Below are positions 1 to 64,000 of a stretch of DNA of 64,000 nucleotides, piece after piece. The stretch lies in assembly GCA_017410145.1 (NCBI GenBank), contig JAFQRJ010000019.1, positions 30,539-94,538 of the forward strand. The letters run 5' to 3'. Position 1 is the stretch's first letter. Each line of letters opens with the position of its first letter. A model generated the notes under the pieces. The model did no database searches and was not told the origin of the DNA. It saw only the letters and a list, made by a program, of their open reading frames with translations. The translations under genes and the position numbers were made by a program. The stretch comes from Tyzzerella sp. (lineage in GTDB: Bacteria > Bacillota > Clostridia > Lachnospirales > Lachnospiraceae).

Positions 1-283
1 AGATGAGACGGCACCGGCACTGAAACTGAAAAAGACAATTTCTTCTACAACAAAAGTCGGAGATAAGCTGGAATTTCCGGAAGTGACCTGTTCTGATAAC
101 ATCTCAGAGAAAGAAAATATCAAACTTAGTGTAACTGTAAAACATCCAAGCGGAATTGTGACTGCAGAGTCAAAGTTTGTGGAACTCACAGAGGAAGGTG
201 TATATGAAATCACGTTTCTTGCAGTAGATGAAGCTGGCAATGTGGGACGTTTGACAGTGAAGACTTATGCGGAAGGAGAATGA
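1..283 (+). CDS. C-terminal end of an Ig-like surface protein (partial)
   Basis: The reading frame is open from the window edge (first full codon at base 2) to the TGA at 281-283, so the start lies upstream. The visible ~93 residues look like one bacterial Ig-like module: a VGDKLEFPEV strand, a CSDNIS turn, and near the end GVYEITFLAVDEAGN, a pattern typical of Ig-like repeats in extracellular proteins. No sorting signal or membrane segment follows. The downstream lipoprotein starts 3 bases after the stop and its ribosome site lies inside this gene, so the two are probably co-transcribed in the glycan-use locus. The function of the whole protein cannot be judged. Confidence 0.6.
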   Translation, partial: DETAPALKLKKTISSTTKVGDKLEFPEVTCSDNISEKENIKLSVTVKHPSGIVTAESKFVELTEEGVYEITFLAVDEAGNVGRLTVKTYAEGE

Positions 284-285
284 TC

Positions 286-2223
286 ATGAAAAGAGGAAAT
301 AGGATTATCTCAGGAGTCTTAATGGCGACCCTTTCGGTTTCTCTTCTTGCAGGATGTGGCAGTAAGCAAGCAGGTGGCGGAGTAAAAGAGCAGGAAAAGC
401 AGAACGTAATGAAAGAAATTACTGCAACGAAGTATGATTTGGTGGCAGGCGGAAAGAGCGACTATTTTATCCTGATTCCGGAGAAGGCAACAGAGAAAGA
501 GCAGTTTGCAGCAAACGAATTGCAGTTATTTTTAAAAGAATCAACAGGTGCTATGCTTCCGATTCTTGCAGAAAACGAGGCGGATACCACGGGCAGCTTC
601 TTGTCGGTTGGTGCCACTAAAGCATCAGAGTATGCAAGTGTTACGCCGACGTATGAAGATGTAAATAGTAATGGTTTTGTATTACAGACAGTGGAAGATG
701 ACTGTTATATAAAGGGGTTCTCGGATATTGGAACTCGTAATGCAGTGTATGAGTGGTTGTCTTATAGTGTGGATTATGAATGCTATGGTAAGGATGCCAT
801 TGAATACACAGAAACTTCAGATTTGAAGCTTTTAGCATTTGAGGAAACTGTGGTGCCGTCTTTCGAATGGAGGGCAGCAACCGGCGGTGAAATGATTTAC
901 GATGAAACAACTACCTATCGTATGCAGATGAATAAATATGAGGAAATCTACGTATTGGGACGTTTGGTACATAATTCTATGGAAGTCATTGACCCAACCG
1001 TATATGATTACAAATCCGACAAATATAAAGCTTGGTATTCTGAGGCAACTTATGAAAATCTCCAGCAGGGAAATGTAGAATTGCCTGCACAGCTCTGCTA
1101 TTCCAATACAGATATGCATGCGGAATATATTAAGAATGTAGTGAAACTTTTGGAAAGTGGAGATGCCAACGTTATGATTATCGGAATGGAAGATAATCCG
1201 GAATGGTGTACTTGTGAGCAGTGCTTGGAAAGTAAGGATAAGTATGGCACGAATTCTGCTGTTATGATTAAGTTTGCAAATAAGGTGCAGGAAGCGGTGA
1301 ATGTATGGTGTCAGGAAAACAGACCGAATGAGACACCGATTAAATGTGTATTCTTTGCGTATTATGAAACGGTGAAACCGCCTGTTACATATAACAAAGA
1401 GACAAAAACCTATGAGCCGATTGACGAGAGTGTAGTTCTTCACAAGGATTTGGGAGTCATGTTTGCACCGATTACGGCAAGTTATGCAGTACCGTTTACA
1501 TCTGATAAAAATGCAGATACCGCAGAGCAGGTTCAGGCTTGGAATGCTTTGACAGATAATCTTCATGCGTGGACTTATGCCTTGAATGCGCAGAGATTTT
1601 TTGCAACCAAAAAGACATTTGAGATTATGCAAAGTAACTATCAGTATTTGCTCAATAATGGAGCAACTGCCATTTATGACCAATCCGAATCACAACAATC
1701 TAATGGTAACACGGGATGGTGTAGAGCAAAATGGTATGTGATGTCAAAGTTGCAATGGAATACAGAGTTAAATATGGAAGAACTTTTGGATGATTTCTTT
1801 GCGAATTATTATGGCGCTGCAGGAGAGACGCTTCGAACTATTTTTGAAGAGGAACGTCAATGGATGGCAATTATCTATAGTCAGCAGGATCTATCAGGAA
1901 GAATTCAAGATGATTTGGTAAATGCTGAGTATTGGTCGTATTCCCAGCTTAAAGACATACTTAAGCAATTCGAGCAGGCATATGAGGATATCGAGAAGTA
2001 TCGTGAGAACGATATCGAACAATATAAGGTGCTATATGACCGCATTACGATGGAAACCTTACAAAGCAGATTCCTTATGATTCAGCTTTATGGAACTAAT
2101 TTTGTAGCAGATGAACTTCTGAATATGAAGTATGAATTTAGAAATGATACACAGCGGTTGGGAATTGAGCAATATAAGGAAAATGTGCTTATTACGGAGC
2201 TGTGGAAAGAGTGGAATATCTAG
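286..2223 (+). CDS. DUF4838-type lipoprotein, glycosidase-like
   Basis: 645-residue exported lipoprotein. The N-terminus MKRGNRIISG is followed by a hydrophobic stretch and the lipobox LLAGC (Cys about 24). ATG 286 is preferred over ATG 280 because AAGGAG at 273-278 would be almost touching 280. Residues ~50-150 (FILIPEKATEKEQFAANELQ, then SVGATK) resemble the N-terminal domain seen in alpha-glucuronidase-like and DUF4838 proteins. The middle carries the DUF4838-type block GMEDNPEWCTCEQC (two CxxC-like cysteine pairs) and FFAYYETVKPP. DUF4838 proteins occur in glycan-use loci and are thought to be TIM-barrel hydrolases, but their activity is not established. Being surface-anchored next to a solute-binding protein, it probably trims or captures a polysaccharide outside the cell. 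Substrate unknown. Confidence 0.75.
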   Translation: MKRGNRIISGVLMATLSVSLLAGCGSKQAGGGVKEQEKQNVMKEITATKYDLVAGGKSDYFILIPEKATEKEQFAANELQLFLKESTGAMLPILAENEADTTGSFLSVGATKASEYASVTPTYEDVNSNGFVLQTVEDDCYIKGFSDIGTRNAVYEWLSYSVDYECYGKDAIEYTETSDLKLLAFEETVVPSFEWRAATGGEMIYDETTTYRMQMNKYEEIYVLGRLVHNSMEVIDPTVYDYKSDKYKAWYSEATYENLQQGNVELPAQLCYSNTDMHAEYIKNVVKLLESGDANVMIIGMEDNPEWCTCEQCLESKDKYGTNSAVMIKFANKVQEAVNVWCQENRPNETPIKCVFFAYYETVKPPVTYNKETKTYEPIDESVVLHKDLGVMFAPITASYAVPFTSDKNADTAEQVQAWNALTDNLHAWTYALNAQRFFATKKTFEIMQSNYQYLLNNGATAIYDQSESQQSNGNTGWCRAKWYVMSKLQWNTELNMEELLDDFFANYYGAAGETLRTIFEEERQWMAIIYSQQDLSGRIQDDLVNAEYWSYSQLKDILKQFEQAYEDIEKYRENDIEQYKVLYDRITMETLQSRFLMIQLYGTNFVADELLNMKYEFRNDTQRLGIEQYKENVLITELWKEWNI

Positions 2224-2242
2224 GAGAATGCGAGGTGATAGT

Positions 2243-4843
2243 ATGAAGAAAATAGGATGGCGCAAGCGTTTTTTTAGCGTTGTAATGGCACTAATATTGT
2301 TGCTCGGAAGCACTTTGATTTCATATGGAACGAAAGCACAGGCTGCTGGTACTTCAATTGAATATCAAGTGACGGTAAATAATTTTTGGGGAGCTGCAAG
2401 TAATACTCAACTTGTGTGTGGATATACAGGAAGCGTACCTGCAGGTTCTGTGTTTACCGGAACAGTATTGCTAAACGGAACAGAGACTAATGTAAATTGG
2501 GTGGTTTCGGGCGCAAACTTCTTTCTGAAAAAAGCCGATGGAAATGTGCAGATTACAATTTCTGAGTGCAATAGCATAGGTGTATATGAAGGAAGCAAGA
2601 TGACAGCAAGCGATGGAACTTGTATTACGATACAGAATGATTGCTTTTATGAGAAGAATCCAAGCGGCAACTTGGTGGTAACAACACCGCCAAGTCAAAA
2701 GCCGACGATTCCAGAACCGACAGACCATACTCCAACCACAGGAATTGAAATTCCAGAAGGGGTCACGGTTTTGAAACAGGTAGACTTTAGTGGAAGTGAT
2801 TATCAACATAGCAGCAGTGTGGGGGCAGCTACAAAAAACAACGTGTTAGTAGTTGGAGAGAACATTTATTCCAGACAATTACTATATGGTAATCAACTAA
2901 CTACTGAGAAGACCTATATTCTATCTTATTATGTGTGGGTAGCAGAGGAAGATGGAGTTTATGACATGCATTTTGATGATGCGGGTTCACCAAATGGCGC
3001 CGGAGGAAATTATACAGCCAATGTTTTTGCACAATGGTCAAATCTCCACAGTACATATATTAAAAATTGTACCATAGATGGTGTTCCTACAACGGCAAGT
3101 ATCACGGATGCCACCAACGGATGGAAAAAGGTGGAAGTAGAGTGGACACCAAAAGCTACTGGAAATGTGTTGATTCAGTTAGGTGATTATGGCGGACAAT
3201 CACAAGTAACAGGAACTACGTATATTGATGATTTTTTGGTATATGAAAAACCGATTGTAGTGGAACCGGTGCATTTGTCAACAGACCTATCGTTTTATAA
3301 GGTAATGTCTAATGGGCAAGCGGCATTTACATATGCCAATACTGAGGTTGCATCCTTTACAGATGGAACAAAATTTACTGGGTCTATTTTATTTAATGAA
3401 ACAAAAACAGAAATTGAATGGACAAAAAGTGGTAATTGTCTTATGACTCCAAGTATTACCAATTACGGTGATGTTACTAAAATAGAAGTTGTAAGTGGAA
3501 CTGTGCTTACGAGTTCAACTGGAGATACAATTACTCTCAATAATGATTTGGATTACATTTATTCGAATGGTGTCTGGGTAGAAAATATTCCAGTGACGGA
3601 ATTGGAAACAGAAGTTGCATTTTACCGTTGTAATAAAAGTTTGACTGCATTTGCGTTTGGTAATGAGGAGATTAAGAATATCCCAGATGGAACTGTGTTT
3701 AGTGGAATGCTAACAGTTGACAAGGTGGAAACAGCAGTTAATTGGATTAAAAGCGGCAATTGTTTCGTGATTCAGGGACTTAAGGATGACGGAGCATTTA
3801 TGAGGTTAGAAGTGCCGAGGGGAACCAGATTGGTTGGTTCTAATGCAACAAATATTACAATTACAAACAACCTCAAGTTTGTCAAATTAGAAGACAGCTG
3901 GATGGAAGATTATGGGCAGACAAAGATTGAATACAATGATGTCAAGATTTCATTTAGCAACTTTGACGGTAGAGGATATTATTTAAAGGCAGAGATTGTA
4001 GCTGGACCGGACAAGGGAAAAGTAATTGGTACAGAGGCTTATGGAACATGGGCATCAAGGTCAGAAGGTGTGGCTTTCATAAACGGAACAAAAGAAATGA
4101 CCATCAATTACTCTCCAAACGTGGATATGCTGTATGTGAGCGGCAGCTGGGATTTGGATGCAATGACTTCCATTCTATTTAAAGAAGGAACTGTTTTAAT
4201 TCCTTATTCTGGTGCCCAAAATAAAACCTATATGCGACTTGCAAATACATTGGAATTAGAAAAAGAAGAGGCTTACGGACGCTGGGGAGAAAAGGGGGTC
4301 ATTGAAACCCCTACGGAATTTCATGAGGTGACCGTTTCAGTCTACAATGTGACAGGCGTGAAAGTGGTGCTGGAACCAACGCTTACATCTGGTTTGAGCA
4401 AAAAAATATCAGATATTTATGGTAACGGTACACTTTGCTATGGAAGCGTTATTTATGGTGAACCGGGGCAAGGTGTATATACGAATGAAAATGCCTCGTT
4501 CTATGTATCCGGCAATCAGATTTTGTTAATGAATGCTTCAATCGGCCTAATGGATAGCATTGAAATGAAAGCAGGCACAATTCTTTGGCCATCCGCTGAT
4601 AGTGCTTCACAAGTGCCGCTTCGTATTCAGAATTCTGTTGTACTTACTAGAAATGTAGATGATGAATGGATATATAGTGTAGAAAACGTCGTAACAGATG
4701 GTGGGGCATTTGGTTCTGTGAATAGCCCGACAACCGGAGATAAAGCACCGTTTGGAATATATATAGGAGTGATGTTCATCACACTTGTAGGTGCTTATGG
4801 TGGTGTTTACTATGGTAGAAAGCGCAGAAAAGTAAATGTATAA
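2243..4843 (+). CDS. Sortase-anchored multidomain surface protein with internal repeats
   Basis: 866 residues from ATG 2243 (GAGGTG just upstream). A longer frame exists but would overlap the previous gene. The N-terminal signal peptide has a strong hydrophobic core and ends near KAQAAG. A ~95-residue module is repeated: good copies start near IEYQVTVNNF, DLSFYKVMSN and EVAFYRCNKS, each with a GT.F(T/S)G strand, a W..SG(N/A)(C/F) turn and an ITI.N.L end. Two more diverged copies follow (KISFSNFDGR, TVSVYNVTGV). Between copies 1 and 2 lies a jelly-roll domain like a carbohydrate-binding module (DFSGSDYQHS to YIDDFLVYEK). The C-terminus has SPTTGD, a hydrophobic segment and GRKRRKV, a wall-sorting signal of the (S/N)PxTG type used by class B clostridial sortases. 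Likely a cell-wall glycan-binding protein. Confidence 0.75.
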   Translation: MKKIGWRKRFFSVVMALILLLGSTLISYGTKAQAAGTSIEYQVTVNNFWGAASNTQLVCGYTGSVPAGSVFTGTVLLNGTETNVNWVVSGANFFLKKADGNVQITISECNSIGVYEGSKMTASDGTCITIQNDCFYEKNPSGNLVVTTPPSQKPTIPEPTDHTPTTGIEIPEGVTVLKQVDFSGSDYQHSSSVGAATKNNVLVVGENIYSRQLLYGNQLTTEKTYILSYYVWVAEEDGVYDMHFDDAGSPNGAGGNYTANVFAQWSNLHSTYIKNCTIDGVPTTASITDATNGWKKVEVEWTPKATGNVLIQLGDYGGQSQVTGTTYIDDFLVYEKPIVVEPVHLSTDLSFYKVMSNGQAAFTYANTEVASFTDGTKFTGSILFNETKTEIEWTKSGNCLMTPSITNYGDVTKIEVVSGTVLTSSTGDTITLNNDLDYIYSNGVWVENIPVTELETEVAFYRCNKSLTAFAFGNEEIKNIPDGTVFSGMLTVDKVETAVNWIKSGNCFVIQGLKDDGAFMRLEVPRGTRLVGSNATNITITNNLKFVKLEDSWMEDYGQTKIEYNDVKISFSNFDGRGYYLKAEIVAGPDKGKVIGTEAYGTWASRSEGVAFINGTKEMTINYSPNVDMLYVSGSWDLDAMTSILFKEGTVLIPYSGAQNKTYMRLANTLELEKEEAYGRWGEKGVIETPTEFHEVTVSVYNVTGVKVVLEPTLTSGLSKKISDIYGNGTLCYGSVIYGEPGQGVYTNENASFYVSGNQILLMNASIGLMDSIEMKAGTILWPSADSASQVPLRIQNSVVLTRNVDDEWIYSVENVVTDGGAFGSVNSPTTGDKAPFGIYIGVMFITLVGAYGGVYYGRKRRKVNV

Positions 4844-4861
4844 ACGAGGAGGAGAATAATC

Positions 4862-6523
4862 ATGAAAAAATTAGTGGCATTAATGCTATCGGCAGTCATG
4901 CTTGTTTCTATGGCAGGCTGTGGTGCAAAAGTGATAGAAGAAGAGGATGATAGCAAGACAACACTTTATATAGGAACCTTTGATGGTGGTGTTGGGACAG
5001 AGTGGCTTGAAAAGGCAATCGAGAAATTTGAAGATAAGTATGCAGATGTATCCTTTGAAGAAGGAAAGAAAGGTGTACAACTTATTATAGGTGAAAAAAA
5101 TCGAACTACCATGCATGGAACGGAATTGGAAGATTTGATTTCAGCTTCTAAAACTGAAGTTTTCTTTACTCAAGGTGTTTTCTATCATGATTGGGTAAAT
5201 CGAGGACTGCTCTATGACATTACTGACATCGCAACAGAAAAGCTAACCGATTATGATGAAGAAAAAAGTATATTGGATAAAATGAATGAAGATTATGCAC
5301 AGAGTATGCTTGTGGATGAGAAAATTTATGCATTACCGTTTTGGGAGGGCATTTATGGATTTGTGTATAATGCGACTTTGTTTGATGAGAATGAATGGTA
5401 TTTTGCAGCAGATGGAACATTTACAGATGCAAGCGGTGACCTGGGAGTAGGTCCTGATGGAAAGGCAGGGACATACGACGATGGTATGCCGGCTACTTAT
5501 GATGACTTTTTCCAATTGTGTAGTCAGATTGCAGAGGACAATGTAGTGCCTGTGCAATGGGGGTCTCCAGATTACTTTACATGGCTCATTGCAGCATTGT
5601 GGGCAGATTACGAAGGATATGAAGATACGATGATGAACTTCACGTTTGAGGGCGAAGAAGATTTGGTTAAACTAAACACAGTAGATGAAGAAAACCTGAC
5701 ATATGAAACGGAAAAAGTGGCAATTACTGCTGAAAATGGTTACGAGCTGGTTCGTCAGGAAGGATATTTGCATGCACTTAGTTTTGCGGAAAGATTGTTG
5801 CAGAATACAAGTTATTATGATGCAAATGTTTCTCTTTCAACCGCATATAAAACATCTGACACACAACTTTCGTTTGTAAGAAATGCATATGAACAAAATG
5901 CAAAACCAATTGCCATGATTATAGAAGGTTCATGGTGGGAGAATGAAGCAGTTACTGCATTCCAGGAAACTTACGGAACAAATGCAACAAAATATGATAA
6001 CGAAATGGAAATGAAATGGATGCCACTCCCGAAAGCAACAGAAGCGCAAATTGGAAGTCCAAATGTGCAAGTATCACCATTGGACTCTTATTGCTTTATC
6101 AATGCGAATATTGCAGATAGCAAAGTGGAAGTAGCAAAACTGTTTTTACAGTTCTGTCATACAGATGCAATGATGGCTGAGTTTACGGAAGTGACAGGTA
6201 TGTTTAAGCCATATGATTATGCGCTGACAGAAGGAAAATCTACGGATTGTGTGGAATCTGTAGTAGAAATTCGTGAGAACAGCAGAATGCTCTTCCCAAT
6301 GAGTGACCATCCGGTTTATACATTCTCGGCAATCAATTTCCGTCTTGCTAATTTGTTTACCTCAAAATATGATTCAAACGCAGCGGCAACACCGATTATG
6401 AGTACGGTTTTGACTGCAAAGGATGGTACAGAATATAAATATGATTTTATGGAATATTGGAAAGGAATGGTTCAAAACCGAAAAGAAATATTGTGGCCAA
6501 CGTTGGAAGATGTGCTGAAGTAG
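4862..6523 (+). CDS. Sugar ABC transporter solute-binding lipoprotein
   Basis: 553-residue lipoprotein with signal peptide and lipobox SMAGC (Cys 20), preceded by GAGGAGGAG 10 bases upstream of the ATG. It has the layout of family 1 extracellular solute-binding proteins: LYIGTFDGGVGTEWLEKAIE at the N-terminus, YALPFWEGIYGFVYN in the hinge region and EGSWWENEAV in the second lobe. It is about 100 residues longer than usual. Part of the extra length is a Gly/Asp-rich loop near residues 197-212 (VGPDGKAGTYDDG) resembling a calcium-binding turn. The two permease genes follow directly, so this is the capture subunit of a CUT1-type importer, probably for oligosaccharides. The ligand cannot be told from sequence. 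Confidence 0.88.
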   Translation: MKKLVALMLSAVMLVSMAGCGAKVIEEEDDSKTTLYIGTFDGGVGTEWLEKAIEKFEDKYADVSFEEGKKGVQLIIGEKNRTTMHGTELEDLISASKTEVFFTQGVFYHDWVNRGLLYDITDIATEKLTDYDEEKSILDKMNEDYAQSMLVDEKIYALPFWEGIYGFVYNATLFDENEWYFAADGTFTDASGDLGVGPDGKAGTYDDGMPATYDDFFQLCSQIAEDNVVPVQWGSPDYFTWLIAALWADYEGYEDTMMNFTFEGEEDLVKLNTVDEENLTYETEKVAITAENGYELVRQEGYLHALSFAERLLQNTSYYDANVSLSTAYKTSDTQLSFVRNAYEQNAKPIAMIIEGSWWENEAVTAFQETYGTNATKYDNEMEMKWMPLPKATEAQIGSPNVQVSPLDSYCFINANIADSKVEVAKLFLQFCHTDAMMAEFTEVTGMFKPYDYALTEGKSTDCVESVVEIRENSRMLFPMSDHPVYTFSAINFRLANLFTSKYDSNAAATPIMSTVLTAKDGTEYKYDFMEYWKGMVQNRKEILWPTLEDVLK

Positions 6524-6541
6524 GATGGAGGAACATTCGTG

Positions 6542-7546
6542 ATGGAACGAAAAATGAAACAATTACATAAGGGCGGAGCGACACGTAGCAGAGAACGCTC
6601 AGCCCTGCGGTTTTATTGTGTTATGATGGCTTTCCCGATTTTACAATTTTGCGTTATGTGGATTGGTGTGAATTTCAATTCTATATTATTGGCGTTTAAA
6701 GAGTATGATGCAAGTTTGAATTTCACGTGGACCATGGATAATTTCAAAGGTGTATTCGAAGGTTTGGTAAAGGATGCTACTGTACGGGATGCCTTTAAAA
6801 ATTCTATTATTTTTTGGCTTGTTACCACGATCATCACTTTTCCGACTTCACTGGGAATTTCCTATTACATATATAGGAATTACAAGTTTTCGCGATTTAT
6901 CAAAACAATCTTGTTTTTACCTAGAATGATTTCGGGACCAGTTACAGCTATTATCATTTATCAGTTGATGGACAGAGGATACCCGGTGATGATGAAGCTT
7001 CTTTTTGACAAAGATTGCTTGGGACTGTTGGCGAACTCAGCAACACAGATGATGGCGCTTGTTATATACCAACTGTTCTTCTCATTGGCAGGTAACTTTA
7101 TCTTTTTAAGTAGTGCAATGAGTGGAATTGATGAGAGCATTTCAGAGGCGGCGAGAGTAGATGGTGCGAATGCATGGCAAGAGTTTATTCACGTGACCTT
7201 ACCGCTTATTTGGCCGACCGTATCGATATTCTTAGTGACGAGCGCGGTGTCTATTTTTACAAATGATTATGGTATGTATTCATTTTATAAAGTTGCCGGT
7301 GTTACGGCAGTGAACACAGTGGGCTCTTATTTCACTATCGGATTGACCGAGTGGGGGACAAGAAGATATCCGTTTTTTGCAGCATTTGGTCTGGTACTCA
7401 CTGCGATAACTGCGTTAATTGTATTTCCGCTTAGAGCGTATGTGAACAGCAAAAATCCGATGAATGACACAGATGGTGCAATTGCTGCGAAGAAACGAAT
7501 GAGAAAGGAGGCACGTCGAAATGCGAAAATTACAGAAAACGCATAG
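6542..7546 (+). CDS. Sugar ABC transporter permease, MalF/UgpA type
   Basis: 334-residue membrane protein, first of a permease pair, with about six hydrophobic segments. The EAA loop that docks the ATPase reads SEAARVDGANAWQEF..VTLP near residues 200-222, typical of CUT1 permeases. TGGAGG at 6526-6531 could serve either GTG 6539 (7 bases) or ATG 6542 (10 bases); the ATG is chosen. The 3' end overlaps the next permease by 26 bases, which suggests translational coupling. No ATPase gene lies in the locus. CUT1 importers of Firmicutes often share one MsmK-like ATPase encoded elsewhere. Confidence 0.88.
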   Translation: MERKMKQLHKGGATRSRERSALRFYCVMMAFPILQFCVMWIGVNFNSILLAFKEYDASLNFTWTMDNFKGVFEGLVKDATVRDAFKNSIIFWLVTTIITFPTSLGISYYIYRNYKFSRFIKTILFLPRMISGPVTAIIIYQLMDRGYPVMMKLLFDKDCLGLLANSATQMMALVIYQLFFSLAGNFIFLSSAMSGIDESISEAARVDGANAWQEFIHVTLPLIWPTVSIFLVTSAVSIFTNDYGMYSFYKVAGVTAVNTVGSYFTIGLTEWGTRRYPFFAAFGLVLTAITALIVFPLRAYVNSKNPMNDTDGAIAAKKRMRKEARRNAKITENA

Positions 7547-8420
7547 GAAAGAAGTACGTAAAGCATCTCGTATGACACCGATTTCGTGGGTAGTATGTAT
7601 CCTGCTTCTCATTTATGCATGTTGTATGTTGTATCCGTATCTTTTGGCAGTATTGTCATCTTTTAAAACATTGAGAAATTATACTGACAACTTTTTCGGT
7701 TTTACCGAGTTGACATTGGAAAATTTTAAAAAAGTATTCACGGGATTTGTATATCCGATTGTGTTGAAGGATGGTGGTTCCGGTTACTACGACTTTTTGG
7801 GACTGACGGTGAATTCCTTTTTGTATGCGGCCGGGGGTGCACTTGGGCTGACTGTTACACCTTGCGTCGTGGCATACTGTTGTCAGAAGTTTCCGTATAA
7901 ATTCAGTAAGTTTATTGAGGCAATGATTTATGTCGTTATGATTGTTCCGATTATAGGAAATACGGCATCCACCATTCAGATGACGCAGAATATAGGAATT
8001 TATGACCAAATGTGGGGACACTGGATTATGAAATGTTCCTTTATTGGCATTTACTTTCTAGTGTATCATGCGGCATTTGAAGGGATTCCGAATGATTATA
8101 TGGAGGCCGTTTATATGGACGGTGGCGGACATTTTACTATTTTCTTTAAAATCATGTTGCCGCTTGTTTCCAAACAGATGCTGACTGTATTTATCCTGCA
8201 GTTTGTTCAGTTATGGTCAGATTATATGGGCGTACTATTGTACCTTCCTTCGACACCAACGATTTCGATTGCATTATTGAATTTTAGCAGTTTGGCATCA
8301 ACAACAGCACCAATGCAGTTGGCAGCCTGTATGCTCGCAAGTATTCCTGGTCTGGTACTGTTCGCTAAATTCAGTGAGCAGTTCATGGGAAGTCTTCAGA
8401 TGGGTGGTGTAAAAGGTTAA
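7521..8420 (+). CDS. Sugar ABC transporter permease, MalG type
   Basis: 299 residues, second permease of the pair, with about six membrane spans. The EAA loop MEAVYMDGGG..IFFKIMLP lies near residues 193-215. It has one substitution, Val in place of the second Ala of EAA, common in this family. AGGAGG at 7505-7510 (inside the upstream gene) sets ATG 7521. The TAA stop overlaps the ATG of the next gene (TAATG), so it is tightly coupled to the downstream beta-propeller protein. Together with the gene before it and the lipoprotein at 4862 it forms the importer. Confidence 0.88.
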   Translation: MRKLQKTHRKEVRKASRMTPISWVVCILLLIYACCMLYPYLLAVLSSFKTLRNYTDNFFGFTELTLENFKKVFTGFVYPIVLKDGGSGYYDFLGLTVNSFLYAAGGALGLTVTPCVVAYCCQKFPYKFSKFIEAMIYVVMIVPIIGNTASTIQMTQNIGIYDQMWGHWIMKCSFIGIYFLVYHAAFEGIPNDYMEAVYMDGGGHFTIFFKIMLPLVSKQMLTVFILQFVQLWSDYMGVLLYLPSTPTISIALLNFSSLASTTAPMQLAACMLASIPGLVLFAKFSEQFMGSLQMGGVKG

Positions 8421-9592
8421 TGGAAAGAATTATAACACCTAACGATGGATACCAGTATTTTTTTGGATATTATGATTTGCAACCAATGGATACAACTGGG
8501 AGATATCATCTCACGCATCGAGTGAAGTTTATGGACCGTCTGCCAGAACCGGCGGATATTGCTGAACTTGGAGCCATTGATATGGAATCGGGTGAGTTTG
8601 TCAAATGGTCAGAAACAACAGCGTGGAATTTCCAACAAGGAGCGATGCTTAGATGGTACAAAGATGATGAACATATTGTGTATAATGTGTTTGATGGTGC
8701 GAGGTATCGCACGGAAATAAAAAATATTGTCACGAGAGATGTGAGACGCCTTCCAATGGCATTTGCTGATATCAGTACAGACGGGAGATATGCAGTTTGC
8801 ATTAACTTCCCACGTATTTATGATTTCCGACCAGGATACGGATATTCCGGAGTAGAAGATATCTATCAACATGTAAATGCACCGGCGGATGATGGTGTGT
8901 GGCTGATGAATATGGAGAGTGGAGAGTGCCGACTAATTATTTCCTATGAGCAGATGAAAACACGATTTCCACAGCCACCATATTCCGAAGGGAAATTGTT
9001 GGTAAATCATATTACATTTAATCCGATGGGAAATCGTTTCTTATTCCTACTTCGCAATTTCCCGGCAGAGGGACAGAAGTGGAATACGATGCTTCTTACT
9101 TCGGATTTGCAAGGCAATATGTATAAACTGACAGACTATTGTGTGAATTCTCATTACCATTGGAAGAATGACCGAGAGATATTGATTGTGACAAGCGCAA
9201 AGACAGACAATTCGATTTATTGCTTATATTTGCTGGAAGACTTGACAGACAGGGTAGAATGTTTGCCAGAACCAAATCCAATAACGGATATTCATTGTCT
9301 GTATTCACCTGACAGAAGATACATATTGGGGGATGGATATCCGAATAGCAATGGAAAACGCACATTGTGGCTCATTGATACAGAGACAAATGAAATTATT
9401 CGTGCAGTGGATTCGCAGACAGTGATTCCGGATTGTATAGATATACGCTGCGATTTGCACGCACGTTGGACTCGAGATGGTCAATATGTAACTTTTGACA
9501 GTACACATACAGGCAAGCGAACAATTTGCATGATAAGTCTTGAAGATATGCTTTGTAAAGAACGAAGTCGAAGTTGGAAAGAAATAATTTAA
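8420..9592 (+). CDS. Cytoplasmic TolB-like beta-propeller protein
   Basis: 390 residues, no signal peptide or membrane span. It shows repeated four-strand blade patterns: MDTTGRYHLTHR, ISTDGRYAVCIN, FNPMGNRFLFLLR, YSPDRRYILGDG and WTRDGQYVTFDS, each an aromatic strand after a (D/P).(G/R)(R/N)Y turn. This is the WD40-like propeller seen in TolB and in oligogalacturonate lyases (PL22). Several histidines (near LVNHITF, NSHYHW, DIHCLY and DLHARW) could form a metal site as in PL22, but I cannot prove this. The gene starts inside the stop of the MalG-type permease, so it probably acts on the imported sugar. A lyase, a phosphorylase helper or a sensor are all possible. Confidence 0.6.
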   Translation: MERIITPNDGYQYFFGYYDLQPMDTTGRYHLTHRVKFMDRLPEPADIAELGAIDMESGEFVKWSETTAWNFQQGAMLRWYKDDEHIVYNVFDGARYRTEIKNIVTRDVRRLPMAFADISTDGRYAVCINFPRIYDFRPGYGYSGVEDIYQHVNAPADDGVWLMNMESGECRLIISYEQMKTRFPQPPYSEGKLLVNHITFNPMGNRFLFLLRNFPAEGQKWNTMLLTSDLQGNMYKLTDYCVNSHYHWKNDREILIVTSAKTDNSIYCLYLLEDLTDRVECLPEPNPITDIHCLYSPDRRYILGDGYPNSNGKRTLWLIDTETNEIIRAVDSQTVIPDCIDIRCDLHARWTRDGQYVTFDSTHTGKRTICMISLEDMLCKERSRSWKEII

Positions 9593-9620
9593 CAGGTGAA
9601 CTCGAGAGGAGGAAGAATGG

Positions 9621-9734
9621 GTGAAATATGAAAAACCGGAAATGGAAATAGTGGAATTTAAACAAAAAGATGTGGTTACGGAATCGGTCATTACAAACAC
9701 AGGTGATCCAGAAGATGGCATGATTCAATGGTAA
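9621..9734 (+). CDS. 37-residue peptide of the KPEMEIVEF type
   Basis: A short gene with a GTG start at 9621, eight bases after a strong GAGGAGG at 9606-9612, ending at TAA 9732-9734. The peptide begins MKYEKPEMEIVEF, continues KQKDVVTESVITNTGDPED and ends GMIQW. It is strongly acidic after the first lysines and has no signal peptide or membrane span. From memory, short proteins that start with a K(Y)xKPxMEI motif followed by DV(V/I)T.S are frequent in Lachnospiraceae, often beside surface-protein genes. I know of no assigned function. It sits between the propeller protein and a secreted protein, in the same direction. The excellent ribosome site argues that it is translated. Confidence 0.6.
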   Translation: MKYEKPEMEIVEFKQKDVVTESVITNTGDPEDGMIQW

Positions 9735-9760
9735 CCGTGATGGAAAGGAGGAGAAAGACG

Positions 9761-10921
9761 ATGAAAAATAAAGTATGGAAAAGTGTAAGAGACATTATAA
9801 TGCCTGTAATGGTAGTGGCTATGGTGTTCACAGGAAGCCTGAGCATAGGTGGCGGAGTTGATGCGGCTAAGAATACAGAACAGACAGATGTCGTAAAATA
9901 TGTTGAGTATAGCGATGATATTACTTCTTATCTAAACGATAATACAGCACCTGAGTATACAGGTGCTGATGAGAATGGATTTGGATATCTGTTTGGTGGA
10001 TGGTATGATATGACAGTAAATGGTGATGTAGAAGAATACACTGCTATAGCAGGTGTTGCGAGCTATCAGGCAAAGAAGGGAACGGTTGTTGCAAAATTTG
10101 TTCCGGCACAAACATTAAGTGTAAAATGCCAGAACTGGGCGGGAACAGTTCAAGGTTCAAAAGATGTGATTGTCAGAGTGATTTCGGCTACGGATTCTAA
10201 AAATTATAGTCAGTTTGGATTTGTCGTATCCCGAATTGATGATAAGGGTAACGAAACTGTGCTTACAGAAAAACCGTTTACAACAGAAACAGTATATTCA
10301 AAATTTAATTACTATGCAGGGGCCAATGATGCTGAGCCAACGGCAACATATAAGCCTTCAGATTTATTTGGGCAGGCTGCAAATCATTTTACAACCTGTA
10401 CGGTAGGAAAGATTCCGGCAGAAGCACACGGAACCATTATTTGTATCAAACCCTTCTGGGATACGCTGGATGGAACTAGAGTATACGGACTTAGCAAATT
10501 TGCGCATGTAGAAGATGGATATCTTCATTATGTGAATGTACCGGTAAATTTGAATATTCTTAAGGATGGCACTGGCGCTGCTGCAGGAAGGCTGAGTGTG
10601 AAGACAGACGATGGTTTGACATTTATTGGTGCAGAGAAAGGCGTTGAATGTGGCAAAGTATTTGATGAAATGGAATTTAATGTATCAAGTGATGCAGATG
10701 GAAAGACAATCATCAAATGCGTTGGTAACACAAGTGATATTTCAGAAAAAGACGAAATGGATGTCTACATTAATTTGAAATTCAAAAAAGCGGATGCAGA
10801 TGTGAATAATGGCAAGCCAATTGCGAATAAATTCTATACGTTTACAGTGGATGAAGAGGAGTTCTGCACTGCAGGTGAAGAATTGTTGAAAAAAGATAAT
10901 ATTTGGAATGTTATCTATTAA
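9761..10921 (+). CDS. Secreted protein, cohesin-like C-terminus
   Basis: 386 residues from ATG 9761, eight bases after AAAGGAGGAG. A signal peptide (hydrophobic core MPVMVVAMVFTGSLSIGG) likely ends near VDAAKN. Residues ~65-105 contain GYLFGGWYD and YTAIAGV, like the InlB/Listeria-Bacteroides surface repeat. The C-terminal ~110 residues (LSVKTDDGLTFIGAEKG, then NVSSDADGKTIIKCVGN and MDVYINLKFK) read as a beta-sandwich resembling cohesin or CBM-like modules; this is a pattern guess. No sorting signal or transmembrane tail is present, so it may be released or held by partners. A hairpin terminator follows ten bases after the stop. Role unknown. Confidence 0.55.
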   Translation: MKNKVWKSVRDIIMPVMVVAMVFTGSLSIGGGVDAAKNTEQTDVVKYVEYSDDITSYLNDNTAPEYTGADENGFGYLFGGWYDMTVNGDVEEYTAIAGVASYQAKKGTVVAKFVPAQTLSVKCQNWAGTVQGSKDVIVRVISATDSKNYSQFGFVVSRIDDKGNETVLTEKPFTTETVYSKFNYYAGANDAEPTATYKPSDLFGQAANHFTTCTVGKIPAEAHGTIICIKPFWDTLDGTRVYGLSKFAHVEDGYLHYVNVPVNLNILKDGTGAAAGRLSVKTDDGLTFIGAEKGVECGKVFDEMEFNVSSDADGKTIIKCVGNTSDISEKDEMDVYINLKFKKADADVNNGKPIANKFYTFTVDEEEFCTAGEELLKKDNIWNVIY

Positions 10922-10930
10922 ATGGGAGGA

Positions 10931-10964
10931 AAAGAAAGGTTGGATTTTCCAATCTTTCTTTTCA
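10931..10964 (+). terminator. Terminator after the secreted-protein gene
   Basis: A 13-bp stem, AAAGAAAGGTTGG (10931-10943) with CCAATCTTTCTTT (10949-10961), one G-T pair, loop ATTTT. The T-rich tail is short (TTTT then CAT), so termination may be partial and the next gene may still be read. Confidence 0.6.
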
Positions 10965-10999
10965 TAATGGGTAGCATATTATAAGGGAGCAAAGAAAAT

Positions 11000-11422
11000 A
11001 TGAAGAAGAAAAAAATCCTTGCTATTATCGCCATATTAGTTTTGTTTGGGCTGGTACTTGCTTTAATCTTGGGCAAAGGCAATGGAAAAGAAAATAGGGA
11101 TAATGTGGGAAAAGATGTAATTGTACATGAAAGCAATGAAAATACATTGGAAGAAGATGCAGAAGACGGCCTGAAAGAATCTGATTCAGAGGATGGTCCG
11201 ATTTTAGATGAAGAAACTATGATTGACTTCAATGGGGACACACCAAATAACAAACAGGAAAATACGACCAAACCGAGTGATAATAATCTAAATGACATTG
11301 AGTTGAATAGTGGCAGAGAAGATGATGGTGTAGGGGAAAACGATAATACTACAGAAGAACCATCAGGAGATGGGGACGAAGAAAATTTTAAAGATACAGG
11401 TGCTTGGGGTGTGTTTTATTAA
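11000..11422 (+). CDS. Single-span membrane protein with long acidic extracellular tail
   Basis: 140 residues. MKKKK is followed by one hydrophobic segment (ILAIIAILVLFGLVLALILG) and then ~110 residues rich in Asp, Glu, Asn and Gly with no recognisable fold, ending DTGAWGVFY. The layout suggests a type II membrane anchor with a disordered acidic exterior. The aromatic C-terminus after a T-G pair loosely recalls the end of the 37-residue peptide at 9621, though homology is not shown. GGGAG lies 11 bases before the ATG. It sits between the secreted protein and the GH78-type enzyme. Function unknown. Confidence 0.6.
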   Translation: MKKKKILAIIAILVLFGLVLALILGKGNGKENRDNVGKDVIVHESNENTLEEDAEDGLKESDSEDGPILDEETMIDFNGDTPNNKQENTTKPSDNNLNDIELNSGREDDGVGENDNTTEEPSGDGDEENFKDTGAWGVFY

Positions 11423-11446
11423 TAATGCAGAGGGAGAGCAAGAGTT

Positions 11447-13024
11447 ATGTTACAATACTGGAAAGACGAAGATTACGTAATTGAGAAGAAGAAAATGATG
11501 CCTGTATCCGTAAAAGCATTTGATAAATTGGAGTGCGTGGATGAACTCATGAAAGAAAAGCCGGCGTGTGTTTCTTTTTCAAATTTATCTGTTACAAAAT
11601 TTTTGGAAAAGGGAGCTTATGTTGTGCTGGACTATGGAAAAGAAGTGTGCGGTGGTGTACGCATTGTGACGCGATCAGTGTTCGGACCAACAAAATTTCG
11701 GATCACATTTGGAGAATCCCTTTCGGAATGTTGTTCATCTATTGGGGAGAAGAATGCGACTAATGACCATTCACCACGTGACTTCATGGTAGACATTCCG
11801 AGTATGTCCGATCTGAGTTTTGGGCAGACCGGCTTTCGATTTGTACGAATTGAGCTTCTTACCGATGATGTTGTATGGGTGAAAAATATTTTTGCAGTCA
11901 GCACATTACCCGTGTTTGAAAAAGAAGGATATATTAAGACTAGTGATGAAGAATTAAATAGAATCATAGATACAGCAGCCTACACATTGAAATTAAATTT
12001 CCAGAACGGATACATTTGGGATGGTATCAAACGTGACAGATTAGTTTGGTGTGGGGATTTGCATCAAGAGATTGTGAACTCTGTTTATTTGTATGGTGCG
12101 AATAAAAACGTCACCAATTCACTTTCTTTCTTACGCGCAGAGACCCCGACGGATACTTGGATTAACAACATTCCATCCTATTCTGCATGGTGGGTGATTA
12201 ATCTGTGTGATTATTGCAGCATGACTGGAGATACTACATATTTTGAAGAAAATAAGGATTATGCAGAGGCAATTTTTAAGAAATTCGATGCGAGCATCAC
12301 TGATGATGGAATAATTGATTTTCAATTACCACCGTCTTTCATGAGTTTCTTTTTAGATTGGCCGACTCGTGGCACAGAGGATGCAGTGACAGGAACGGCT
12401 GCGATTATTATGATTGCGGCAAAACGCTATTTAGAAGTGGAGGATAATGTGAATTGTCGTTCTCTTTTACACAAATTAAACCCATATCTTGTCAAACCGT
12501 GTGAGTTTAAACAGACACGTGCATTCCAGATTCTCGCAGGAAGAAATGCAGATGGGGAAGCATCCTTTTTGGAAAAAGGTGGGGCAGATGGATTCTCCAC
12601 GTTTATGGCATACTATATTCTGACGGCAGATGCCATGGCGGGTGGAACAGATATGCTCTCTATTATTAAAGAGTATTTTGGAGCGATGCTTTCCCGTGGC
12701 GCAACCTCTTTTTGGGAAGATTTTCATATGGATTGGCTGGAAGGCAGTGGAAGTATTGATGAACTGCCGATGGAAGGACAGAAGGACATTCACGGAGACT
12801 ACGGTGCATATTGTTACAAAGGCTTCCGCCATTCCCTGTGTCATGGCTGGGCTTCCGGTGTTCTTTCATTTATTGTGGAATATATGTTAGGCTTGAAACT
12901 AAAAGATGGTGGCGCTTCTTATAAAGTTACACCACACGCGCTGGGAGTTAAAGAACTGGAAGCCAAGATTCCGGTGAAAGATGGCTGGTTATTGGTGAAA
13001 GTAGTAGATGGAGAAAGGGTATAA
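11447..13024 (+). CDS. GH78-type six-hairpin glycosidase (alpha-L-rhamnosidase-like)
   Basis: 525 residues, cytoplasmic. The N-terminal ~150 residues form a beta-sandwich (YVVLDYGKEVCGGVRI, RFVRIELLTD) like the domain before the catalytic barrel in GH78. The (alpha/alpha)6 barrel starts near residue 165 with SDEELNRIIDTAAYTL. It contains WDGIKRDRLVWCGDLHQE at ~191-208, matching the GH78 motif (D..(K/Q)RD...W.GD) that shapes the active site. It is shorter than many rhamnosidases (often 700-900), lacking accessory domains. The gene stops two bases before the GH20-type gene, so both are co-translated and likely act in turn on the imported oligosaccharide. Rhamnose specificity is inferred; related six-hairpin enzymes act on other sugars. 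Confidence 0.75.
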   Translation: MLQYWKDEDYVIEKKKMMPVSVKAFDKLECVDELMKEKPACVSFSNLSVTKFLEKGAYVVLDYGKEVCGGVRIVTRSVFGPTKFRITFGESLSECCSSIGEKNATNDHSPRDFMVDIPSMSDLSFGQTGFRFVRIELLTDDVVWVKNIFAVSTLPVFEKEGYIKTSDEELNRIIDTAAYTLKLNFQNGYIWDGIKRDRLVWCGDLHQEIVNSVYLYGANKNVTNSLSFLRAETPTDTWINNIPSYSAWWVINLCDYCSMTGDTTYFEENKDYAEAIFKKFDASITDDGIIDFQLPPSFMSFFLDWPTRGTEDAVTGTAAIIMIAAKRYLEVEDNVNCRSLLHKLNPYLVKPCEFKQTRAFQILAGRNADGEASFLEKGGADGFSTFMAYYILTADAMAGGTDMLSIIKEYFGAMLSRGATSFWEDFHMDWLEGSGSIDELPMEGQKDIHGDYGAYCYKGFRHSLCHGWASGVLSFIVEYMLGLKLKDGGASYKVTPHALGVKELEAKIPVKDGWLLVKVVDGERV

Positions 13025-13026
13025 CT

Positions 13027-14625
13027 ATGGAAACATTAGGTATTATGTTGGATTGCTCGCGCAATGCGGTGATGAAACCCGAAAAAGTAAAGGACTTTGC
13101 AAAGTTGATTTCTGATATGGGTTATAACATGCTCCAGTTGTATACAGAGGATACATATGAAATTGATGGGGAGCCATTCTTTGGCTATATGCGTGGGAGT
13201 TATAGTCATGAAGAAATCAGAGATATCGATGCGTATTGTACGAGTGTGGGCGTGGAGCTGGTTCCGTGTATTCAAGTATTGGCACACCTTAATCAACTTA
13301 AGCAATGGGTACCATATGGGAAATTGTTTGATTGCAATGATATTTTGATGGTCGGAGACGAGAAGGTGTATGAATTGATTGATAAGATGTTTCATACATT
13401 GGAAATATGTTTTACATCAAGACGTGTAAATATCGGAATGGATGAAGCTCATTTTCTCGGACGGGGACGGTATCAGGACGAACATGGTTATCGAAATCGA
13501 GTTGAAATTCTGACCGAGCATCTGGCAAGAGTGAAAGAGATAGCGGATAAACACGGGTTTCGGATTATGATGTGGAGCGATATGTTTATTCGACTTCACA
13601 ATGGTGGTGAATATTACGGTGAAAATGTCAGAATTCCACAAGAAACCATCTGGCAAGTTCCAGAAGGCGTGGAATTGATTTATTGGGATTATTATAGCAA
13701 AGAAAAAAGTCACTATGACCATATGCTAACTACGCATGCGGATTTTCGTAATCCAATTGGATTTGCGGGAGGATTACAAACGTGGACGGGATATGCTCCG
13801 AATTTGCAGTTTGCATTAGAAACTACAGAGGCTGCGATGCGAAGTATAGAGGAACATCCAGTAAACACCATTTTCTTTACCCTTTGGGGTGATAATGGAA
13901 AAGATTGTTCTTACTACTCCGCACTTCCGGTTATGTTTGCGGCAGCACAAATGGCGAGAGGTAATTTTAATAGGAGTGACATCAAAAAGAGGTTTGAAGA
14001 AAAATACGGGTATTCTTTTGATGAATTTATGAACTTGGAACTTCCGAATATTACAAAAGAAGAACCAAGTCACTTTCATAATCCATGTAAATATTTGTTG
14101 TATAATGATCCGTTTATTGGTATATATGATTCTACAGTTCGGAGTGATTTATCACAGCGTTATGCAAATGCGGCAATTAAGTTGAAAGAAAGTATCAATG
14201 GAAGAGCATATGACTATTTATTTGATATGGAAAGGAAGTTACTGGACGTGTTGGCACGAAAATGTGATTTAGGTATTCGGCTTCGCAGAGCATATCAAAC
14301 AGGTGACAGAGATGAACTAAAATGCATTGTAGAACAGGAATTTCCGATTATTAGACAAGATATGAAACGATTTTTTGAAGCGTTTCGTGTTTTGTGGATG
14401 CATGAAAATAAGCCGTTTGGCCTGGAAGTGCAGGAACAACGTTTTGGGGGACTTTTGTATCGCATGGAAGCCTGCGAAGCACGGCTTAAAAGTTATTTAA
14501 TGGGTGAACAGAATGTAATTGAGGAACTGGAGGAGATTTGCCTGGTAAAATACGAGGGCTATGAAGGAGAAGCGGTAGCACAGAATAATTGGAGTGCAAT
14601 CGTTACGACTTCTGTGATGGTGTAA
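13027..14625 (+). CDS. GH20-type beta-N-acetylhexosaminidase
   Basis: 532 residues, no signal peptide. The TIM barrel begins MLDCSRNAVM and shows the GH20 catalytic pair Asp-Glu in NIGMDEAHFLGRG (D139-E140). In GH20 the Asp orients the substrate acetamido group and the Glu is the general acid. Later barrel parts include MMWSDMF and FTLWGDNGKDCSYY, the Trp-rich lid of the active site. It would cleave terminal beta-GlcNAc or GalNAc from oligosaccharides brought in by the importer. It starts two bases after the GH78-type gene and is the last gene of the locus, followed by a strong bidirectional terminator. Confidence 0.8.
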   Translation: METLGIMLDCSRNAVMKPEKVKDFAKLISDMGYNMLQLYTEDTYEIDGEPFFGYMRGSYSHEEIRDIDAYCTSVGVELVPCIQVLAHLNQLKQWVPYGKLFDCNDILMVGDEKVYELIDKMFHTLEICFTSRRVNIGMDEAHFLGRGRYQDEHGYRNRVEILTEHLARVKEIADKHGFRIMMWSDMFIRLHNGGEYYGENVRIPQETIWQVPEGVELIYWDYYSKEKSHYDHMLTTHADFRNPIGFAGGLQTWTGYAPNLQFALETTEAAMRSIEEHPVNTIFFTLWGDNGKDCSYYSALPVMFAAAQMARGNFNRSDIKKRFEEKYGYSFDEFMNLELPNITKEEPSHFHNPCKYLLYNDPFIGIYDSTVRSDLSQRYANAAIKLKESINGRAYDYLFDMERKLLDVLARKCDLGIRLRRAYQTGDRDELKCIVEQEFPIIRQDMKRFFEAFRVLWMHENKPFGLEVQEQRFGGLLYRMEACEARLKSYLMGEQNVIEELEEICLVKYEGYEGEAVAQNNWSAIVTTSVMV

Positions 14626-14650
14626 AAGCAAAGGAATTATCATAACAAAA

Positions 14651-14708
14651 GATAAGGCTGGCATTACAATTCACATGTAATATGCCAGCCTTGTCTTTGA
14701 CTTTTTTT
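14651..14708. terminator. Bidirectional terminator between GH20-type gene and glgD
   Basis: Long stem: GATAAGGCTGGCA plus TTACA (14651-14668) pairs with TGTAA plus TGCCAGCCTTGTC (14676-14695) with a two-base bulge, followed by a T-run at 14702-14708 on the plus strand. On the minus strand the flank is moderately T-rich. It separates convergent genes. Confidence 0.85.
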
Positions 14709-15822
14709 ATAATGTATCTCCACGTCTTACATATCCAGGAGTTTCAGCATCTGCAACTAATTCCTTGCAGTGAAGCACCTTTGAATGTTTTCCGACAACA
14801 TAGTTCTCAACGTGAATTCCCTCCTCAATATAAGAGTTTGGAAGTATCAAGGAATTCTTGATAACAGTTCCTTTTTTAATTACGCAACCACGTCCGATAA
14901 TTGAGTTGATAACAGTTCCTTCAATGATACAGCCATTGGATATAACTGATTGTTTGATTTCTGCAGTATCAAAGTAATGCGTAGGACAAGAGTCGTTAGT
15001 ACGTGTGAATATAGGCCAATCTTCGTCAAACAAATCTTTAGTATCTTCATATTTAATTAAAGAAAGGTTAGCATCGTAGTAACTCTTGAAGTTTGTGATT
15101 GCTGCAAAATAACCTTCATGCTTGTATCCGCGTACGTCCAACTCCTCACACTCGATGTTGATAATCTGAGAGAGTGTGTACATAGAAGATAACCTTCTTG
15201 CCTTGTTAATCAGTTCGATAAACAACTCCTTCTTCATTACATACGTGTCCATGAAGATGTCTCTTTCTGCTTCGTCTCCACGATTCTTTGCAAGTGCAAG
15301 CACACCGTTTTGACGATTCAGTGAAAGGTAAGCACAATTCAAACAATTAGTAGTTGCATCATGAACGGAATGATATAGTAAAGTAATATCAGCACCGGTG
15401 TCTATATGTTCTTTCAGCAGAACGTCAAAGTCTTGTGTAAAAATCATATAACTTGGCGCAATCACAACATATTCTTCTTTCATTTTTTGAATACTGTCCA
15501 TATTCTCTGCAAAAGCAGCAATGTCAGTATTGTAAATATCGTTCTTAGAATGGTTGTCTGCAAATAAAATCTGTAACTTACCTCTTTTTGAGTTGATGTT
15601 GTAATGACGACCAATTCCAAGATGTTCAATCAGGGAACGAGGATTGCTTCCGGCAAATACCTGAATGCGGTCAATGCCACTGTTACTCATGTTTGAAATA
15701 GGGAAGTCAACCACGCGATATCTTCCGAGGAAAGAGAAAGCGCCGATAGGACGATAGTCCTGCATACCTTCTACCCAAATATGATTTCCGGATGTGTTAA
15801 CAATTCCAAATGCTTTTGCCAT
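14707..15822 (-). CDS. glgD: Glycogen synthesis subunit GlgD
   Basis: 371 residues. A nucleotidyltransferase-like domain starts AFGIVNTSGNHIWVEGMQDY, followed by a left-handed beta-helix of hexapeptide repeats (VISNGCIIEG, VINSIIGRGCVI). The usual pyrophosphorylase loop GGxGxRL is absent from the N-terminus, as in known GlgD proteins, which act as the partner of GlgC in ADP-glucose pyrophosphorylase. The ATG lies one base after the glgC stop, with AGAGGGGG as ribosome site, so the two subunits are made together. GlgC/GlgD pairs are typical of Firmicutes that store glycogen. Confidence 0.95.
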   Translation of the reverse strand: MAKAFGIVNTSGNHIWVEGMQDYRPIGAFSFLGRYRVVDFPISNMSNSGIDRIQVFAGSNPRSLIEHLGIGRHYNINSKRGKLQILFADNHSKNDIYNTDIAAFAENMDSIQKMKEEYVVIAPSYMIFTQDFDVLLKEHIDTGADITLLYHSVHDATTNCLNCAYLSLNRQNGVLALAKNRGDEAERDIFMDTYVMKKELFIELINKARRLSSMYTLSQIINIECEELDVRGYKHEGYFAAITNFKSYYDANLSLIKYEDTKDLFDEDWPIFTRTNDSCPTHYFDTAEIKQSVISNGCIIEGTVINSIIGRGCVIKKGTVIKNSLILPNSYIEEGIHVENYVVGKHSKVLHCKELVADAETPGYVRRGDTL

Positions 15823-15823
15823 A

Positions 15824-16963
15824 TTATTTTACCCCCTCTACATCATTTGCAACCAGTTCAATGTGTTCACTGTCAGGGCTTCCAACAACAGCACCTTTTC
15901 CGATTCTAACACCGTCGGCAATCAGAGCACGATTGATAACAGCGCCGTCTTCAACCACAGCGTTAGGCATTAACACAGAGTCCAGAACTTTTGCATTTGC
16001 ACCGACCTTGGCACCTGTGAACAAAACAGAGTTCTTCACTTCACCATCAATTACGCAACCCTGTGTAATGTATGCACGTTTGATGCTGGCATTTGCCCCA
16101 ACATATTGCGGGAGTGTAGTTACATCCTCTGTGTAAATCTTCCAAGCAGAGTCACCTAAGTCTAATTCGTTTTTGTCGTCGAGAAGGTCCATATTCGCTT
16201 CCCATAAAGAATCAATGGTTCCAACGTCTTTCCAGTATCCTTTGAAATTGTAAGCGTATAAATTACGTCCATCATTCAAAAGTCTTGGAATAATATCTTT
16301 ACCGAAGTCGTGGTGAGAACTTTCATTTACCATATCTTCAACGAGCATCTGACGAAGTAATTTCCAATTAAAAATATAAATACCCATAGAGGCAAGATTG
16401 CTCTTTGGAACAGGAGGTTTTTCTTCGAATTCAATGATACGTCCCGTTTCATTGGTGTTCATGATACCGAAACGACTTGCTTCCTCTATAGGAACACCGA
16501 TAACTGCGATAGTGGCATCGGCATTATTCTCCTTGTGATGTGCCAGCATTTCAGCGTAATCCATTTTGTAGATGTGGTCACCGGAAAGGATTAATACATA
16601 CTCTGGATCATATGTATCAATAAAATCAATGTTTTGCGAAATAGCATCCGCTGTACCACGATATACATCCAAGTCGGCATCTGCTTTTTCACGTGGAGGC
16701 AAAACGAACACACCACTGTTCTTTGCATCCAATCCCCAACGTCTGCCGGCTGCAACGTAGCTATTTAATAAAATTGACTCATATTGAGTAAGAACGCCAA
16801 CGATATCAACACCGCTGTTCGCACAGTTGCTTAAAGGGAAGTCTACGATACGGTATTTGCCACCATATGAAACTGCCGGTTTCGCAACTTTGTTAGTTAA
16901 ATCATGTAGACGAGATCCACGGCCACCGGCCAGAATCATTGCTAACATATTGTTTTGTTTCAT
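15824..16963 (-). CDS. glgC: Glucose-1-phosphate adenylyltransferase GlgC
   Basis: 379 residues. It makes ADP-glucose from ATP and glucose-1-phosphate, the committed step of glycogen synthesis. The nucleotide loop [11 protein letters not shown] is near residue 9, followed by [15 protein letters not shown] and the catalytic [11 protein letters not shown]. The C-terminal beta-helix runs [17 protein letters not shown] to the end. GTGAGGA precedes the ATG. A candidate promoter (-10 TATAAT at 16996-17001 on the minus strand, weak -35) lies 33 bases upstream. First gene of the glgCD operon, divergent from the ribosomal cluster. Confidence 0.96.
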
Positions 16964-17277
16964 AACGAATCCTCACTTTCGATTTGTTAACTATGATTAT
17001 ACTCCATTTTGTTTATTTTGGCTATAAATTCGCAAAAAAATATAAAAAAGTATATAAAATAACCAAAATATTCCATCTATCGACAAATATCAAACGCGAA
17101 ATAGCAATATGAAAAAAATAAGTGCTTCAATAAAAAAGAAATGCTTGACGAAGGCTTGCGTATGTGATAAGATATACGGGCGAATGGAAGTAGGTCTTTT
17201 TTTTATGCCTAAAAATAGGTAGTCTCGCAAGCTACCATGTAACACGTAAAACATTGAAAAAAAGCGAGGTGGAAGTT
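16964..17277. other. Divergent intergenic region glgC / rpmG
   Basis: 314 bases without a gene. It holds the probable glgC promoter (-10 box at 16996-17001, minus strand), a run of A/T-rich sequence, the strong plus-strand promoter at 17145-17173 and a ~100-base leader for rpmG with two small hairpins: CCTA-AAAA-TAGG (17209-17220) and GGTAG...CTACC (17218-17236). No known leader RNA was recognised here. Confidence 0.6.
17145..17173 (+). promoter_or_regulatory. Promoter for rpmG-secE-nusG-rplK-rplA
   Basis: TTGACG (17145-17150), 17-base spacer, TAAGAT (17168-17173): a near-consensus vegetative promoter about 105 bases before rpmG. Confidence 0.8.
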
Positions 17278-17427
17278 GTGCGTACAAGAATAACATTGGC
17301 ATGTACAGAATGTAAACAACGTAACTACAATACTACTAAGGATAAGAAAACACATCCTGAACGTATGGAGACAAAAAAATATTGTAGATTCTGTAAATCA
17401 CACACATTACACAAAGAAACGAAATAA
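17278..17427 (+). CDS. rpmG: Ribosomal protein L33
   Basis: 49 residues with a GTG start, GAGGTGG five bases upstream and a TAA stop at 17425-17427. The sequence [17 protein letters not shown] and [17 protein letters not shown] is a standard L33 with both zinc-ribbon CxxC pairs intact (CTEC, CRFC), i.e. the zinc-binding paralogue. The order rpmG-secE-nusG is common in Firmicutes. Confidence 0.95.
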
Positions 17428-17450
17428 TATCGTTGAAAGGAGTGAATGTT

Positions 17451-17654
17451 ATGTCTGAAACTACAGTAGAAAAACCAAAAAAGAAAAGCTGGTTCAAAGG
17501 TCTTAAAGCTGAATTTAAGAAAATCATTTGGCCGGATAAGAAAACACTTGTTAAAGAAACGGTGGCAGTTATCGTATGTTCTGTTCTTTTGGGTGGAATC
17601 ATCGCAGTTATTGATGCTTTAATTCAATATGGTATTGATTTCATCGTAAGATAG
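17451..17654 (+). CDS. secE: Preprotein translocase subunit SecE
   Basis: 67 residues from ATG 17451, after AAAGGAGTG. A short basic N-terminus (KPKKKSWFKGLKAEFKKIIW) precedes a single membrane helix (VAVIVCSVLLGGIIAVIDAL), the single-span SecE of Gram-positive bacteria. The W-P(D)-K motif (KIIWPDKKTLVKET) is typical of the amphipathic helix that contacts SecY. Lies between rpmG and nusG as usual. Confidence 0.95.
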   Translation: MSETTVEKPKKKSWFKGLKAEFKKIIWPDKKTLVKETVAVIVCSVLLGGIIAVIDALIQYGIDFIVR

Positions 17655-17684
17655 TCAGATTGTCAACGGGAGAAAGGTGATTTT

Positions 17685-18200
17685 ATGTCAGAAGCAAAAT
17701 GGTATGTAGTTCATACTTATTCTGGGTATGAGAACAAAGTAAAAGCAAACATTGATAAGACAATTGAAAACAGACACCTTGAGGATCAGATTTTGGAAGT
17801 AAGAGTTCCGATGCAAGAAGTTGTAGAAGCAAAGAACGGAACTCAGAAAGTTTCTCAGAAAAAAATGTTTCCGGGATATGTTATGATTCATATGATTATG
17901 AATGATGACACATGGTATGTCGTAAGAAATACCAGAGGAGTAACCGGTTTTGTTGGACCTGGGTCTAAGCCGGTACCATTAACAGAAGCAGAAATCGATG
18001 CTTTAGGAATTATGAATGCAGAGGTTGTTACAAACTATGAAGTTGGTGAAACAATCGTGGTTTCTTCGGGAGCATGGAAAGACACAGTCGGCATGGTAAA
18101 AGAAGTAAATCCACAGAGACAAACTCTGACAATCAATGTAGAACTGTTTGGTCGTGAGACCCCAGTAGAGATTAATTTCTCAGATGTTAAAAAAATGTAA
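17685..18200 (+). CDS. nusG: Transcription elongation and termination factor NusG
   Basis: 171 residues. The NGN domain starts AKWYVVHTYSGYENKVKANI and contains MFPGYVMIHMIM and VRNTRGVTGFVG, the RNA-polymerase binding core. The C-terminal KOW domain starts VGETIVVSSGAWKDTVG and ends EINFSDVKKM. Normal length. ATG set by GGGAGAAAGGTG. Ten bases after the stop starts the L1-like RNA site that precedes rplK. Confidence 0.97.
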   Translation: MSEAKWYVVHTYSGYENKVKANIDKTIENRHLEDQILEVRVPMQEVVEAKNGTQKVSQKKMFPGYVMIHMIMNDDTWYVVRNTRGVTGFVGPGSKPVPLTEAEIDALGIMNAEVVTNYEVGETIVVSSGAWKDTVGMVKEVNPQRQTLTINVELFGRETPVEINFSDVKKM

Positions 18201-18209
18201 CAAGTAAAA

Positions 18210-18237
18210 GTGGGAGGGAAATCCCCGCGAATACCAC
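18210..18237 (+). promoter_or_regulatory. L1-binding RNA mimic before rplK
   Basis: GTGGGAG (18210-18216), a small GGG-AAAT-CCC hairpin, then CGCGAATACCAC to 18237. The outer GTGG pairs with CCAC. The two sides match the L1 site of 23S rRNA (GGUGGGAG on one strand, GUGAAAUACCACC on the other), which is the basis of feedback control of L11-L1 operons by free L1. It ends three bases before AGGAGG of rplK, so L1 binding could block initiation. Confidence 0.7.
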
Positions 18238-18252
18238 AAGGAGGTACACAAA

Positions 18253-18678
18253 ATGGCAAAAAAAGTACAAGGTTATATTAAATTACAGATTCCAGCTGGA
18301 AAAGCAACTCCAGCTCCACCGGTAGGTCCAGCACTTGGTCAACACGGTGTAAACATTGTTGAATTTACAAAACAATTCAATGCTAGAACAGCAGATCAAG
18401 ATGGTATGATCATCCCTGTTGTTATCACAGTTTACAATGACAGAAGCTTCAGCTTCATTACAAAAACACCACCAGCAGCTGTATTAATCAAAAAAGCTTG
18501 CGGATTAAAATCAGGTTCAGGTGTTCCTAACAAAACAAAAGTAGCTACTATTACGAAAGCTCAATTAGAAGAAATTGCGAAAATCAAAATGCCAGACTTA
18601 AATGCTGCTTCAGTTGAAGCTGCTATGAGCATGATCGCAGGAACATGCCGCAGTATGGGTGTTAAAGTAGAAGCATAG
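18253..18678 (+). CDS. rplK: Ribosomal protein L11
   Basis: 141 residues, full length. N-terminal domain [20 protein letters not shown] with the proline-rich hinge, then [14 protein letters not shown]. The C-terminal rRNA-binding domain includes [20 protein letters not shown] and [18 protein letters not shown]11 binds the GTPase-associated centre of 23S rRNA. AAGGAGG lies directly 3' of the L1-like RNA site. Confidence 0.98.
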
Positions 18679-18679
18679 A

Positions 18680-18763
18680 GCACTTAGCGAATCGAAGATG
18701 AGGTTAGTGCGAATGCTGTTACCGAGACTTAGCGGTGCGAAGCAGCGCGCTAGTCGAGCGTAA
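18680..18763 (+). repeat. Long hairpin between rplK and rplA, possible dispersed repeat
   Basis: The 152-base gap between rplK and rplA starts with an unusual G/C-richer block. GTTAC (18718-18722), GACT plus TAGCG pair in order with CGCTA plus GTC and GTAAC (18759-18763); the tip is TGC-GAA-GCA. A shorter GCACT...AGTGC hairpin (18680-18710) precedes it. No T-run follows, so it is not a simple terminator. The base composition differs from the flanking ribosomal genes. Similar ACTTAGCG/CGCTAGT palindromes may be dispersed in the genome, but this cannot be tested here. Confidence 0.5.
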
Positions 18764-18785
18764 CTACCTTATTGTAAACAAAAAC

Positions 18786-18814
18786 GTGGGAGGGCTCGCT
18801 CCCGATATTACCAC
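18786..18814 (+). promoter_or_regulatory. Second L1-binding RNA mimic, before rplA
   Basis: GTGGGAG (18786-18792), GGAG-GGCTCG-CTCC hairpin, then GATATTACCAC to 18814; GTGG pairs with CCAC. Same design as the copy before rplK. TAGGAGG of rplA starts at 18815, immediately after the last base, so bound L1 would cover the ribosome site of its own gene. Confidence 0.7.
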
Positions 18815-18830
18815 TAGGAGGTTATTGAAT

Positions 18831-19520
18831 ATGAAAAGAGGAAAGAAATATTTAGAAGCTGCTAAATTAATCGAAAGAGGAAATCTTTACGACAAAGCAG
18901 AAGCAATTGCATTAGTTAAAAAAGCAGCAGTTGCAAAATTCGATGAAACTATTGAAGCTCACATCAGAACAGGTTGTGACGGACGTCATGCAGACCAACA
19001 AATCCGTGGTGCTGTAGTATTACCACACGGAACAGGTAAAACAGTTCGTATCTTAGTGTTTGCTAAAGGTGCAAAAGCTGACGAAGCTTTAGCAGCAGGA
19101 GCAGATTATGTAGGAGCTGAGGAATTAATTCCAAAGATCCAAAACGAAGGATGGTTTGAATTTGATGTTGTAGTTGCTACACCGGACATGATGGGTGTTG
19201 TTGGTCGTCTTGGTCGTGTACTTGGACCAAAAGGCTTAATGCCAAACCCAAAAGCTGGTACAGTAACAATGGACGTTACAAAAGCTGTTAACGATATCAA
19301 AGCAGGTAAAATCGAATACAGATTAGACAAAACAAACATCATCCATGTGCCAGTTGGAAAAGCTTCTTTTACAGAAGAACAATTAGCGGACAACTTCCAA
19401 ACGCTTATTGATGCAATTAACAAAGCAAAACCTGCAGCAGTAAAAGGTCAATACTTGAAGAGTGTAACACTTACTTCAACAATGGGACCTGGTGTAAAAA
19501 TTAATCCTGCAAAATTGTAA
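18831..19520 (+). CDS. rplA: Ribosomal protein L1
   Basis: 229 residues from ATG 18831 ([18 protein letters not shown]), nine bases after TAGGAGG. An open frame extends upstream to 18735 but runs through the RNA elements and is not part of the protein. Domain I contains [20 protein letters not shown]. Domain II contains [20 protein letters not shown], and the C-terminal return strand ends [16 protein letters not shown]1 forms the mobile stalk near the ribosomal exit site and is a known translational repressor of its own operon. Confidence 0.98.
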
Positions 19521-19529
19521 GATTTGTTA

Positions 19530-19558
19530 TTGACATCCAATATATACCTTGCTATAAT
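19530..19558 (+). promoter_or_regulatory. Consensus promoter of rplJ-rplL
   Basis: TTGACA (19530-19535), exactly 17 bases, TATAAT (19553-19558): both hexamers match the sigma-A consensus perfectly. It drives the L10 leader and is the strongest-looking promoter in the window. Confidence 0.92.
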
Positions 19559-19562
19559 ATGC

Positions 19563-19660
19563 AAGGAATTAACTGCCGAAGACAGTAGGTGCCGTAAGGC
19601 ATAAGGTAAGTACGCCTACCGAGGAGATTGAAATTCGAAACATAATTTGAATTCACAAAA
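19563..19660 (+). promoter_or_regulatory. Ribosomal protein L10 leader RNA
   Basis: The leader contains AACTGCCGAAGACAGTAGGT, GCCGTAAGGC and GTACGCCTACCGAGG, the conserved core of the L10 (rplJ) leader of Firmicutes. There, the L10(L12)4 complex binds and represses its own operon. GTAGG pairs with CCTAC. A further hairpin, AATTCGAA/TTTGAATT (19631-19652), stands between the binding region and the terminator and could be part of the antiterminator switch. Confidence 0.88.
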
Positions 19661-19691
19661 CCTCTCTGTCTTTGATAGAGAGGTTTTTTAT
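19661..19691 (+). terminator. Attenuator terminator of the L10 leader
   Basis: CCTCTCT (19661-19667) pairs with AGAGAGG (19677-19683), followed by TTTTTTA. It lies 49 bases before rplJ and downstream of the leader promoter, so it can only serve as an attenuator for rplJ-rplL (and is also able to stop read-through from rplA). Confidence 0.88.
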
Positions 19692-19739
19692 CAATCGGCG
19701 GTGCCATTTATTAAAATAATATAAGGAGGTGCACCATTC

Positions 19740-20348
19740 GTGGCAAAAGTTGAATTAAAACAACCAATCGTTGCAGCAATCGCTGAAGACGTAAAGGACG
19801 CACAATCAGTTGTTATCGTTGATTACCGTGGTTTAACTGTAGCTCAAGATACAGAATTACGTAAGCAACTTCGAGAAGCTGGTATCATCTACAAGGTTTG
19901 CAAGAACACAATGATGAAAAGAGCGTTCGAAGGAACAGAATTTGAAGGTCTTGCACAATACTTAGAAGGACCAAGCGCTATGGCAGTATCAAAAGACGAT
20001 GCTACAGCTCCAGCGAGAATCCTTTGCAAGTTCGCAAAAGACGCTGACAAATTAGAAGTTAAAGCTGGTGTAGTTGAAGGTAAAGTATACGATGAAGCTG
20101 GTGTTAAAGCATTATCTACAATTCCTTCAAGAGAAGAATTGCTTTCAAAATTACTTGGAAGTATCCAATCACCAATCGCAAACTTTGCTCGTGTTATTAA
20201 ACAAATCGCTGAAAATGGCGGTGCAGTAGCAGAGAACGCAGAAGCAGCAGTTGAAGCTCCAGTAGAAGAAGCTCCGGCAGAGACTCCGGTAGAAGCTGAA
20301 GTTACAGAAGCTCCTGCAGAAGAAGCAGCAGAAACAACTGCAGAATAA
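19740..20348 (+). CDS. rplJ: Ribosomal protein L10
   Basis: 202 residues, GTG start at 19740 ten bases after AAGGAGG. N-terminal rRNA-binding domain: AQSVVIVDYRGLTVAQ, KVCKNTMMKRAFEG. The helix that holds L7/L12 dimers is near SPIANFARVIKQIAE. The C-terminus carries an extra ~35-residue Ala/Glu/Pro-rich tail (VEAPVEEAPAETPVEAEV) not found in shorter L10 proteins such as that of E. coli (165). This tail is low complexity and probably flexible. Confidence 0.97.
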   Translation: MAKVELKQPIVAAIAEDVKDAQSVVIVDYRGLTVAQDTELRKQLREAGIIYKVCKNTMMKRAFEGTEFEGLAQYLEGPSAMAVSKDDATAPARILCKFAKDADKLEVKAGVVEGKVYDEAGVKALSTIPSREELLSKLLGSIQSPIANFARVIKQIAENGGAVAENAEAAVEAPVEEAPAETPVEAEVTEAPAEEAAETTAE

Positions 20349-20399
20349 TAAAAATAATTTAAGAAACAAAAACAATATTTTTTACGGAGGTAAACAAAA

Positions 20400-20777
20400 A
20401 TGGCAAAATTAACAGTAGCTGAAATGATCGAAGCGATCAAAGAATTATCAGTATTAGAATTAAACGATTTAGTAAAAGCATGTGAAGAAGAATTTGGTGT
20501 ATCTGCAGCAGCAGGTGTTGTAGTTGCAGCAGCAGGTGCTGGTGAAGCAGCAGCAGCTGAAGAAAAAGATGAATTCAACGTAGAATTAACAGCAGCAGGT
20601 GCTTCAAAAGTTAAAGTAATCAAAGTTGTTCGTGAAATCACAGGACTTGGATTAAAAGAAGCTAAAGAAGTAGTAGACGGAGCTCCAAAGGTAATCAAAG
20701 AAGGCGTTTCTAAAGCAGAAGCTGAAGAAATCAAAGCTAAATTAGAAGCTGAAGGTGCAGAAGTTACATTAAAATAA
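20400..20777 (+). CDS. rplL: Ribosomal protein L7/L12
   Basis: 125 residues. N-terminal dimerisation helices ([20 protein letters not shown]), an Ala-rich hinge, and the C-terminal factor-binding domain with [20 protein letters not shown], which recruits elongation-factor GTPases. ACGGAGG lies nine bases before the ATG. A strong terminator follows. Confidence 0.98.
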
Positions 20778-20803
20778 TTCTTTTAATGGAATATGCGAAA
20801 CAC

Positions 20804-20843
20804 AGGGCGTTGTACATGAGATGTGCAATGCCCTTTCTTTTTG
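20804..20843 (+). terminator. Terminator after rplL
   Basis: A 14-bp stem, AGGGCGTTGTACAT (20804-20817) with ATGTGCAATGCCCT (20821-20834), loop GAG, then a T-rich tail (TTCTTTTTGC). It separates rplJL from rpoBC, which has its own promoter. Confidence 0.9.
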
Positions 20844-20875
20844 CTTTTATACTGTAAAAAAATTCTAAAAATATA

Positions 20876-20904
20876 TTGACACCCCTTGAATTTTGTGGTA
20901 CATT
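20876..20904 (+). promoter_or_regulatory. Promoter of rpoB-rpoC
   Basis: TTGACA (20876-20881), 17-base spacer, TACATT (20899-20904), about 80 bases before rpoB and just after the rplL terminator. Confidence 0.8.
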
Positions 20905-20987
20905 CTAAGTTGCACTATTGTGGAGTATTGTGCTTATACTATGCCCAAATGCTCCCAAAATTATAGATACGAGGAGTGAAAACGTCA

Positions 20988-23900
20988 ATGGAGAAAAACA
21001 GAATTCATCCTATTCAAAGCGGAAAAAGTTCGCGTATGAGTTATTCTAGACAAAAAGAAGTTCTACAGATGCCGAACTTAATCGAAGTGCAGAAGGATTC
21101 CTATCAATGGTTCCTTGATGCAGGATTAAAAGAAGTATTTGCAGACATTTCACCAATTACCGATTACAGTGGTCAATTGAGTCTGGAATTTGTTGATTTT
21201 ACATTATGCAAAGACGATGTAAAATATACAATTGAGGAATGTAAAGAACGTGATGCTACTTATGCAGCACCGTTAAAAGTAAAAGTAAGATTATATAATA
21301 AAGAAACGGATGAGATTAACGAACATGAGATTTTCATGGGAGATTTGCCACTTATGACAGCAACCGGTACATTCGTTATTAATGGTGCAGAACGTGTTAT
21401 CGTTAGCCAGTTAGTTCGTTCGCCGGGTATTTACTATGCAATCGGACACGATAAGATTGGTAAAGAGTTATACTCTTCAACTGTAATTCCGAATCGTGGT
21501 GCATGGCTTGAATACGAAACTGATTCCAATGACGTGTTCTGGGTTCGTGTAGATAGAACAAGAAAAGTTCCGATTACAGTATTAATCCGTGCTCTTGGAG
21601 TAGGTACAAATGCTGAAATCATCGAAATGTTTGGCGAGGAACCAAAGATTTTAGCAAGTTTCGGAAAAGATATTGCAGAAAATTACCAAGAAGGTCTTTT
21701 AGAATTATACAAAAAGATTCGTCCGGGCGAACCACTTGCAGTAGATAGTGCAGAAAGTTTAATTACTGCAATGTTCTTTGATGCAAGACGTTACGACCTT
21801 GCAAAAGTAGGACGTTATAAATTCAATAAGAAATTGGCATTCAAATATCGTATTGCAGGACAAGTTTTGGCAGAAGATGTTGTAAGTGTTATTACAGGAG
21901 AAGTGATTGCACAAGCAGGAGAAAAATTAACAAAAGAAAAAGCTGAAGCTATCCAAAATGCCGCAGTTTCTTATGTATGGATCCAGGGAGAGGAACGTAA
22001 TATCAAGGTTCTCTCTAACATGATGGTAGACCTTAGTGCAATTGTTGATGTTGATCCGAAGGAAGTAGGAGTAACAGAAGCAGTATTCTATCCAGTACTT
22101 GCTCAGATTTTAGAAGAGACAGCTGGGGACATTGACGAACTAAAAGAAGCAATCCGTAAAAATATAAATGAATTGATACCAAAACATATTACTAAGGAAG
22201 ACATTTTGGCTTCTATCAACTACAATATGCATTTGGAATATGGTATGGGAACAGATGATGATATCGACCACTTAGGAAACAGACGTATCCGTGCGGTTGG
22301 TGAATTGTTACAGAACCAATACAGAATTGGTTTGGCTAGATTGGAAAGAGTTGTTCGTGAAAGAATGACAACACAAGACTTGGAAGGTATTTCTCCACAG
22401 TCATTGATTAACATCAAGCCAGTTACGGCAGCTGTAAAAGAATTCTTCGGTTCTTCACAGCTTTCACAGTTCATGGATCAGAACAACCCATTAGGTGAGC
22501 TTACTCACAAGAGACGTTTGTCAGCACTTGGTCCAGGTGGTTTGTCTAGAGATAGAGCCGGATTCGAGGTCCGTGACGTTCACTATACACACTATGGTAG
22601 AATGTGTCCGATTGAGACACCTGAAGGTCCGAACATCGGTCTTATCAACTCTCTTGCTACCTATGCAAGAATCAACGAGTATGGTTTCGTAGAAGCACCA
22701 TACCGCAAGATTGACAAGACAGATCCGAAGAACCCAGTTGTTACAGACGAAGTTGTATATATGACAGCAGATGAAGAAGATAACTATCACGTAGCACAAG
22801 CGAGTGAACCATTGGACGAAGAGGGACATTTCGTTCATAAGAATGTTTCCGGTCGTTATCGTGAAGAAACGCAAGAATATGAAAGAACAGCATTTGACTA
22901 CATGGATGTATCACCAAAGATGGTATTCTCTGTAGCAACAGCGCTGATTCCTTTCCTTGAAAACGATGACCCTACTCGTGCGCTGATGGGTTCTAACATG
23001 CAACGTCAGGCAGTACCTCTTATGATTACAGAAGCTCCGGTTGTTGGTACAGGTATTGAGACAACTGCAGCAGTAGATTCAGGGGTATGTATGGTTGCAG
23101 AAGAAGGAGGCGTCGTAGAACGTGCTACTTCAACAGAAATCATTATCAAACACGATGATGGGACAAAGAAAACTTATAAGTTAACAAAATTCTTACGTAG
23201 TAACCAGAGCAACTGCTACAACCAAAGACCAATCGTATTAAAAGGTGAAAGAGTAGAAGCAGGTCAGGTAATCGCTGATGGTCCGTCTACTTCAAATGGT
23301 GAAATGGCACTTGGTAAGAACCCACTCATTGGTTTCATGACATGGGAAGGTTACAACTACGAAGATGCTGTACTTCTCAGCGAAAGATTAGTACAAGATG
23401 ATGTTTACACATCAATTCATATAGAAGAATACGAAGTAGAAGCTCGTGATACGAAGTTAGGACCAGAAGAAATCACACGCGACATCCCAGGTGTTGGTGA
23501 TGATGCTCTGAAAGACTTAGATGATAGAGGTATCATTCGTATCGGTGCGGAAGTTCGTGCAGGAGACATCTTAGTTGGTAAAGTAACTCCTAAGGGAGAG
23601 ACAGAACTGACAGCAGAAGAAAGATTACTTCGTGCAATCTTCGGTGAAAAAGCAAGAGAAGTTAGAGATACTTCACTTAAAGTACCTCATGGTGAATATG
23701 GTATTGTTGTGGATGCGAAAGTATTTACAAGAGAAAATGGAGACGAATTGTCTCCGGGTGTAAACGAAACTGTTCGTATTTACATTGCACAAAAGAGAAA
23801 AATCTCTGTAGGTGATAAGATGGCTGGTCGTCATGGTAACAAGGGTGTTGTTTCCCGCGTATTACCGGTAGAAGATATGCCATTCCTGCCAAACGGACGT

Positions 23901-24842
23901 CCTCTTGATATCGTGCTTAACCCACTTGGTGTGCCATCACGTATGAATATTGGACAGGTACTTGAAATCCACTTGAGTCTTGCTGCGAAAGCATTAGGAT
24001 TCAATATTGCAACACCGGTATTCGATGGTGCAAACGAAGAAGATATTATGGATACTCTGGATTTGGCAAACGATTATGTAAATCTTGAATGGGAAGAATT
24101 TGAAGCAAAACATGGCGCTTCTTTGCTTCCGGAAGTGTTGCAATATTTGTCAGACAACAGGGACCACAGAGAATTGTGGAAAGGTGTTCCGTTGTCACGT
24201 GACGGTAAGGTACGTCTTCGTGATGGTAGAACGGGAGAATATTTCGACAGCCCGGTAACAATCGGACACATGCACTACTTGAAACTCCACCACTTAGTAG
24301 ACGACAAGATTCATGCTCGTTCTACCGGTCCTTACTCATTGGTAACACAACAACCATTAGGTGGTAAGGCTCAGTTTGGTGGTCAGAGATTTGGTGAAAT
24401 GGAAGTTTGGGCACTGGAAGCATACGGTGCTGCATACACATTACAGGAAATCTTAACTGTAAAATCCGATGATGTTGTAGGTCGTGTGAAGACATACGAA
24501 GCAATCATTAAGGGTGAAAATATTCCGAAACCAGGTATTCCGGAATCGTTCAAGGTACTTCTTAAAGAATTACAATCACTTGGTCTTGACGTAAAAGTTC
24601 TGAAGGATGACAACACAGAAGTTGAAATCACAGAAAGCGTTGACTACGGTGATACTGATTTACACGCAATTATCGAAGGAGACAGAAGATATCAGGACGA
24701 AGAATCTTTTGCAGAACATGGTTACAGCCAACAAGAGTTTGAAGGCGGAGAACTTGTGGATGTAGAAGAAGATTCTTATACAGATACATTCGATGCATTA
24801 GATGCAATGGATGTGAGTTATGATATGTTAAACGAAGAATAG
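20988..24842 (+). CDS. rpoB: RNA polymerase beta subunit
   Basis: 1284 residues from ATG 20988; the upstream GTG at 20976 overlaps the GAGGAG ribosome site and is rejected. Catalytic-core signatures are intact. The rifampicin-pocket block at ~488-515 reads [20 protein letters not shown], then [10 protein letters not shown], matching drug-sensitive sequences at the usual resistance positions. Other marks are [14 protein letters not shown] and [15 protein letters not shown]. The C-terminus ends with an acidic tail. Followed by rpoC after 14 bases. Confidence 0.98.
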
Positions 24843-24856
24843 GAGGATTGCCATAA

Positions 24857-27800
24857 ATGCCAGTAAATAATAACGAAGCAGCATACGAGCCAATTACATT
24901 TGATGCGATTAAAATTGGCTTGGCGTCACCTGAAAAGATCTTAGAATGGTCAAGAGGCGAAGTAACAAAACCAGAGACAATCAATTACAGAACATTGAAA
25001 CCGGAAAGAGACGGTCTCTTCTGTGAAAGAATTTTCGGACCTAGCAAGGACTGGGAATGTCACTGTGGTAAATACAAAAAAATCCGTTACAAAGGTGTAG
25101 TTTGTGACAGATGTGGTGTTGAAATCACAAAAGCAAGTGTAAGACGTGAGCGTATGGGGCATATTGCCCTTGCGGCTCCTGTTTCACATATCTGGTACTT
25201 CAAGGGAATCCCTAGCCGTATGGGATTAATCCTTGATTTATCACCAAGAACATTGGAAAAAGTATTATACTTTGCATCTTATATCGTATTAGATAAAGGT
25301 GAAACAAACTTACAATACAAACAAGTATTGTCAGAACAAGAATATCAAGAAGCAAAAGAAACATGGGGCAATGGTTTCCGTGTTGGAATGGGTGCTGAAG
25401 CAATTCAAGAACTCCTTCAGGCAATTGACCTTGATAAAGAATATGAAGAATTACAAACAGGATTAAAAGGCTCATCCGGACAAAAACGCGCAAGAATCGT
25501 GAAGCGTCTGGAAGTTGTAGAAGCATTCCGTGGTTCAGGAAATAAACCAGAATGGATGATTATGGATGTAATTCCTGTTATTCCACCAGATTTACGTCCA
25601 ATGGTTCAGTTAGACGGTGGACGTTTTGCAACATCTGATTTGAATGATTTGTACAGAAGAATCATCAACAGAAATAACCGTTTGAGAAGATTATTAGAAT
25701 TAGGCGCTCCGGACATTATCGTACGTAATGAAAAGAGAATGCTTCAGGAAGCTGTTGACGCACTTATCGACAATGGTCGTCGTGGTCGTCCGGTAACAGG
25801 TCCTGGTAACAGAGCACTCAAATCATTGTCTGATATGTTAAAGGGTAAATCAGGACGTTTCCGTCAAAACTTACTTGGAAAACGTGTTGACTACTCAGGA
25901 CGTTCCGTAATCGTTGTAGGACCGGAACTTAAGATTTATCAGTGCGGTCTTCCAAAAGAAATGGCTATCGAATTATTCAAGCCATTCGTTATGAAAGAGT
26001 TAGTAGCTAACGGTACAGCTCACAATATTAAAAATGCGAAGAAGATGGTAGAAAGACTTCAACCGGAAGTTTGGGATGTTTTGGAAGAAGTAATCAAAGA
26101 ACATCCGGTTATGTTAAACCGTGCCCCTACCCTTCACAGACTTGGTATTCAAGCATTTGAACCAATCTTAGTAGAAGGTAAGGCTATCAAACTTCATCCA
26201 CTTGTATGTACCGCATACAACGCCGACTTCGACGGTGACCAGATGGCTGTCCATCTGCCACTTTCCGTAGAAGCACAGGCTGAATGTCGTTTCTTACTTC
26301 TTTCACCTAACAACTTGCTGAAACCATCAGATGGTGGTCCGGTAGCCGTTCCTTCACAGGATATGGTTCTTGGTATCTACTATTTGACACAAGAAAGACC
26401 GGGAGTTAAGGGTGAAGGAAAAGCGTTTAAGAACTTAAACGAAGCAATCTTAGCTTATGAAAATGGTGCTATCACCTTACACTCACGCATCAAAGTTCGT
26501 GTAACTAAGACAATCGATGGCGAAGTGAAGAGTGGCACAGTAGAATCTACTTTGGGACGTTTCTTATTCAATGAAATCATTCCTCAGGATTTAGGTTTCG
26601 TAGACAGAAGCATTCCAGGAAATGAACTTCTTTTGGAAGTTGACTTCCTTGTAGGAAAGAAACAAAACAAACAGATTCTTGAAAAAGTAATTAATACACA
26701 CGGTGCTACAGTAACAGCGGAAGTATTGGATAAAATCAAAGCAACAGGATACAAGTATTCTACAAGAGCTGCGATGACAGTATCCATTTCCGAAATGACA
26801 GTGCCTCCACAGAAACCACAGATGATTCAGGAAGCACAAGACACTGTGGATAGAATTACAAAGAACTTCAAACGTGGTCTTATCACAGAAGAAGAACGTT
26901 ATAAAGAAGTTGTTGAGACATGGAAGAATACAGATGATGCACTTACAAAAGCCCTCTTAGACGGACTTGATAAGTACAACAACATCTTCATGATGGCTGA
27001 CTCCGGTGCCCGTGGTTCCGACAAGCAGATTAAACAGCTTGCAGGTATGCGTGGACTTATGGCCGATACAACCGGTCGTACCATCGAGCTCCCAATCAAG
27101 TCAAACTTCCGTGAAGGTCTCGACGTATTGGAATACTTCATGTCAGCCCATGGTGCTCGTAAAGGTCTTTCCGATACAGCTCTTCGTACAGCCGACTCTG
27201 GTTACCTGACAAGACGTCTTGTTGACGTTTCACAACAGCTCAGTATCCACGAAGTAGACTGTGTAGATGCAGGTGCTGAGATTCCAGGTATGTATGTAAA
27301 AGCATTCATGGAAGGAAATGAAGAAATTGAAAGCTTACAAGAACGTATTACAGGACGTTATGTATGTGAAGATATTTGCGATAAAGATGGAAACATCATT
27401 GTGAAAGCAAACCACATGGTTACACCAAAACGTGCAGAGCGCGTAATGAAATATGGTGTAAATAAGGATGGCGGTCCAATCACAGAAGTGAAGATTCGTA
27501 CAATCCTTACCTGTAAATCACACATTGGTGTTTGTGCAAAATGCTATGGTGCAAACATGGCAACAGGTGAACCGGTACAGGTTGGTGAAGCAGTTGGTAT
27601 CATCGCTGCTCAGTCAATCGGTGAACCGGGTACACAGCTTACCATGAGAACCTTCCATACCGGTGGTGTTGCCGGTGGAGATATCACACAGGGTCTTCCT
27701 CGTGTCGAAGAACTTTTTGAAGCAAGAAAACCAAAGGGACTTGCTATTATCACAGAGTTCGGTGGCGTAGCTACAATCAACGATACAAAGAAGAAACGTG

Positions 27801-28471
27801 AAGTTATCGTAACAAACAACGAAACAGGTGAATCCAAAGCGTACCTCATTCCATATGGCTCAAGACTTAAGATTCAAGACGGTGCTGTATTGGAAGCAGG
27901 TGATGAACTGACAGAAGGTAGTGTAAATCCACACGATATCTTGAAGATTAAAGGTTTACGTGCAGTACAAGATTACATGATCCAAGAAGTACAACGTGTA
28001 TACCGCTTACAAGGTGTTGATATCAACGATAAGCACATCGAAGTTATTGTTCGTCAAATGCTTAAGAAAGTACGTGTGGAAGAAAACGGTGATTCCGAAT
28101 TCTTACCAGGAACAATGGTAGATATTCTTGACTTTGAAGAAGCAAACGAAAGACTTGTAGCAGAAGGTAAAGAACCTGCAACAGGAGAACCGGTAATGCT
28201 TGGTATTACAAAGGCTTCTCTTGCAACAGATTCATTCCTTTCAGCAGCTTCCTTCCAGGAAACAACAAAGGTTCTTACAGAAGCAGCAATCAAAGGTAAA
28301 GTTGATCCATTACTTGGTCTCAAAGAAAACGTTATTATCGGTAAGTTGATTCCTGTAGGTACAGGTATGAGACAATACCGCGATGTGAAGCTTGACACTG
28401 GAAAAGAAGTGGAAGAAGCTCCAGTCGTAGAAGACGTAGTTGCAGATGAAGAAGTAAGTGTGGAAGAATAA
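24857..28471 (+). CDS. rpoC: RNA polymerase beta-prime subunit
   Basis: 1204 residues. The N-terminal zinc-binding domain has [20 protein letters not shown]. The catalytic Mg site is [13 protein letters not shown] near residue 455. The second zinc site is built from cysteines in [22 protein letters not shown]. The bridge and trigger regions ([20 protein letters not shown]) are intact. The gene starts 14 bases after rpoB with AGGAGG. A terminator lies directly after the stop. Confidence 0.98.
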
Positions 28472-28479
28472 GAGAATAA

Positions 28480-28511
28480 TTAAAAGGCTACTCAAATGAG
28501 TGGCCTTTTAA
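28480..28511 (+). terminator. Terminator of rpoBC
   Basis: TTAAAAGGCTACTC (28480-28493) pairs with GAGTGGCCTTTTAA (28498-28511), 14 bp with one G-T pair, loop AAAT. The U-rich 3' arm serves as the tail. Confidence 0.85.
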
Positions 28512-28526
28512 TATTAAAAAACATTG

Positions 28527-28555
28527 TTGGAAAAGACATCAAAATAGTTTATACT
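28527..28555 (+). promoter_or_regulatory. Candidate promoter of the glycosyltransferase gene
   Basis: TTGGAA (28527-28532), 17 bases, TATACT (28550-28555), 36 bases before the ATG at 28591. Confidence 0.55.
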
Positions 28556-28590
28556 AAGTATAGTTTAAATGAAAATATGGGGGGAATAGA

Positions 28591-29607
28591 ATGAAATATA
28601 TATCTTTTGCTATACCATGCTACAACTCAGAGGAGTATATGGAAAAAGCCATTGAGTCCATTTTAAAAGGTGGAGAAGATGTGGAAATTATCATCGTAAA
28701 TGATGGCTCTAAGGACGGTACATCAGAGATTGCGAAGCGATATGAAAGAGAATATCCGACAATTGTGAAAGCGATTGATAAAGAAAACGGCGGACATGGT
28801 GATGCAGTGAATACAGGCCTTCAGCATGCGACGGGTCTCTATTTTAAGGTTGTTGACAGTGATGATTGGGTAGATGAAACTGCGTATATGAAGATTCTAG
28901 AAACATTGCATGAGTTGGTTGAGAAGAAGCAGATGGTAGATATGCTAATATCAAATTATGTGTATGAGAAGGTTGGAGTAAAACGTAAAAAAGTAATCCA
29001 CTATCAGAATGTAATGCCGGAGGAACGTGTGATTACATGGAGAGAAATGGGACGTTTTCGAATTGGTCAATATATTTTGATGCATTCTGTGATGTATCGA
29101 ACAGAACTTTTGAAAATGTGTGGACTCGAATTGCCAAAGCATACGTTCTATGTGGATAATATTTATGTGTATTATCCGTTACCACATGTGAAAACAATGT
29201 ATTATCTGAACGTAAATTTCTATCGTTATTTTATCGGAAGAGATGGTCAGTCAGTAAATGAGCAGAATATGATTAGGCGTATTGACCAGCAATTGTTCGT
29301 AAATAAAACAATGATAGATATGTATCAGATGGGTAAAATTTCAAATAAAAGGTTAAGGGCCTATATGATTAATTATTTGGCAATCATGATGACAGTTTCT
29401 TCTATCATTGCGATTCGGTCTAAAAATCCGGAAAATCTGGAGAAGAAAACAGAGCTCTGGAAGTATTTAAAAGAAAAAGAACCTAAAGTGTATGCGAAGA
29501 TCCGATATGGAATTTTGGGACAGACAATGAACTTGCCGGGGAAACCGGGAAGAAAGGTTTCTTCATTGGCATATACTGTTGCAAACAGAATATTTGGCTT
29601 TAATTAG
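28591..29607 (+). CDS. Family 2 glycosyltransferase
   Basis: 338 residues. The GT-A fold N-terminal domain shows SFAIPCYNSEEYM, EIIIVNDGSKDGT (nucleotide-sugar binding) and the metal-binding DxD-like VVDSDDW near residue 90. Residues ~120-250 contain the acceptor part; the C-terminal region has one hydrophobic stretch (MINYLAIMMTVSSIIAI) but no clear multi-span domain. It probably adds a sugar to a cell-envelope glycan or lipid. Alone between terminators, so no pathway partner is visible. Sugar and acceptor are unknown. Confidence 0.85.
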   Translation: MKYISFAIPCYNSEEYMEKAIESILKGGEDVEIIIVNDGSKDGTSEIAKRYEREYPTIVKAIDKENGGHGDAVNTGLQHATGLYFKVVDSDDWVDETAYMKILETLHELVEKKQMVDMLISNYVYEKVGVKRKKVIHYQNVMPEERVITWREMGRFRIGQYILMHSVMYRTELLKMCGLELPKHTFYVDNIYVYYPLPHVKTMYYLNVNFYRYFIGRDGQSVNEQNMIRRIDQQLFVNKTMIDMYQMGKISNKRLRAYMINYLAIMMTVSSIIAIRSKNPENLEKKTELWKYLKEKEPKVYAKIRYGILGQTMNLPGKPGRKVSSLAYTVANRIFGFN

Positions 29608-29660
29608 TATAAATAGGAAAAATTGGAGATACTAAGATAAAAAAACAAGGAGAATTTATC

Positions 29661-30269
29661 ATGGGTATTCAATTTAAAGACAGTCAGACAAAAGTAAATT
29701 TGATGAAAGCCTTTGCCGGAGAAAGTCAGGCGAGAAACCGTTATACCTTTGCTGCTGAAGAAGCAAGAGAACAAGGAATGTACGCGATTCAAGAGGTATT
29801 TTTATTTACGGCAAATCAGGAACGCGCGCATGCAGAGCGATTCTATGATTTGTTGAAAGGTTTATCAGGGGAGACCATTGATATTTGTGGTACATTTCCG
29901 GTTGATAAACAGGATACAGTAGAAGGGTTGTTGGAAGCGGCTCAGCACAATGAATACGAAGAGGCGGATGACGTTTATATAAATTTTGGGAATACGGCCA
30001 AGGAAGAAGGTTTCATGGAGGTTGCTTCGGCATTTTATCAGATTGCAGAGATTGAGAAGATACATGGGGATCGCTTCGGGCAACTGGCAGAGATGTTAAA
30101 AAACGGCACTTATTTTGAGACAAAGGAAAGTGAGAAATGGATGTGTTTGAACTGCGGACACATTCATACAGGAAAGAAACTCCCGGGTGTTTGTCCGGTC
30201 TGCAGATATGAAAAAGGGTATTTTATCCCGTTAGAATTAGCGCCATATAAAACGAAAGAGCTCAACTAG
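29661..30269 (+). CDS. rbr: Rubrerythrin
   Basis: 202 residues. The ferritin-like four-helix domain carries the di-iron ligands in MKAFAGESQARNRY, NQERAHAERF, EEGFMEVASAF and IAEIEKIHGDRF. The C-terminal rubredoxin-like domain has CLNCG..H and CPVCRYEKGYF. It reduces hydrogen peroxide in the cytoplasm of anaerobes using electrons from rubredoxin or NADH-dependent reductases. The flavoreductase-rubredoxin at 56936 could be a donor. AAGGAG precedes the ATG. Monocistronic, with the terminator overlapping its stop codon. Confidence 0.96.
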   Translation: MGIQFKDSQTKVNLMKAFAGESQARNRYTFAAEEAREQGMYAIQEVFLFTANQERAHAERFYDLLKGLSGETIDICGTFPVDKQDTVEGLLEAAQHNEYEEADDVYINFGNTAKEEGFMEVASAFYQIAEIEKIHGDRFGQLAEMLKNGTYFETKESEKWMCLNCGHIHTGKKLPGVCPVCRYEKGYFIPLELAPYKTKELN

Positions 30270-30283
30270 TGAGCTCTTTTTTT
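30255..30283 (+). terminator. Terminator overlapping the rubrerythrin stop
   Basis: AAAGAGCTC (30255-30263) pairs with GAGCTCTTT (30271-30279), then TTTT. The TAG stop (30267-30269) lies in the loop. Confidence 0.85.
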
Positions 30284-30302
30284 GTATGTGAAAATTGGCA
30301 CA

Positions 30303-31439
30303 TTATTCTTCTGTTGGGATAGTGCGGATTGGCACGCCGTTTACTTCTACTTGATTATTGATTTCAATTACGAGACATTGTTTTCCGTTAATTATTTTAG
30401 TTTCCACCAAATCCGCCCGTTCAGGGTTGACCTTAATTACAACGTCCGGAGTTTCAATGCTGAATTTGCGAGTTTCAGCAATATTTGTCACAAGAAACTC
30501 TGCTTTTTCCCCGGCAATATGGTCGAAGTTCGCATCAAAACTTTCAATCCTTTCTTCTGTGATACCACTGTTAACAAGGAGACGTTTCATTTCCGGTTTT
30601 GTTAAAACAGGTGGTTCCGGTGATTCTTTCGCTTCCTCAATCATTTCATTTAGGCTATCATGAATATTTCGAATTACTTCGTATTCACATTCTTCCCCAA
30701 GTGTATTCATAACCACGGAATGGAACGTGCTTTTTTGACTTCCTGCGGACATTGGAAATGTACAGCCAAGTGCATTTTCAATAAATTCCGGTTGTAATTC
30801 CTCTGCTTGTTTTGAATAGTAAAGCACGCTGTGGATATCTGTACTCCTGTTATTAAATGTCGGGAAAAGGAATCCTTTTGCCGGCGGTTCAATGAGCCAG
30901 TCGCGGATGCGGTTTTCAATGCGATTTGTTTCCGGATTGTAGCTGAGACCTTCTTTTGAGAGGTGCACAGGGCAAATGCTACATAGCAAATATTCATATA
31001 CTTCATCGGAAGCATCAAACATTTCACTGCCATCTGTGGATTTTCCCGGAATATCGTATGCTACATGAATCAGAATTATGTAGTAGTTTTCGCCGTAGTT
31101 GTAGTTCTCAATAATTTTTTCATAGAACTGTTCAATTAACATGTCGTTTTGCAATTTCGAATTACGCAATTGTAATAGAAATTCCTGTGCGCCACCCGGC
31201 ATTTCCTGGTCTAATGGGAATTCCATATTAATCAGGTTTTTCCCAATTGTACCGGAAAGGGTCTGCTTGAATATGGTTAAATATTTAAAAATTTCTTCCT
31301 CTGGAAGAGATAAAAAAGCATCTTTTGATGTGGCAACGATTTCTTTATTTCCATTCACATAACAACCGCAGATGCGAGTAATCGAGCATTCTTCCGGTTT
31401 GTATTGTTTACGGATTTCTAAGATTTCTTTCTTGTTCAT
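30303..31439 (-). CDS. DUF4317 family protein
   Basis: 378 residues from ATG 31439; a GTG four codons upstream lies in the ribosome site GTGAGGT and is rejected. The N-terminus MNKKEILEIRKQYKPEECSI, RICGCYVNGNKE and the tail NPERADLVETKIINGKQCLV match what I know of the DUF4317 family, common in Lachnospiraceae and without assigned function. No signal peptide or membrane segments. It runs opposite to its neighbours and has no obvious operon partner. The repeated short motifs around IRDWLIEPPAKGFLFPTFN are the best-conserved-looking part. Function unknown. Confidence 0.75.
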   Translation of the reverse strand: MNKKEILEIRKQYKPEECSITRICGCYVNGNKEIVATSKDAFLSLPEEEIFKYLTIFKQTLSGTIGKNLINMEFPLDQEMPGGAQEFLLQLRNSKLQNDMLIEQFYEKIIENYNYGENYYIILIHVAYDIPGKSTDGSEMFDASDEVYEYLLCSICPVHLSKEGLSYNPETNRIENRIRDWLIEPPAKGFLFPTFNNRSTDIHSVLYYSKQAEELQPEFIENALGCTFPMSAGSQKSTFHSVVMNTLGEECEYEVIRNIHDSLNEMIEEAKESPEPPVLTKPEMKRLLVNSGITEERIESFDANFDHIAGEKAEFLVTNIAETRKFSIETPDVVIKVNPERADLVETKIINGKQCLVIEINNQVEVNGVPIRTIPTEE

Positions 31440-31527
31440 AATGTACCTCACTTCTTTTGTGCTAAATCTAATATTAGCATATCAAAATGAGATTTACAAA
31501 CATATGTTGAGAATAGGAGGTGCTTTT

Positions 31528-33252
31528 ATGGCAGACCAAAAATTGGAAAATATATTAAACCTTGCATTAGATGCCACGGAAGAGGAGCGCGACAAATCTT
31601 TGGAATTAAATGTGGGCTACAATCCTATAGACAGGGAGTGGGATTTGATTATCAAGTACTCCGGTTCTTTAGATTGTGTGCGGGCATTGGGGGCACAGGT
31701 GGTGGAGATGCAAAACGATTTTGCCATTGTGACTATTCGGGAAAGTCTGATTGACGCCATGTCAAACTGTCCGACGGTAGACTATGTTGAGAAACCAAAG
31801 AGACTCTTTTTCCAGATAGAGAATGGAAAGAGGGTCTCTTGTATTACACCAGTGCAGCTGCCACCGGAGTCGCTGTCGGGGGAAGGCGTTTTGGTCGCAG
31901 TCATAGATTCTGGAATTGATTATGAAAATGTGGTGTTTCGAAACAATGATGGAACAACAAGAATCCGCAATCTGTGGGATCAGACGATTAGCGGTAATCC
32001 ACCGGAGGGTTATGTAATAGGAACTGAATATACCCAGGAGCAGATAAATGAAGCATTACGTGCTACTACTAGGCAGGAACGGCTTCAAATTGTGCCAAGT
32101 CAAGACTTTTCGGGACATGGCACCTCAGTAGCAGGGATTGCAGCAGGAAATTCTGAGGAGTATCGAGGAGTGGCTTTTGGAAGCGATTTGTTGGTGGTAA
32201 AGCTTGGAACACCAAGAGAGGGAGGGTTCCCGAGGACGACGGAACTTATTCAGGCTTTAGATTATGTGGTTCGAAAAGCATTGGAGTATCAATTACCTGT
32301 TGCCATTAATCTAAGCTTTGGAAACACCTATGGTCCTCATGACGGCAGTGGCCTGCTGGAACGATTTATAGAGAATATTGCAAATACGTGGAAAAGTGTC
32401 ATTTGTATTGGGACCGGAAATGAGGGGAGCAGTGCAGGACATACATCGGGATTTTTATCGGATGACGAGGAAGTGGTGATAGAACTTGCCATACAGGAAA
32501 ATGAACCAACTGTAAATGTGCAAATCTGGAAGGCTTATTTTGATTTGGTAGATATATCTTTAATATCGCCTTCCGGTGTACGCATTGGTCCTATTCAGGA
32601 GCAGTTGGGCTCGCAGCGATTTGTGGTGGGAAATACACAGATTTTATTGTACTACGGTGAACCGAGTCCGTTTAGCATTGACCAGGAGATTTTTATCGAT
32701 TTTCTGCCTAGAGACACCTATATCGATAGCGGAGTGTGGAGGATTGCATTAACGCCGAGGGATATTGTAAATGGTGAGTATGCATTATGGCTACCAAGTC
32801 AGGCTGTGTTAAATGTAGGGACTGGTTTTTTATTTCCGACTGAAGAAAGAACGCTTACGATTCCGTCTACTTCTTATGGAACAGTTGGTGTAGGGGCATA
32901 TGATCCTGCAACATTTACGTACGCAGATTTTTCCGGGCGAGGCCCGGCAGGTCCGGGGAGACGTGCCAAACCTGATATCGTGGCGCCAGGGGTGGATATC
33001 CTTGCACCTGTTCCGGGAGGCACATTTGAAACCTTAAGCGGCACCTCGTTTGCTACGCCATTTGCAACAGGGAGTGCGGCGCTGATGATGGAATGGGGAA
33101 TTGTGAGAGGAAATGATCCGTATCTGTATGGAGAAAAGGTGAAGGCATATTTTCAGCGCGGTGCAAGGCCGTTTGTGGGAATTACGGAATATCCAAATAC
33201 GCTGGTTGGATATGGGGCGTTGTGTGTGGAGGATAGTTTGCCTGAAATCTAA
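31528..33252 (+). CDS. Csp-like subtilase (S8 family), copy 1
   Basis: 574 residues from ATG 31528 after TAGGAGGTG. No signal peptide. An N-terminal ~100-residue part resembles the prodomain of clostridial Csp proteases. The catalytic triad is complete: Asp127 in VAVIDSGID, His197 in DFSGHGTSVAGIAAG and Ser~507 in SGTSFATPFATG, with oxyanion Asn in GTGNEG. An insert of ~130 residues between Asn and Ser (VQIWKAYFDLVDISLISPSG onward) is a jellyroll-like domain as in CspB. In spore formers such proteases cut the cortex hydrolase SleC at germination; many gut clostridia carry several of unknown use. It is not next to sleC here. Confidence 0.85.
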   Translation: MADQKLENILNLALDATEEERDKSLELNVGYNPIDREWDLIIKYSGSLDCVRALGAQVVEMQNDFAIVTIRESLIDAMSNCPTVDYVEKPKRLFFQIENGKRVSCITPVQLPPESLSGEGVLVAVIDSGIDYENVVFRNNDGTTRIRNLWDQTISGNPPEGYVIGTEYTQEQINEALRATTRQERLQIVPSQDFSGHGTSVAGIAAGNSEEYRGVAFGSDLLVVKLGTPREGGFPRTTELIQALDYVVRKALEYQLPVAINLSFGNTYGPHDGSGLLERFIENIANTWKSVICIGTGNEGSSAGHTSGFLSDDEEVVIELAIQENEPTVNVQIWKAYFDLVDISLISPSGVRIGPIQEQLGSQRFVVGNTQILLYYGEPSPFSIDQEIFIDFLPRDTYIDSGVWRIALTPRDIVNGEYALWLPSQAVLNVGTGFLFPTEERTLTIPSTSYGTVGVGAYDPATFTYADFSGRGPAGPGRRAKPDIVAPGVDILAPVPGGTFETLSGTSFATPFATGSAALMMEWGIVRGNDPYLYGEKVKAYFQRGARPFVGITEYPNTLVGYGALCVEDSLPEI

Positions 33253-33306
33253 GTTTTTTTAAGAAACTCTTCATATTTTACCAACAAATTCCTTAAGGAA
33301 ACTTGG

Positions 33307-33324
33307 GTATACTTATTAGTATAC
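33307..33324 (+). promoter_or_regulatory. Inverted repeat before vanY-like gene
   Basis: Perfect inverted repeat GTATAC-TTATTA-GTATAC ending directly before CGGAGGA of the next gene. It contains a -10-like TATACT, so a repressor bound here would cover both the promoter and the ribosome site. No adjacent regulator gene is seen. A 12-base palindrome, TTCCTTAAGGAA, lies just upstream at 33289-33300. Confidence 0.4.
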
Positions 33325-33337
33325 GGAGGATTAAGGA

Positions 33338-33982
33338 ATGAGAAAATTTGTAAATATACTTTTTGGGGTATTTGTCGTGCTATGTATCTGCGGATTTATA
33401 TTTTCAAAAAGAACGGAATATGCCACAGATGTAAATGGCTGGAATTTAATCTTGGTGAATGAGGATTATCATGTGCCACAAAATTATGCAGTGAAATTAA
33501 CGAAGCTGGATAATGGTGAACGTGTGGATACGAGAATCTATCCGGCGCTGCAGGATATGTTTGACGCAGCGGAGGAAGAAGGTATTTACATGATTGTGAG
33601 GGAAGGGTATCGAACCCAGGAGGATCAACAGAAACTGATGGATGATAAGGTGGAAGAATATAAAGAAAAGGTACGGGTTAAATTTGTTGCAAGGTGGTAC
33701 GCGGAAAAATGGGTAGCTGTTCCCGGAACAAGTGAACACCAATTAGGGATAGCTGTTGACATTAATGCAGATGGTATTAATAGCTCTGGTTCAGAAGTGT
33801 ATACTTGGCTTGCTGAACATGCGCATGAGTATGGATTCATTCAACGTTATCCGGAAGGTAAGACGGAGATTACGGGAATTAATTATGAGCCTTGGCATTA
33901 TAGATATGTTGGTGAGGATGTGGCAAAGGAGATGTTTGAAGAGGATGTTTGTCTGGAGGAGTATATAGAAAAAGTCCAGTGA
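33338..33982 (+). CDS. VanY-family D-Ala-D-Ala carboxypeptidase
   Basis: 214 residues with one N-terminal membrane anchor (ILFGVFVVLCICGFIF). The M15B zinc-peptidase domain has IVREGYRT, then SEHQLGIAVDI (zinc ligands His and Asp) and the C-terminal EPWHYRYVG (zinc His, catalytic Glu). It removes the terminal D-Ala from peptidoglycan stem peptides outside the membrane. Without a vanRS/vanHAX context it is most likely a housekeeping trimming enzyme and not a resistance gene. The last 14 residues EEDVCLEEYIEKVQ are echoed out of frame just after the stop (see the repeat feature). Confidence 0.9.
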   Translation: MRKFVNILFGVFVVLCICGFIFSKRTEYATDVNGWNLILVNEDYHVPQNYAVKLTKLDNGERVDTRIYPALQDMFDAAEEEGIYMIVREGYRTQEDQQKLMDDKVEEYKEKVRVKFVARWYAEKWVAVPGTSEHQLGIAVDINADGINSSGSEVYTWLAEHAHEYGFIQRYPEGKTEITGINYEPWHYRYVGEDVAKEMFEEDVCLEEYIEKVQ

Positions 33983-34032
33983 ACGAAGAGAACATTTGCT
34001 CGGAGGAATATATAGACAAAATTAATGAATTG
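33938..34032 (+). repeat. Diverged tandem duplication across the vanY stop
   Basis: Unit 1 (33938-33984) encodes EEDVCLEEYIEKVQ and contains the stop. Unit 2 (33985-34032) would encode EENICSEEYIDKINEL in a different frame. The units are 47 bases apart, one short of 48. This suggests that an older protein had two 16-residue repeats and that a one-base change cut off the second. Confidence 0.65.
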
Positions 34033-34144
34033 TGATAGTATGAAAGAACAATTTAGGTCATTTTTTATTCATAACCATATAGTCTTTTCATTTTAATCCC
34101 AATATTTAAATAATATATAAATATCAAAAATAACATGTTTAAAG

Positions 34145-34171
34145 AAAGTCCTGGGTTTAAGGGACTTTTTT
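34145..34171 (+). terminator. Terminator just upstream of the PBECR-type gene
   Basis: AAAGTCC (34145-34151) pairs with GGACTTT (34162-34168), loop TGGGTTTAAG, followed by TTT. Only 26 bases separate the end of the T-run from the next ATG, too few for a promoter plus ribosome site. The next gene must therefore be read through this hairpin. Confidence 0.7.
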
Positions 34172-34197
34172 GTATGTAAACTTACGAAGGAGGAAAT

Positions 34198-34863
34198 ATG
34201 ACAATCGAAGTAGAAAAATATGTAAAATCATACACCGAAAATCAAAAGAAAAATTGGAAGAATAGTAAGAAAATAGAATTATATAAAGATATATCTCAAT
34301 TAAGAGAATTCGTTGAAAATGCAAAGACAAGAGAAAATGCAGGAAAAAAATTATATTTTGGAATGGTTTCTGATAAAACAGTGGATATGGTAAAGCAAAA
34401 ATTAGCGCATGATATTAAAGATTACAATTGTGCATTATATTCTGATAATGTCAAGAAAATTTTTAAAGACCATGGAAACGAATCCAAAGAGAACTTAAGA
34501 GGGCAACGTGCTGTTACGGTGGAAGATTTCTATAAAATCCCCGAAATTGTTTGTGAGCCCGACAGTATTGAAAGTGGAGGAGAATATAAAGGACATCCAG
34601 TGATTCATTTTGTAAAAGACGGTGTCACAGTTGTGGGAGTTATTACGGAAGGAACTTTAGATTTATATCCACAAACCATGTATATAAGCAAAAAAAATAG
34701 AAGCCTTGCAACAGTGATAGATGAACAAGCCCCTATCTATACGCCCGAGACGACACGAAGTACAGCTTCTAATAATAGTATATACCAAAATATAAAAAAT
34801 ACAATAGATTTTTTCAAAATGATGAAACTTTACAAAACAATATGCTTTTGCTATGATATATAA
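34198..34863 (+). CDS. Lone PBECR-type nuclease-like protein (candidate toxin)
   Basis: 221 residues, A-rich codons (visibly richer in AAA/AAT/ATA than the neighbours). Residues ~52-165 resemble the phage Barnase-EndoU-ColicinE5/D-RelE (PBECR) fold that ends many MuF-type phage and ICE polyproteins: KLYFGMVSD, ALYSDNVKKIFKDHG (candidate catalytic His92), VEDFYKIPEIV, GHPVIHFVKDG and PQTMYISKK. The following linker with TTRSTASNNSIYQN also recalls the ends of such polyproteins. The final ~20 residues are hydrophobic and look atypical. AAGGAGG sets the start. No phage gene or obvious immunity gene is adjacent, and a terminator lies just upstream. Probably horizontally acquired. Nuclease activity is inferred from fold resemblance only. 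Confidence 0.55.
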   Translation: MTIEVEKYVKSYTENQKKNWKNSKKIELYKDISQLREFVENAKTRENAGKKLYFGMVSDKTVDMVKQKLAHDIKDYNCALYSDNVKKIFKDHGNESKENLRGQRAVTVEDFYKIPEIVCEPDSIESGGEYKGHPVIHFVKDGVTVVGVITEGTLDLYPQTMYISKKNRSLATVIDEQAPIYTPETTRSTASNNSIYQNIKNTIDFFKMMKLYKTICFCYDI

Positions 34864-34886
34864 ACATCAATAGTGAGGTGATTCCT

Positions 34887-35294
34887 ATGTCGAAAGAACA
34901 ATTGGCTACAATGGCAAAAGAAGCTATGGAGAGGGCTTATAGTCCGTATTCGGGATATAAAGTGGGTGCAGCACTTCTGTGTAAAGATGGCAGTGTCTAT
35001 ACAGGGTGCAATGTGGAAAACGCAAGTTTTTCTGCGACAAATTGTGCAGAACGTACAGCATTTTTTAAAGCTGTAAGTGAAGGCAAAAAAGAATTTGCAG
35101 CAATCGCAGTTTGTGGCGGGAAAGACGGAGTAATTGAAGGTTTGTTTCCACCATGTGGTGTGTGCAGGCAGGTGATGCGCGAATTCTGTGCAGACGATTT
35201 TGAAATTCATTTGTTGAAATCAGATGGAATAGAAACCTATACATTGGAGCAACTGTTGCCGGTGAGTTTTAGGCCAGAGAACTTGCATGAGTAG
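34887..35294 (+). CDS. cdd: Cytidine deaminase
   Basis: 135 residues from ATG 34887, seven bases after GTGAGGTG. It has the homotetrameric cytidine-deaminase motifs AYSPYSGYKVGAAL, GCNVENASFSATNCAERTA (zinc Cys and catalytic Glu) and PPCGVCRQVMREF (two zinc Cys). It converts cytidine and deoxycytidine to uridine forms in pyrimidine salvage. A GIY-YIG protein follows after ten bases. Confidence 0.96.
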   Translation: MSKEQLATMAKEAMERAYSPYSGYKVGAALLCKDGSVYTGCNVENASFSATNCAERTAFFKAVSEGKKEFAAIAVCGGKDGVIEGLFPPCGVCRQVMREFCADDFEIHLLKSDGIETYTLEQLLPVSFRPENLHE

Positions 35295-35304
35295 GTGAGT
35301 GAAG

Positions 35305-35559
35305 ATGAATTACACATATATTTTGGAGTGTAGAGATGGCACCTATTATACTGGTTGGACCAATAATCTGGAAAAGCGTCTGAAGGACCACAATGATGGA
35401 AAAGGTGCGAAATATACAAAAGCAAGGCGACCGGTAGTTTTAATCTATCATGAGATGTTTGAGACGAAGGAAGAAGCGATGCGCCGAGAGTATGTGATTA
35501 AACATATGACGAGAAAAGAAAAAGAAGAATTGATGAATTACAAAACTCCTGTGGAATAA
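35305..35559 (+). CDS. GIY-YIG domain protein, UPF0213 (YhbQ/YazA-like)
   Basis: 84 residues. The GIY-YIG signature reads YTYILECRDGTYYTGWTNNL, with the Arg in EKRLKDH and Glu in MRREYVIKHM. Small stand-alone GIY-YIG proteins such as YhbQ have weak or uncertain nuclease activity. ATG 35305 is preferred over GTG 35299 because of the spacing to AGGTG. It is co-oriented with cdd and ends at a bidirectional terminator. Confidence 0.85.
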   Translation: MNYTYILECRDGTYYTGWTNNLEKRLKDHNDGKGAKYTKARRPVVLIYHEMFETKEEAMRREYVIKHMTRKEKEELMNYKTPVE

Positions 35560-35575
35560 GTTCCACAGGGGTTTC
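35543..35575. terminator. Bidirectional terminator after the GIY-YIG gene
   Basis: AAACTCCTGTGGAA (35543-35556) pairs with TTCCACAGGGGTTT (35561-35574), loop TAAG. It overlaps the stop codon and faces the convergent Cthe_2159-type gene. Confidence 0.75.
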
Positions 35576-35590
35576 GATTGTTGTGAAAAA

Positions 35591-37534
35591 TTAACTCGCT
35601 TCAAATTCACCAGTAGTAGAACCAACGATAATCGTATATGTTTCGCCCTTTACAATATCCGGGTTACTTAAGATGACAACAGCAAAGGAGAGCTCTGGTG
35701 CATATGATACTATCACATTTCCTTTGGAGTCTTTCAGTTCAATTCTTGTGCCAGCAGCTTGATTTCCAACGCTGACTGCAACGACACCTTGCTCGGAATC
35801 ACTGAAGGTCTGTGCCATACCGGATGCACCTGTTCCTATGAAAGTGCCGCCGATAATGATTGCACTTGTGTCATAATCTAAGGTTGCTGTGTCACCATGG
35901 GTAGGACCAACAACAATGGTATAACCACCGGAGATTTCAAGCGAACCGTTTGCATCAATTCCATCACCGGACGCATTGATATATAGGTTACCACCAGTAA
36001 TTTTTATACTACCATTAGAAGCAGTGGAATTGCCAGGACCACCCATACCACCGGGTCTATCCATGCCATCGCGACCACCAAACTGGTCATTTCCACGGGT
36101 GCCGCCGTATCCACTTTCATCCGTTCCGCCAGCAGCATTTAATCCGTCATCGCTTGCAACCAGTTTGATATTCCCACCGGACACAACAACGTCAAGAGCT
36201 TCCAAGCCTTCGTAGCTTTCGCTAATAGCAATGGTTCCCTCTGTGATTGTAAGTGTCTCGTCTGCGTGAAAAGCATCATCACCGGAAGCAATAGTAAAAG
36301 TACCACCATTTACGGTGATGGAAGCATTTGAGTGTACGGAGTCATCTGCAGAATCAATCGTAAATGTGCCGCCCTTAATTAACATATTACCTGCTGATTT
36401 GATGGCTTTGATGCTAGTGCTGCTGTCATCAGATTCTGTGGTTGAGGACGTTGCTGTACCAGATGAATTTGATGAAGTAGTGTTGTCGGTTGAACCAGAC
36501 GAATTCGTTGTGGTTCGTCCAGGGCGTCCGTCACCCATATTTCCACCGGGACCGCCCATGCCACCGCCGTGGCCACCCATAAAGTTGCCCCATGAGTCAG
36601 AAGATTGTTTGGTCGAATTTTCACTGCCTCCACCAGAAACAATGGTAAATGTACCATCATTAATCAGCATTGAGTTTCCGGAACTGATGCCATCGCCTTC
36701 GGCGGAAATGTCGAAGGTTCCATCTTTCACATAGACGAATCCAAGAGAAGAATCATCCGAATTTTCTGCGTGGATTCCATCTTTTCCAGAGGCAATAGTG
36801 ATAGAAGCCTGCGTGATTCTCACGCTATCATTTGCGTCAAGTCCGTGAGATGCAGAATTTACAGTATAGGTTCCACCTGTGAAAACCAAATCATCCTTAC
36901 AGAAAATTCCGTGGTCAGCAGGAGAAGTAACCGTAAGGCTGCCAGAACCATTAAAGGTTAAATCTTGTTTGGAAAATACGGTGCCATCAATATTGTTATC
37001 GTCGATAGCGGTAAATGTTCCGCCATTTGCCAATGTATTGGAGGTTCCTGCTGCTAAGGTTACAAATACTTTGTCGGCTTCTAAGATATAAAGCGCAGCA
37101 GAGGTACTACTTGTAATAGATGCATCATCCAACACGATTTGAAGTTTGGCTTTGTCATCTGCATTTACAACAATCATACCATCATCCAAGGAACCAGAAA
37201 AAATGTACGTTCCTTCCTCGGAAAGAGTGATGGTAGTGTCTTTCACTTTTACGGCATCAGATTTGCAAGAAATAGAATCGCCACTTAGAGTGACTGCAAT
37301 AGATTTACTTTCTTCGTAATCCGTTTCAAAGTCACGGTCTGTAAACATTTCCGACTCATTGATTACTGTAGATGTAACTTCATCATTTGTTGTATCGTTG
37401 CTAGTATTATTCGTACTGGTGCCAGATTCATTGTCTTCTGTAGAAGAATTTTTCTCGCATCCCGAAAGAACGAGCATGCTCGCCAGAAGCAGGACGAGAA
37501 GTTTTTTGGCTTTATAGGAAACTTCGTTTCTCAT
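35591..37534 (-). CDS. Cthe_2159-type beta-helix carbohydrate-binding lipoprotein
   Basis: 647 residues. Lipoprotein signal peptide with lipobox VLSGC (Cys ~26), then a Ser/Thr/Asn/Asp-rich linker. The rest is a right-handed parallel beta-helix built from ~20-residue coils such as TFTIDSADDSVHSNASITVN and GTFTIASGDDAFHADE, with repeated G(D)D(G/A)(I/F)HA turns. It resembles the Cthe_2159 family, whose founder binds cellulose and acidic pectin and calcium. Two Gly/Met/Pro-rich insertions (MGGHGGGMGGPGGNMGDGRP and a second near GRDGMDRPGGMGGPG) break the coils. It is the last gene of a three-gene operon with a DUF4956 membrane protein and a VTC-domain protein. Confidence 0.8.
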   Translation of the reverse strand: MRNEVSYKAKKLLVLLLASMLVLSGCEKNSSTEDNESGTSTNNTSNDTTNDEVTSTVINESEMFTDRDFETDYEESKSIAVTLSGDSISCKSDAVKVKDTTITLSEEGTYIFSGSLDDGMIVVNADDKAKLQIVLDDASITSSTSAALYILEADKVFVTLAAGTSNTLANGGTFTAIDDNNIDGTVFSKQDLTFNGSGSLTVTSPADHGIFCKDDLVFTGGTYTVNSASHGLDANDSVRITQASITIASGKDGIHAENSDDSSLGFVYVKDGTFDISAEGDGISSGNSMLINDGTFTIVSGGGSENSTKQSSDSWGNFMGGHGGGMGGPGGNMGDGRPGRTTTNSSGSTDNTTSSNSSGTATSSTTESDDSSTSIKAIKSAGNMLIKGGTFTIDSADDSVHSNASITVNGGTFTIASGDDAFHADETLTITEGTIAISESYEGLEALDVVVSGGNIKLVASDDGLNAAGGTDESGYGGTRGNDQFGGRDGMDRPGGMGGPGNSTASNGSIKITGGNLYINASGDGIDANGSLEISGGYTIVVGPTHGDTATLDYDTSAIIIGGTFIGTGASGMAQTFSDSEQGVVAVSVGNQAAGTRIELKDSKGNVIVSYAPELSFAVVILSNPDIVKGETYTIIVGSTTGEFEAS

Positions 37535-37555
37535 AAAGTAATACCTCCAATCATT

Positions 37556-38248
37556 CTAGAGTTCCATTGTAATTGTGGATTGCTTAGAAACATTGATTTC
37601 CAAGTTGCCGTTGCGGCAACGAAGTTTATCAATAAATTCTTTTTCTTTTGTTACATCTTTTAAAACAATATCATATGTTAAGCGGAACATACTTCCCATG
37701 TTTGTGGTTTTTACATTTGTAAGTTCATATGAACTTGTGTATTGCGAAAAGATTTCATCAAACACGCCACTATAATCCAAGTCCTCAGGAATGGTGATAT
37801 TAAGTGTTTTGTACATGGCAGATTTTTTCTTTGTGCCAAAATCAAGCTGGCTGTAGAGTAAGAAGATTGCACCTAAGATGATAGCAAATAACACCGCAAA
37901 GCCAAGATAACCCATACCGGCAATGAGACCAGCACCCATGGCTAGGAACAAGGTTCCGATTTCTTTTGCAGTTCCTGGAACGGACCGGAAACGTACCAGA
38001 CTAAATGCACCTGCCACCGCAACCCCGGTTCCAACATTTCCATTTACCATCATAATCACCACGCAGACAACTGCAGGTAACAGTGCAAGAGTCACGACAA
38101 AGCTTTTGGTGTAACGCGTTTTATACATGTAGCTAAACGCGATGAGAAGACCAATTATCAATGATACTCCGATACATAATAAAAAATCGGATACACTGAT
38201 TACAGTTGTCAATTCTGAGTCAAAAATTCCTTTAAATAATGTTTCCAT
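37556..38248 (-). CDS. DUF4956 membrane protein
   Basis: 230 residues. About four hydrophobic spans lie in the first 135 residues (VSDFLLCIGVSLIIGLLIAF, VVTLALLPAVVCVVIMMV, then VAGAFSLVRFRSVPGTAKEI and FLAMGAGLIAGMGYLGFAVL), followed by a ~95-residue cytoplasmic domain. The SLVRFRSVPGT block is the family mark. Function is not established; the family is widely coupled to VTC-domain genes, as here, where its ATG overlaps the VTC gene end by 17 bases. AAAGGAGGA precedes the start. Confidence 0.85.
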   Translation of the reverse strand: METLFKGIFDSELTTVISVSDFLLCIGVSLIIGLLIAFSYMYKTRYTKSFVVTLALLPAVVCVVIMMVNGNVGTGVAVAGAFSLVRFRSVPGTAKEIGTLFLAMGAGLIAGMGYLGFAVLFAIILGAIFLLYSQLDFGTKKKSAMYKTLNITIPEDLDYSGVFDEIFSQYTSSYELTNVKTTNMGSMFRLTYDIVLKDVTKEKEFIDKLRCRNGNLEINVSKQSTITMEL

Positions 38249-38960
38249 AAGTAGTTTCCTCCTTTAGTTTTGGATAGATTAATGTTTGATATGCAGTTCC
38301 GTATTTAGAAAAGGATGTTTTATAAATATGCTCCTTGGATAGTATCTCAGTCATCCACAGAGGAATGCCGCCGGAGCATTTAATTTCCATCAAAGTCAGT
38401 CCGTCTTCTAAGATGAAATTGCCCCCAACATCTGATTCCAGTGATAAATTGGATTGGCGGCATAAAATATTTTCATCAAAGGTAACTCGGAAATCAGAGC
38501 CGTCTTTCGCATAAAAAGCTTCGCGCTCATAGGAAAGAAAGACAGTAGGATGCAGATTTCCATAGTACGCGAGAAAATAGTCGATTTCATCGGTTATCTG
38601 TGTCTGGTCCGTGCAAGTATTTCCTGCGCAAATCCAGTTTACAGCATCCTTCTCGGGAAGAGGAATTCGTCGCTTATATACAACTCCTTTGTATTTCTTC
38701 TTTAACTCCACAAAGACAGTAGTGTCAGGACTGGCTTTGTGATAACTCCGGATGCGAAGTTTTTCTTTGTAAGCAGGTTTTTCAATGGAGCGCCGGATTA
38801 ACCGATAGTTATCCGTGTCAAAATAAAGATTGCGGATGGTGGTGCGCCCATATTTATCGAGTGACATGTGTGGCGTCATTGCCTTTAAAACAATGTCTTT
38901 CTGCTCTTTGGTCAATATGTATTTCAATTCATGCCGTTTGAAGATGGTTTGGTATGACAT
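38232..38960 (-). CDS. VTC-domain protein (polyphosphate polymerase-like)
   Basis: 242 residues from ATG 38960; AAGGAG lies too close to the more upstream ATG. The VTC tunnel-fold motifs are KRHELKYILT, RTTIRNLYFDTDNYRLIRRS, KLRIRSYHK, VFVELKKKYKGVVYKRR and TLMEIKCSGGIPLW. In yeast Vtc4 this domain makes polyphosphate from ATP; bacterial homologues are often placed with DUF4956, CotH or Cthe_2159 genes and their product is less clear. First gene of the operon, preceded by ~170 bases that contain the start region of ymxH on the other strand. Confidence 0.85.
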   Translation of the reverse strand: MSYQTIFKRHELKYILTKEQKDIVLKAMTPHMSLDKYGRTTIRNLYFDTDNYRLIRRSIEKPAYKEKLRIRSYHKASPDTTVFVELKKKYKGVVYKRRIPLPEKDAVNWICAGNTCTDQTQITDEIDYFLAYYGNLHPTVFLSYEREAFYAKDGSDFRVTFDENILCRQSNLSLESDVGGNFILEDGLTLMEIKCSGGIPLWMTEILSKEHIYKTSFSKYGTAYQTLIYPKLKEETTYGNII

Positions 38961-39133
38961 GAGCATATCTCCTTGTGACAATTTATGTATTGTACAAATC
39001 ATAAACTGGAAAAATAATCAATCTGTGACGGTTGTGTGAAAAAAGTGTGAAATATAAGATGGGTGAGAAAGAGTGGAAATGACAAGCAAATATGCATACA
39101 CTAAATTATAGTAATGTGTGAGTAGGTGATTCT

Positions 39134-39391
39134 ATGAGACTTTGTGAACTTCGTGAGAAAGAAGTAATCAATTTGTGTACTTGCAAGCGGCTAGGTTGTG
39201 TGGAAGACTTGGTATTCGATTTGTGTGATGGCTGTATACAGGCGCTTGTTGTGCCGGAGCATACCAAGTTCTGTGGCATCTTTGGAAGCGACTGTGAGTT
39301 TGTAATTCCATTTGATTGTATTAAAAAGATTGGGGAAGACTTTATTATGGTAGAAATTAGCGAGGAAAAATGCCTGAAAGGTTGCAAATAG
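39134..39391 (+). CDS. YlmC/YmxH family sporulation protein
   Basis: 85 residues with a PRC-barrel-like fold: MRLCELREKEVINLCTCKRL, GCVEDLVFD, FVIPFDCIKKIGEDFIMVEI. The family occurs in endospore formers and is linked to sporulation, with unclear molecular role. Eight cysteines are spread through the short chain, which suggests metal binding or disulfides. Co-oriented with nrdR 60 bases downstream. Confidence 0.85.
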   Translation: MRLCELREKEVINLCTCKRLGCVEDLVFDLCDGCIQALVVPEHTKFCGIFGSDCEFVIPFDCIKKIGEDFIMVEISEEKCLKGCK

Positions 39392-39450
39392 TGAAACATT
39401 TCTGTTAGAATACAAGGGTAGATTTATATTTACCAGGAGGATAATAAAAA

Positions 39451-39903
39451 ATGAAATGTCCATATTGTAGTGCAACAGATACAAGAGTTATAGATTCAAG
39501 ACCGGCAGAGGATGGAAGTTCTATTCGTAGAAGACGTTGCTGTGATGAGTGTGGGAAACGTTTTACCACATATGAGAAGATAGAGACAATTCCGCTGATT
39601 GTAATTAAAAAGGACAATAACCGTGAGCAATATGACCGCGCTAAAATTGAGGGCGGTATTTTGAGAGCGTGTTACAAACGTCCAATCTCAGCATCAGATA
39701 TTCAAAAAACGATTGAAAAGATTGAGACGGAAATCTTCAGCCGTGAGGAAAAGGAGATTCCAACCAGCGTGATTGGCGAAATTGTTATGGAAAAACTGAA
39801 AGAGTTGGATGAAGTGGCATATGTAAGATTTGCATCTATTTATCGTGAGTTTAAAGATGTAAATACATTTATGTCAGAGATTAAAAAGATATTGGAAAAA
39901 TAA
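39451..39903 (+). CDS. nrdR: Transcriptional repressor NrdR
   Basis: 150 residues. N-terminal zinc ribbon CPYCSATDTRVIDSRP..RRRCCDECGKRFTTYE, followed by an ATP-cone domain starting VIKKDNNREQYDRAKIEGGI. NrdR senses ATP/dATP and represses ribonucleotide-reductase genes through paired NrdR boxes. No nrd genes or NrdR boxes are visible in this window. CAGGAGG lies 11 bases before the ATG. Confidence 0.97.
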   Translation: MKCPYCSATDTRVIDSRPAEDGSSIRRRRCCDECGKRFTTYEKIETIPLIVIKKDNNREQYDRAKIEGGILRACYKRPISASDIQKTIEKIETEIFSREEKEIPTSVIGEIVMEKLKELDEVAYVRFASIYREFKDVNTFMSEIKKILEK

Positions 39904-39914
39904 GGAGCATATAG

Positions 39915-40667
39915 ATGAAGTTAATTTCGTGGAATGTAAATGGAATTCGTGCTTGTGTGCAGAAAGGATTTCTGGATTTCTTTCAAGAAGTGGATGCCGA
40001 CATTTTCTGTATTCAGGAAAGTAAAATGCAGGAAGGCCAACTGGAATTGAAATTAGAGGGCTACCATCAATATTGGAACTATGCAGAGAAAAAGGGATAC
40101 TCAGGTACTGCAATTTTTACAAAGCAGGAACCAATTTCTGTGCAGTATGGCATTGGGATAGAAGAACACGACCAAGAAGGGCGTGTGATTACGTTGGAAT
40201 TTGAAGATTTCTACATGGTGACTGTGTATACACCGAATTCCCAGGACGGGCTTAAGAGATTGGATTATCGTATGCAGTGGGAAACAGATTTCCTTGCATA
40301 TTTAAAGAAGCTGGAAGAAAAGAAGGGTGTCATTTTCTGTGGTGATTTAAATGTGGCACATCAGGAGATCGACCTCAAGAATCCAAAGACAAATCGTAAG
40401 AATGCGGGATTTACAGATGAAGAACGTGCAAAATTTGGCGAAGTTTTAAAAGCAGGCTTTATTGATACCTTCCGATATTTTTATCCGGATGTAAAAGACG
40501 TTTATTCATGGTGGTCTTATCGTTTTAGCGCGCGTGCGAAGAATGCAGGGTGGAGAATTGACTATTTCTGCGTATCAGAATGCTTGAAGGATAGATTGGA
40601 AGATGCCAAGATTCTGACAGATGTGATGGGCTCTGACCATTGTCCGGTACAGTTGGATTTGAAATAG
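39915..40667 (+). CDS. xth: Exodeoxyribonuclease III
   Basis: 250 residues of the exonuclease/endonuclease/phosphatase fold: [28 protein letters not shown] (metal Glu), [23 protein letters not shown] (catalytic Asp and Asn), RIDYFCVSE and [11 protein letters not shown] (catalytic Asp-His). It is an AP endonuclease and 3'-exonuclease in base-excision repair. Starts 11 bases after nrdR and is followed 11 bases later by the isochorismatase-like gene. Confidence 0.95.
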
Positions 40668-40678
40668 GAGGAATTACC

Positions 40679-41209
40679 ATGAGAATCGAACGGGAACACA
40701 CCGCAGCCATTGTGGTGGATTATCAAGAAAAATTGGTTCCGGTGATGAATGATAAGGATAAGTTGCTTCACAATTCTGAGATTTTGTTAAAGGGGCTTAA
40801 GATATTAGAGGTTCCGATGTACATTACACAACAGTATACAAAGGGACTTGGAACAAGTGTCAAGGAGATTACAGATGCAGTGGAAGATGTGGCCTACACG
40901 GACAAGTTGTCATTCACGGCTTATGACTGTGTGGCCGATAAGATTTCTTCTAAGGAATATATTATTGTATGTGGAATTGAGGCCCATATCTGCGTGCTTC
41001 AAACAGTGATTGATTTGAAGGCGGCAGGATTCGTGCCGGTGCTGGTTGCTGACTGCATTTCCAGTCGAAAGGAATCGGACAAGCAGGTTGCCATTGAACG
41101 TGCGCGTCAGGAAGGTGCAATTGTGACAACCTATGAGTCTTTATTGTTCGAACTATTGAAGGTGGCTGGAACGGAGACGAGTAAGAAGATACAGAAGTTG
41201 ATAAGATAA
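40679..41209 (+). CDS. Isochorismatase-family cysteine hydrolase
   Basis: 176 residues from ATG 40679 after TAGGAGG. The family triad is visible: Asp14 in AAIVVDYQEKL, Lys76 in YTDKLSFTAYD and Cys105 in GIEAHICVLQT. Members hydrolyse isochorismate, nicotinamide or other amides. The YcaC-like pattern (QQYTKGLG, then EAHICVLQT) suggests an uncharacterised amidohydrolase and not nicotinamidase, which keeps a metal-binding D.H..H set absent here. Substrate unknown. Confidence 0.85.
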   Translation: MRIEREHTAAIVVDYQEKLVPVMNDKDKLLHNSEILLKGLKILEVPMYITQQYTKGLGTSVKEITDAVEDVAYTDKLSFTAYDCVADKISSKEYIIVCGIEAHICVLQTVIDLKAAGFVPVLVADCISSRKESDKQVAIERARQEGAIVTTYESLLFELLKVAGTETSKKIQKLIR

Positions 41210-41223
41210 GAGGAGATACTTTA

Positions 41224-42426
41224 ATGTTAAAAGGGAAAACAGTCATTCTTGGAGTAACCGGCAGCATTGCAGCTTACAAAATTGCAGACCTTGCAAGCAA
41301 GCTTTCTAAGCTTCATTGTAATGTGCATGTGATTATGACAAAGAATGCGACGAATTTTATAAATCCAATTACATTTGAAACATTGACGAACAACAAATGT
41401 CTTGTAGATACATTTGACCGCAATTTCCAATATAGCGTAGAACATGTGGCACTTTCAAAGCAGGCGGATGTGGTGCTCGTTGCTCCGGCTACAGCCAATG
41501 TAATTGCAAAGATGGCACACGGTTTGGCGGATGATATGCTTACGACAACAGTACTGGCATGCGATTGCCCGAAAATCGTATCACCGGCCATGAATACACA
41601 GATGCTTCATAATCCGATTACACAGGATAATATTGAGATATTAAAACACTATGGATTTGAAATTATCGAACCGGCCACAGGTATGCTTGCATGCAAGGAT
41701 ATCGGAGAAGGGAAACTTCCGGAGACAGATGTACTCTTAGATTATATTTTAAAAGCGATTGCTTTTGAGAAAGATATGGAAGGCATGAATGTGCTGGTTA
41801 CGGCAGGACCAACTCAAGAAGCGCTTGACCCGGTTCGCTACATTACCAATCATTCTACAGGAAAAATGGGGTATGCCATTGCAAGAAACGCGATGCTTCG
41901 CGGTGCAAATGTTACGTTGGTGACAGGGGAAACAACCATTGCAAAACCGCGCTTTGTGGATGTGGTAAACATTAAGAGTGCGGAGGATATGTTTGAGGCT
42001 GTGACGACCCGTGCAGACAAGCAGGATATTATTATCAAAGCGGCAGCAGTTGCAGATTACACACCGGCAACAGTGAGCGATGATAAGATAAAGAAATTGG
42101 ATGATGATATGGTGATTCCGGTAGAGCGTACAAAGGATATTTTAAAATATCTTGGAATGCATAAACGTCAAGGACAATTCTTATGTGGGTTCTCGATGGA
42201 AACAAAGGACATGCTTGAAAATTCACGCAGAAAACTGATTCATAAGAACCTAGATATGATTGTTGCCAACAACTTGAAGCAGGCGGGTGCAGGTTTTGGT
42301 GTAGATACGAATGTGATTACCATGATTACTCCGGGAAAAGAAATTGCACTGGAGCTGATGAGTAAGGATGAAGTGGCAGAGCAGATTTTAGATGAGATTC
42401 TGAGACAGGGAATAAATAATAAGTAA
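41224..42426 (+). CDS. coaBC: Bifunctional CoaBC (PPC decarboxylase / PPC synthetase)
   Basis: 400 residues. The N-terminal flavoprotein CoaC domain has TGSIAAYKIADLASKL, the catalytic His in YSVEHVAL and the substrate-clamp PAMNTQML. The C-terminal CoaB domain starts MNVLVTAGPTQEALDPVRYI, includes NHSTGKMGYAIA and AAAVADYTP and the KIKK lysines. It makes 4'-phosphopantetheine from 4'-phosphopantothenate and cysteine in coenzyme A synthesis. Converges on the ECF-type S component gene, which I suggest imports pantothenate. Confidence 0.97.
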   Translation: MLKGKTVILGVTGSIAAYKIADLASKLSKLHCNVHVIMTKNATNFINPITFETLTNNKCLVDTFDRNFQYSVEHVALSKQADVVLVAPATANVIAKMAHGLADDMLTTTVLACDCPKIVSPAMNTQMLHNPITQDNIEILKHYGFEIIEPATGMLACKDIGEGKLPETDVLLDYILKAIAFEKDMEGMNVLVTAGPTQEALDPVRYITNHSTGKMGYAIARNAMLRGANVTLVTGETTIAKPRFVDVVNIKSAEDMFEAVTTRADKQDIIIKAAAVADYTPATVSDDKIKKLDDDMVIPVERTKDILKYLGMHKRQGQFLCGFSMETKDMLENSRRKLIHKNLDMIVANNLKQAGAGFGVDTNVITMITPGKEIALELMSKDEVAEQILDEILRQGINNK

Positions 42427-42431
42427 ATAGA

Positions 42432-42469
42432 CAAAAATAGCGGGTGTTATATAACGCTCGCTATTTTTG
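42432..42469. terminator. Bidirectional terminator coaBC / ECF S component
   Basis: A 38-base near-perfect palindrome: CAAAAATAGCGGGTGTTAT with ATAACGCTCGCTATTTTTG. The A-run and T-run at the two ends let it work in both directions. Confidence 0.88.
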
Positions 42470-42484
42470 CAATTTATTATATAT

Positions 42485-43120
42485 TTAATTTACAAGTCGC
42501 GATTTTAGAAGAACTTTGGTAACTACCGCAACCAGAATTGCAGCGGCAATTGCTTCCGGAATACCTGATGCTGTCACAGTAGTCATGACAAGTCCCCATA
42601 CAGCAGTGACTGCCACCTCTTTTGCTTCAGCGTACTGTTTGGCAAATAGGATATATATACTTCCCATAACGGTGATGGTATTTACCATAGAACCTACAAA
42701 ACCAGTAATGGCTAATGCGATTACCTGGTATATTTTTTTGTTCATTTTTATTTTCTTAAAAAAAATCCAGAGCCAACCGGCTACAACACCAATCAAAATT
42801 CGGCAGCCAACAGAAATCCAAATTGCTTTTGCAGCACCTAAGAGTCCGGTTGTACTCATAAATGGGGAAAATGCAAAAGATAGTAATGTAGGCGCCATCG
42901 TATTGCTGATTAATGAGCAAACTCCAAAAACGGCTCCCAAAATTGCACCGGCCAGAGGTCCTAACAAAATGGCTCCTATAATAACCGGAATATGCACGGT
43001 AGTTGCTTTAATAATTGGTAGTTGAATCATGCCGAGTGGCGTATTAGCTAATAGGATTACAATGGCGGCCATCAGTGCAACGCTGACCATCCAACGTATG
43101 TCCGTTTTTTGTGTTTTCAT
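42485..43120 (-). CDS. ECF transporter S component, pantothenate (PanT)-type
   Basis: 211 residues from ATG 43120 after GGAAGGG; about six membrane helices. The N-terminus RWMVSVALMAAIVILLANTP, then IKATTVHIPVIIGAILLGPL and a FGVCSLISNTM..TLLSFAFSPF segment resemble substrate-binding (S) components of energy-coupling-factor vitamin importers, in particular those annotated as PanT. The T-H-x-P-V-I-I-G motif in helix 2 is typical. Its end-to-end position with coaBC, whose pathway uses pantothenate, supports this substrate but does not prove it. The shared EcfA/EcfA'/EcfT module is not in the window. Confidence 0.78.
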   Translation of the reverse strand: MKTQKTDIRWMVSVALMAAIVILLANTPLGMIQLPIIKATTVHIPVIIGAILLGPLAGAILGAVFGVCSLISNTMAPTLLSFAFSPFMSTTGLLGAAKAIWISVGCRILIGVVAGWLWIFFKKIKMNKKIYQVIALAITGFVGSMVNTITVMGSIYILFAKQYAEAKEVAVTAVWGLVMTTVTASGIPEAIAAAILVAVVTKVLLKSRLVN

Positions 43121-43160
43121 AGTATGTCCCTTCCTTTTCTGGTACGGCATTCAACGTTTG

Positions 43161-43817
43161 CTAGAATTCTAACGGTAATTGTTTATAAGCCTGCTCCCGT
43201 TTCAATTCATCTGCATAAATAATCACATAAGAAATAATTGCAAATATACCGGCAGCTATTCCATCAATGATTGAATGCTGTTTCAAAAACATGGTTGATA
43301 AAATTATCAAAACTGTTGTAATAAATGTGGCACTTTGAACCCAGCGAACGTTTTTTAAATGTTCGCTTTTTTTCACAGCGATATAGCAACCAAGTGTATT
43401 GTATACGTGAATACTTGGAAATACATTGGTCGGAGTATCTGTGGCGTATAGACGTTTTACCATGTCCACAAAAATATTGTCACGTTCAAAATATTTTGGC
43501 CTCAGTGCCTGACCATTCGGCCATAAGGTTGATATGATTAAAAACAAGGTCATTCCTATTACTAAAAACAGTATCAGGCGATAAAATTCATTTCTGTCTT
43601 TAAGGAAGAAATAACAAACAGTTACAGCCATGAATAAAAACCAAAACAAATAAGGAATGATAAAAAATTCAATAAAAGGAATTTTCTTATCAAATGATGT
43701 TTGAATCAAACTGTAGTTTTGTGTTATTGTCTGTTCTAAATAATAAAACCAAGGCAAATATAGTAAGGCGTATATTGATACCCAGGCATGTTTATATTTT
43801 TGAAGGAAAGTTTTCAA
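43161..43817 (-). CDS. PAP2-family membrane phosphatase
   Basis: 218 residues with about six membrane helices. The phosphatase C-terminal motif is HSIIDGIAAG (His..Asp), with FPSIHVYNTLGC as the middle motif and the upstream Arg/Lys-rich loop QALRPKYFERDN. It resembles PAP2 proteins of the inositolphosphorylceramide-synthase-like group and not the short undecaprenyl-pyrophosphate phosphatases. Substrate is probably a lipid phosphate in the membrane. Co-oriented with the lipid kinase upstream (20 bases), so the two may act on the same lipid pool. Confidence 0.8.
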   Translation of the reverse strand: MKTFLQKYKHAWVSIYALLYLPWFYYLEQTITQNYSLIQTSFDKKIPFIEFFIIPYLFWFLFMAVTVCYFFLKDRNEFYRLILFLVIGMTLFLIISTLWPNGQALRPKYFERDNIFVDMVKRLYATDTPTNVFPSIHVYNTLGCYIAVKKSEHLKNVRWVQSATFITTVLIILSTMFLKQHSIIDGIAAGIFAIISYVIIYADELKREQAYKQLPLEF

Positions 43818-43837
43818 AGTCTATACCTCGCTAGTTT

Positions 43838-44761
43838 CTATGGTTTTGTCGTGATTACACGTAGTTTTTCAGGAGCGCAGCAGAAAGAAATATCTTTTTG
43901 GATAAAGATAGGTTCTCCGTCTGTGTGTAGTGGCAAAGGGCGTGATGTTTGAATATGGAAATTCGTAGCCCTATGCATATGCACACCTTTGAATTTGGTG
44001 TGTATTCCTAAAAATGCCATAGGAAACAGCATAAGCGCTTTTAGCTTGCCGATATTGGCAACCACGCATACGTCCAACTTGTCATCATCATTTTTAGCAT
44101 TTGGTGCAAACTTGGCACCGCCACCTTCAAAGCGATTGTTCATAATCGCAGCAAAGTATGCCTTTTCATAAGTAATCGTTTTTTTCTCGTCAATTGTTAT
44201 TTCAAACTTACAAGGAGAAGTTACAATCAGGCGGTGAAGTGCCACACACACATAAGTGAGTTTCCCAAGTCCTAATTTATTCAAAAATTTTTTTACATGA
44301 GATACCACAACTTCATGGCAGATATCTGCATCAAATCCAACGCCTGCACTTACTGCAAAACGTCGTAACTTGTTCTTGTAGCGCATTTCACCAACATTCA
44401 TAGGATGTAAATGTGGGCAAGTGAGAATTGTATTTAATGCATCTACAGGATTGGTAGGAAGCTCGAGACCTCTTGCAAAGTCATTACTGGAACCAATTGG
44501 AATGTAGCCTAAAATTGTTTTGCTAAAATCTACAATTCCATTTACCACTTCGTTTACAGTTCCATCTCCGCCAAGTGCAACAATTATATTTTCTTCACCA
44601 TTAGAGGTAATATCCCGCACAATTGCTGTGGCGTGTTTCTGATACTTTGTATAGTAAACCTGATATTCGATATTTTCTTTTTGTAAAATGGCTTCTAAGT
44701 CATTCCAAACAGATTGCCCCAGACCGGATCTGGCGTTTGGATTTACGATAAAATTGTACAT
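43838..44761 (-). CDS. Diacylglycerol kinase-family lipid kinase (YegS/BmrU type)
   Basis: 307 residues. The nucleotide-binding domain has FIVNPNARSGLGQ and VALGGDGTVNEVVNG, followed by GYIPIGSSNDFARGL. The C-terminal beta-sandwich includes SAGVGFDADICHEV and HTDGEP. It phosphorylates diacylglycerol or a similar lipid using ATP. GAGGAATTC lies just before the ATG. Followed by the PAP2 gene; kinase plus phosphatase suggests control of a lipid phosphate. Confidence 0.9.
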   Translation of the reverse strand: MYNFIVNPNARSGLGQSVWNDLEAILQKENIEYQVYYTKYQKHATAIVRDITSNGEENIIVALGGDGTVNEVVNGIVDFSKTILGYIPIGSSNDFARGLELPTNPVDALNTILTCPHLHPMNVGEMRYKNKLRRFAVSAGVGFDADICHEVVVSHVKKFLNKLGLGKLTYVCVALHRLIVTSPCKFEITIDEKKTITYEKAYFAAIMNNRFEGGGAKFAPNAKNDDDKLDVCVVANIGKLKALMLFPMAFLGIHTKFKGVHMHRATNFHIQTSRPLPLHTDGEPIFIQKDISFCCAPEKLRVITTKP

Positions 44762-44822
44762 TTGAGAATTCCTCCCCTTTATCCTATTCGTTTATTATAA
44801 CAGTTAATACCCTAATCAACAA

Positions 44823-45695
44823 CTATTTCTTGTATTCCATCGGTGTACATTTCATATATCTTTTGAAAATCTGACTATAGTAGGAAGGACTGGAAAACCC
44901 AACCATGGCAGCTACTTCCGTAATGCTGTCTTTCTCCTTTAACAGTGGAAGGCTATTCTGGATTCTTAGATATAAAATGTAATCAAAAATGGTCATTCCC
45001 ATTTGCTTTTTAAAGAAGCGACAACATTCGCTTTTGCATATATTTGCTCTTTTGGCAACATCCTCTAATGAGATTTCCTGATTGTAATGTTCCTCGATAA
45101 AAAGAAGAATATCGCGGAGCCTTTGTAAATGCTGTTTTGGCTTCTGTTCGTTATCTGGTTGTGTAGAAAAATGATGATAAACTTTGTGCCAGATATTTAA
45201 TAACTGTATATGAATCTGCAACTCAAGATCTGTGGGAGACTCTTGAGATAATTTGTATATTGTACGTATGTCATCTATAATTTGCTTGTGCCATGAAACA
45301 GCGGGAGTAAGAAGCAAGGATGACCATAACTCGTTGGAAGTGATATGGCTTACATATTTTGTTTGCAGAATGCTGTTCTCATAACCATATAAAAAACGCG
45401 GATGAAAAGTGATGGAAAGGTAGGTACAATCCTTTCCTTCGTGCATATGTCCGGAGTGCAGAGAGTTACTGTTACAAAACAATCCTTCCCCTGCGGATAA
45501 GATGTAAGTGTTAGCATCCACTTGATATTCAATTTCACCGGATAGAACAAGCGTTAATTCCACCTCCGGATGCCAATGCCATAAGAAAACCCCCTTCTCG
45601 TAAGATTGGATTCGCTCAAGGCTGATATGAACCGGAAAGGCATAATTTCCATGTTCTTTTAATTCTTTTTGGTTTTCTTGTGTAATTATTTGCAT
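44823..45695 (-). CDS. AraC-family regulator, probable gal regulator
   Basis: 290 residues from ATG 45695. The N-terminal cupin domain includes LWHWHPEVELTLVLSGEIEY, ILSAGEGLFCNSNSLHSGHM. The C-terminal double HTH starts RDILLFIEEHYNQEISLEDV, with ICKSECCRFFKKQMGMTIFD in HTH1 and VAAMVGFSSPSYYSQIFKRY in HTH2, ending CTPMEYKK. It is divergent from galK with a 122-base shared control region, which makes it the best candidate for a galactose-responsive activator. The ligand is not proven. Confidence 0.88.
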   Translation of the reverse strand: MQIITQENQKELKEHGNYAFPVHISLERIQSYEKGVFLWHWHPEVELTLVLSGEIEYQVDANTYILSAGEGLFCNSNSLHSGHMHEGKDCTYLSITFHPRFLYGYENSILQTKYVSHITSNELWSSLLLTPAVSWHKQIIDDIRTIYKLSQESPTDLELQIHIQLLNIWHKVYHHFSTQPDNEQKPKQHLQRLRDILLFIEEHYNQEISLEDVAKRANICKSECCRFFKKQMGMTIFDYILYLRIQNSLPLLKEKDSITEVAAMVGFSSPSYYSQIFKRYMKCTPMEYKK

Positions 45696-45733
45696 AAATC
45701 TCAATATCCTTATAAAAATGTTCAATATTATTA

Positions 45734-45762
45734 TTGTGGAAGAACAAAAATCTCATTATAAT
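45734..45762 (+). promoter_or_regulatory. Promoter of galK-galT-galM
   Basis: TTGTGG (45734-45739), 17 bases, TATAAT (45757-45762). The weak -35 with perfect -10 fits activation by the divergent AraC-type protein. Confidence 0.65.
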
Positions 45763-45817
45763 TATAAATATAAAGCAAAATAACAATGTTTGCAAGAGAG
45801 AGAGGAACGGATCTATT

Positions 45818-46981
45818 ATGTTAGAAAAAATCAGACAGGAATTTGAAAAAAGATTTGGCAGTCACGGAGATATTCGTGCGTACTTTGCACCGGGGCGTGT
45901 GAATTTGATTGGTGAACATACCGATTATAACGGGGGACATGTATTTCCATGTGCATTGACACTTGGTACATATGCAGTTGCAAGAAAAAGAGAAGACAAT
46001 AAGTTAAACTTCTATTCCATGAACTTTGAAAGCAGAGGAATTGTAGAGTCAGATTTGAATGATTTGGTTCCAACAAAAGAAGCCGGTTGGACCAATTATC
46101 CAAAGGGAGTTATCTGGGCGTTTGAAAAGAGAGGCATGAAGCTTCCGGTTGGTCTTGATGTTGTAATTTACGGAAATATTCCAAATGGTTCCGGACTTTC
46201 TTCATCTGCGTCTTTAGAAGTGGTTACAGGGCTTGCATTAAAAGATTTATACGGCTTTGATGTTTCTATGATAGACATTGCATTAATCGGACAATATTCG
46301 GAAAATAATTATAACGGATGTAACTGTGGTATCATGGACCAGTTTGCAAGTGCAATGGGTAAAAAGGATAATGCCATTTTCTTGGATGCAAATACCTTGG
46401 AATATGAATATGCTCCGGTTGTTTTGGAAGATGCAAAAATCGTTATTATTAATAGTAAAGTAAAACACAGCTTAGTTGATTCGGCATACAACGACAGAAG
46501 AAATGAATGTGAAACGGCTCTAAAAGAATTACAAGCGGTTGTAGATATTCAAACACTTGGAGATTTAACAGAAGAAGAGTTTGAAGCGCACAAAGATGCG
46601 ATCAAGTGTGAAATTAGAAAAAAACGTGCAGGACATGCGGTATATGAAAACCAAAGAACCATTAAAGCTGTTGCAGCATTGAAAGAAAATGACGTAGAGA
46701 CATTTGGCAAATTAATGAACGCTTCTCACGTTTCTCTTCGTGATGACTATGAAGTTTCATGTGAAGAAATTGATATTTTAGTTGACCTTGCATGGGCGAC
46801 AGAAGGTGTCATTGGTTCCCGTATCACAGGAGGCGGTTTCGGCGGATGTACAGTTAGCATTGTGAAAAATGAAGCCGTAGACAATTTTGTATCAACTATC
46901 GGCAAAGCATACGCTGAAAAAGTGGGACATGAAGCAGAGTTCTATGTAGTGGATATCGGTGATGGAGCACACATTTTATAA
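45818..46981 (+). CDS. galK: Galactokinase
   Basis: 387 residues from ATG 45818, set by GAGAGAGAGG; the open frame further upstream is AT-rich leader. GHMP-kinase motifs are complete: APGRVNLIGEHTDYNGGHVF (galactose binding), IPNGSGLSSSASLEVV (ATP loop), and GSRITGGGFGGCTVSIV near the C-terminus. It phosphorylates galactose at C1, the entry to the Leloir pathway. First gene of the gal operon; galT starts 14 bases after. Confidence 0.97.
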   Translation: MLEKIRQEFEKRFGSHGDIRAYFAPGRVNLIGEHTDYNGGHVFPCALTLGTYAVARKREDNKLNFYSMNFESRGIVESDLNDLVPTKEAGWTNYPKGVIWAFEKRGMKLPVGLDVVIYGNIPNGSGLSSSASLEVVTGLALKDLYGFDVSMIDIALIGQYSENNYNGCNCGIMDQFASAMGKKDNAIFLDANTLEYEYAPVVLEDAKIVIINSKVKHSLVDSAYNDRRNECETALKELQAVVDIQTLGDLTEEEFEAHKDAIKCEIRKKRAGHAVYENQRTIKAVAALKENDVETFGKLMNASHVSLRDDYEVSCEEIDILVDLAWATEGVIGSRITGGGFGGCTVSIVKNEAVDNFVSTIGKAYAEKVGHEAEFYVVDIGDGAHIL

Positions 46982-46995
46982 TCAGGAGGCATGAT

Positions 46996-48486
46996 ATGTT
47001 TTTTCAAAATATTAAAAAATTAGTGCAGTATGGTATTGATACAGGTCTTATGCCTGAGTGTGAACGCATTTATGCAACCAATCTTTTGTTGGATGTATTC
47101 CGGGAAGATAATTATGAAGACACGGACATTACAGGACAAGAGATTGAACTGGAGGTTGTATTAAAGGATTTGTTGGATGAAGCAGTAGCGAGAGGTATCA
47201 TTGAAGACAGCATTGTATATCGTGATTTGTTTGATACGAAATTGATGAACTGCTTGATGCCAAGACCGGCACAGGTGCAGGCTGAGTTTGCCAGGAGATA
47301 TGAAAGTTCTCCAAAAGAGGCAACCGACTATTATTATAAATTAAGTCAGGACAGCGATTACATTCGCCGCTACCGGGTAAAGAAGGATCGCAAATGGAAG
47401 GTGGACAGCCCATACGGCGAAATCGACATCACCATTAACTTGTCAAAGCCGGAAAAGGACCCGAAAGCTATCGCAGCGGCAAAATTGGCAAAGGCAAGCA
47501 GTTATCCAAAGTGCTTACTTTGTGTGGAAAACGAAGGCTATGCAGGACGTGTGAATCACCCTGCAAGAGAAAACCACCGTATTATGCCAATTACAGTGAA
47601 TGACAGTGCGTGGGGCTTCCAATACTCACCATACGTTTACTATAATGAACATTGTATTGTATTTAACGGGCAGCACACGCCGATGAAAATTGAGAAAGCG
47701 ACCTACATCAAGTTATTTGATTTTGTGAAATTGTTCCCACATTATTTCTTGGGTTCCAATGCAGACCTCCCTATCGTGGGCGGTTCCATTTTGAGCCATG
47801 ACCATTTCCAAGGTGGAAATTATACCTTCGCAATGGCAAAGGCGCAGATGGAAGAAACTTTCGAAATCAAGGGATTTGAAGATGTGGAAGTTGGCATTGT
47901 AAAATGGCCGCTTTCTGTACTTCGTCTTCGCGGTACCGATTCAGACCGCTTGATAGAACTCGGAGCACATATTTTAGATGCATGGAGAGGTTACACGGAT
48001 GCAGATGCATTTGTGTTTGCTGAGACAGATGGGGAACCACACAATACGATCACGCCGATTGCTCGTAAGGTAGGAGATACATACGAGTTGGATTTGGCAC
48101 TTCGTAATAACATTACAACAGAGGAACACCCACTTGGGGTTTACCACCCACATGCCCAGTGGCATAACATCAAGAAAGAAAACATTGGTCTGATTGAGGT
48201 TATGGGTCTTGCGGTTCTTCCGGCAAGATTGAAAGAAGAGATGGAAATCTTGGCAGAATATCTGGTAGAAGGCAAAGACATTGCAAGCAACGAAAAAATC
48301 GAAAAGCATGCAGACTGGGTAGAAACTTTCCGTGGAAAATACGATGCGATTACCAATGAAAATGTAATGGAAATTCTCGAAAAAGAAGTGGGCACCGTAT
48401 TTACACATGTACTGGAAGACGCAGGTGTATTCAAATGCACACCGGAAGGTCGTGAAGCCTTTAGAAGATTTATAGCCACATTGTAA
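46996..48486 (+). CDS. galT: Galactose-1-phosphate uridylyltransferase, class II
   Basis: 496 residues, the length of the class II GalT found in Firmicutes (class I is ~350). Signature parts: CLMPRPAQVQAEFARRYESS, CLLCVENEGYAGRVNHPARE, the GSNADLPIVGGSILSHDHFQGG catalytic His region, and GVYHPHAQWHNIKKENIGLI. It swaps UMP between UDP-glucose and galactose-1-phosphate. The glucose-1-phosphate made could supply GlgC. No galE is present here, so the epimerase must be elsewhere. Confidence 0.96.
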   Translation: MFFQNIKKLVQYGIDTGLMPECERIYATNLLLDVFREDNYEDTDITGQEIELEVVLKDLLDEAVARGIIEDSIVYRDLFDTKLMNCLMPRPAQVQAEFARRYESSPKEATDYYYKLSQDSDYIRRYRVKKDRKWKVDSPYGEIDITINLSKPEKDPKAIAAAKLAKASSYPKCLLCVENEGYAGRVNHPARENHRIMPITVNDSAWGFQYSPYVYYNEHCIVFNGQHTPMKIEKATYIKLFDFVKLFPHYFLGSNADLPIVGGSILSHDHFQGGNYTFAMAKAQMEETFEIKGFEDVEVGIVKWPLSVLRLRGTDSDRLIELGAHILDAWRGYTDADAFVFAETDGEPHNTITPIARKVGDTYELDLALRNNITTEEHPLGVYHPHAQWHNIKKENIGLIEVMGLAVLPARLKEEMEILAEYLVEGKDIASNEKIEKHADWVETFRGKYDAITNENVMEILEKEVGTVFTHVLEDAGVFKCTPEGREAFRRFIATL

Positions 48487-48535
48487 TAAGAAGTTTATGG
48501 AAGAAAGTTATTAAAGATTATAAGAGGTGAAGTTT

Positions 48536-49549
48536 ATGAAAACAAGAAGCTTTGGAAATGCAACCATGTACACATTTGAAAATAAGAATGGTATGGTAAT
48601 GGAAGTAACTGATTTTGGTGCGGTATTATATTCACTTATGGTTCCAGATAAAGATGGAAATTTGGTGGATGTAAATCTTGGATATGCTACACCGGAGGCT
48701 TATGGAAAGCAGACTTCAGGATTCGGTGCGACTATCGGAAGAAATGGAAACCGTATTGGTGGCGCAAAGTTCACATTGAATGGAAAGGTTTATGAATTAA
48801 CACCAAACAACAATGGTAACAACTTGCATAGCGGGCTTGATTTCTATCAACATCGTATGTGGAATGTGAAAGAAACAACGGAAAACAGCATTACACTTTC
48901 ACTTCACAGCCCAGATGGCGACCAGGGGTTCCCAGGGAACTTTGATGTAGATGTAACATACACACTTACAGATGATAATGAATTGAAGATTGATTACAAC
49001 GGAGTAACAGATGCAGATACCGTAATCAATATGACAAACCATTCATATTTCAACTTAAATGGTCATGCGTCAGGAAATATCTTAGAGCATGAGTTATGGG
49101 TAGATGCAGATGCATTTACAGCAACGGATGACAAACTGATTCCTACGGGGGAAATCCGTTTAGTAGAGGGAAGCCCAATGGATTTCCGTGTAAAGAAATT
49201 AGTCGGAAGAGATATTGATGCAGACTACGATGCCTTAAACTATGCCGGTGGATACGACCACAACTGGTGCTTAAATAATAACGGAGAATTCAAAAAAGTG
49301 ATTGAAATTTCTAGTGATTTGAGCGGTATTACGATGGAAGTGTACACAGACCTTCCAGGTGTTCAGATTTATGCAGGAAACTTCCTTGTATCAGAACCGG
49401 GAAAATCAGGTGCTACTTATAAGAAACGTCAGGGAATCTGTTTCGAAACACAGCATTATCCAGATGCAATTAATCATGAAAACTTCCCAAGCCCTATAGT
49501 TAAGAAGGGCGAAGTTTATAAAACAACGACGGTTTATAAATTTGTGTAA
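48536..49549 (+). CDS. galM: Aldose 1-epimerase (galactose mutarotase)
   Basis: 337 residues from ATG 48536, six bases after AAGAGGTG. Mutarotase fold with GFGATIGRNGNRIGGAKF, NNNGNNLHSG, the active-site VINMTNHSYFNLNGH (His acid), GGYDHNW and C-terminal ICFETQHYPDAINHENFPSP (Glu base). It converts beta- to alpha-galactose for galK. Last gene of the operon, followed by a strong terminator. Confidence 0.96.
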   Translation: MKTRSFGNATMYTFENKNGMVMEVTDFGAVLYSLMVPDKDGNLVDVNLGYATPEAYGKQTSGFGATIGRNGNRIGGAKFTLNGKVYELTPNNNGNNLHSGLDFYQHRMWNVKETTENSITLSLHSPDGDQGFPGNFDVDVTYTLTDDNELKIDYNGVTDADTVINMTNHSYFNLNGHASGNILEHELWVDADAFTATDDKLIPTGEIRLVEGSPMDFRVKKLVGRDIDADYDALNYAGGYDHNWCLNNNGEFKKVIEISSDLSGITMEVYTDLPGVQIYAGNFLVSEPGKSGATYKKRQGICFETQHYPDAINHENFPSPIVKKGEVYKTTTVYKFV

Positions 49550-49560
49550 AATGAAAATGG

Positions 49561-49599
49561 AAAGCCATCACTTGAACTTATCAGGTGGTGGCTTTTTAG
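49561..49599 (+). terminator. Terminator of the gal operon
   Basis: AAAGCCATCACTTGA (49561-49575) pairs with TCAGGTGGTGGCTTT (49581-49595), 15 bp with two G-T pairs, loop ACTTA, then TT. Confidence 0.9.
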
Positions 49600-49610
49600 A
49601 AAATCTTGAC

Positions 49611-49639
49611 TTGTAGTAAAAAACCAACTGCGATATAAT
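49611..49639 (+). promoter_or_regulatory. Promoter of the clpX-type gene
   Basis: TTGTAG (49611-49616), 17 bases, TATAAT (49634-49639), 35 bases before the ATG. A better -35-like TTGACT at 49606-49611 would give a 22-base spacer and is less likely. Confidence 0.6.
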
Positions 49640-49673
49640 AGACGGTGTATGAAATACAAAAAGGGGAAAATAT

Positions 49674-51095
49674 ATGTCAGACAGAATAGATTTCACAGAA
49701 GAAGATAAGAGAAAAACAGATATTATAGAAGATAAACCAGAAATAGGTGACGACGAAGGCTATGAAAAATATTGTTTCATGTGTCACCGTCCGGAAAGTG
49801 TCACAGGGAAATTGATAGACCTTCCAAACAACATTTGCGTATGTCAGGACTGTATGCAAAAAAGCTTTGACGCTATGAACAACATGCCTTTTGATTTAAG
49901 TCAACTTACTAATACGCCGGGGATTCATTTTATGAATCTTTCTGATTTGGATGGGATTCTTCCGAAGAAGCAGAAGGTGAAGAAGAAAAAAGAAGGCGAG
50001 CCGAAGAAACCAATTATCGATATCAAGGATATTCCGGCGCCACACAAAATCAAAGCCCAATTAGACGAATATGTGGTTGGACAGGAGCATGCAAAGAAAG
50101 CAATGGCAGTGGCAGTTTACAATCATTATAAACGTGTTGCTACTGATACCATGGATGATATCGAGATTGAAAAGTCCAACATGCTGATGATTGGACCAAC
50201 AGGTAGTGGTAAAACATATTTGGTGAAAACACTCGCCAAGCTTTTAGATGTGCCACTGGCAATTACGGATGCCACATCCCTCACGGAAGCTGGTTACATA
50301 GGTGACGATATTGAAAGCGTGGTTTCAAAACTGCTTACAGCAGCCGATAACGATGTGGAAAAAGCAGAGCAGGGAATTATCTTTATTGATGAGATTGATA
50401 AGATAGCAAAGAAGAAAAATACCAGTCAGCGTGACGTTAGCGGCGAGTCAGTTCAACAAGGAATGTTGAAACTTTTAGAGGGCAGTGAAGTGGAAGTGCC
50501 GGTTGGTGCCAATAGCAAGAATGCCATGGTTCCGCTTACTACGATAAATACAAAGAATATTTTGTTTATCTGTGGCGGTGCGTTTCCGGATTTGGAAAAC
50601 ATTATTAAAGAGCGTTTGAACAAGCAATCGTCCATGGGCTTTATCGCAGATTTAAAAGATAAATATGATAAAGAGAAAAATCTGCTCTCGAAGGTGACAG
50701 TAGAAGATCTTCGTAACTTTGGAATGATTCCGGAATTCATCGGAAGACTTCCGATTATCTTTACATTGCAAGGTTTGGATGAAGATATGCTTGTTAAGAT
50801 ATTGAGAGAGCCTAAGAATGCGATCTTAAAGCAATATCAGAAGCTTCTGGCCCTTGATGAAGTGAAACTTGATTTCACGGATGAGGCGCTTCATTCCATA
50901 GCGGCGAAAGCAATGAAGAAGGATACAGGGGCAAGAGCTCTTCGTTCGATTATTGAAGAGTTTATGCTGGATATCATGTATGAGATTCCAAAGGATGATA
51001 ACATTGGAGTTGTGACAATCACAAAGGAATATGTAGAAGGAAATGGTACGCCGATGATTACCATGCGTGGTCAGGCGAAATTACCGGTTCATTAG
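49674..51095 (+). CDS. clpX: ClpX-type ATPase, variant
   Basis: 473 residues, longer than typical ClpX (~420). A zinc-ribbon N-terminal domain with CFMC (C34, C37) and CQDC (C57, C60) is followed by a Lys/Glu linker. The AAA+ core has VVGQEHAKKAMAVAVYNHYK, Walker A IGPTGSGKT (~174-181), Walker B IIFIDEIDKIA, and IPEFIGRLPIIFTL. The ClpP-docking loop appears as MGF (in QSSMGFIAD) in place of IGF. It is not beside tig or clpP as housekeeping clpX usually is, but between gal genes and an esterase. It could be a second ClpX. An acidic insert DDSLTEAG-like region (SLTEAGYIGDD) is normal. Confidence 0.82.
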   Translation: MSDRIDFTEEDKRKTDIIEDKPEIGDDEGYEKYCFMCHRPESVTGKLIDLPNNICVCQDCMQKSFDAMNNMPFDLSQLTNTPGIHFMNLSDLDGILPKKQKVKKKKEGEPKKPIIDIKDIPAPHKIKAQLDEYVVGQEHAKKAMAVAVYNHYKRVATDTMDDIEIEKSNMLMIGPTGSGKTYLVKTLAKLLDVPLAITDATSLTEAGYIGDDIESVVSKLLTAADNDVEKAEQGIIFIDEIDKIAKKKNTSQRDVSGESVQQGMLKLLEGSEVEVPVGANSKNAMVPLTTINTKNILFICGGAFPDLENIIKERLNKQSSMGFIADLKDKYDKEKNLLSKVTVEDLRNFGMIPEFIGRLPIIFTLQGLDEDMLVKILREPKNAILKQYQKLLALDEVKLDFTDEALHSIAAKAMKKDTGARALRSIIEEFMLDIMYEIPKDDNIGVVTITKEYVEGNGTPMITMRGQAKLPVH

Positions 51096-51108
51096 GAGGA
51101 AGAAGGAT

Positions 51109-51918
51109 ATGAGATATTTTGAATTTCAACCAGAGGGAGTAGAAAATTGTAGTGTAAAAGCATATGTTCAGACATGCGGATTTTCAAACGAGATGGCAGA
51201 CAGATGCCTGCCGGCTATGATTGTCTGCCCGGGTGGCGGATATGGTATGGTATCAGACCGTGAGGGGGAACCAGTTGCAAAAGAATATTTTACAGCAGGA
51301 TACCATGTGTTTGTTCTCACGTATTCTGTGGGCGAACGAGCAAAGAATTTTGAGCCTCTTTGTCAACTTGCGGCAACAATAGCACATGTGAGAAAGTATG
51401 CGGATGAGTGGAGAATTGCAAAAGATAAGATTGCCGTGAGTGGATTCTCTGCAGGAGGACATTTGGCATGCTCTCTTGGCACACTCTATAATGAAGAGAA
51501 GTTTTTGAAAGTATGGAATCGTAGTGAGGATATTAGACCAAATGCAATGGTTTTATGTTATCCGGTGATTACAGCGGATGTATATACCCACGGAGGTTCT
51601 ATCTTAAATGTGAGTGGTGCGGAAGAAGGAAGTGAAGAATATCGATGGTTTGGACTGGAAAATCATGTAGATTCTACCACACCGCCGACATTTTTATGGC
51701 ATACGGCAAATGATAATGTTGTGCCGGTAGAAAACAGCATCGCTATGGCAAGAGCATTGTCGGTAGAGAAGATTCCTTTTGAATTACACATTTTGCCGGA
51801 AGGACCACATGGCATGTCAACTTGTACACAAGAGGTTGGCACGAAGGACGCTTATGTGGGACGCTGGGTAGAATGGAGCATCGCTTGGCTGGCTAAGACA
51901 TTTGGATTTGAAAAATAG
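51109..51918 (+). CDS. Alpha/beta hydrolase, acetyl-esterase-like
   Basis: 269 residues from ATG 51109 after AGGAGG. An oxyanion-hole block MIVCPGGGYGMVSDREGEPV precedes the nucleophile elbow AVSGFSAGGHLACS. Asp lies in WHTANDNVVPVENS and His in PEGPHGMS, a full Ser-Asp-His triad. This layout (BD-FAE/xylan-esterase-like) is common in gut bacteria that deacetylate plant glycans. No signal peptide, so it would act on imported oligosaccharides. Starts 13 bases after the ClpX-type gene, but a functional link is not evident. Confidence 0.85.
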   Translation: MRYFEFQPEGVENCSVKAYVQTCGFSNEMADRCLPAMIVCPGGGYGMVSDREGEPVAKEYFTAGYHVFVLTYSVGERAKNFEPLCQLAATIAHVRKYADEWRIAKDKIAVSGFSAGGHLACSLGTLYNEEKFLKVWNRSEDIRPNAMVLCYPVITADVYTHGGSILNVSGAEEGSEEYRWFGLENHVDSTTPPTFLWHTANDNVVPVENSIAMARALSVEKIPFELHILPEGPHGMSTCTQEVGTKDAYVGRWVEWSIAWLAKTFGFEK

Positions 51919-51936
51919 GAATAAATATATTGTTTG

Positions 51937-51966
51937 GGCGGGATGTTACAAAGCATCTCGCCTTTG
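51937..51966 (+). terminator. Hairpin after the esterase gene
   Basis: GGCGGGATG (51937-51945) pairs with CATCTCGCC (51954-51962) with one G-T pair; only TTT follows, so termination may be weak. It lies inside the upstream extension of the next open frame, which supports the later start of that gene. Confidence 0.6.
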
Positions 51967-51998
51967 CATATATTAAACAAAAAAACGCAGGTACTATT

Positions 51999-53699
51999 AT
52001 GCCTAATTTATGCCGTGAGCAAATTTTGTCCGAGGATTACCGAGATTTCATCGTAAGTGCACTGCAAGAGGACTCGTTTGAAGCAAGATTTCCAAATGTG
52101 GAATGCGAGCAGATGGCAGGAGAGTTTTATAAATCGATTTATGTAGAAAACCAGTTAGTCGACCCAATAGAGTTTGGAAGATACCCCTATAATTCCGTGC
52201 CCAAATGCTATACACTTTTAGATACACAGGCGTTGGAACAGTCAGGCATCATTCAAGTGCAGAATTACCCCACTTTAGAACTGCAAGGAAGCGGTGTGTT
52301 AATCGGATTTATTGATACGGGAATTGACTACCAGAACTCCATTTTCCGGAATCTGGATGGCAGCAGTCGTATAGTAGGTCTTTGGGATCAGACCATACAG
52401 GAGGGGCAACCGCCGGAGGGAATGTATTACGGAACAGAATATACACAAGGGCAGATTGATGCGGCACTTCAAAATGCGAATCCGTTGGAACTGGTGCCAA
52501 GCAGGGATGAAAATGGGCATGGCACCTTTGTAGCCAGTGTGGCGGCAGGAAGTGCCAGCGAGGAAAATCAGTTCTTAGGAGCGGCACCGGAGTCGCAAAT
52601 AGCAATAGTGAAATTAAAACCAGCCAAGCAATATCTAAAAGATTTTTATCTTATTCGTACGGATGCACCTTGCTATCAGGAGAATGATATTATGCTTGGG
52701 GTTACCTACTTAAATCAGTTGGCGGACAGACTTGGCCTTCCTCTTGTTATTTGCATTGCATTAGGGACAAATATGGGCGGACGGACAGCCAACTCACCCC
52801 TTGCAAGCGCCCTCGATATTTACGGCAATGTTGCAAACCGGGCAATTGTCATTGCGGCAGGAAATGAAGCCAATCAAAGGCATCATTTTCTTGGAACTGC
52901 AGACGATGTGAATGATACCGAGCAGGTGGAGATTCGTGTGGGTGAAAATGTGTCTGGTTTCTGCCTGGAACTATGGTCAGATGCTTTGGATTTATTTGCT
53001 GTCTCTATTATATCGCCAAGTGGAGAACAGACTTATCGGTTTCCTATACGAAGCGAGCAAACCGCAAGCTATACATTTGTGCTGGAAAGAACCACAGTAA
53101 CTATTGATTATAAAGTGTTTGTAGAACGGCTAAATTCCGAACTGATTTTCTTTCGGTTTATTAACCCAACTCCAGGAATATGGAAGGTTGCAGTAGAACC
53201 GATTCAGTTGGAAGAAGGAACTTTTCATATGTGGCTTCCAATGACAGAATTTTTGGAAAATGAGGTCTTTTTTATTCAATCCAATCCAGACTACACCATT
53301 ACGGAACCGGGAAGCACGTTGTCGGCAATGACGGTAGGATTTTACAATGGTAATGACAATTCTATTGCTATTCAGTCCGGAAGAGGCTATACTAGAGGTA
53401 ACAGAATTAAACCTGATTTCGTAGCACCCGGCGTTGATGTAATTGGTGCCACAACGAGAAATCAATTTGTAACTCGAACTGCTTCCAGTATTGCGGCAGG
53501 GATTACTGCAGGTGCAGCAGCACTCATTATGGAATGGGTGGTATACGGTTTGCAACAAAGAACGATTGATTCTACCCAGGTAAGAAATCTCCTTGTCATA
53601 GGAACGGAAAAAAGGACGAATGAGGAATATCCGAATCGAGAATGGGGCTATGGGACACTAAATGTATTTAATACATTTGAGACAATCAGGCAAATATAA
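51999..53699 (+). CDS. Csp-like subtilase (S8 family), copy 2
   Basis: 566 residues from ATG 51999; the ribosome site is poor (CAGGT), and an upstream TTG is rejected because it would translate the terminator hairpin. Same layout as the protein at 31528: a ~100-residue prodomain-like part, Asp in IGFIDTGIDY, His in DENGHGTFVASVAAG, Asn in IAAGNEAN, then a jellyroll insert. The serine motif is degenerate, RTASSIAAGITAG in place of SGTS(F)ATP, but the serine itself aligns and is kept. Activity is therefore plausible. N-terminal NLCREQILSEDYRDFIVSAL is typical of the clostridial group. Substrate unknown; SleC processing is the known role of relatives. Confidence 0.82.
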   Translation: MPNLCREQILSEDYRDFIVSALQEDSFEARFPNVECEQMAGEFYKSIYVENQLVDPIEFGRYPYNSVPKCYTLLDTQALEQSGIIQVQNYPTLELQGSGVLIGFIDTGIDYQNSIFRNLDGSSRIVGLWDQTIQEGQPPEGMYYGTEYTQGQIDAALQNANPLELVPSRDENGHGTFVASVAAGSASEENQFLGAAPESQIAIVKLKPAKQYLKDFYLIRTDAPCYQENDIMLGVTYLNQLADRLGLPLVICIALGTNMGGRTANSPLASALDIYGNVANRAIVIAAGNEANQRHHFLGTADDVNDTEQVEIRVGENVSGFCLELWSDALDLFAVSIISPSGEQTYRFPIRSEQTASYTFVLERTTVTIDYKVFVERLNSELIFFRFINPTPGIWKVAVEPIQLEEGTFHMWLPMTEFLENEVFFIQSNPDYTITEPGSTLSAMTVGFYNGNDNSIAIQSGRGYTRGNRIKPDFVAPGVDVIGATTRNQFVTRTASSIAAGITAGAAALIMEWVVYGLQQRTIDSTQVRNLLVIGTEKRTNEEYPNREWGYGTLNVFNTFETIRQI

Positions 53700-53721
53700 C
53701 AGAAGAAAGGAAGAACTAAAA

Positions 53722-54180
53722 ATGTCAGATTTTTTTGCAAATTTAGAGGATTTAGGAAAGATTATATCAAAAAAGGCTGGGAAAGCAGTCGATGTAGTAA
53801 CACAAAAAGCAGGTGAAGCGGTTGACGTTATATCAAAGAAAGCAGAGGAAACGGTAGAGATAACAAAAATCAAGAGCCAAATCGGTACAATGGAACGCAA
53901 CAATGAACGCGATTACAAAGATATCGGAAAGATGATTTATGAGAGATATAAAAAGGGCGAAGCAGTAGATGATGGTTTCATCGAACTATGTGAAGCTATT
54001 TCAGAGCGTGAGGATAGTATCCGCAAAGCGAAGGAAGAGATTGCAAAATTAAAAGGATTGGAAGTATGTCCGAAGTGTGATGCACGTTTGGAGGCGGGAG
54101 TGAATTTCTGCCCGAAATGCGGAGCAAACTTGGACGGAGGAACTAAAGAATCAGCGGACGAAGATTTTGAAGAAGAATAA
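53722..54180 (+). CDS. Zinc-ribbon protein with coiled-coil N-terminus
   Basis: 152 residues from ATG 53722. Residues 1-50 are amphipathic with repeats of KKAGKAVDVV, QKAGEAVDVI and KKAEETVEI (~11-residue period, apolipoprotein-like). Then comes a coiled coil and a C-terminal zinc ribbon CPKCDARLEAGVNFCPKCG. The 11-mer repeats suggest membrane-surface or filament binding. Small proteins of this type are common in Clostridia; function unknown. Acidic tail at the end. Confidence 0.7.
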   Translation: MSDFFANLEDLGKIISKKAGKAVDVVTQKAGEAVDVISKKAEETVEITKIKSQIGTMERNNERDYKDIGKMIYERYKKGEAVDDGFIELCEAISEREDSIRKAKEEIAKLKGLEVCPKCDARLEAGVNFCPKCGANLDGGTKESADEDFEEE

Positions 54181-54238
54181 TTATCAGACTTCAGTTGAAG
54201 CCTGAACAAAAAAACAGCGAGAAAGGGAGACGAGAATT

Positions 54239-54643
54239 ATGAAAATCGGAGTAACATATGAAAATGGCCAAATTTTTCAACATTTTGGTCACACAGAACA
54301 ATTTAAAATCTATGAGGTTGTAGAGGGAGAAGTGGTTTCTTCTGAGGTAGTGGATACGAACGGAAGTGGTCATGGTGCATTGGCCGGATTCTTGCAGGCA
54401 CAAGGTGTGGAGGTTTTAATCTGTGGCGGTATCGGTGGCGGTGCACAGATGGCACTCGCAGAAGCAGGAATTCAATTATTTGGTGGCGTATCCGGTGATG
54501 CGGATGTAGCAGTTGAAGCATTGCTGAAAGAATCATTGGAATATAACCCGAATGTAACATGTAACCATCATGGAGAACACCACCATCACCATGAGGGTGG
54601 ATGTGGTTCACATGGATGCGGTTCTCATTGTGGAGGACACTAA
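54239..54643 (+). CDS. NifX/NifB-type cofactor-binding protein with His-rich tail
   Basis: 134 residues. The first ~105 form a dinitrogenase Fe-Mo cofactor domain: MKIGVTYENGQIFQHFGHTE, FKIYEVVEGE, VLICGGIGGGAQMALAEAGI. These domains occur widely outside nitrogen fixation and bind metal clusters. The C-terminus is CNHHGEHHHHHEGGCGSHGC and onward, with at least ten His and four Cys in ~25 residues, a strong metal-binding tail suited to nickel, zinc or copper. No nif genes are near, so a metal-storage or delivery role is more likely. GGGAG precedes the ATG. Confidence 0.82.
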   Translation: MKIGVTYENGQIFQHFGHTEQFKIYEVVEGEVVSSEVVDTNGSGHGALAGFLQAQGVEVLICGGIGGGAQMALAEAGIQLFGGVSGDADVAVEALLKESLEYNPNVTCNHHGEHHHHHEGGCGSHGCGSHCGGH

Positions 54644-54667
54644 TAGAAGATTGTTTGAGATTGTGAA

Positions 54668-54697
54668 GGGAGCTTGTGTTTGCAGGCTCTCTTTTTT
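54668..54697 (+). terminator. Terminator after the NifX-type gene
   Basis: GGGAGCTTG (54668-54676) pairs with CAGGCTCTC (54683-54691) with two G-T pairs, loop TGTTTG, then TTTTTT. Confidence 0.85.
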
Positions 54698-54719
54698 GTG
54701 AAATTTTTCAAACAAAATA

Positions 54720-54776
54720 TTGACAAATCATATTATATGGCATATAGTATAAATACAACAATACTATACGACATAT
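54720..54776 (+). promoter_or_regulatory. Promoter and inverted-repeat operator of the PadR operon
   Basis: TTGACA (54720-54725), 17 bases, TATAGT (54743-54748). Over the -10 lies a large inverted repeat: ATATGGCATATAGTAT (54735-54750) and ATACTATACGACATAT (54761-54776), arms matching at 14 of 16 positions, spacer AAATACAACA. Its placement from the spacer to beyond the start site fits autorepression by the PadR-type protein encoded directly downstream. Confidence 0.75.
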
Positions 54777-54807
54777 AATATTATATAAGATTAAGGAGAG
54801 TGAAAAC

Positions 54808-55134
54808 ATGGTATTTAATACAGGAGCCACTCTGTTAGATGCGATTGTTTTGGCAGTCGTGTCGCAAGATGAGCAAGGAACATATGGTTATAAGATTACA
54901 CAGGATGTTAGACAGGTGTTAGATGTATCAGAATCTACCTTATATCCAGTGCTTAGACGATTGCAGAAGGATGAATGTTTAGAAGTATATGACATGGAAT
55001 ATGCAGGGCGTAATCGTCGATATTATAAGTTGACTGAAAAGGGTGCTGTTCAGTTACGCTTATATCAGATTGAATGGAAATCTTATGCATCGAAAATCAG
55101 CAAACTGTTCGAGGGAGGAAAAGAAAATGAATAG
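54808..55134 (+). CDS. PadR-family transcriptional repressor
   Basis: 108 residues. Winged HTH of the PadR group: LLDAIVLAVVSQDEQGTYGY, then VSESTLYPVLRRLQKDECLE and the wing RNRRYYKLTEKGAVQLRLY. Short PadR proteins (subfamily 2) often control envelope-stress or efflux operons. GGAGAG lies before the ATG. The gene overlaps the DUF1700 gene by eight bases. It most likely binds the inverted repeat at 54735-54776 and represses its own operon. Confidence 0.92.
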   Translation: MVFNTGATLLDAIVLAVVSQDEQGTYGYKITQDVRQVLDVSESTLYPVLRRLQKDECLEVYDMEYAGRNRRYYKLTEKGAVQLRLYQIEWKSYASKISKLFEGGKENE

Positions 55135-55795
55135 AGTAGAATTTATGAAACAGTTGGAACGTTTGCTTGGGGATATACCGGAAAATGACCGACTGGATGC
55201 AATTGCATATTATAATGATTATTTTGATGAGGCCGGTGCTGAAAATGAAGCGCAGGTGATTCGTGAGTTGGGAAGTCCGGGCAAAGTAGCGGCAATTATC
55301 AAGGCAGACTTAAATGCCAATCGAGATGAGAACACTACGTATACGGAGCGTGATGAGGAAGCATCAAATATGCCAACTAGAAGAGAAAGTGGTTATCATG
55401 CACCAAAGCAGAAAAAAGGTCTTCCGTGGCCACTGATTATTGTGCTGCTTGTATTTGCATCACCGGTGCTACTTGGCGCTTTCGGTGGCTTGCTTGGCAC
55501 ACTTCTGGGAGTGTTTGGAGCATTAATCGGAATTGTAATTGCCTTTATGGCTTGTGCGCTGGCGCTTTTGGTCGCAGGGCTTGCGTGTTTCGTAGTTGGA
55601 ATTGTGCGAGTATTTATTTCGCCGGTAGAAGGCTTGATTACAGTCGGTTTGGGAAGTTTAATGTTGGCGCTTGGAATCTTGTTCACCGTATTGTTTATCT
55701 GGTGCGCATTTAAATGGATTCCGGCACTATTCCGTGGAGCTATTAATTTAATTCAGAGATTATTTCAAAGAGGTGAAAGGAGGAAGGAAGTATGA
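55127..55795 (+). CDS. DUF1700 membrane protein
   Basis: 222 residues from ATG 55127 after GGGAGG. The N-terminal DUF1700 helix bundle has NRVEFMKQLERLLGDIPEND and YYNDYFDEAGAENEAQVIRE with ELGSPGKVAA. A charged linker follows and then about four membrane helices. DUF1700 proteins are regularly encoded after PadR and before DUF4097 genes and are thought to work in envelope-stress sensing. Its stop overlaps the next ATG (ATGA). Confidence 0.88.
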   Translation: MNRVEFMKQLERLLGDIPENDRLDAIAYYNDYFDEAGAENEAQVIRELGSPGKVAAIIKADLNANRDENTTYTERDEEASNMPTRRESGYHAPKQKKGLPWPLIIVLLVFASPVLLGAFGGLLGTLLGVFGALIGIVIAFMACALALLVAGLACFVVGIVRVFISPVEGLITVGLGSLMLALGILFTVLFIWCAFKWIPALFRGAINLIQRLFQRGERRKEV

Positions 55796-56610
55796 AGAAG
55801 TTTACGAAGATAGCATTAATACTTGTAGCTGTTTTATTTAGCGTTGGTTTGGTTAGTGTGATAGGCGCATTTGCGATGGGACTTACATGGGATTCTCTTG
55901 GTGATATGGTGGATAGAGGTAAATTCAGTTTTAATTTCAACGATGATGACGAGCCGCTATACGTTGATACGAATCAAGACTATGGAGATACATCCCAAGA
56001 CAATATGTTGTCTCAGGAGAAAGAAGACAACGAATTCACCGCAGTTCAGGAGGATTTTCATAGTCTGGATATCGAATTTGGTTATGGCGTTTTGGAGATA
56101 AAATATGGTGATGTGGAAAAACTCCAAATCAACCAAAAGAATGTGGATAATTATCGTTGCTATGTTAAGGAAGGTTCCTTATACATTGAAGGGAATTTAA
56201 AGACAAAAGTAGACATTACCAATCATGATGGAGAAATTACTATTGTAGTTCCAAAGAACATGGTATTCCAAGAAGTGGATTTGGAAGTGGGAGCTGGCAA
56301 GGCGGATGTAGCAAATTTAAAAGCAAACCAAGTGGATATTGAACTTGGTGCCGGAGAGATGAATGTGACAGGTCTAGATGCAAAGAAGTTTGATGCGAAG
56401 ACCGGTGCAGGTGAATTATATGCGGAATTGGTTGGAAAGCAAACCGATTATAGCTATGAGTTAGAGTGCGGTATAGGGCAGTTGAAAATCGGGGACAGTA
56501 GTTATAGCGGACTTAAAACAGAACAAAAAATTTCAAATCAGGGAGCAAAGCGATTTGCAGACATAGAGTGTGGAGTTGGAGAAATTATAATTAAATTCCA
56601 AGAACAATAG
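55792..56610 (+). CDS. DUF4097-family adhesin-like beta-helix protein
   Basis: 272 residues. N-terminal membrane anchor (IALILVAVLFSVGLVSVIGA), an acidic linker (NFNDDDEPLYVDTNQDYGDT), then repeated strands typical of DUF4097: LDIEFGYGVLEIKYGDVEKL, VDLEVGAGKADVANLKANQV, DIELGAGEMNVTGLDA and ECGVGEIIIKF. The G(A/V)G(E/K) turns recur every ~20 residues. Probably an extracytoplasmic domain held by the anchor. ATGA overlap with DUF1700 shows tight coupling. Confidence 0.88.
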   Translation: MKKFTKIALILVAVLFSVGLVSVIGAFAMGLTWDSLGDMVDRGKFSFNFNDDDEPLYVDTNQDYGDTSQDNMLSQEKEDNEFTAVQEDFHSLDIEFGYGVLEIKYGDVEKLQINQKNVDNYRCYVKEGSLYIEGNLKTKVDITNHDGEITIVVPKNMVFQEVDLEVGAGKADVANLKANQVDIELGAGEMNVTGLDAKKFDAKTGAGELYAELVGKQTDYSYELECGIGQLKIGDSSYSGLKTEQKISNQGAKRFADIECGVGEIIIKFQEQ

Positions 56611-56634
56611 ATTAGAATAAGGAGGATATAGATT

Positions 56635-56817
56635 ATGGGAGATAAAAGATTGTATCGTTCATCAACAAATTATATGCTGGCTGGCGTATGCGGAGGGATT
56701 GCAGAGTATTTTAATATTGATCCAACATTAGTTCGATTAGGATGGGTTCTATTTTCTGCATTAGGCGGTTCGGGAATCCTGGCATATATTGTTGCCGCAA
56801 TTATTATTCCAAAATAA
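56635..56817 (+). CDS. PspC-domain protein
   Basis: 60 residues, a minimal PspC domain: KRLYRSSTNYMLAGVCGGIA, EYFNIDPTLVRLGWVLFSAL and one to two membrane helices ending VAAIIIPK. PspC proteins sense or respond to membrane stress. AAGGAGG precedes the ATG by nine bases. Last gene of the PadR-DUF1700-DUF4097-PspC operon, ending at a terminator. Confidence 0.92.
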   Translation: MGDKRLYRSSTNYMLAGVCGGIAEYFNIDPTLVRLGWVLFSALGGSGILAYIVAAIIIPK

Positions 56818-56828
56818 AGAATGATATG

Positions 56829-56863
56829 AAGCAGTAAATTTTGTGAAAAAGTTTACTGCTTTT
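56829..56863 (+). terminator. Terminator of the PadR operon
   Basis: AAGCAGTAAA (56829-56838) pairs with TTTACTGCTT (56852-56861), loop of 13 bases, then TT. Confidence 0.75.
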
Positions 56864-56866
56864 GTA

Positions 56867-56910
56867 TTGCAATTCTGGAAATTTATGTTATAATAATAGT
56901 AATTATTACT
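56867..56910 (+). promoter_or_regulatory. Promoter and palindrome before the flavoreductase-rubredoxin
   Basis: TTGCAA (56867-56872), 16 bases, TATAAT (56889-56894), then the perfect palindrome AGTAATTATTACT (56898-56910) at the expected start site. The stretch TTATAATAATAGTAATTATTA loosely resembles a PerR box (TTATAAT-N-ATTATAA). Confidence 0.55.
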
Positions 56911-56935
56911 GATTTATACATTTGGAGGTAAGACT

Positions 56936-57583
56936 ATGATTAATAAGAATGCATTTCGAAACCTGTCGTATGGAGTTTATGTCGTTTCTACATTAGATGG
57001 CGATAGACCAACCGGATGTGTAGCAAATAGCGCAATGCAGATTACTTCAGAGCCGGCTACGATTGCTGTCAGCATCAATCATGACAACTATTCCAATGCT
57101 TGTATTGAAAAAACAGGAAAGTTTGCAATTTCCATTTTAACAGAAGAATCAGACCCAGGATTAATCGGTATCTTTGGATTCCAATCAGGAAAAGATGTGA
57201 ACAAATTCGATGGAGTAGAAGCATTAGAAAAAGAAGGGTTATCCGTAGTTGCAGATGCTTGTAGTTATTTAGTATGCAAAGTGATTAATAAGATGGAGAC
57301 AGCTACACATACGGTATTCTTAGGAGAAGTGATTGCAGCAGATGTGCTGAAAGAAGAAGAGCCAATGACCTATGCATACTACCATAAAGTAGTGAAAGGA
57401 AAGAGCCCGAAGAACGCGCCTACATACATTGCAGAGGAAGAGGAGACTGTTCAAAAGGAAGAAAAATGGGTATGTAGCATTTGTGGATATGAGTATAGAG
57501 GAGAAATTCCATTTGAAGAAGTACCGGAGCAGTTCGTATGTCCGGTATGTAAACAGCCGAAATCGGTGTTTGTGAGGAAATAG
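56936..57583 (+). CDS. Flavin reductase-rubredoxin fusion (Hrb type)
   Basis: 215 residues. Residues 1-~150 form a flavin-reductase-like FMN-binding split barrel: NLSYGVYVVSTLDGDRPTGC, ANSAMQITSEPATIAVSINH, KTGKFAISILTEES. A linker rich in Glu leads to a C-terminal rubredoxin domain WVCSICGYEYRGEIPFEEVP, FVCPVCKQPKS, with all four iron-binding Cys. This is the high-molecular-weight rubredoxin described from Moorella, which passes electrons from NAD(P)H to oxygen- or peroxide-reducing proteins. The rubrerythrin at 29661 is a possible acceptor. TTGGAGG precedes the ATG. Confidence 0.93.
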   Translation: MINKNAFRNLSYGVYVVSTLDGDRPTGCVANSAMQITSEPATIAVSINHDNYSNACIEKTGKFAISILTEESDPGLIGIFGFQSGKDVNKFDGVEALEKEGLSVVADACSYLVCKVINKMETATHTVFLGEVIAADVLKEEEPMTYAYYHKVVKGKSPKNAPTYIAEEEETVQKEEKWVCSICGYEYRGEIPFEEVPEQFVCPVCKQPKSVFVRK

Positions 57584-57611
57584 AATAATGGCACATTAAT
57601 TTTAAATATGG

Positions 57612-57644
57612 AGAAGGTAAGTGTTTTTGTAACATTTGCCTTCT
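57612..57644 (+). terminator. Hairpin after the flavoreductase-rubredoxin gene
   Basis: AGAAGGTAAGTGTT (57612-57625) pairs with AACATTTGCCTTCT (57631-57644), loop TTTGT. The tail (TGTATAATAAAG) has few Ts, so its strength is uncertain; the tail also contains TATAAT at 57646-57651. Confidence 0.6.
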
Positions 57645-57687
57645 TGTATAATAAAGTTAAAAGCGAGATAAATGTAAATTTTTAGAG

Positions 57688-57743
57688 AAAAACCACTAAA
57701 ATAGTGGTTTTTTCTATTTACAAACCTTTAATTTAGTGGTTTA
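57688..57743 (+). promoter_or_regulatory. Repeated TAGTGGTTT control region of the HipA-like module
   Basis: AAAAACCACTA (57688-57698) pairs with TAGTGGTTTTT (57702-57712), loop AAA, followed by TTC: a terminator-like hairpin. A third copy, TTTAGTGGTTTA (57732-57743), lies 20 bases on. The first arm can pair with either of the other two, so this may be an attenuator, or the copies may be binding sites of the HTH antitoxin encoded 55 bases downstream. Confidence 0.5.
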
Positions 57744-57798
57744 ATAATAAAAAAGGTTGTTGTAAAGAATATCTATATTATATTGGATGAGGAAAGTT

Positions 57799-58347
57799 AT
57801 GAGAGAAAAATTATTTGTTACACCGGAATATGTTACAGCAAGAGAAATAAAAAATATAAGAAATGAACTAGGGCTTACACAAAAAGAATTTGCGTTACTT
57901 GTTCAATGCTCCAAATCAACAGTTGAAAGATGGGAAATGAGTGAGGAGCCGATTAGTGGCGCCATCAGTTTGTTGGTGAGAATGTTGGAGAGATATCCGG
58001 AATATGTGGATAACATAAAGATTCCAAAGAAAAAGACACCTATCAGACTGTGGTATATGCATAACCAAACGGTATGCACCATTATAGATGTTAATGAGAT
58101 GCGTAAAGAGGTTAAAATTGTAAATTACACGGATAATATTATGTTTCGGGCATTTGGCAGAGAGGAAAAACCGGATTTTCAAATGTATGAGGAATTCCTT
58201 AGGTCAAGATGTTTTCCGGAAACCAGAGATAAAATGAAATTGGTGTTAAAGGATTTGAATTTGCCATTTTATGATCCATTTATGATTATTGAAAAGACGG
58301 AGGGAAGAATGGCGGAGGATAATTTCTGGATTAGAATAGAGAGGTAA
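57799..58347 (+). CDS. HTH antitoxin fused to a HipS-like domain
   Basis: 182 residues from ATG 57799, after GATGAGGAAAG. Residues ~15-60 are an XRE helix-turn-helix (IKNIRNELGLTQKEFALLVQ, CSKSTVERWEMSEEPISGAI). Residues ~82-182 look like the N-subdomain 1 of HipA, the part that is a separate antitoxin (HipS) in the E. coli HipBST system: a beta-rich stretch PIRLWYMHNQTVCTIIDVN, NYTDNIMFRAFG, then YEEFLRSRCFPETRDKMKLV and FYDPFMIIEKTEGR. In HipA the matching part reads like F..LLPE..R...L...G....D.F.LL...G.D. If correct, one protein combines the HipB and HipS jobs. Three bases separate it from the kinase gene. Confidence 0.65.
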   Translation: MREKLFVTPEYVTAREIKNIRNELGLTQKEFALLVQCSKSTVERWEMSEEPISGAISLLVRMLERYPEYVDNIKIPKKKTPIRLWYMHNQTVCTIIDVNEMRKEVKIVNYTDNIMFRAFGREEKPDFQMYEEFLRSRCFPETRDKMKLVLKDLNLPFYDPFMIIEKTEGRMAEDNFWIRIER

Positions 58348-58350
58348 CAA

Positions 58351-59160
58351 ATGGTACAATTATTTGAGCAAGACATCAGAACAACGGATAGACAATCATC
58401 AAAAGGAAATCAACTAAAGTGGGAAAATAACGGAATCTGGTACAAGGCGGATTACACGGGATATGAAGGATTAGTGGAATACGTTATATCCCACCTGTTA
58501 CAAAAATCTTCTTTGGCAACGGACGAGTTCGTTTTATATGATTTAGAACAAATGCGATACAAAGAAACAGTATACAAAGGTGCAAAAAGTAAAAGCTTTT
58601 TGACAGATGGTTGGCAAATCATTACGCTTGAAAGACTATTTCATAATTTTTTTGGTGAGAGCCTCTACAAGGCTATTTATAGAATCCCAGAGCATGAAAA
58701 GCGTCTCCCTTTCTTGGTTAATCAAGTGGAGAGAATGACGGGGCTACAAAATTTCGGAGCATATCTTAACAAACTTTTCACCATAGATGCCTTTTTCCTA
58801 AATGAAGATAGACATACCCATAACATTGCCGTCTTAATGAACGAAAAAGGAGAGTTTGCATATTGTCCTATATTTGATAATGGAGCTGGTTTACTGGCTG
58901 ATACTACGATGGATTATCCAATGAGTGGAGATGTCTATCTACTGATGAAAGAATCTAAGGCAAAAACGATATGCGATAGCTTTGATGAGCAACTAGATAT
59001 TTCAGAAGCTTTGTATGGGGAGAACATAAAATTCAACTTTACTCAAAAAGATGTAAGAGAGTTATTGGAGAATGTTACGGAGTATACACAGGTAGAAAAA
59101 AATAGAGTCGAACGAATTGTGTGTGCGCAAATGAATAAATATGGGTACTTGTTTAAGTAA
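58351..59160 (+). CDS. Short HipA/HipT-like kinase (candidate toxin)
   Basis: 269 residues, much shorter than HipA (~440) because the N-terminal subdomain is missing. Gly-rich-like loop RQSSKGNQLKW at 14-24 (two Ser where HipT has autophosphorylated Ser), then IWYKADYTGYEGLVEYVISH. The HipA-type catalytic loop AFFLNEDRHTHNIAVL holds Asp153 and Asn158, and the metal-binding Asp176 is in CPIFDNGAGLL. HipT of E. coli phosphorylates tryptophanyl-tRNA synthetase and HipA glutamyl-tRNA synthetase; the target here is unknown. All key kinase residues are present. It follows the HTH-HipS-like gene by three bases in a toxin-antitoxin layout. Confidence 0.7.
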   Translation: MVQLFEQDIRTTDRQSSKGNQLKWENNGIWYKADYTGYEGLVEYVISHLLQKSSLATDEFVLYDLEQMRYKETVYKGAKSKSFLTDGWQIITLERLFHNFFGESLYKAIYRIPEHEKRLPFLVNQVERMTGLQNFGAYLNKLFTIDAFFLNEDRHTHNIAVLMNEKGEFAYCPIFDNGAGLLADTTMDYPMSGDVYLLMKESKAKTICDSFDEQLDISEALYGENIKFNFTQKDVRELLENVTEYTQVEKNRVERIVCAQMNKYGYLFK

Positions 59161-59182
59161 TAATAAAATAAATATAAAATTA

Positions 59183-59209
59183 TTAGCACTCTCCCTTGAC
59201 GAGTGCTAA
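59183..59209 (+). promoter_or_regulatory. CIRCE operator (HrcA site) of clpB
   Basis: TTAGCACTC (59183-59191), nine bases TCCCTTGAC, GAGTGCTAA (59201-59209): an exact match to the CIRCE consensus bound by the heat-shock repressor HrcA. The hairpin with the following TTTTT could also end transcription of the upstream kinase gene. Confidence 0.95.
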
Positions 59210-59224
59210 TTTTTGTGTTATACC
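59196..59224 (+). promoter_or_regulatory. clpB promoter overlapping CIRCE
   Basis: TTGACG (59196-59201) inside the CIRCE spacer, 17 bases, TATACC (59219-59224). HrcA bound to CIRCE would cover the -35 box. Confidence 0.65.
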
Positions 59225-59252
59225 AAACCTAGAACATGAAAACTCATTAAAT

Positions 59253-59361
59253 CAAGAACGCTCTCCGGCGTTCTTGCGGCGGTGTGCGGTCAGCTTTGCT
59301 GACAATTACACTTGCGCACACCTGCCATCCGCCGGAGGCCTGTCTTGGTACAAGACGGAGG
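59253..59361 (+). other. Structured GC-rich 5' leader of clpB
   Basis: Three perfect hairpins in ~105 bases. A: CAAGAACGC (59253-59261) with GCGTTCTTG (59268-59276). B: GGTGTGCG (59281-59288) with CGCACACC (59315-59322), with inner GTCAGC-TTT-GCTGAC (59289-59303). C: GTCTTG-GTA-CAAGAC (59342-59356), ending one base before the GGAGG ribosome site. The block is much richer in G and C than its surroundings. No known riboswitch or thermometer class was recognised. Confidence 0.65.
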
Positions 59362-59368
59362 TATTGGT

Positions 59369-61957
59369 ATGAATATTAACAAATTTACTCAGAATTCACT
59401 ACAAGCGGTACAAGCCATGGAGAAAGTTGCCTATGAGTATGGCAATCAGGAAATTGAACAAGAACATTTATTATATGCATTATTGACACAGGAAGATAGT
59501 TTGATTCTAAAATTGTTGGAAAAGATGAATCTTCAGAAGGAACTGTTTTTAGGTCGTGTGGAAGAGGGGCTTCGTAAGCGCCCAAAGGTACAGGGCGGCC
59601 AAGTTTTTATTGGTCAGGACCTTAATAAGGCTCTGATTCATGCAGAGGACGAAGCAAAACAGATGGGTGATGAATACGTATCTGTAGAGCATTTATTCTT
59701 ATCATTAGTGAAATATGCAAATAAGGAAATGAAAGCAATCTTTAAGCAGTTTGCTATCACGCGTGAGTCATTTTTGCAGGTACTTGCTACAGTAAGAGGT
59801 AATCAACGGGTGACAAGCGACAATCCGGAAGCAACTTATGATACGCTTAATAAGTATGGACAGGATTTGGTGGAGCGAGCGAGGGAACAAAAATTAGATC
59901 CGGTTATCGGACGTGATGCTGAAATTCGTAATGTGATTCGCATTCTATCAAGAAAGACAAAGAATAATCCGGTCTTAATCGGGGAGCCTGGGGTTGGTAA
60001 GACAGCAGCAGTAGAAGGACTGGCACAACGTATTGTTCGCGGTGATGTACCAGAGGCTTTGAAAGACAAGAAGATATTCGCTTTGGATATGGGGGCCTTG
60101 GTTGCAGGGGCAAAATATCGTGGTGAATTTGAAGAACGTCTCAAAGCTGTCTTGGAAGAAGTGAAAAATAGCGAAGGGAATATCATTCTTTTCATTGATG
60201 AGCTCCATATGATTGTAGGAGCTGGAAAAACAGACGGTGCCATGGATGCAGGCAATATGTTAAAGCCAATGCTTGCTCGTGGAGAACTCCATTGTATTGG
60301 GGCCACCACTTTAGATGAATATCGTCAGTATATCGAAAAAGATGCCGCTCTCGAAAGACGTTTTCAGCCGGTTATGGTAGATGAACCGACGGTGGAGGAT
60401 GCCATTTCCATTCTCCGTGGTTTAAAAGAACGTTATGAAGTTTTTCATGGTGTAAAAATTACAGATGGGGCGTTGGTAGCAGCTGCAACCTTGTCAAATC
60501 GCTATATTTCAGATAGATTTCTACCTGACAAAGCGATTGACTTGGTGGATGAAGCTTGCGCACTTATTAAGACAGAGTTGGACTCTATGCCAACGGAGCT
60601 TGATGAACTACAGAGAAGAATCATGCAGTTGGAAATTGAAGAGGCGGCTCTCAAGAAAGAAGATGACCGCTTAAGTAAAGAGCGATTGGAAAATCTGCAA
60701 AAGGAGCTTTCTGAACTTCGCGAGGAGTTTGCAGGGCAAAAAGCTCAGTGGGATAATGAAAAAAGTTCCGTGGAACGTTTGCAAAAAATCCGTGAGGAGA
60801 TTGAGCAGGTGAATCAGGAGATTCAAAAAGCCAAACAAAACTATAATCTGGAACGTGCAGCGGAACTTCAATATGGAAAACTTCCACAGTTGACAAAACA
60901 ACTGGAAGAGGAAGAAGACAAGGTAAAAGAACGGGAAATGTCCTTGGTTCACGAAAGTGTGACGGATGAGGAGATTGCGAAAATTATTTCCCGCTGGACA
61001 GGAATTCCGGTTTCTAAATTAAATGAGAGTGAACGCAACAAGACCTTGCATCTAGACGCGGAACTTCACAAACGAGTGATCGGACAGGATGAAGGTGTGA
61101 CCAAAGTGACGGAGGCAATTATCCGTTCCAAAGCCGGTATTAAAGACCCAAGCAAACCAATTGGTTCGTTCTTATTCCTGGGACCTACCGGTGTAGGTAA
61201 GACAGAGCTTGCAAAAGCCCTAGCAGAGAGTTTGTTTGATGACGAGAGCAACATGGTGCGTATCGACATGAGCGAATACATGGAGAAATATTCTGTATCT
61301 CGTCTCATTGGAGCACCTCCGGGATATGTAGGATATGACGAGGGTGGACAGCTTACAGAAGCCGTTCGTAGAAAACCATATTCAGTAGTGCTTTTCGATG
61401 AGGTGGAAAAAGCCCATCCGGATGTGTTTAACGTATTGTTACAGGTGCTGGATGATGGTCGTATTACGGATTCTCAAGGCCGTACCGTAGACTTTAAGAA
61501 CACGATTCTCATTATGACTTCTAACATTGGTTCTTCTTATTTGCTGGAAGGAATCGATGCAAATGGGGAAATAAGTCCAGAAGCTGAAAAGATGGTTATG
61601 AATGAGCTTCGTGCACATTTCAGACCGGAGTTTTTAAATCGTCTGGATGAAACCATTATGTTCAAACCACTCAGCAAGGAAGATGTGGGACAAATTATCG
61701 ACTTACTTGTTCGTGATGTCAACAAACGTCTGGTGGAGCGTGAAGTTTCCATAGAACTGACTGACGCTGCAAAAGAATTTGTGGTAGAAGGCGGCTATGA
61801 GCCAATGTACGGTGCAAGGCCACTGAAAAGATATCTCCAAAAACATGTAGAAACTTTAGCTGCAAGACTACTTTTGGAAGGCAATGTTGGCCGAGGTGAT
61901 GTGATCGTCATTGATGTGACGGATGAACATTTAAGTGCCAGAGTGAAGATATTGTAG
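59369..61957 (+). CDS. clpB: Disaggregase ClpB
   Basis: 862 residues from ATG 59369 after GGAGG; an in-frame extension upstream runs through the leader hairpins and is rejected. N-domain ([20 protein letters not shown]), AAA-1 with [18 protein letters not shown], the M-domain coiled coil at ~400-525 ([14 protein letters not shown]-like heptads), AAA-2 with [15 protein letters not shown] and [20 protein letters not shown]. The long M-domain and lack of a ClpP-binding loop mark it as ClpB, which works with DnaK on aggregated proteins. Controlled by HrcA through CIRCE. Confidence 0.96.
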
Positions 61958-61968
61958 AAATTTTAGGA

Positions 61969-62082
61969 TTTTACGGTGTGAGATTTGTGTGGCACAACTG
62001 ACACCGTAAAAATTTCATTTTGCAAAATTTTTATGCCTTTTTTACGGTGTAAAACACATGATTGGAATTTAAAACCGTAAAA
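61969..62082 (+). repeat. Fourfold TTTTACGGT / ACCGTAAAA repeat region
   Basis: TTTTACGGTGT (61969-61979), ACACCGTAAAA (62001-62011), TTTTACGGTGT (62040-62050) and ACCGTAAAA (62074-62082) alternate in orientation. Arms 1-2 and 3-4 can form hairpins, or 2-3 can pair instead. Arms 1-2 with the following A/T tract probably end clpB transcription. The purpose of the second pair is unknown. The remainder up to the polymerase gene holds a weak promoter-like region and AGGAG. Confidence 0.7.
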
Positions 62083-62181
62083 TCTCCATTTGGGTTAATT
62101 TGGGTTTATTAATAGCGGAAGAAGTGTTAAAATGTAAGAGAAACAAGATGAGAATACGCTATTAGGAGATATGAGACGGGC

Positions 62182-63411
62182 ATGAGTCAGATAATTTTTC
62201 ATATTGATGTTAATTCAGCTTTCCTTAGCTGGACAGCAGTAGAACAACTGAAAAATGGCTTCGAGCAGGATATCAGAGAGATTCCTGCGATTATTGGCGG
62301 TGATCAAAAGTCTCGTCATGGGATTGTGTTGGCCAAATCTGTCTCAGCGAAAAAATGTGGTATCGTAACGGGTGAACCCATTGTAAATGCACTACGAAAA
62401 TGCCCGGAGATTCAAATGTTTCCTCCAAATCACAGAATGTATAGTGAATATAGTGCAAGATTGATGGATTTTTTAAAGAACTATACACCGGATATCGAGC
62501 AGGTCAGCGTGGATGAATGCTATATGGACTTTACTGGTATTGCGCACAAATTTTCATCGCCATTTGCGGCAGCAAAAGAAATTAGAGATGCGGTATATGA
62601 AACATTTGGTTTTACAGTAAACATCGGAATTTCAAGCAATCGTCTGCTGGCAAAGATGGCATCGGATTTTGAAAAGCCTAACAAAGTACATACACTATGG
62701 CCGGAAGAGATTCCAGTGAAAATGTGGCCATTGCCAGTGTCGGAGTTATATATGGCAGGGCGTTCCAGCGTGGAAGTGTTGCATAAATTAGAGATACGTA
62801 CCATTGGGGAACTGGCAAAAGCGAATCCGGATTTGTTGGAGTTACATTTAAAAAGCCATGGAAGAACCCTGTGGGAATTTGCAAATGGCAAAGGAGGCAA
62901 TAAGGTCGTTCGTAACCATATCGAGAATAAAGGAATTGGAAATTCCACTACACTCCCAAAGGATGTAACCAGTGAGGAGGAGGCAAGGCCAATCCTTATG
63001 AAACTGGCGGAGAAGGTTGCCGGGCGACTGCGCGGTGAAGGCCAACGGGCACAGATGGTAAGTGTGGAAATTAAATATAATACGTTTCAAAGTGTTTCCC
63101 ATCAGAAGCAATTATTAAAAGCAATCAGTAATGGTCAGGTCATTTATGAAAATGCGTGTGAACTGTTCCGGGAATTGTGGACTGGAGAGCCAATCCGTTT
63201 GCTTGGAATACGCACATCTAAGCTGGTGGATGATGATGCACCTGAGCAGATGAGTATCTTCGATTACCAGCAGGAACTTTTGAGTGAAAATGAGAGTACA
63301 TATGCAAAGAATGCGTCAAGAAAGAATGAAAAGCATGCGAAGCTCGACAAGACGATGGATGAGATACGTAAAAAGTTTGGAAATGATGCCATAAAAAGAG
63401 GACAATTTTAA
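62182..63411 (+). CDS. Y-family DNA polymerase (DinB/UmuC type)
   Basis: 409 residues. Palm-domain metal sites are Asp9 in FHIDVNSAFLSW and Asp111-Glu112 in QVSVDECYMDF; the finger region has VSAKKCGIVTGEPIVNALRK, and the HhH part VEVLHKLEIRTIGELAKANP. The C-terminal little-finger domain is followed by a clamp-binding motif, EQMSIFDY. It is a translesion polymerase. The second position of DVNS(A)F with Ala-Phe-Leu-Ser-Trp is usual in Firmicutes UmuC/DinB relatives. No LexA-type box was found upstream. Start set by AGGAG and spacing to ATG 62182. Confidence 0.92.
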   Translation: MSQIIFHIDVNSAFLSWTAVEQLKNGFEQDIREIPAIIGGDQKSRHGIVLAKSVSAKKCGIVTGEPIVNALRKCPEIQMFPPNHRMYSEYSARLMDFLKNYTPDIEQVSVDECYMDFTGIAHKFSSPFAAAKEIRDAVYETFGFTVNIGISSNRLLAKMASDFEKPNKVHTLWPEEIPVKMWPLPVSELYMAGRSSVEVLHKLEIRTIGELAKANPDLLELHLKSHGRTLWEFANGKGGNKVVRNHIENKGIGNSTTLPKDVTSEEEARPILMKLAEKVAGRLRGEGQRAQMVSVEIKYNTFQSVSHQKQLLKAISNGQVIYENACELFRELWTGEPIRLLGIRTSKLVDDDAPEQMSIFDYQQELLSENESTYAKNASRKNEKHAKLDKTMDEIRKKFGNDAIKRGQF

Positions 63412-63499
63412 GCTATTTAGGAGGGATATTCAGTAGCATTTCTCCGAAATCTGTGTTATACTGTCAGCATAGTAATTTTTCTGAAGCGAGGAACCTGAA

Positions 63500-63850
63500 A
63501 TGCTGATAAGTGAACGTATCTATAAATATATGGAAGAGAAGAAAATATCTCAGATAGAGTTCTCGAGAAGGACCGGTATTACACAGAGCACGGTTAGTGA
63601 TTGGAGAAGAAAAGGAACCAATCCATCTGCTGATAAGATTATGATTATCTGCGAAGTGCTCGGTATTACTCCATATGAACTGCTCTTAGATACATACAAT
63701 AAAAAAATGAAGGAATACAAAGCGATTGACCATGTGGTGCTTAATAAGGATTCCAAAGAATATGCATTGATTGAGAATTATCAGAAGTTAGATTTGAATG
63801 CGCAGAGACGATTGGAAGGTTACATGAATGCTCTGATAGATATGAAATAA
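63500..63850 (+). CDS. XRE-family transcriptional regulator
   Basis: 116 residues. N-terminal helix-turn-helix: RIYKYMEEKKISQIEFSRRT, GITQSTVSDWRRKGTNPSAD, then GITPYELLLD. The C-terminal ~45 residues (LIENYQKLDLNAQRRLEGYM) form a short helical part found in many clostridial regulators. Target unknown. A -10-like TATACT at 63457-63462 lies upstream with no good -35. Ends at a strong terminator. Confidence 0.9.
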   Translation: MLISERIYKYMEEKKISQIEFSRRTGITQSTVSDWRRKGTNPSADKIMIICEVLGITPYELLLDTYNKKMKEYKAIDHVVLNKDSKEYALIENYQKLDLNAQRRLEGYMNALIDMK

Positions 63851-63864
63851 TGTTGAGTTAAGGG

Positions 63865-63910
63865 GCTGTCGCATTAACGAATAAAAATTCGTGAGTGCGG
63901 CAGCACTTTT
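63865..63910 (+). terminator. Terminator after the XRE gene
   Basis: GCTGTCGCA-TTA-ACGAAT (63865-63882) pairs with ATTCGT-GAG-TGCGGCAGC (63887-63904), loop AAAA, followed after AC by TTTT. The remaining ~90 bases of the window show no credible gene or signal. Confidence 0.88.
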
Positions 63911-64000
63911 TATGCCCATTTTTGTCTTTGTGTGGATAAAATCTGTTTTGAAACTTCAAATGTGGAAAAGAAAGTGTACTTAAAGAAACCTTATCAATTA

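Follow-up and report, generated by a model that had tools for sequence, protein, structure and literature searches.

A short HipA-superfamily kinase and an upstream HTH protein with a lid-like partner domain: a probable two-gene toxin-antitoxin module in a Lachnospiraceae genome

Results

Layout of the locus

We analysed a 64,000-nucleotide stretch of contig JAFQRJ010000019.1 from Tyzzerella sp. (assembly GCA_017410145.1), hereafter the window. It carries two adjoining genes, one for an HTH-containing protein and one for a short kinase, preceded by two operator-like palindromes (Table 1). The genes lie in the same frame with 3 nt between them (TAA-CAA), and an alternative ATG at 57787 would lengthen the upstream protein, called the partner below, to 186 residues.

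Table 1. Features of the partner-kinase locus (window coordinates)
Feature	Coordinates	Strand	Basis
Operator-like palindrome 1, ACCACTAAAATAGTGGT	57692..57708	.	exact pattern match in window
Operator-like palindrome 2, ACCTTTAATTTAGTGGT, 32 bp from the first	57724..57740	.	exact pattern match in window
Partner gene (HTH plus lid-like kinase-partner domain), 182 aa	57799..58347	+	ORF, HTH_3, AF2 mean pLDDT 90.6, pTM 0.78
HTH domain, MqsA/HigA-2 type (residues 14-73)	57838..58017	+	HTH_3, TIGR03830, HigA-2, Foldseek
Kinase-partner domain (residues 80-182), predicted as three strands, three helices and a last strand	58036..58344	+	AF2, alignments, hhalign
HipA-superfamily mini-kinase, 269 aa, without N-terminal lid	58351..59160	+	ORF, profile and fold matches
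Gly-rich loop motif SSKGNQLKW (S16-W24), candidate autophosphorylation serines S16/S17	58396..58422	+	invariant in 30/30
Catalytic loop NEDRHTHN (residues 151-158; catalytic D153, N158)	58801..58824	+	N151, D153 and N158 in 80/80
Metal-binding Asp176 (IFDNG)	58876..58878	+	conserved in 80/80 kinases

On the 3' side the kinase gene is followed by a clpB-like gene. Between the two, positions 59183-59209 match the CIRCE consensus perfectly (0 matches expected by chance), and we take them to be a CIRCE element, the HrcA operator; since this perfect element precedes clpB, the 3' limit of the pair is clear. The 5' neighbour (56936-57583) is, judging by eye, a flavin reductase/rubredoxin fusion. Further upstream, genes named by eye include a PadR-like regulator followed by DUF1700/DUF4097-like and PspC-like membrane-stress genes (54808-56817), and one for a small protein whose tail is rich in His and Cys and which is reminiscent of iron-molybdenum cofactor-binding proteins of the NifX/NafY type (54239-54643). 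Among the fetched loci, whose flanks reach at most 6 kb and are often shorter, a flavin reductase or clpB stands beside the pair only in the locus of the window's own genome, which is 67.8% complete. In another genome of the same genus (G520) a flavin-reductase homologue is present, and clpB is absent from the fetched flank.

The downstream gene encodes a HipA-superfamily kinase without the N-terminal lid

Against Pfam HipA_C the kinase scored 15.3 bits, about half the cut-off of 30.5, and 30 of 30 close relatives matched HipA_C at E ≤ 1 (best 7.2e-6). A profile search had been proposed in the first-pass annotation of this DNA; the profile of 14 diverse kinases recovered CtkA (6.4e-8) and Legionella HipT (0.0014, two sequences) from the PDB. 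Foldseek searches with an AF2 model of partner and kinase as one fused chain returned CtkA at 9.5e-9, Shewanella HipA at 3.6e-6 and HipT at 2.5e-4.

Conservation was examined in a set of 80 kinases (E < 1e-40; one locus kept per place, with a few identical sequences left). N151, D153, N158 and D176 are kept in all 80, in agreement with the catalytic loop and metal-binding Asp recognised at first pass, and G19, K23 and K32 in all 73 kinases readable there. The two serines that had been singled out at the Gly-rich loop are likewise conserved: position 16 is Ser in 68 kinases, Thr in 5 and Leu in 1, position 17 is Ser in 72, Thr in 1 and Cys in 1, with 6 unreadable in both cases, and each position is thus Ser or Thr in 73 of the 74 readable kinases. 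Because the Gly-rich loop already begins at residue 16, the kinase lacks HipA N-subdomain 1, as had been noted before. The Asp/Asn loop, the metal Asp, the Gly-rich loop and the Lys by which the HipA superfamily is recognised are all present, and the 269-residue protein is a Ser/Thr kinase of this superfamily and a probable toxin.

The partner joins an MqsA/HigA-2-type HTH to a separate, conserved domain

The N-terminal part of the partner matched Pfam HTH_3 with 28.8 bits, above the 23-bit cut-off, TIGR03830 at 1.5e-13, which is yet under that family's cut-off, and the HigA-2 antitoxin at 1.3e-4. With the partner structure as query, Foldseek matched HigA-2 (4.3e-4) and MqsA, and HipB came lower (0.028 for the Legionella protein and 0.17). 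Residues 14-73 are an Xre-family HTH, nearer to MqsA/HigA-2 than to HipB. The earlier proposal of HipB and HipS in one chain stands as to the fusion of an HTH with a partner domain, covalently joined within one ORF, but not as to the kind of HTH.

The second domain, residues 80-182, is separate from the HTH, as had been suggested, and is covered by no Pfam model. In the AF2 model it consists of strands 82-88, 91-99 and 104-109, helices 127-138, 143-152 and 160-167, and a final strand 176-181. The three-helix part is the most conserved stretch of the protein: mean pairwise identity over 32 sequences is 0.75 for residues 126-182, 0.52 for 80-125 and 0.46 for the HTH.

Partner and kinase are inherited together

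The two-gene HTH-protein/kinase module read from the sequence at first pass proved real: of 36 database relatives of the kinase (53-75% identity), 34 are preceded by the partner, mostly at a distance of 2-17 nt. In the two relatives that lack it (L032, L033; fetched loci carry the prefix L) the kinase is truncated, and at L019 the partner is interrupted. The partner's second domain, too, accompanies the kinase as expected, being present in the fetched locus of all 73 intact kinases; of seven truncated kinases, four have it and three do not (L032, L033, L132). The partner gene thus adjoins the kinase gene and is conserved with it, as is looked for in a type II toxin-antitoxin pair. Two Acetatifactor MAGs (L034, L036) carry a kinase gene without its N-terminal parts next to an intact partner gene.

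The reverse count, of partners with a kinase, is not a fair one because most loci had been retrieved by way of their kinase. Two partner domains had no kinase match in their locus. At L090, a stand-alone domain is encoded on an Alkalihalophilus plasmid (2315-2722, plus strand), with no kinase match in the fetched flanks; at L097, a 630-residue ORF of a viral contig (2204-4093, plus strand) matches part of the partner domain at its C-terminal end and is cut off by the end of the locus. Pairwise distances between partner domains mirror those between kinases (r = 0.919 for 76 pairs, against 0.313 in the best of 2000 permutations), a correlation to which shared species history contributes.

Kinase matches at E ≤ 1e-35 were found in 36 of 200 genomes of the family, the window's own included, and in a phylum-wide sample in 4 of 398, again with its own; G520, the only further member of the genus among these family genomes, gave no kinase match. 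The nearest named relatives of the kinase are in Lachnospiraceae MAGs and Fusicatenibacter. Further matches lie on 11 plasmid records, on a Clostridioides phage and five gut phage contigs that lack annotation (identities between 57% and 26%), and on a viral contig of 99 kb. Scanning viral contigs with the family alignments A1, A3 and A4 gained little.

Paired palindromes precede the partner gene

A 17-bp palindrome, ACCMYYANNNTRRKGGT, occurs with at most two mismatches upstream of the partner gene in 27 of 31 homologous regions, against a mean of 0.24 and a maximum of 3 in mononucleotide shuffles, the pattern having been derived from the very regions in which it was counted. It was not found upstream at L011, L013, L028 and L029. 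Two copies are present in 24 regions, and in all 24 their spacing is 32-34 bp. With a looser pattern and no mismatch, the window holds three matches where 0.04 are expected; the third, at 54582-54598, lies inside a coding region. These paired palindromes before the gene support a possible autorepression. Promoter-like sequences showed no excess (5 found, 7.0 expected).

Residue 40 of the recognition helix was compared with operator base 4 at 50 loci, of which 39 have K or P/S/A at this residue together with a site. By majority base all 39 agree, 17 having K with C and 22 having P/S/A with A (ties at L008 and L112 counted as A). As a case of covariation this was rejected, since the tree holds only two changes and supported branches only one independent pair.

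The partner domain resembles the HipA-type lid in position and predicted topology, not in sequence

In Firmicutes, some Hip kinases have a related domain ahead of the kinase core in the same chain. L042 encodes a single 467-residue protein with the order HTH_3, partner-type domain, kinase (HTH_3 8.4e-17; domain E 0.0035 with the un-iterated HMM). Three HMM iterations added L045, L046, L050, L052, L053, L101 and L025 (7107-8369); seven of the eight single chains therefore depend on iteration, and all these E-values refer to the small ORF set of the fetched loci. The window's own genome contributes a further single chain, L178 on contig C9, with 358 residues and a kinase match, whose partner-type domain scores 0.0054 with the un-iterated HMM and whose residues 32-94 match the iterated one. 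The same genome encodes, on contig C10 (L177), a 433-residue HipA-like kinase with Couple_hipA and HipA_C above cut-off. In hhalign comparisons the partner domain matched the eight pre-kinase regions with 98.6% probability (E 1e-15), and with 96.9% (E 1.6e-10) when the close-family alignment was the sole query, permuted profiles scoring at most 15 against 59.5.

Homology to HipS or HipA N-subdomain 1, as proposed for residues 80-182 at first pass, was not supported, and for the classical HipA subdomain it was rejected at the sequence level. The reference set held 13 N-termini, nine of HipA type (including E. coli K-12 HipA) and four Firmicutes Couple_hipA proteins; L135 was left out, the chosen ORF not being the Hip gene. 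Run in local and global mode with permuted and reversed controls, hhalign gave probabilities of 0.05-0.7%, with scores that 2 to 34 of the 60 permuted profiles also reached, according to the set and the mode. When all partner types were merged into one alignment, the probability was 2.1% locally and 0.45% globally (no permutations), and HMM searches with residues 80-182 too found no kinship to the classical subdomain.

In the outline given in PMC10627512, HipS has four strands, then three helices that form the HipT interface, then a fifth strand. The modelled partner domain shows the same order of strands and helices with one strand fewer, and to this extent structure prediction agreed with the earlier proposal; Foldseek with the partner alone returned mainly HTH proteins, with no HipS or HipA among the best 50, and a search of viral models again mainly HTH proteins, none with E ≤ 0.001. 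In the fused-chain model both domains are confident (pTM 0.64, no PAE given), and residues 161-180 have a pLDDT of 90-92 compared with 82-83 in the partner alone. Aligned to full HipA by Foldseek, this model covered 449-495 columns at an rmsd of about 21-22 Å. With that pTM and that rmsd, the HipA-like pose is not reproduced.

By its place in the single chains, the partner domain appears to stand where the lid does, and according to the model it probably has the lid's fold. Residues 80-182 are best read as the missing lid. "HipS-like" applies to them by position and topology only, because no sequence homology was found and the docking pose was not confirmed: what survives of the missing-subdomain proposal is the kinship to single-chain pre-kinase regions, not that to classical HipA N-subdomain 1.

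The partner domain occurs with different DNA-binding regions

Outside the single chains we counted 82 partner ORFs (duplicate loci removed, the decayed L019 and the partial L097 kept). An Xre HTH is present on 52, and the resolvase HTH_7 exceeds its Pfam cut-off on 8 (L084, L092, L118, L119, L121-L124). By eye, L093 and L094 seem to begin with an AbrB/MazE-like stretch (Pfam MazE 0.056, under the cut-off, for L094 and no match for L093), and L130 has a different N-terminal region with no Pfam match. Fifteen ORFs are stand-alone partner domains, encoded upstream of the kinase at L039, L040, L089, L091, L113 and L127-L129 and downstream of it at L041, L085-L088, L095 and L131. No evident HTH gene was seen by eye within 500 bp upstream at 13 of these 15 loci (L041 and L095 excluded); at L085 and L087, annotated HTH genes lie further away on the opposite strand. 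The remaining ORFs are L051 (longer, downstream), L090, L097 and L019. In a kinase tree of 76 rows and 73 different sequences, with several long branches and bootstrap values not settled, the Xre forms belong to a 53-member group (99/99) that includes two HTH-less members, the resolvase forms make up a group of 8 (87/84), and the AbrB-like forms pair at 100/99.

Ten more short kinases (276-295 aa) were hand-picked among the weaker matches of the family search. Each is followed by a protein with a related domain according to the iterated HMM, and 8 of 10 are by the un-iterated one (E < 0.05). These downstream partners are of two kinds. Six look alike (L182, L183, L184, L186, L189, L191) and tend to end in HTH_17, which exceeds its cut-off in L183, L186 and L191, falls just short of it in L182, scores weakly in L184 and has no match in L189; DUF2442 is above cut-off in L182 and L191. 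In the other four the domain goes with a resolvase domain: L188 and L190 exceed the cut-off, L185 stays below it, and L187 gives no match. By hhalign the partner domain matched the HTH_17 kind with 98.3% and the resolvase kind with 81.8%; with only the close family as query the values were 85.7% and 24.5%, the resolvase kind being the most weakly related of all that were compared.

We tentatively suggest, at somewhat less than an even chance, that one domain of about 100 residues is a common clamp of short Hip kinases in Firmicutes, onto which DNA-binding modules are plugged interchangeably: an Xre, resolvase HTH or AbrB-like region at the N-terminus, HTH_17 or a resolvase domain at the C-terminus, none at all, or everything in a single chain together with the kinase. 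Such a clamp would be one that no Pfam model finds and that has no detectable sequence kinship to HipA-type lids.

Discussion

Relation to known Hip systems

The HipBST systems of E. coli O127 and Legionella likewise have a short kinase without N-subdomain 1, an HTH repressor, a lid-like domain encoded in trans and serines at the Gly-rich loop, as far as described in PMC10627512 and PMC9325769. They differ from the window pair in having three genes (hipB, hipS, hipT) where here the HTH and the partner domain share one of two ORFs, in a lid that is kin to HipA N-subdomain 1 where ours has no detected sequence homology to it, in a HipB rather than an MqsA/HigA-type HTH, and in a Gly-rich loop described with two Ser/Thr around a small aliphatic residue (PMC10627512), here SSKG. 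In HipBST the toxicity of the kinase is neutralised by its partner, and the target is TrpS. The bipartite HTH-HipS/kinase design put forward at first pass was right in outline, in the pairing, the fusion and the lid-less kinase, while its lid has not turned out to be demonstrably HipS.

In hipMP, as presented in PMC8262856, the kinase comes first and a gamma-delta-resolvase-like partner follows. The loci L185, L187, L188 and L190 have this arrangement, with a partner domain related to that of the window joined to a resolvase domain (above cut-off, as noted, in two); the window pair has the opposite gene order and an MqsA/HigA-type HTH. A link to HIRAN proteins (HipL, and HipN with its HipS-like domain) was not seen: HIRAN is present in 44 of 199 genomes, and none of 30 fetched loci matched the partner-domain or kinase HMMs; two tblastn searches of plasmids with short kinases of the HIRAN branch both gave one and the same record and no HIRAN link. 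The Helicobacter pylori mini-kinase CtkA is the best solved-structure match of the window kinase, and we know of no paired HTH-lid partner for it. In the freely accessible literature covered, we found no description of this pair beyond hipRG and hipMP.

Proposed mechanism and alternatives

We consider it quite probable that the pair is a two-gene, autoregulated type II toxin-antitoxin module with repressor and kinase inhibitor in one chain. The steps that we infer are DNA binding, kinase binding and inhibition by the partner, and autophosphorylation, target modification and toxicity on the part of the kinase. The MqsA/HigA-like HTH would bind the two palindromes upstream of the operon, and the C-terminal domain of about 100 residues would stand in for the lid found ahead of the core in single-chain Hip kinases and keep both the kinase and its Gly-rich loop in an inactive state. 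Once the partner is lost or titrated away, the kinase would be free; it may autophosphorylate at S16/S17, and it would arrest growth by phosphorylating a host protein, for which an aminoacyl-tRNA synthetase is the candidate by analogy.

A role in phage defence, with the kinase set free when a phage interferes with the partner and the infection thereby aborted, is somewhat unlikely. The kinase matches the PADLOC candidate PDC-M03A at 2.7e-8, and the stand-alone and other partner relatives match PDC-M03B over the same core (L041 at 3.6e-7, others weaker; best matches of the ten extra partners 2.3e-5 to 0.012; models 232-255 positions long), but the window partner itself has no PDC-M03B match up to E 10. 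To our knowledge PDC-M03 is moreover a candidate and not a tested system. Defence has been proposed for related families (PMC8262856). The same source describes hipRG, in which an HTH-bearing HipR is encoded upstream of short kinases (HipG) without N-subdomain 1, and if the window pair belonged there it would already have been described. With hipRF, hipRG is among the closest known systems, yet membership is unlikely: HipG is reported without the Ser/Thr at the Gly-rich loop that is conserved here, the four published short families span 279-321 residues against 269, and the window kinase reaches only half the HipA_C cut-off. HipR's second domain has been likened to Stl (PMC8262856), and Foldseek matches of the partner to Stl are weak (8q86_C, probability 0.33; 6h49, probability 0.97 over 67 columns, TMq 0.24).

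The kinase might also be non-toxic, phosphorylating the HTH partner or being anchored by it to switch transcription of the operon or of further genes. Such a signalling pair would suit the frequency of the kinase in gut Lachnospiraceae genomes and the conserved palindromes; it is nonetheless quite unlikely, given that none of the 73 intact kinases lacks the partner domain in its locus, that the pair also travels on plasmids and phage contigs, and that partners such as L039, L040 and L085-L088 have no recognised DNA-binding domain and no obvious transcriptional output. Very improbable is a dimerisation or sensing domain at residues 80-182 that makes no kinase contact. The unconfirmed docking in the fused-chain model and the lack of sequence relationship to HipS-type lids would agree with it, but the domain occurs with no HTH attached next to kinases of the same kind, be it before or after the gene, lies ahead of the kinase core inside single-chain kinases, and diverges in step with the kinase.

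Implications

The toxin-antitoxin reading places operator binding and, presumably, kinase clamping on one chain. Nature has exchanged the DNA-binding part while keeping one clamp/kinase core, which makes it testable how release from DNA is tied to activation of Hip kinases. If the clamp proposal is true, operator exit and kinase release could be one coupled event in the fused forms, and each lineage would then have rewired the trigger of the same kinase core. A clamp that acts in this way would bring hipMP-like, PDC-M03-like and unannotated Firmicutes pairs under one architecture. One such unannotated pair is found in Eubacterium eligens, where RefSeq lists a "helix-turn-helix domain-containing protein" beside a "hypothetical protein".
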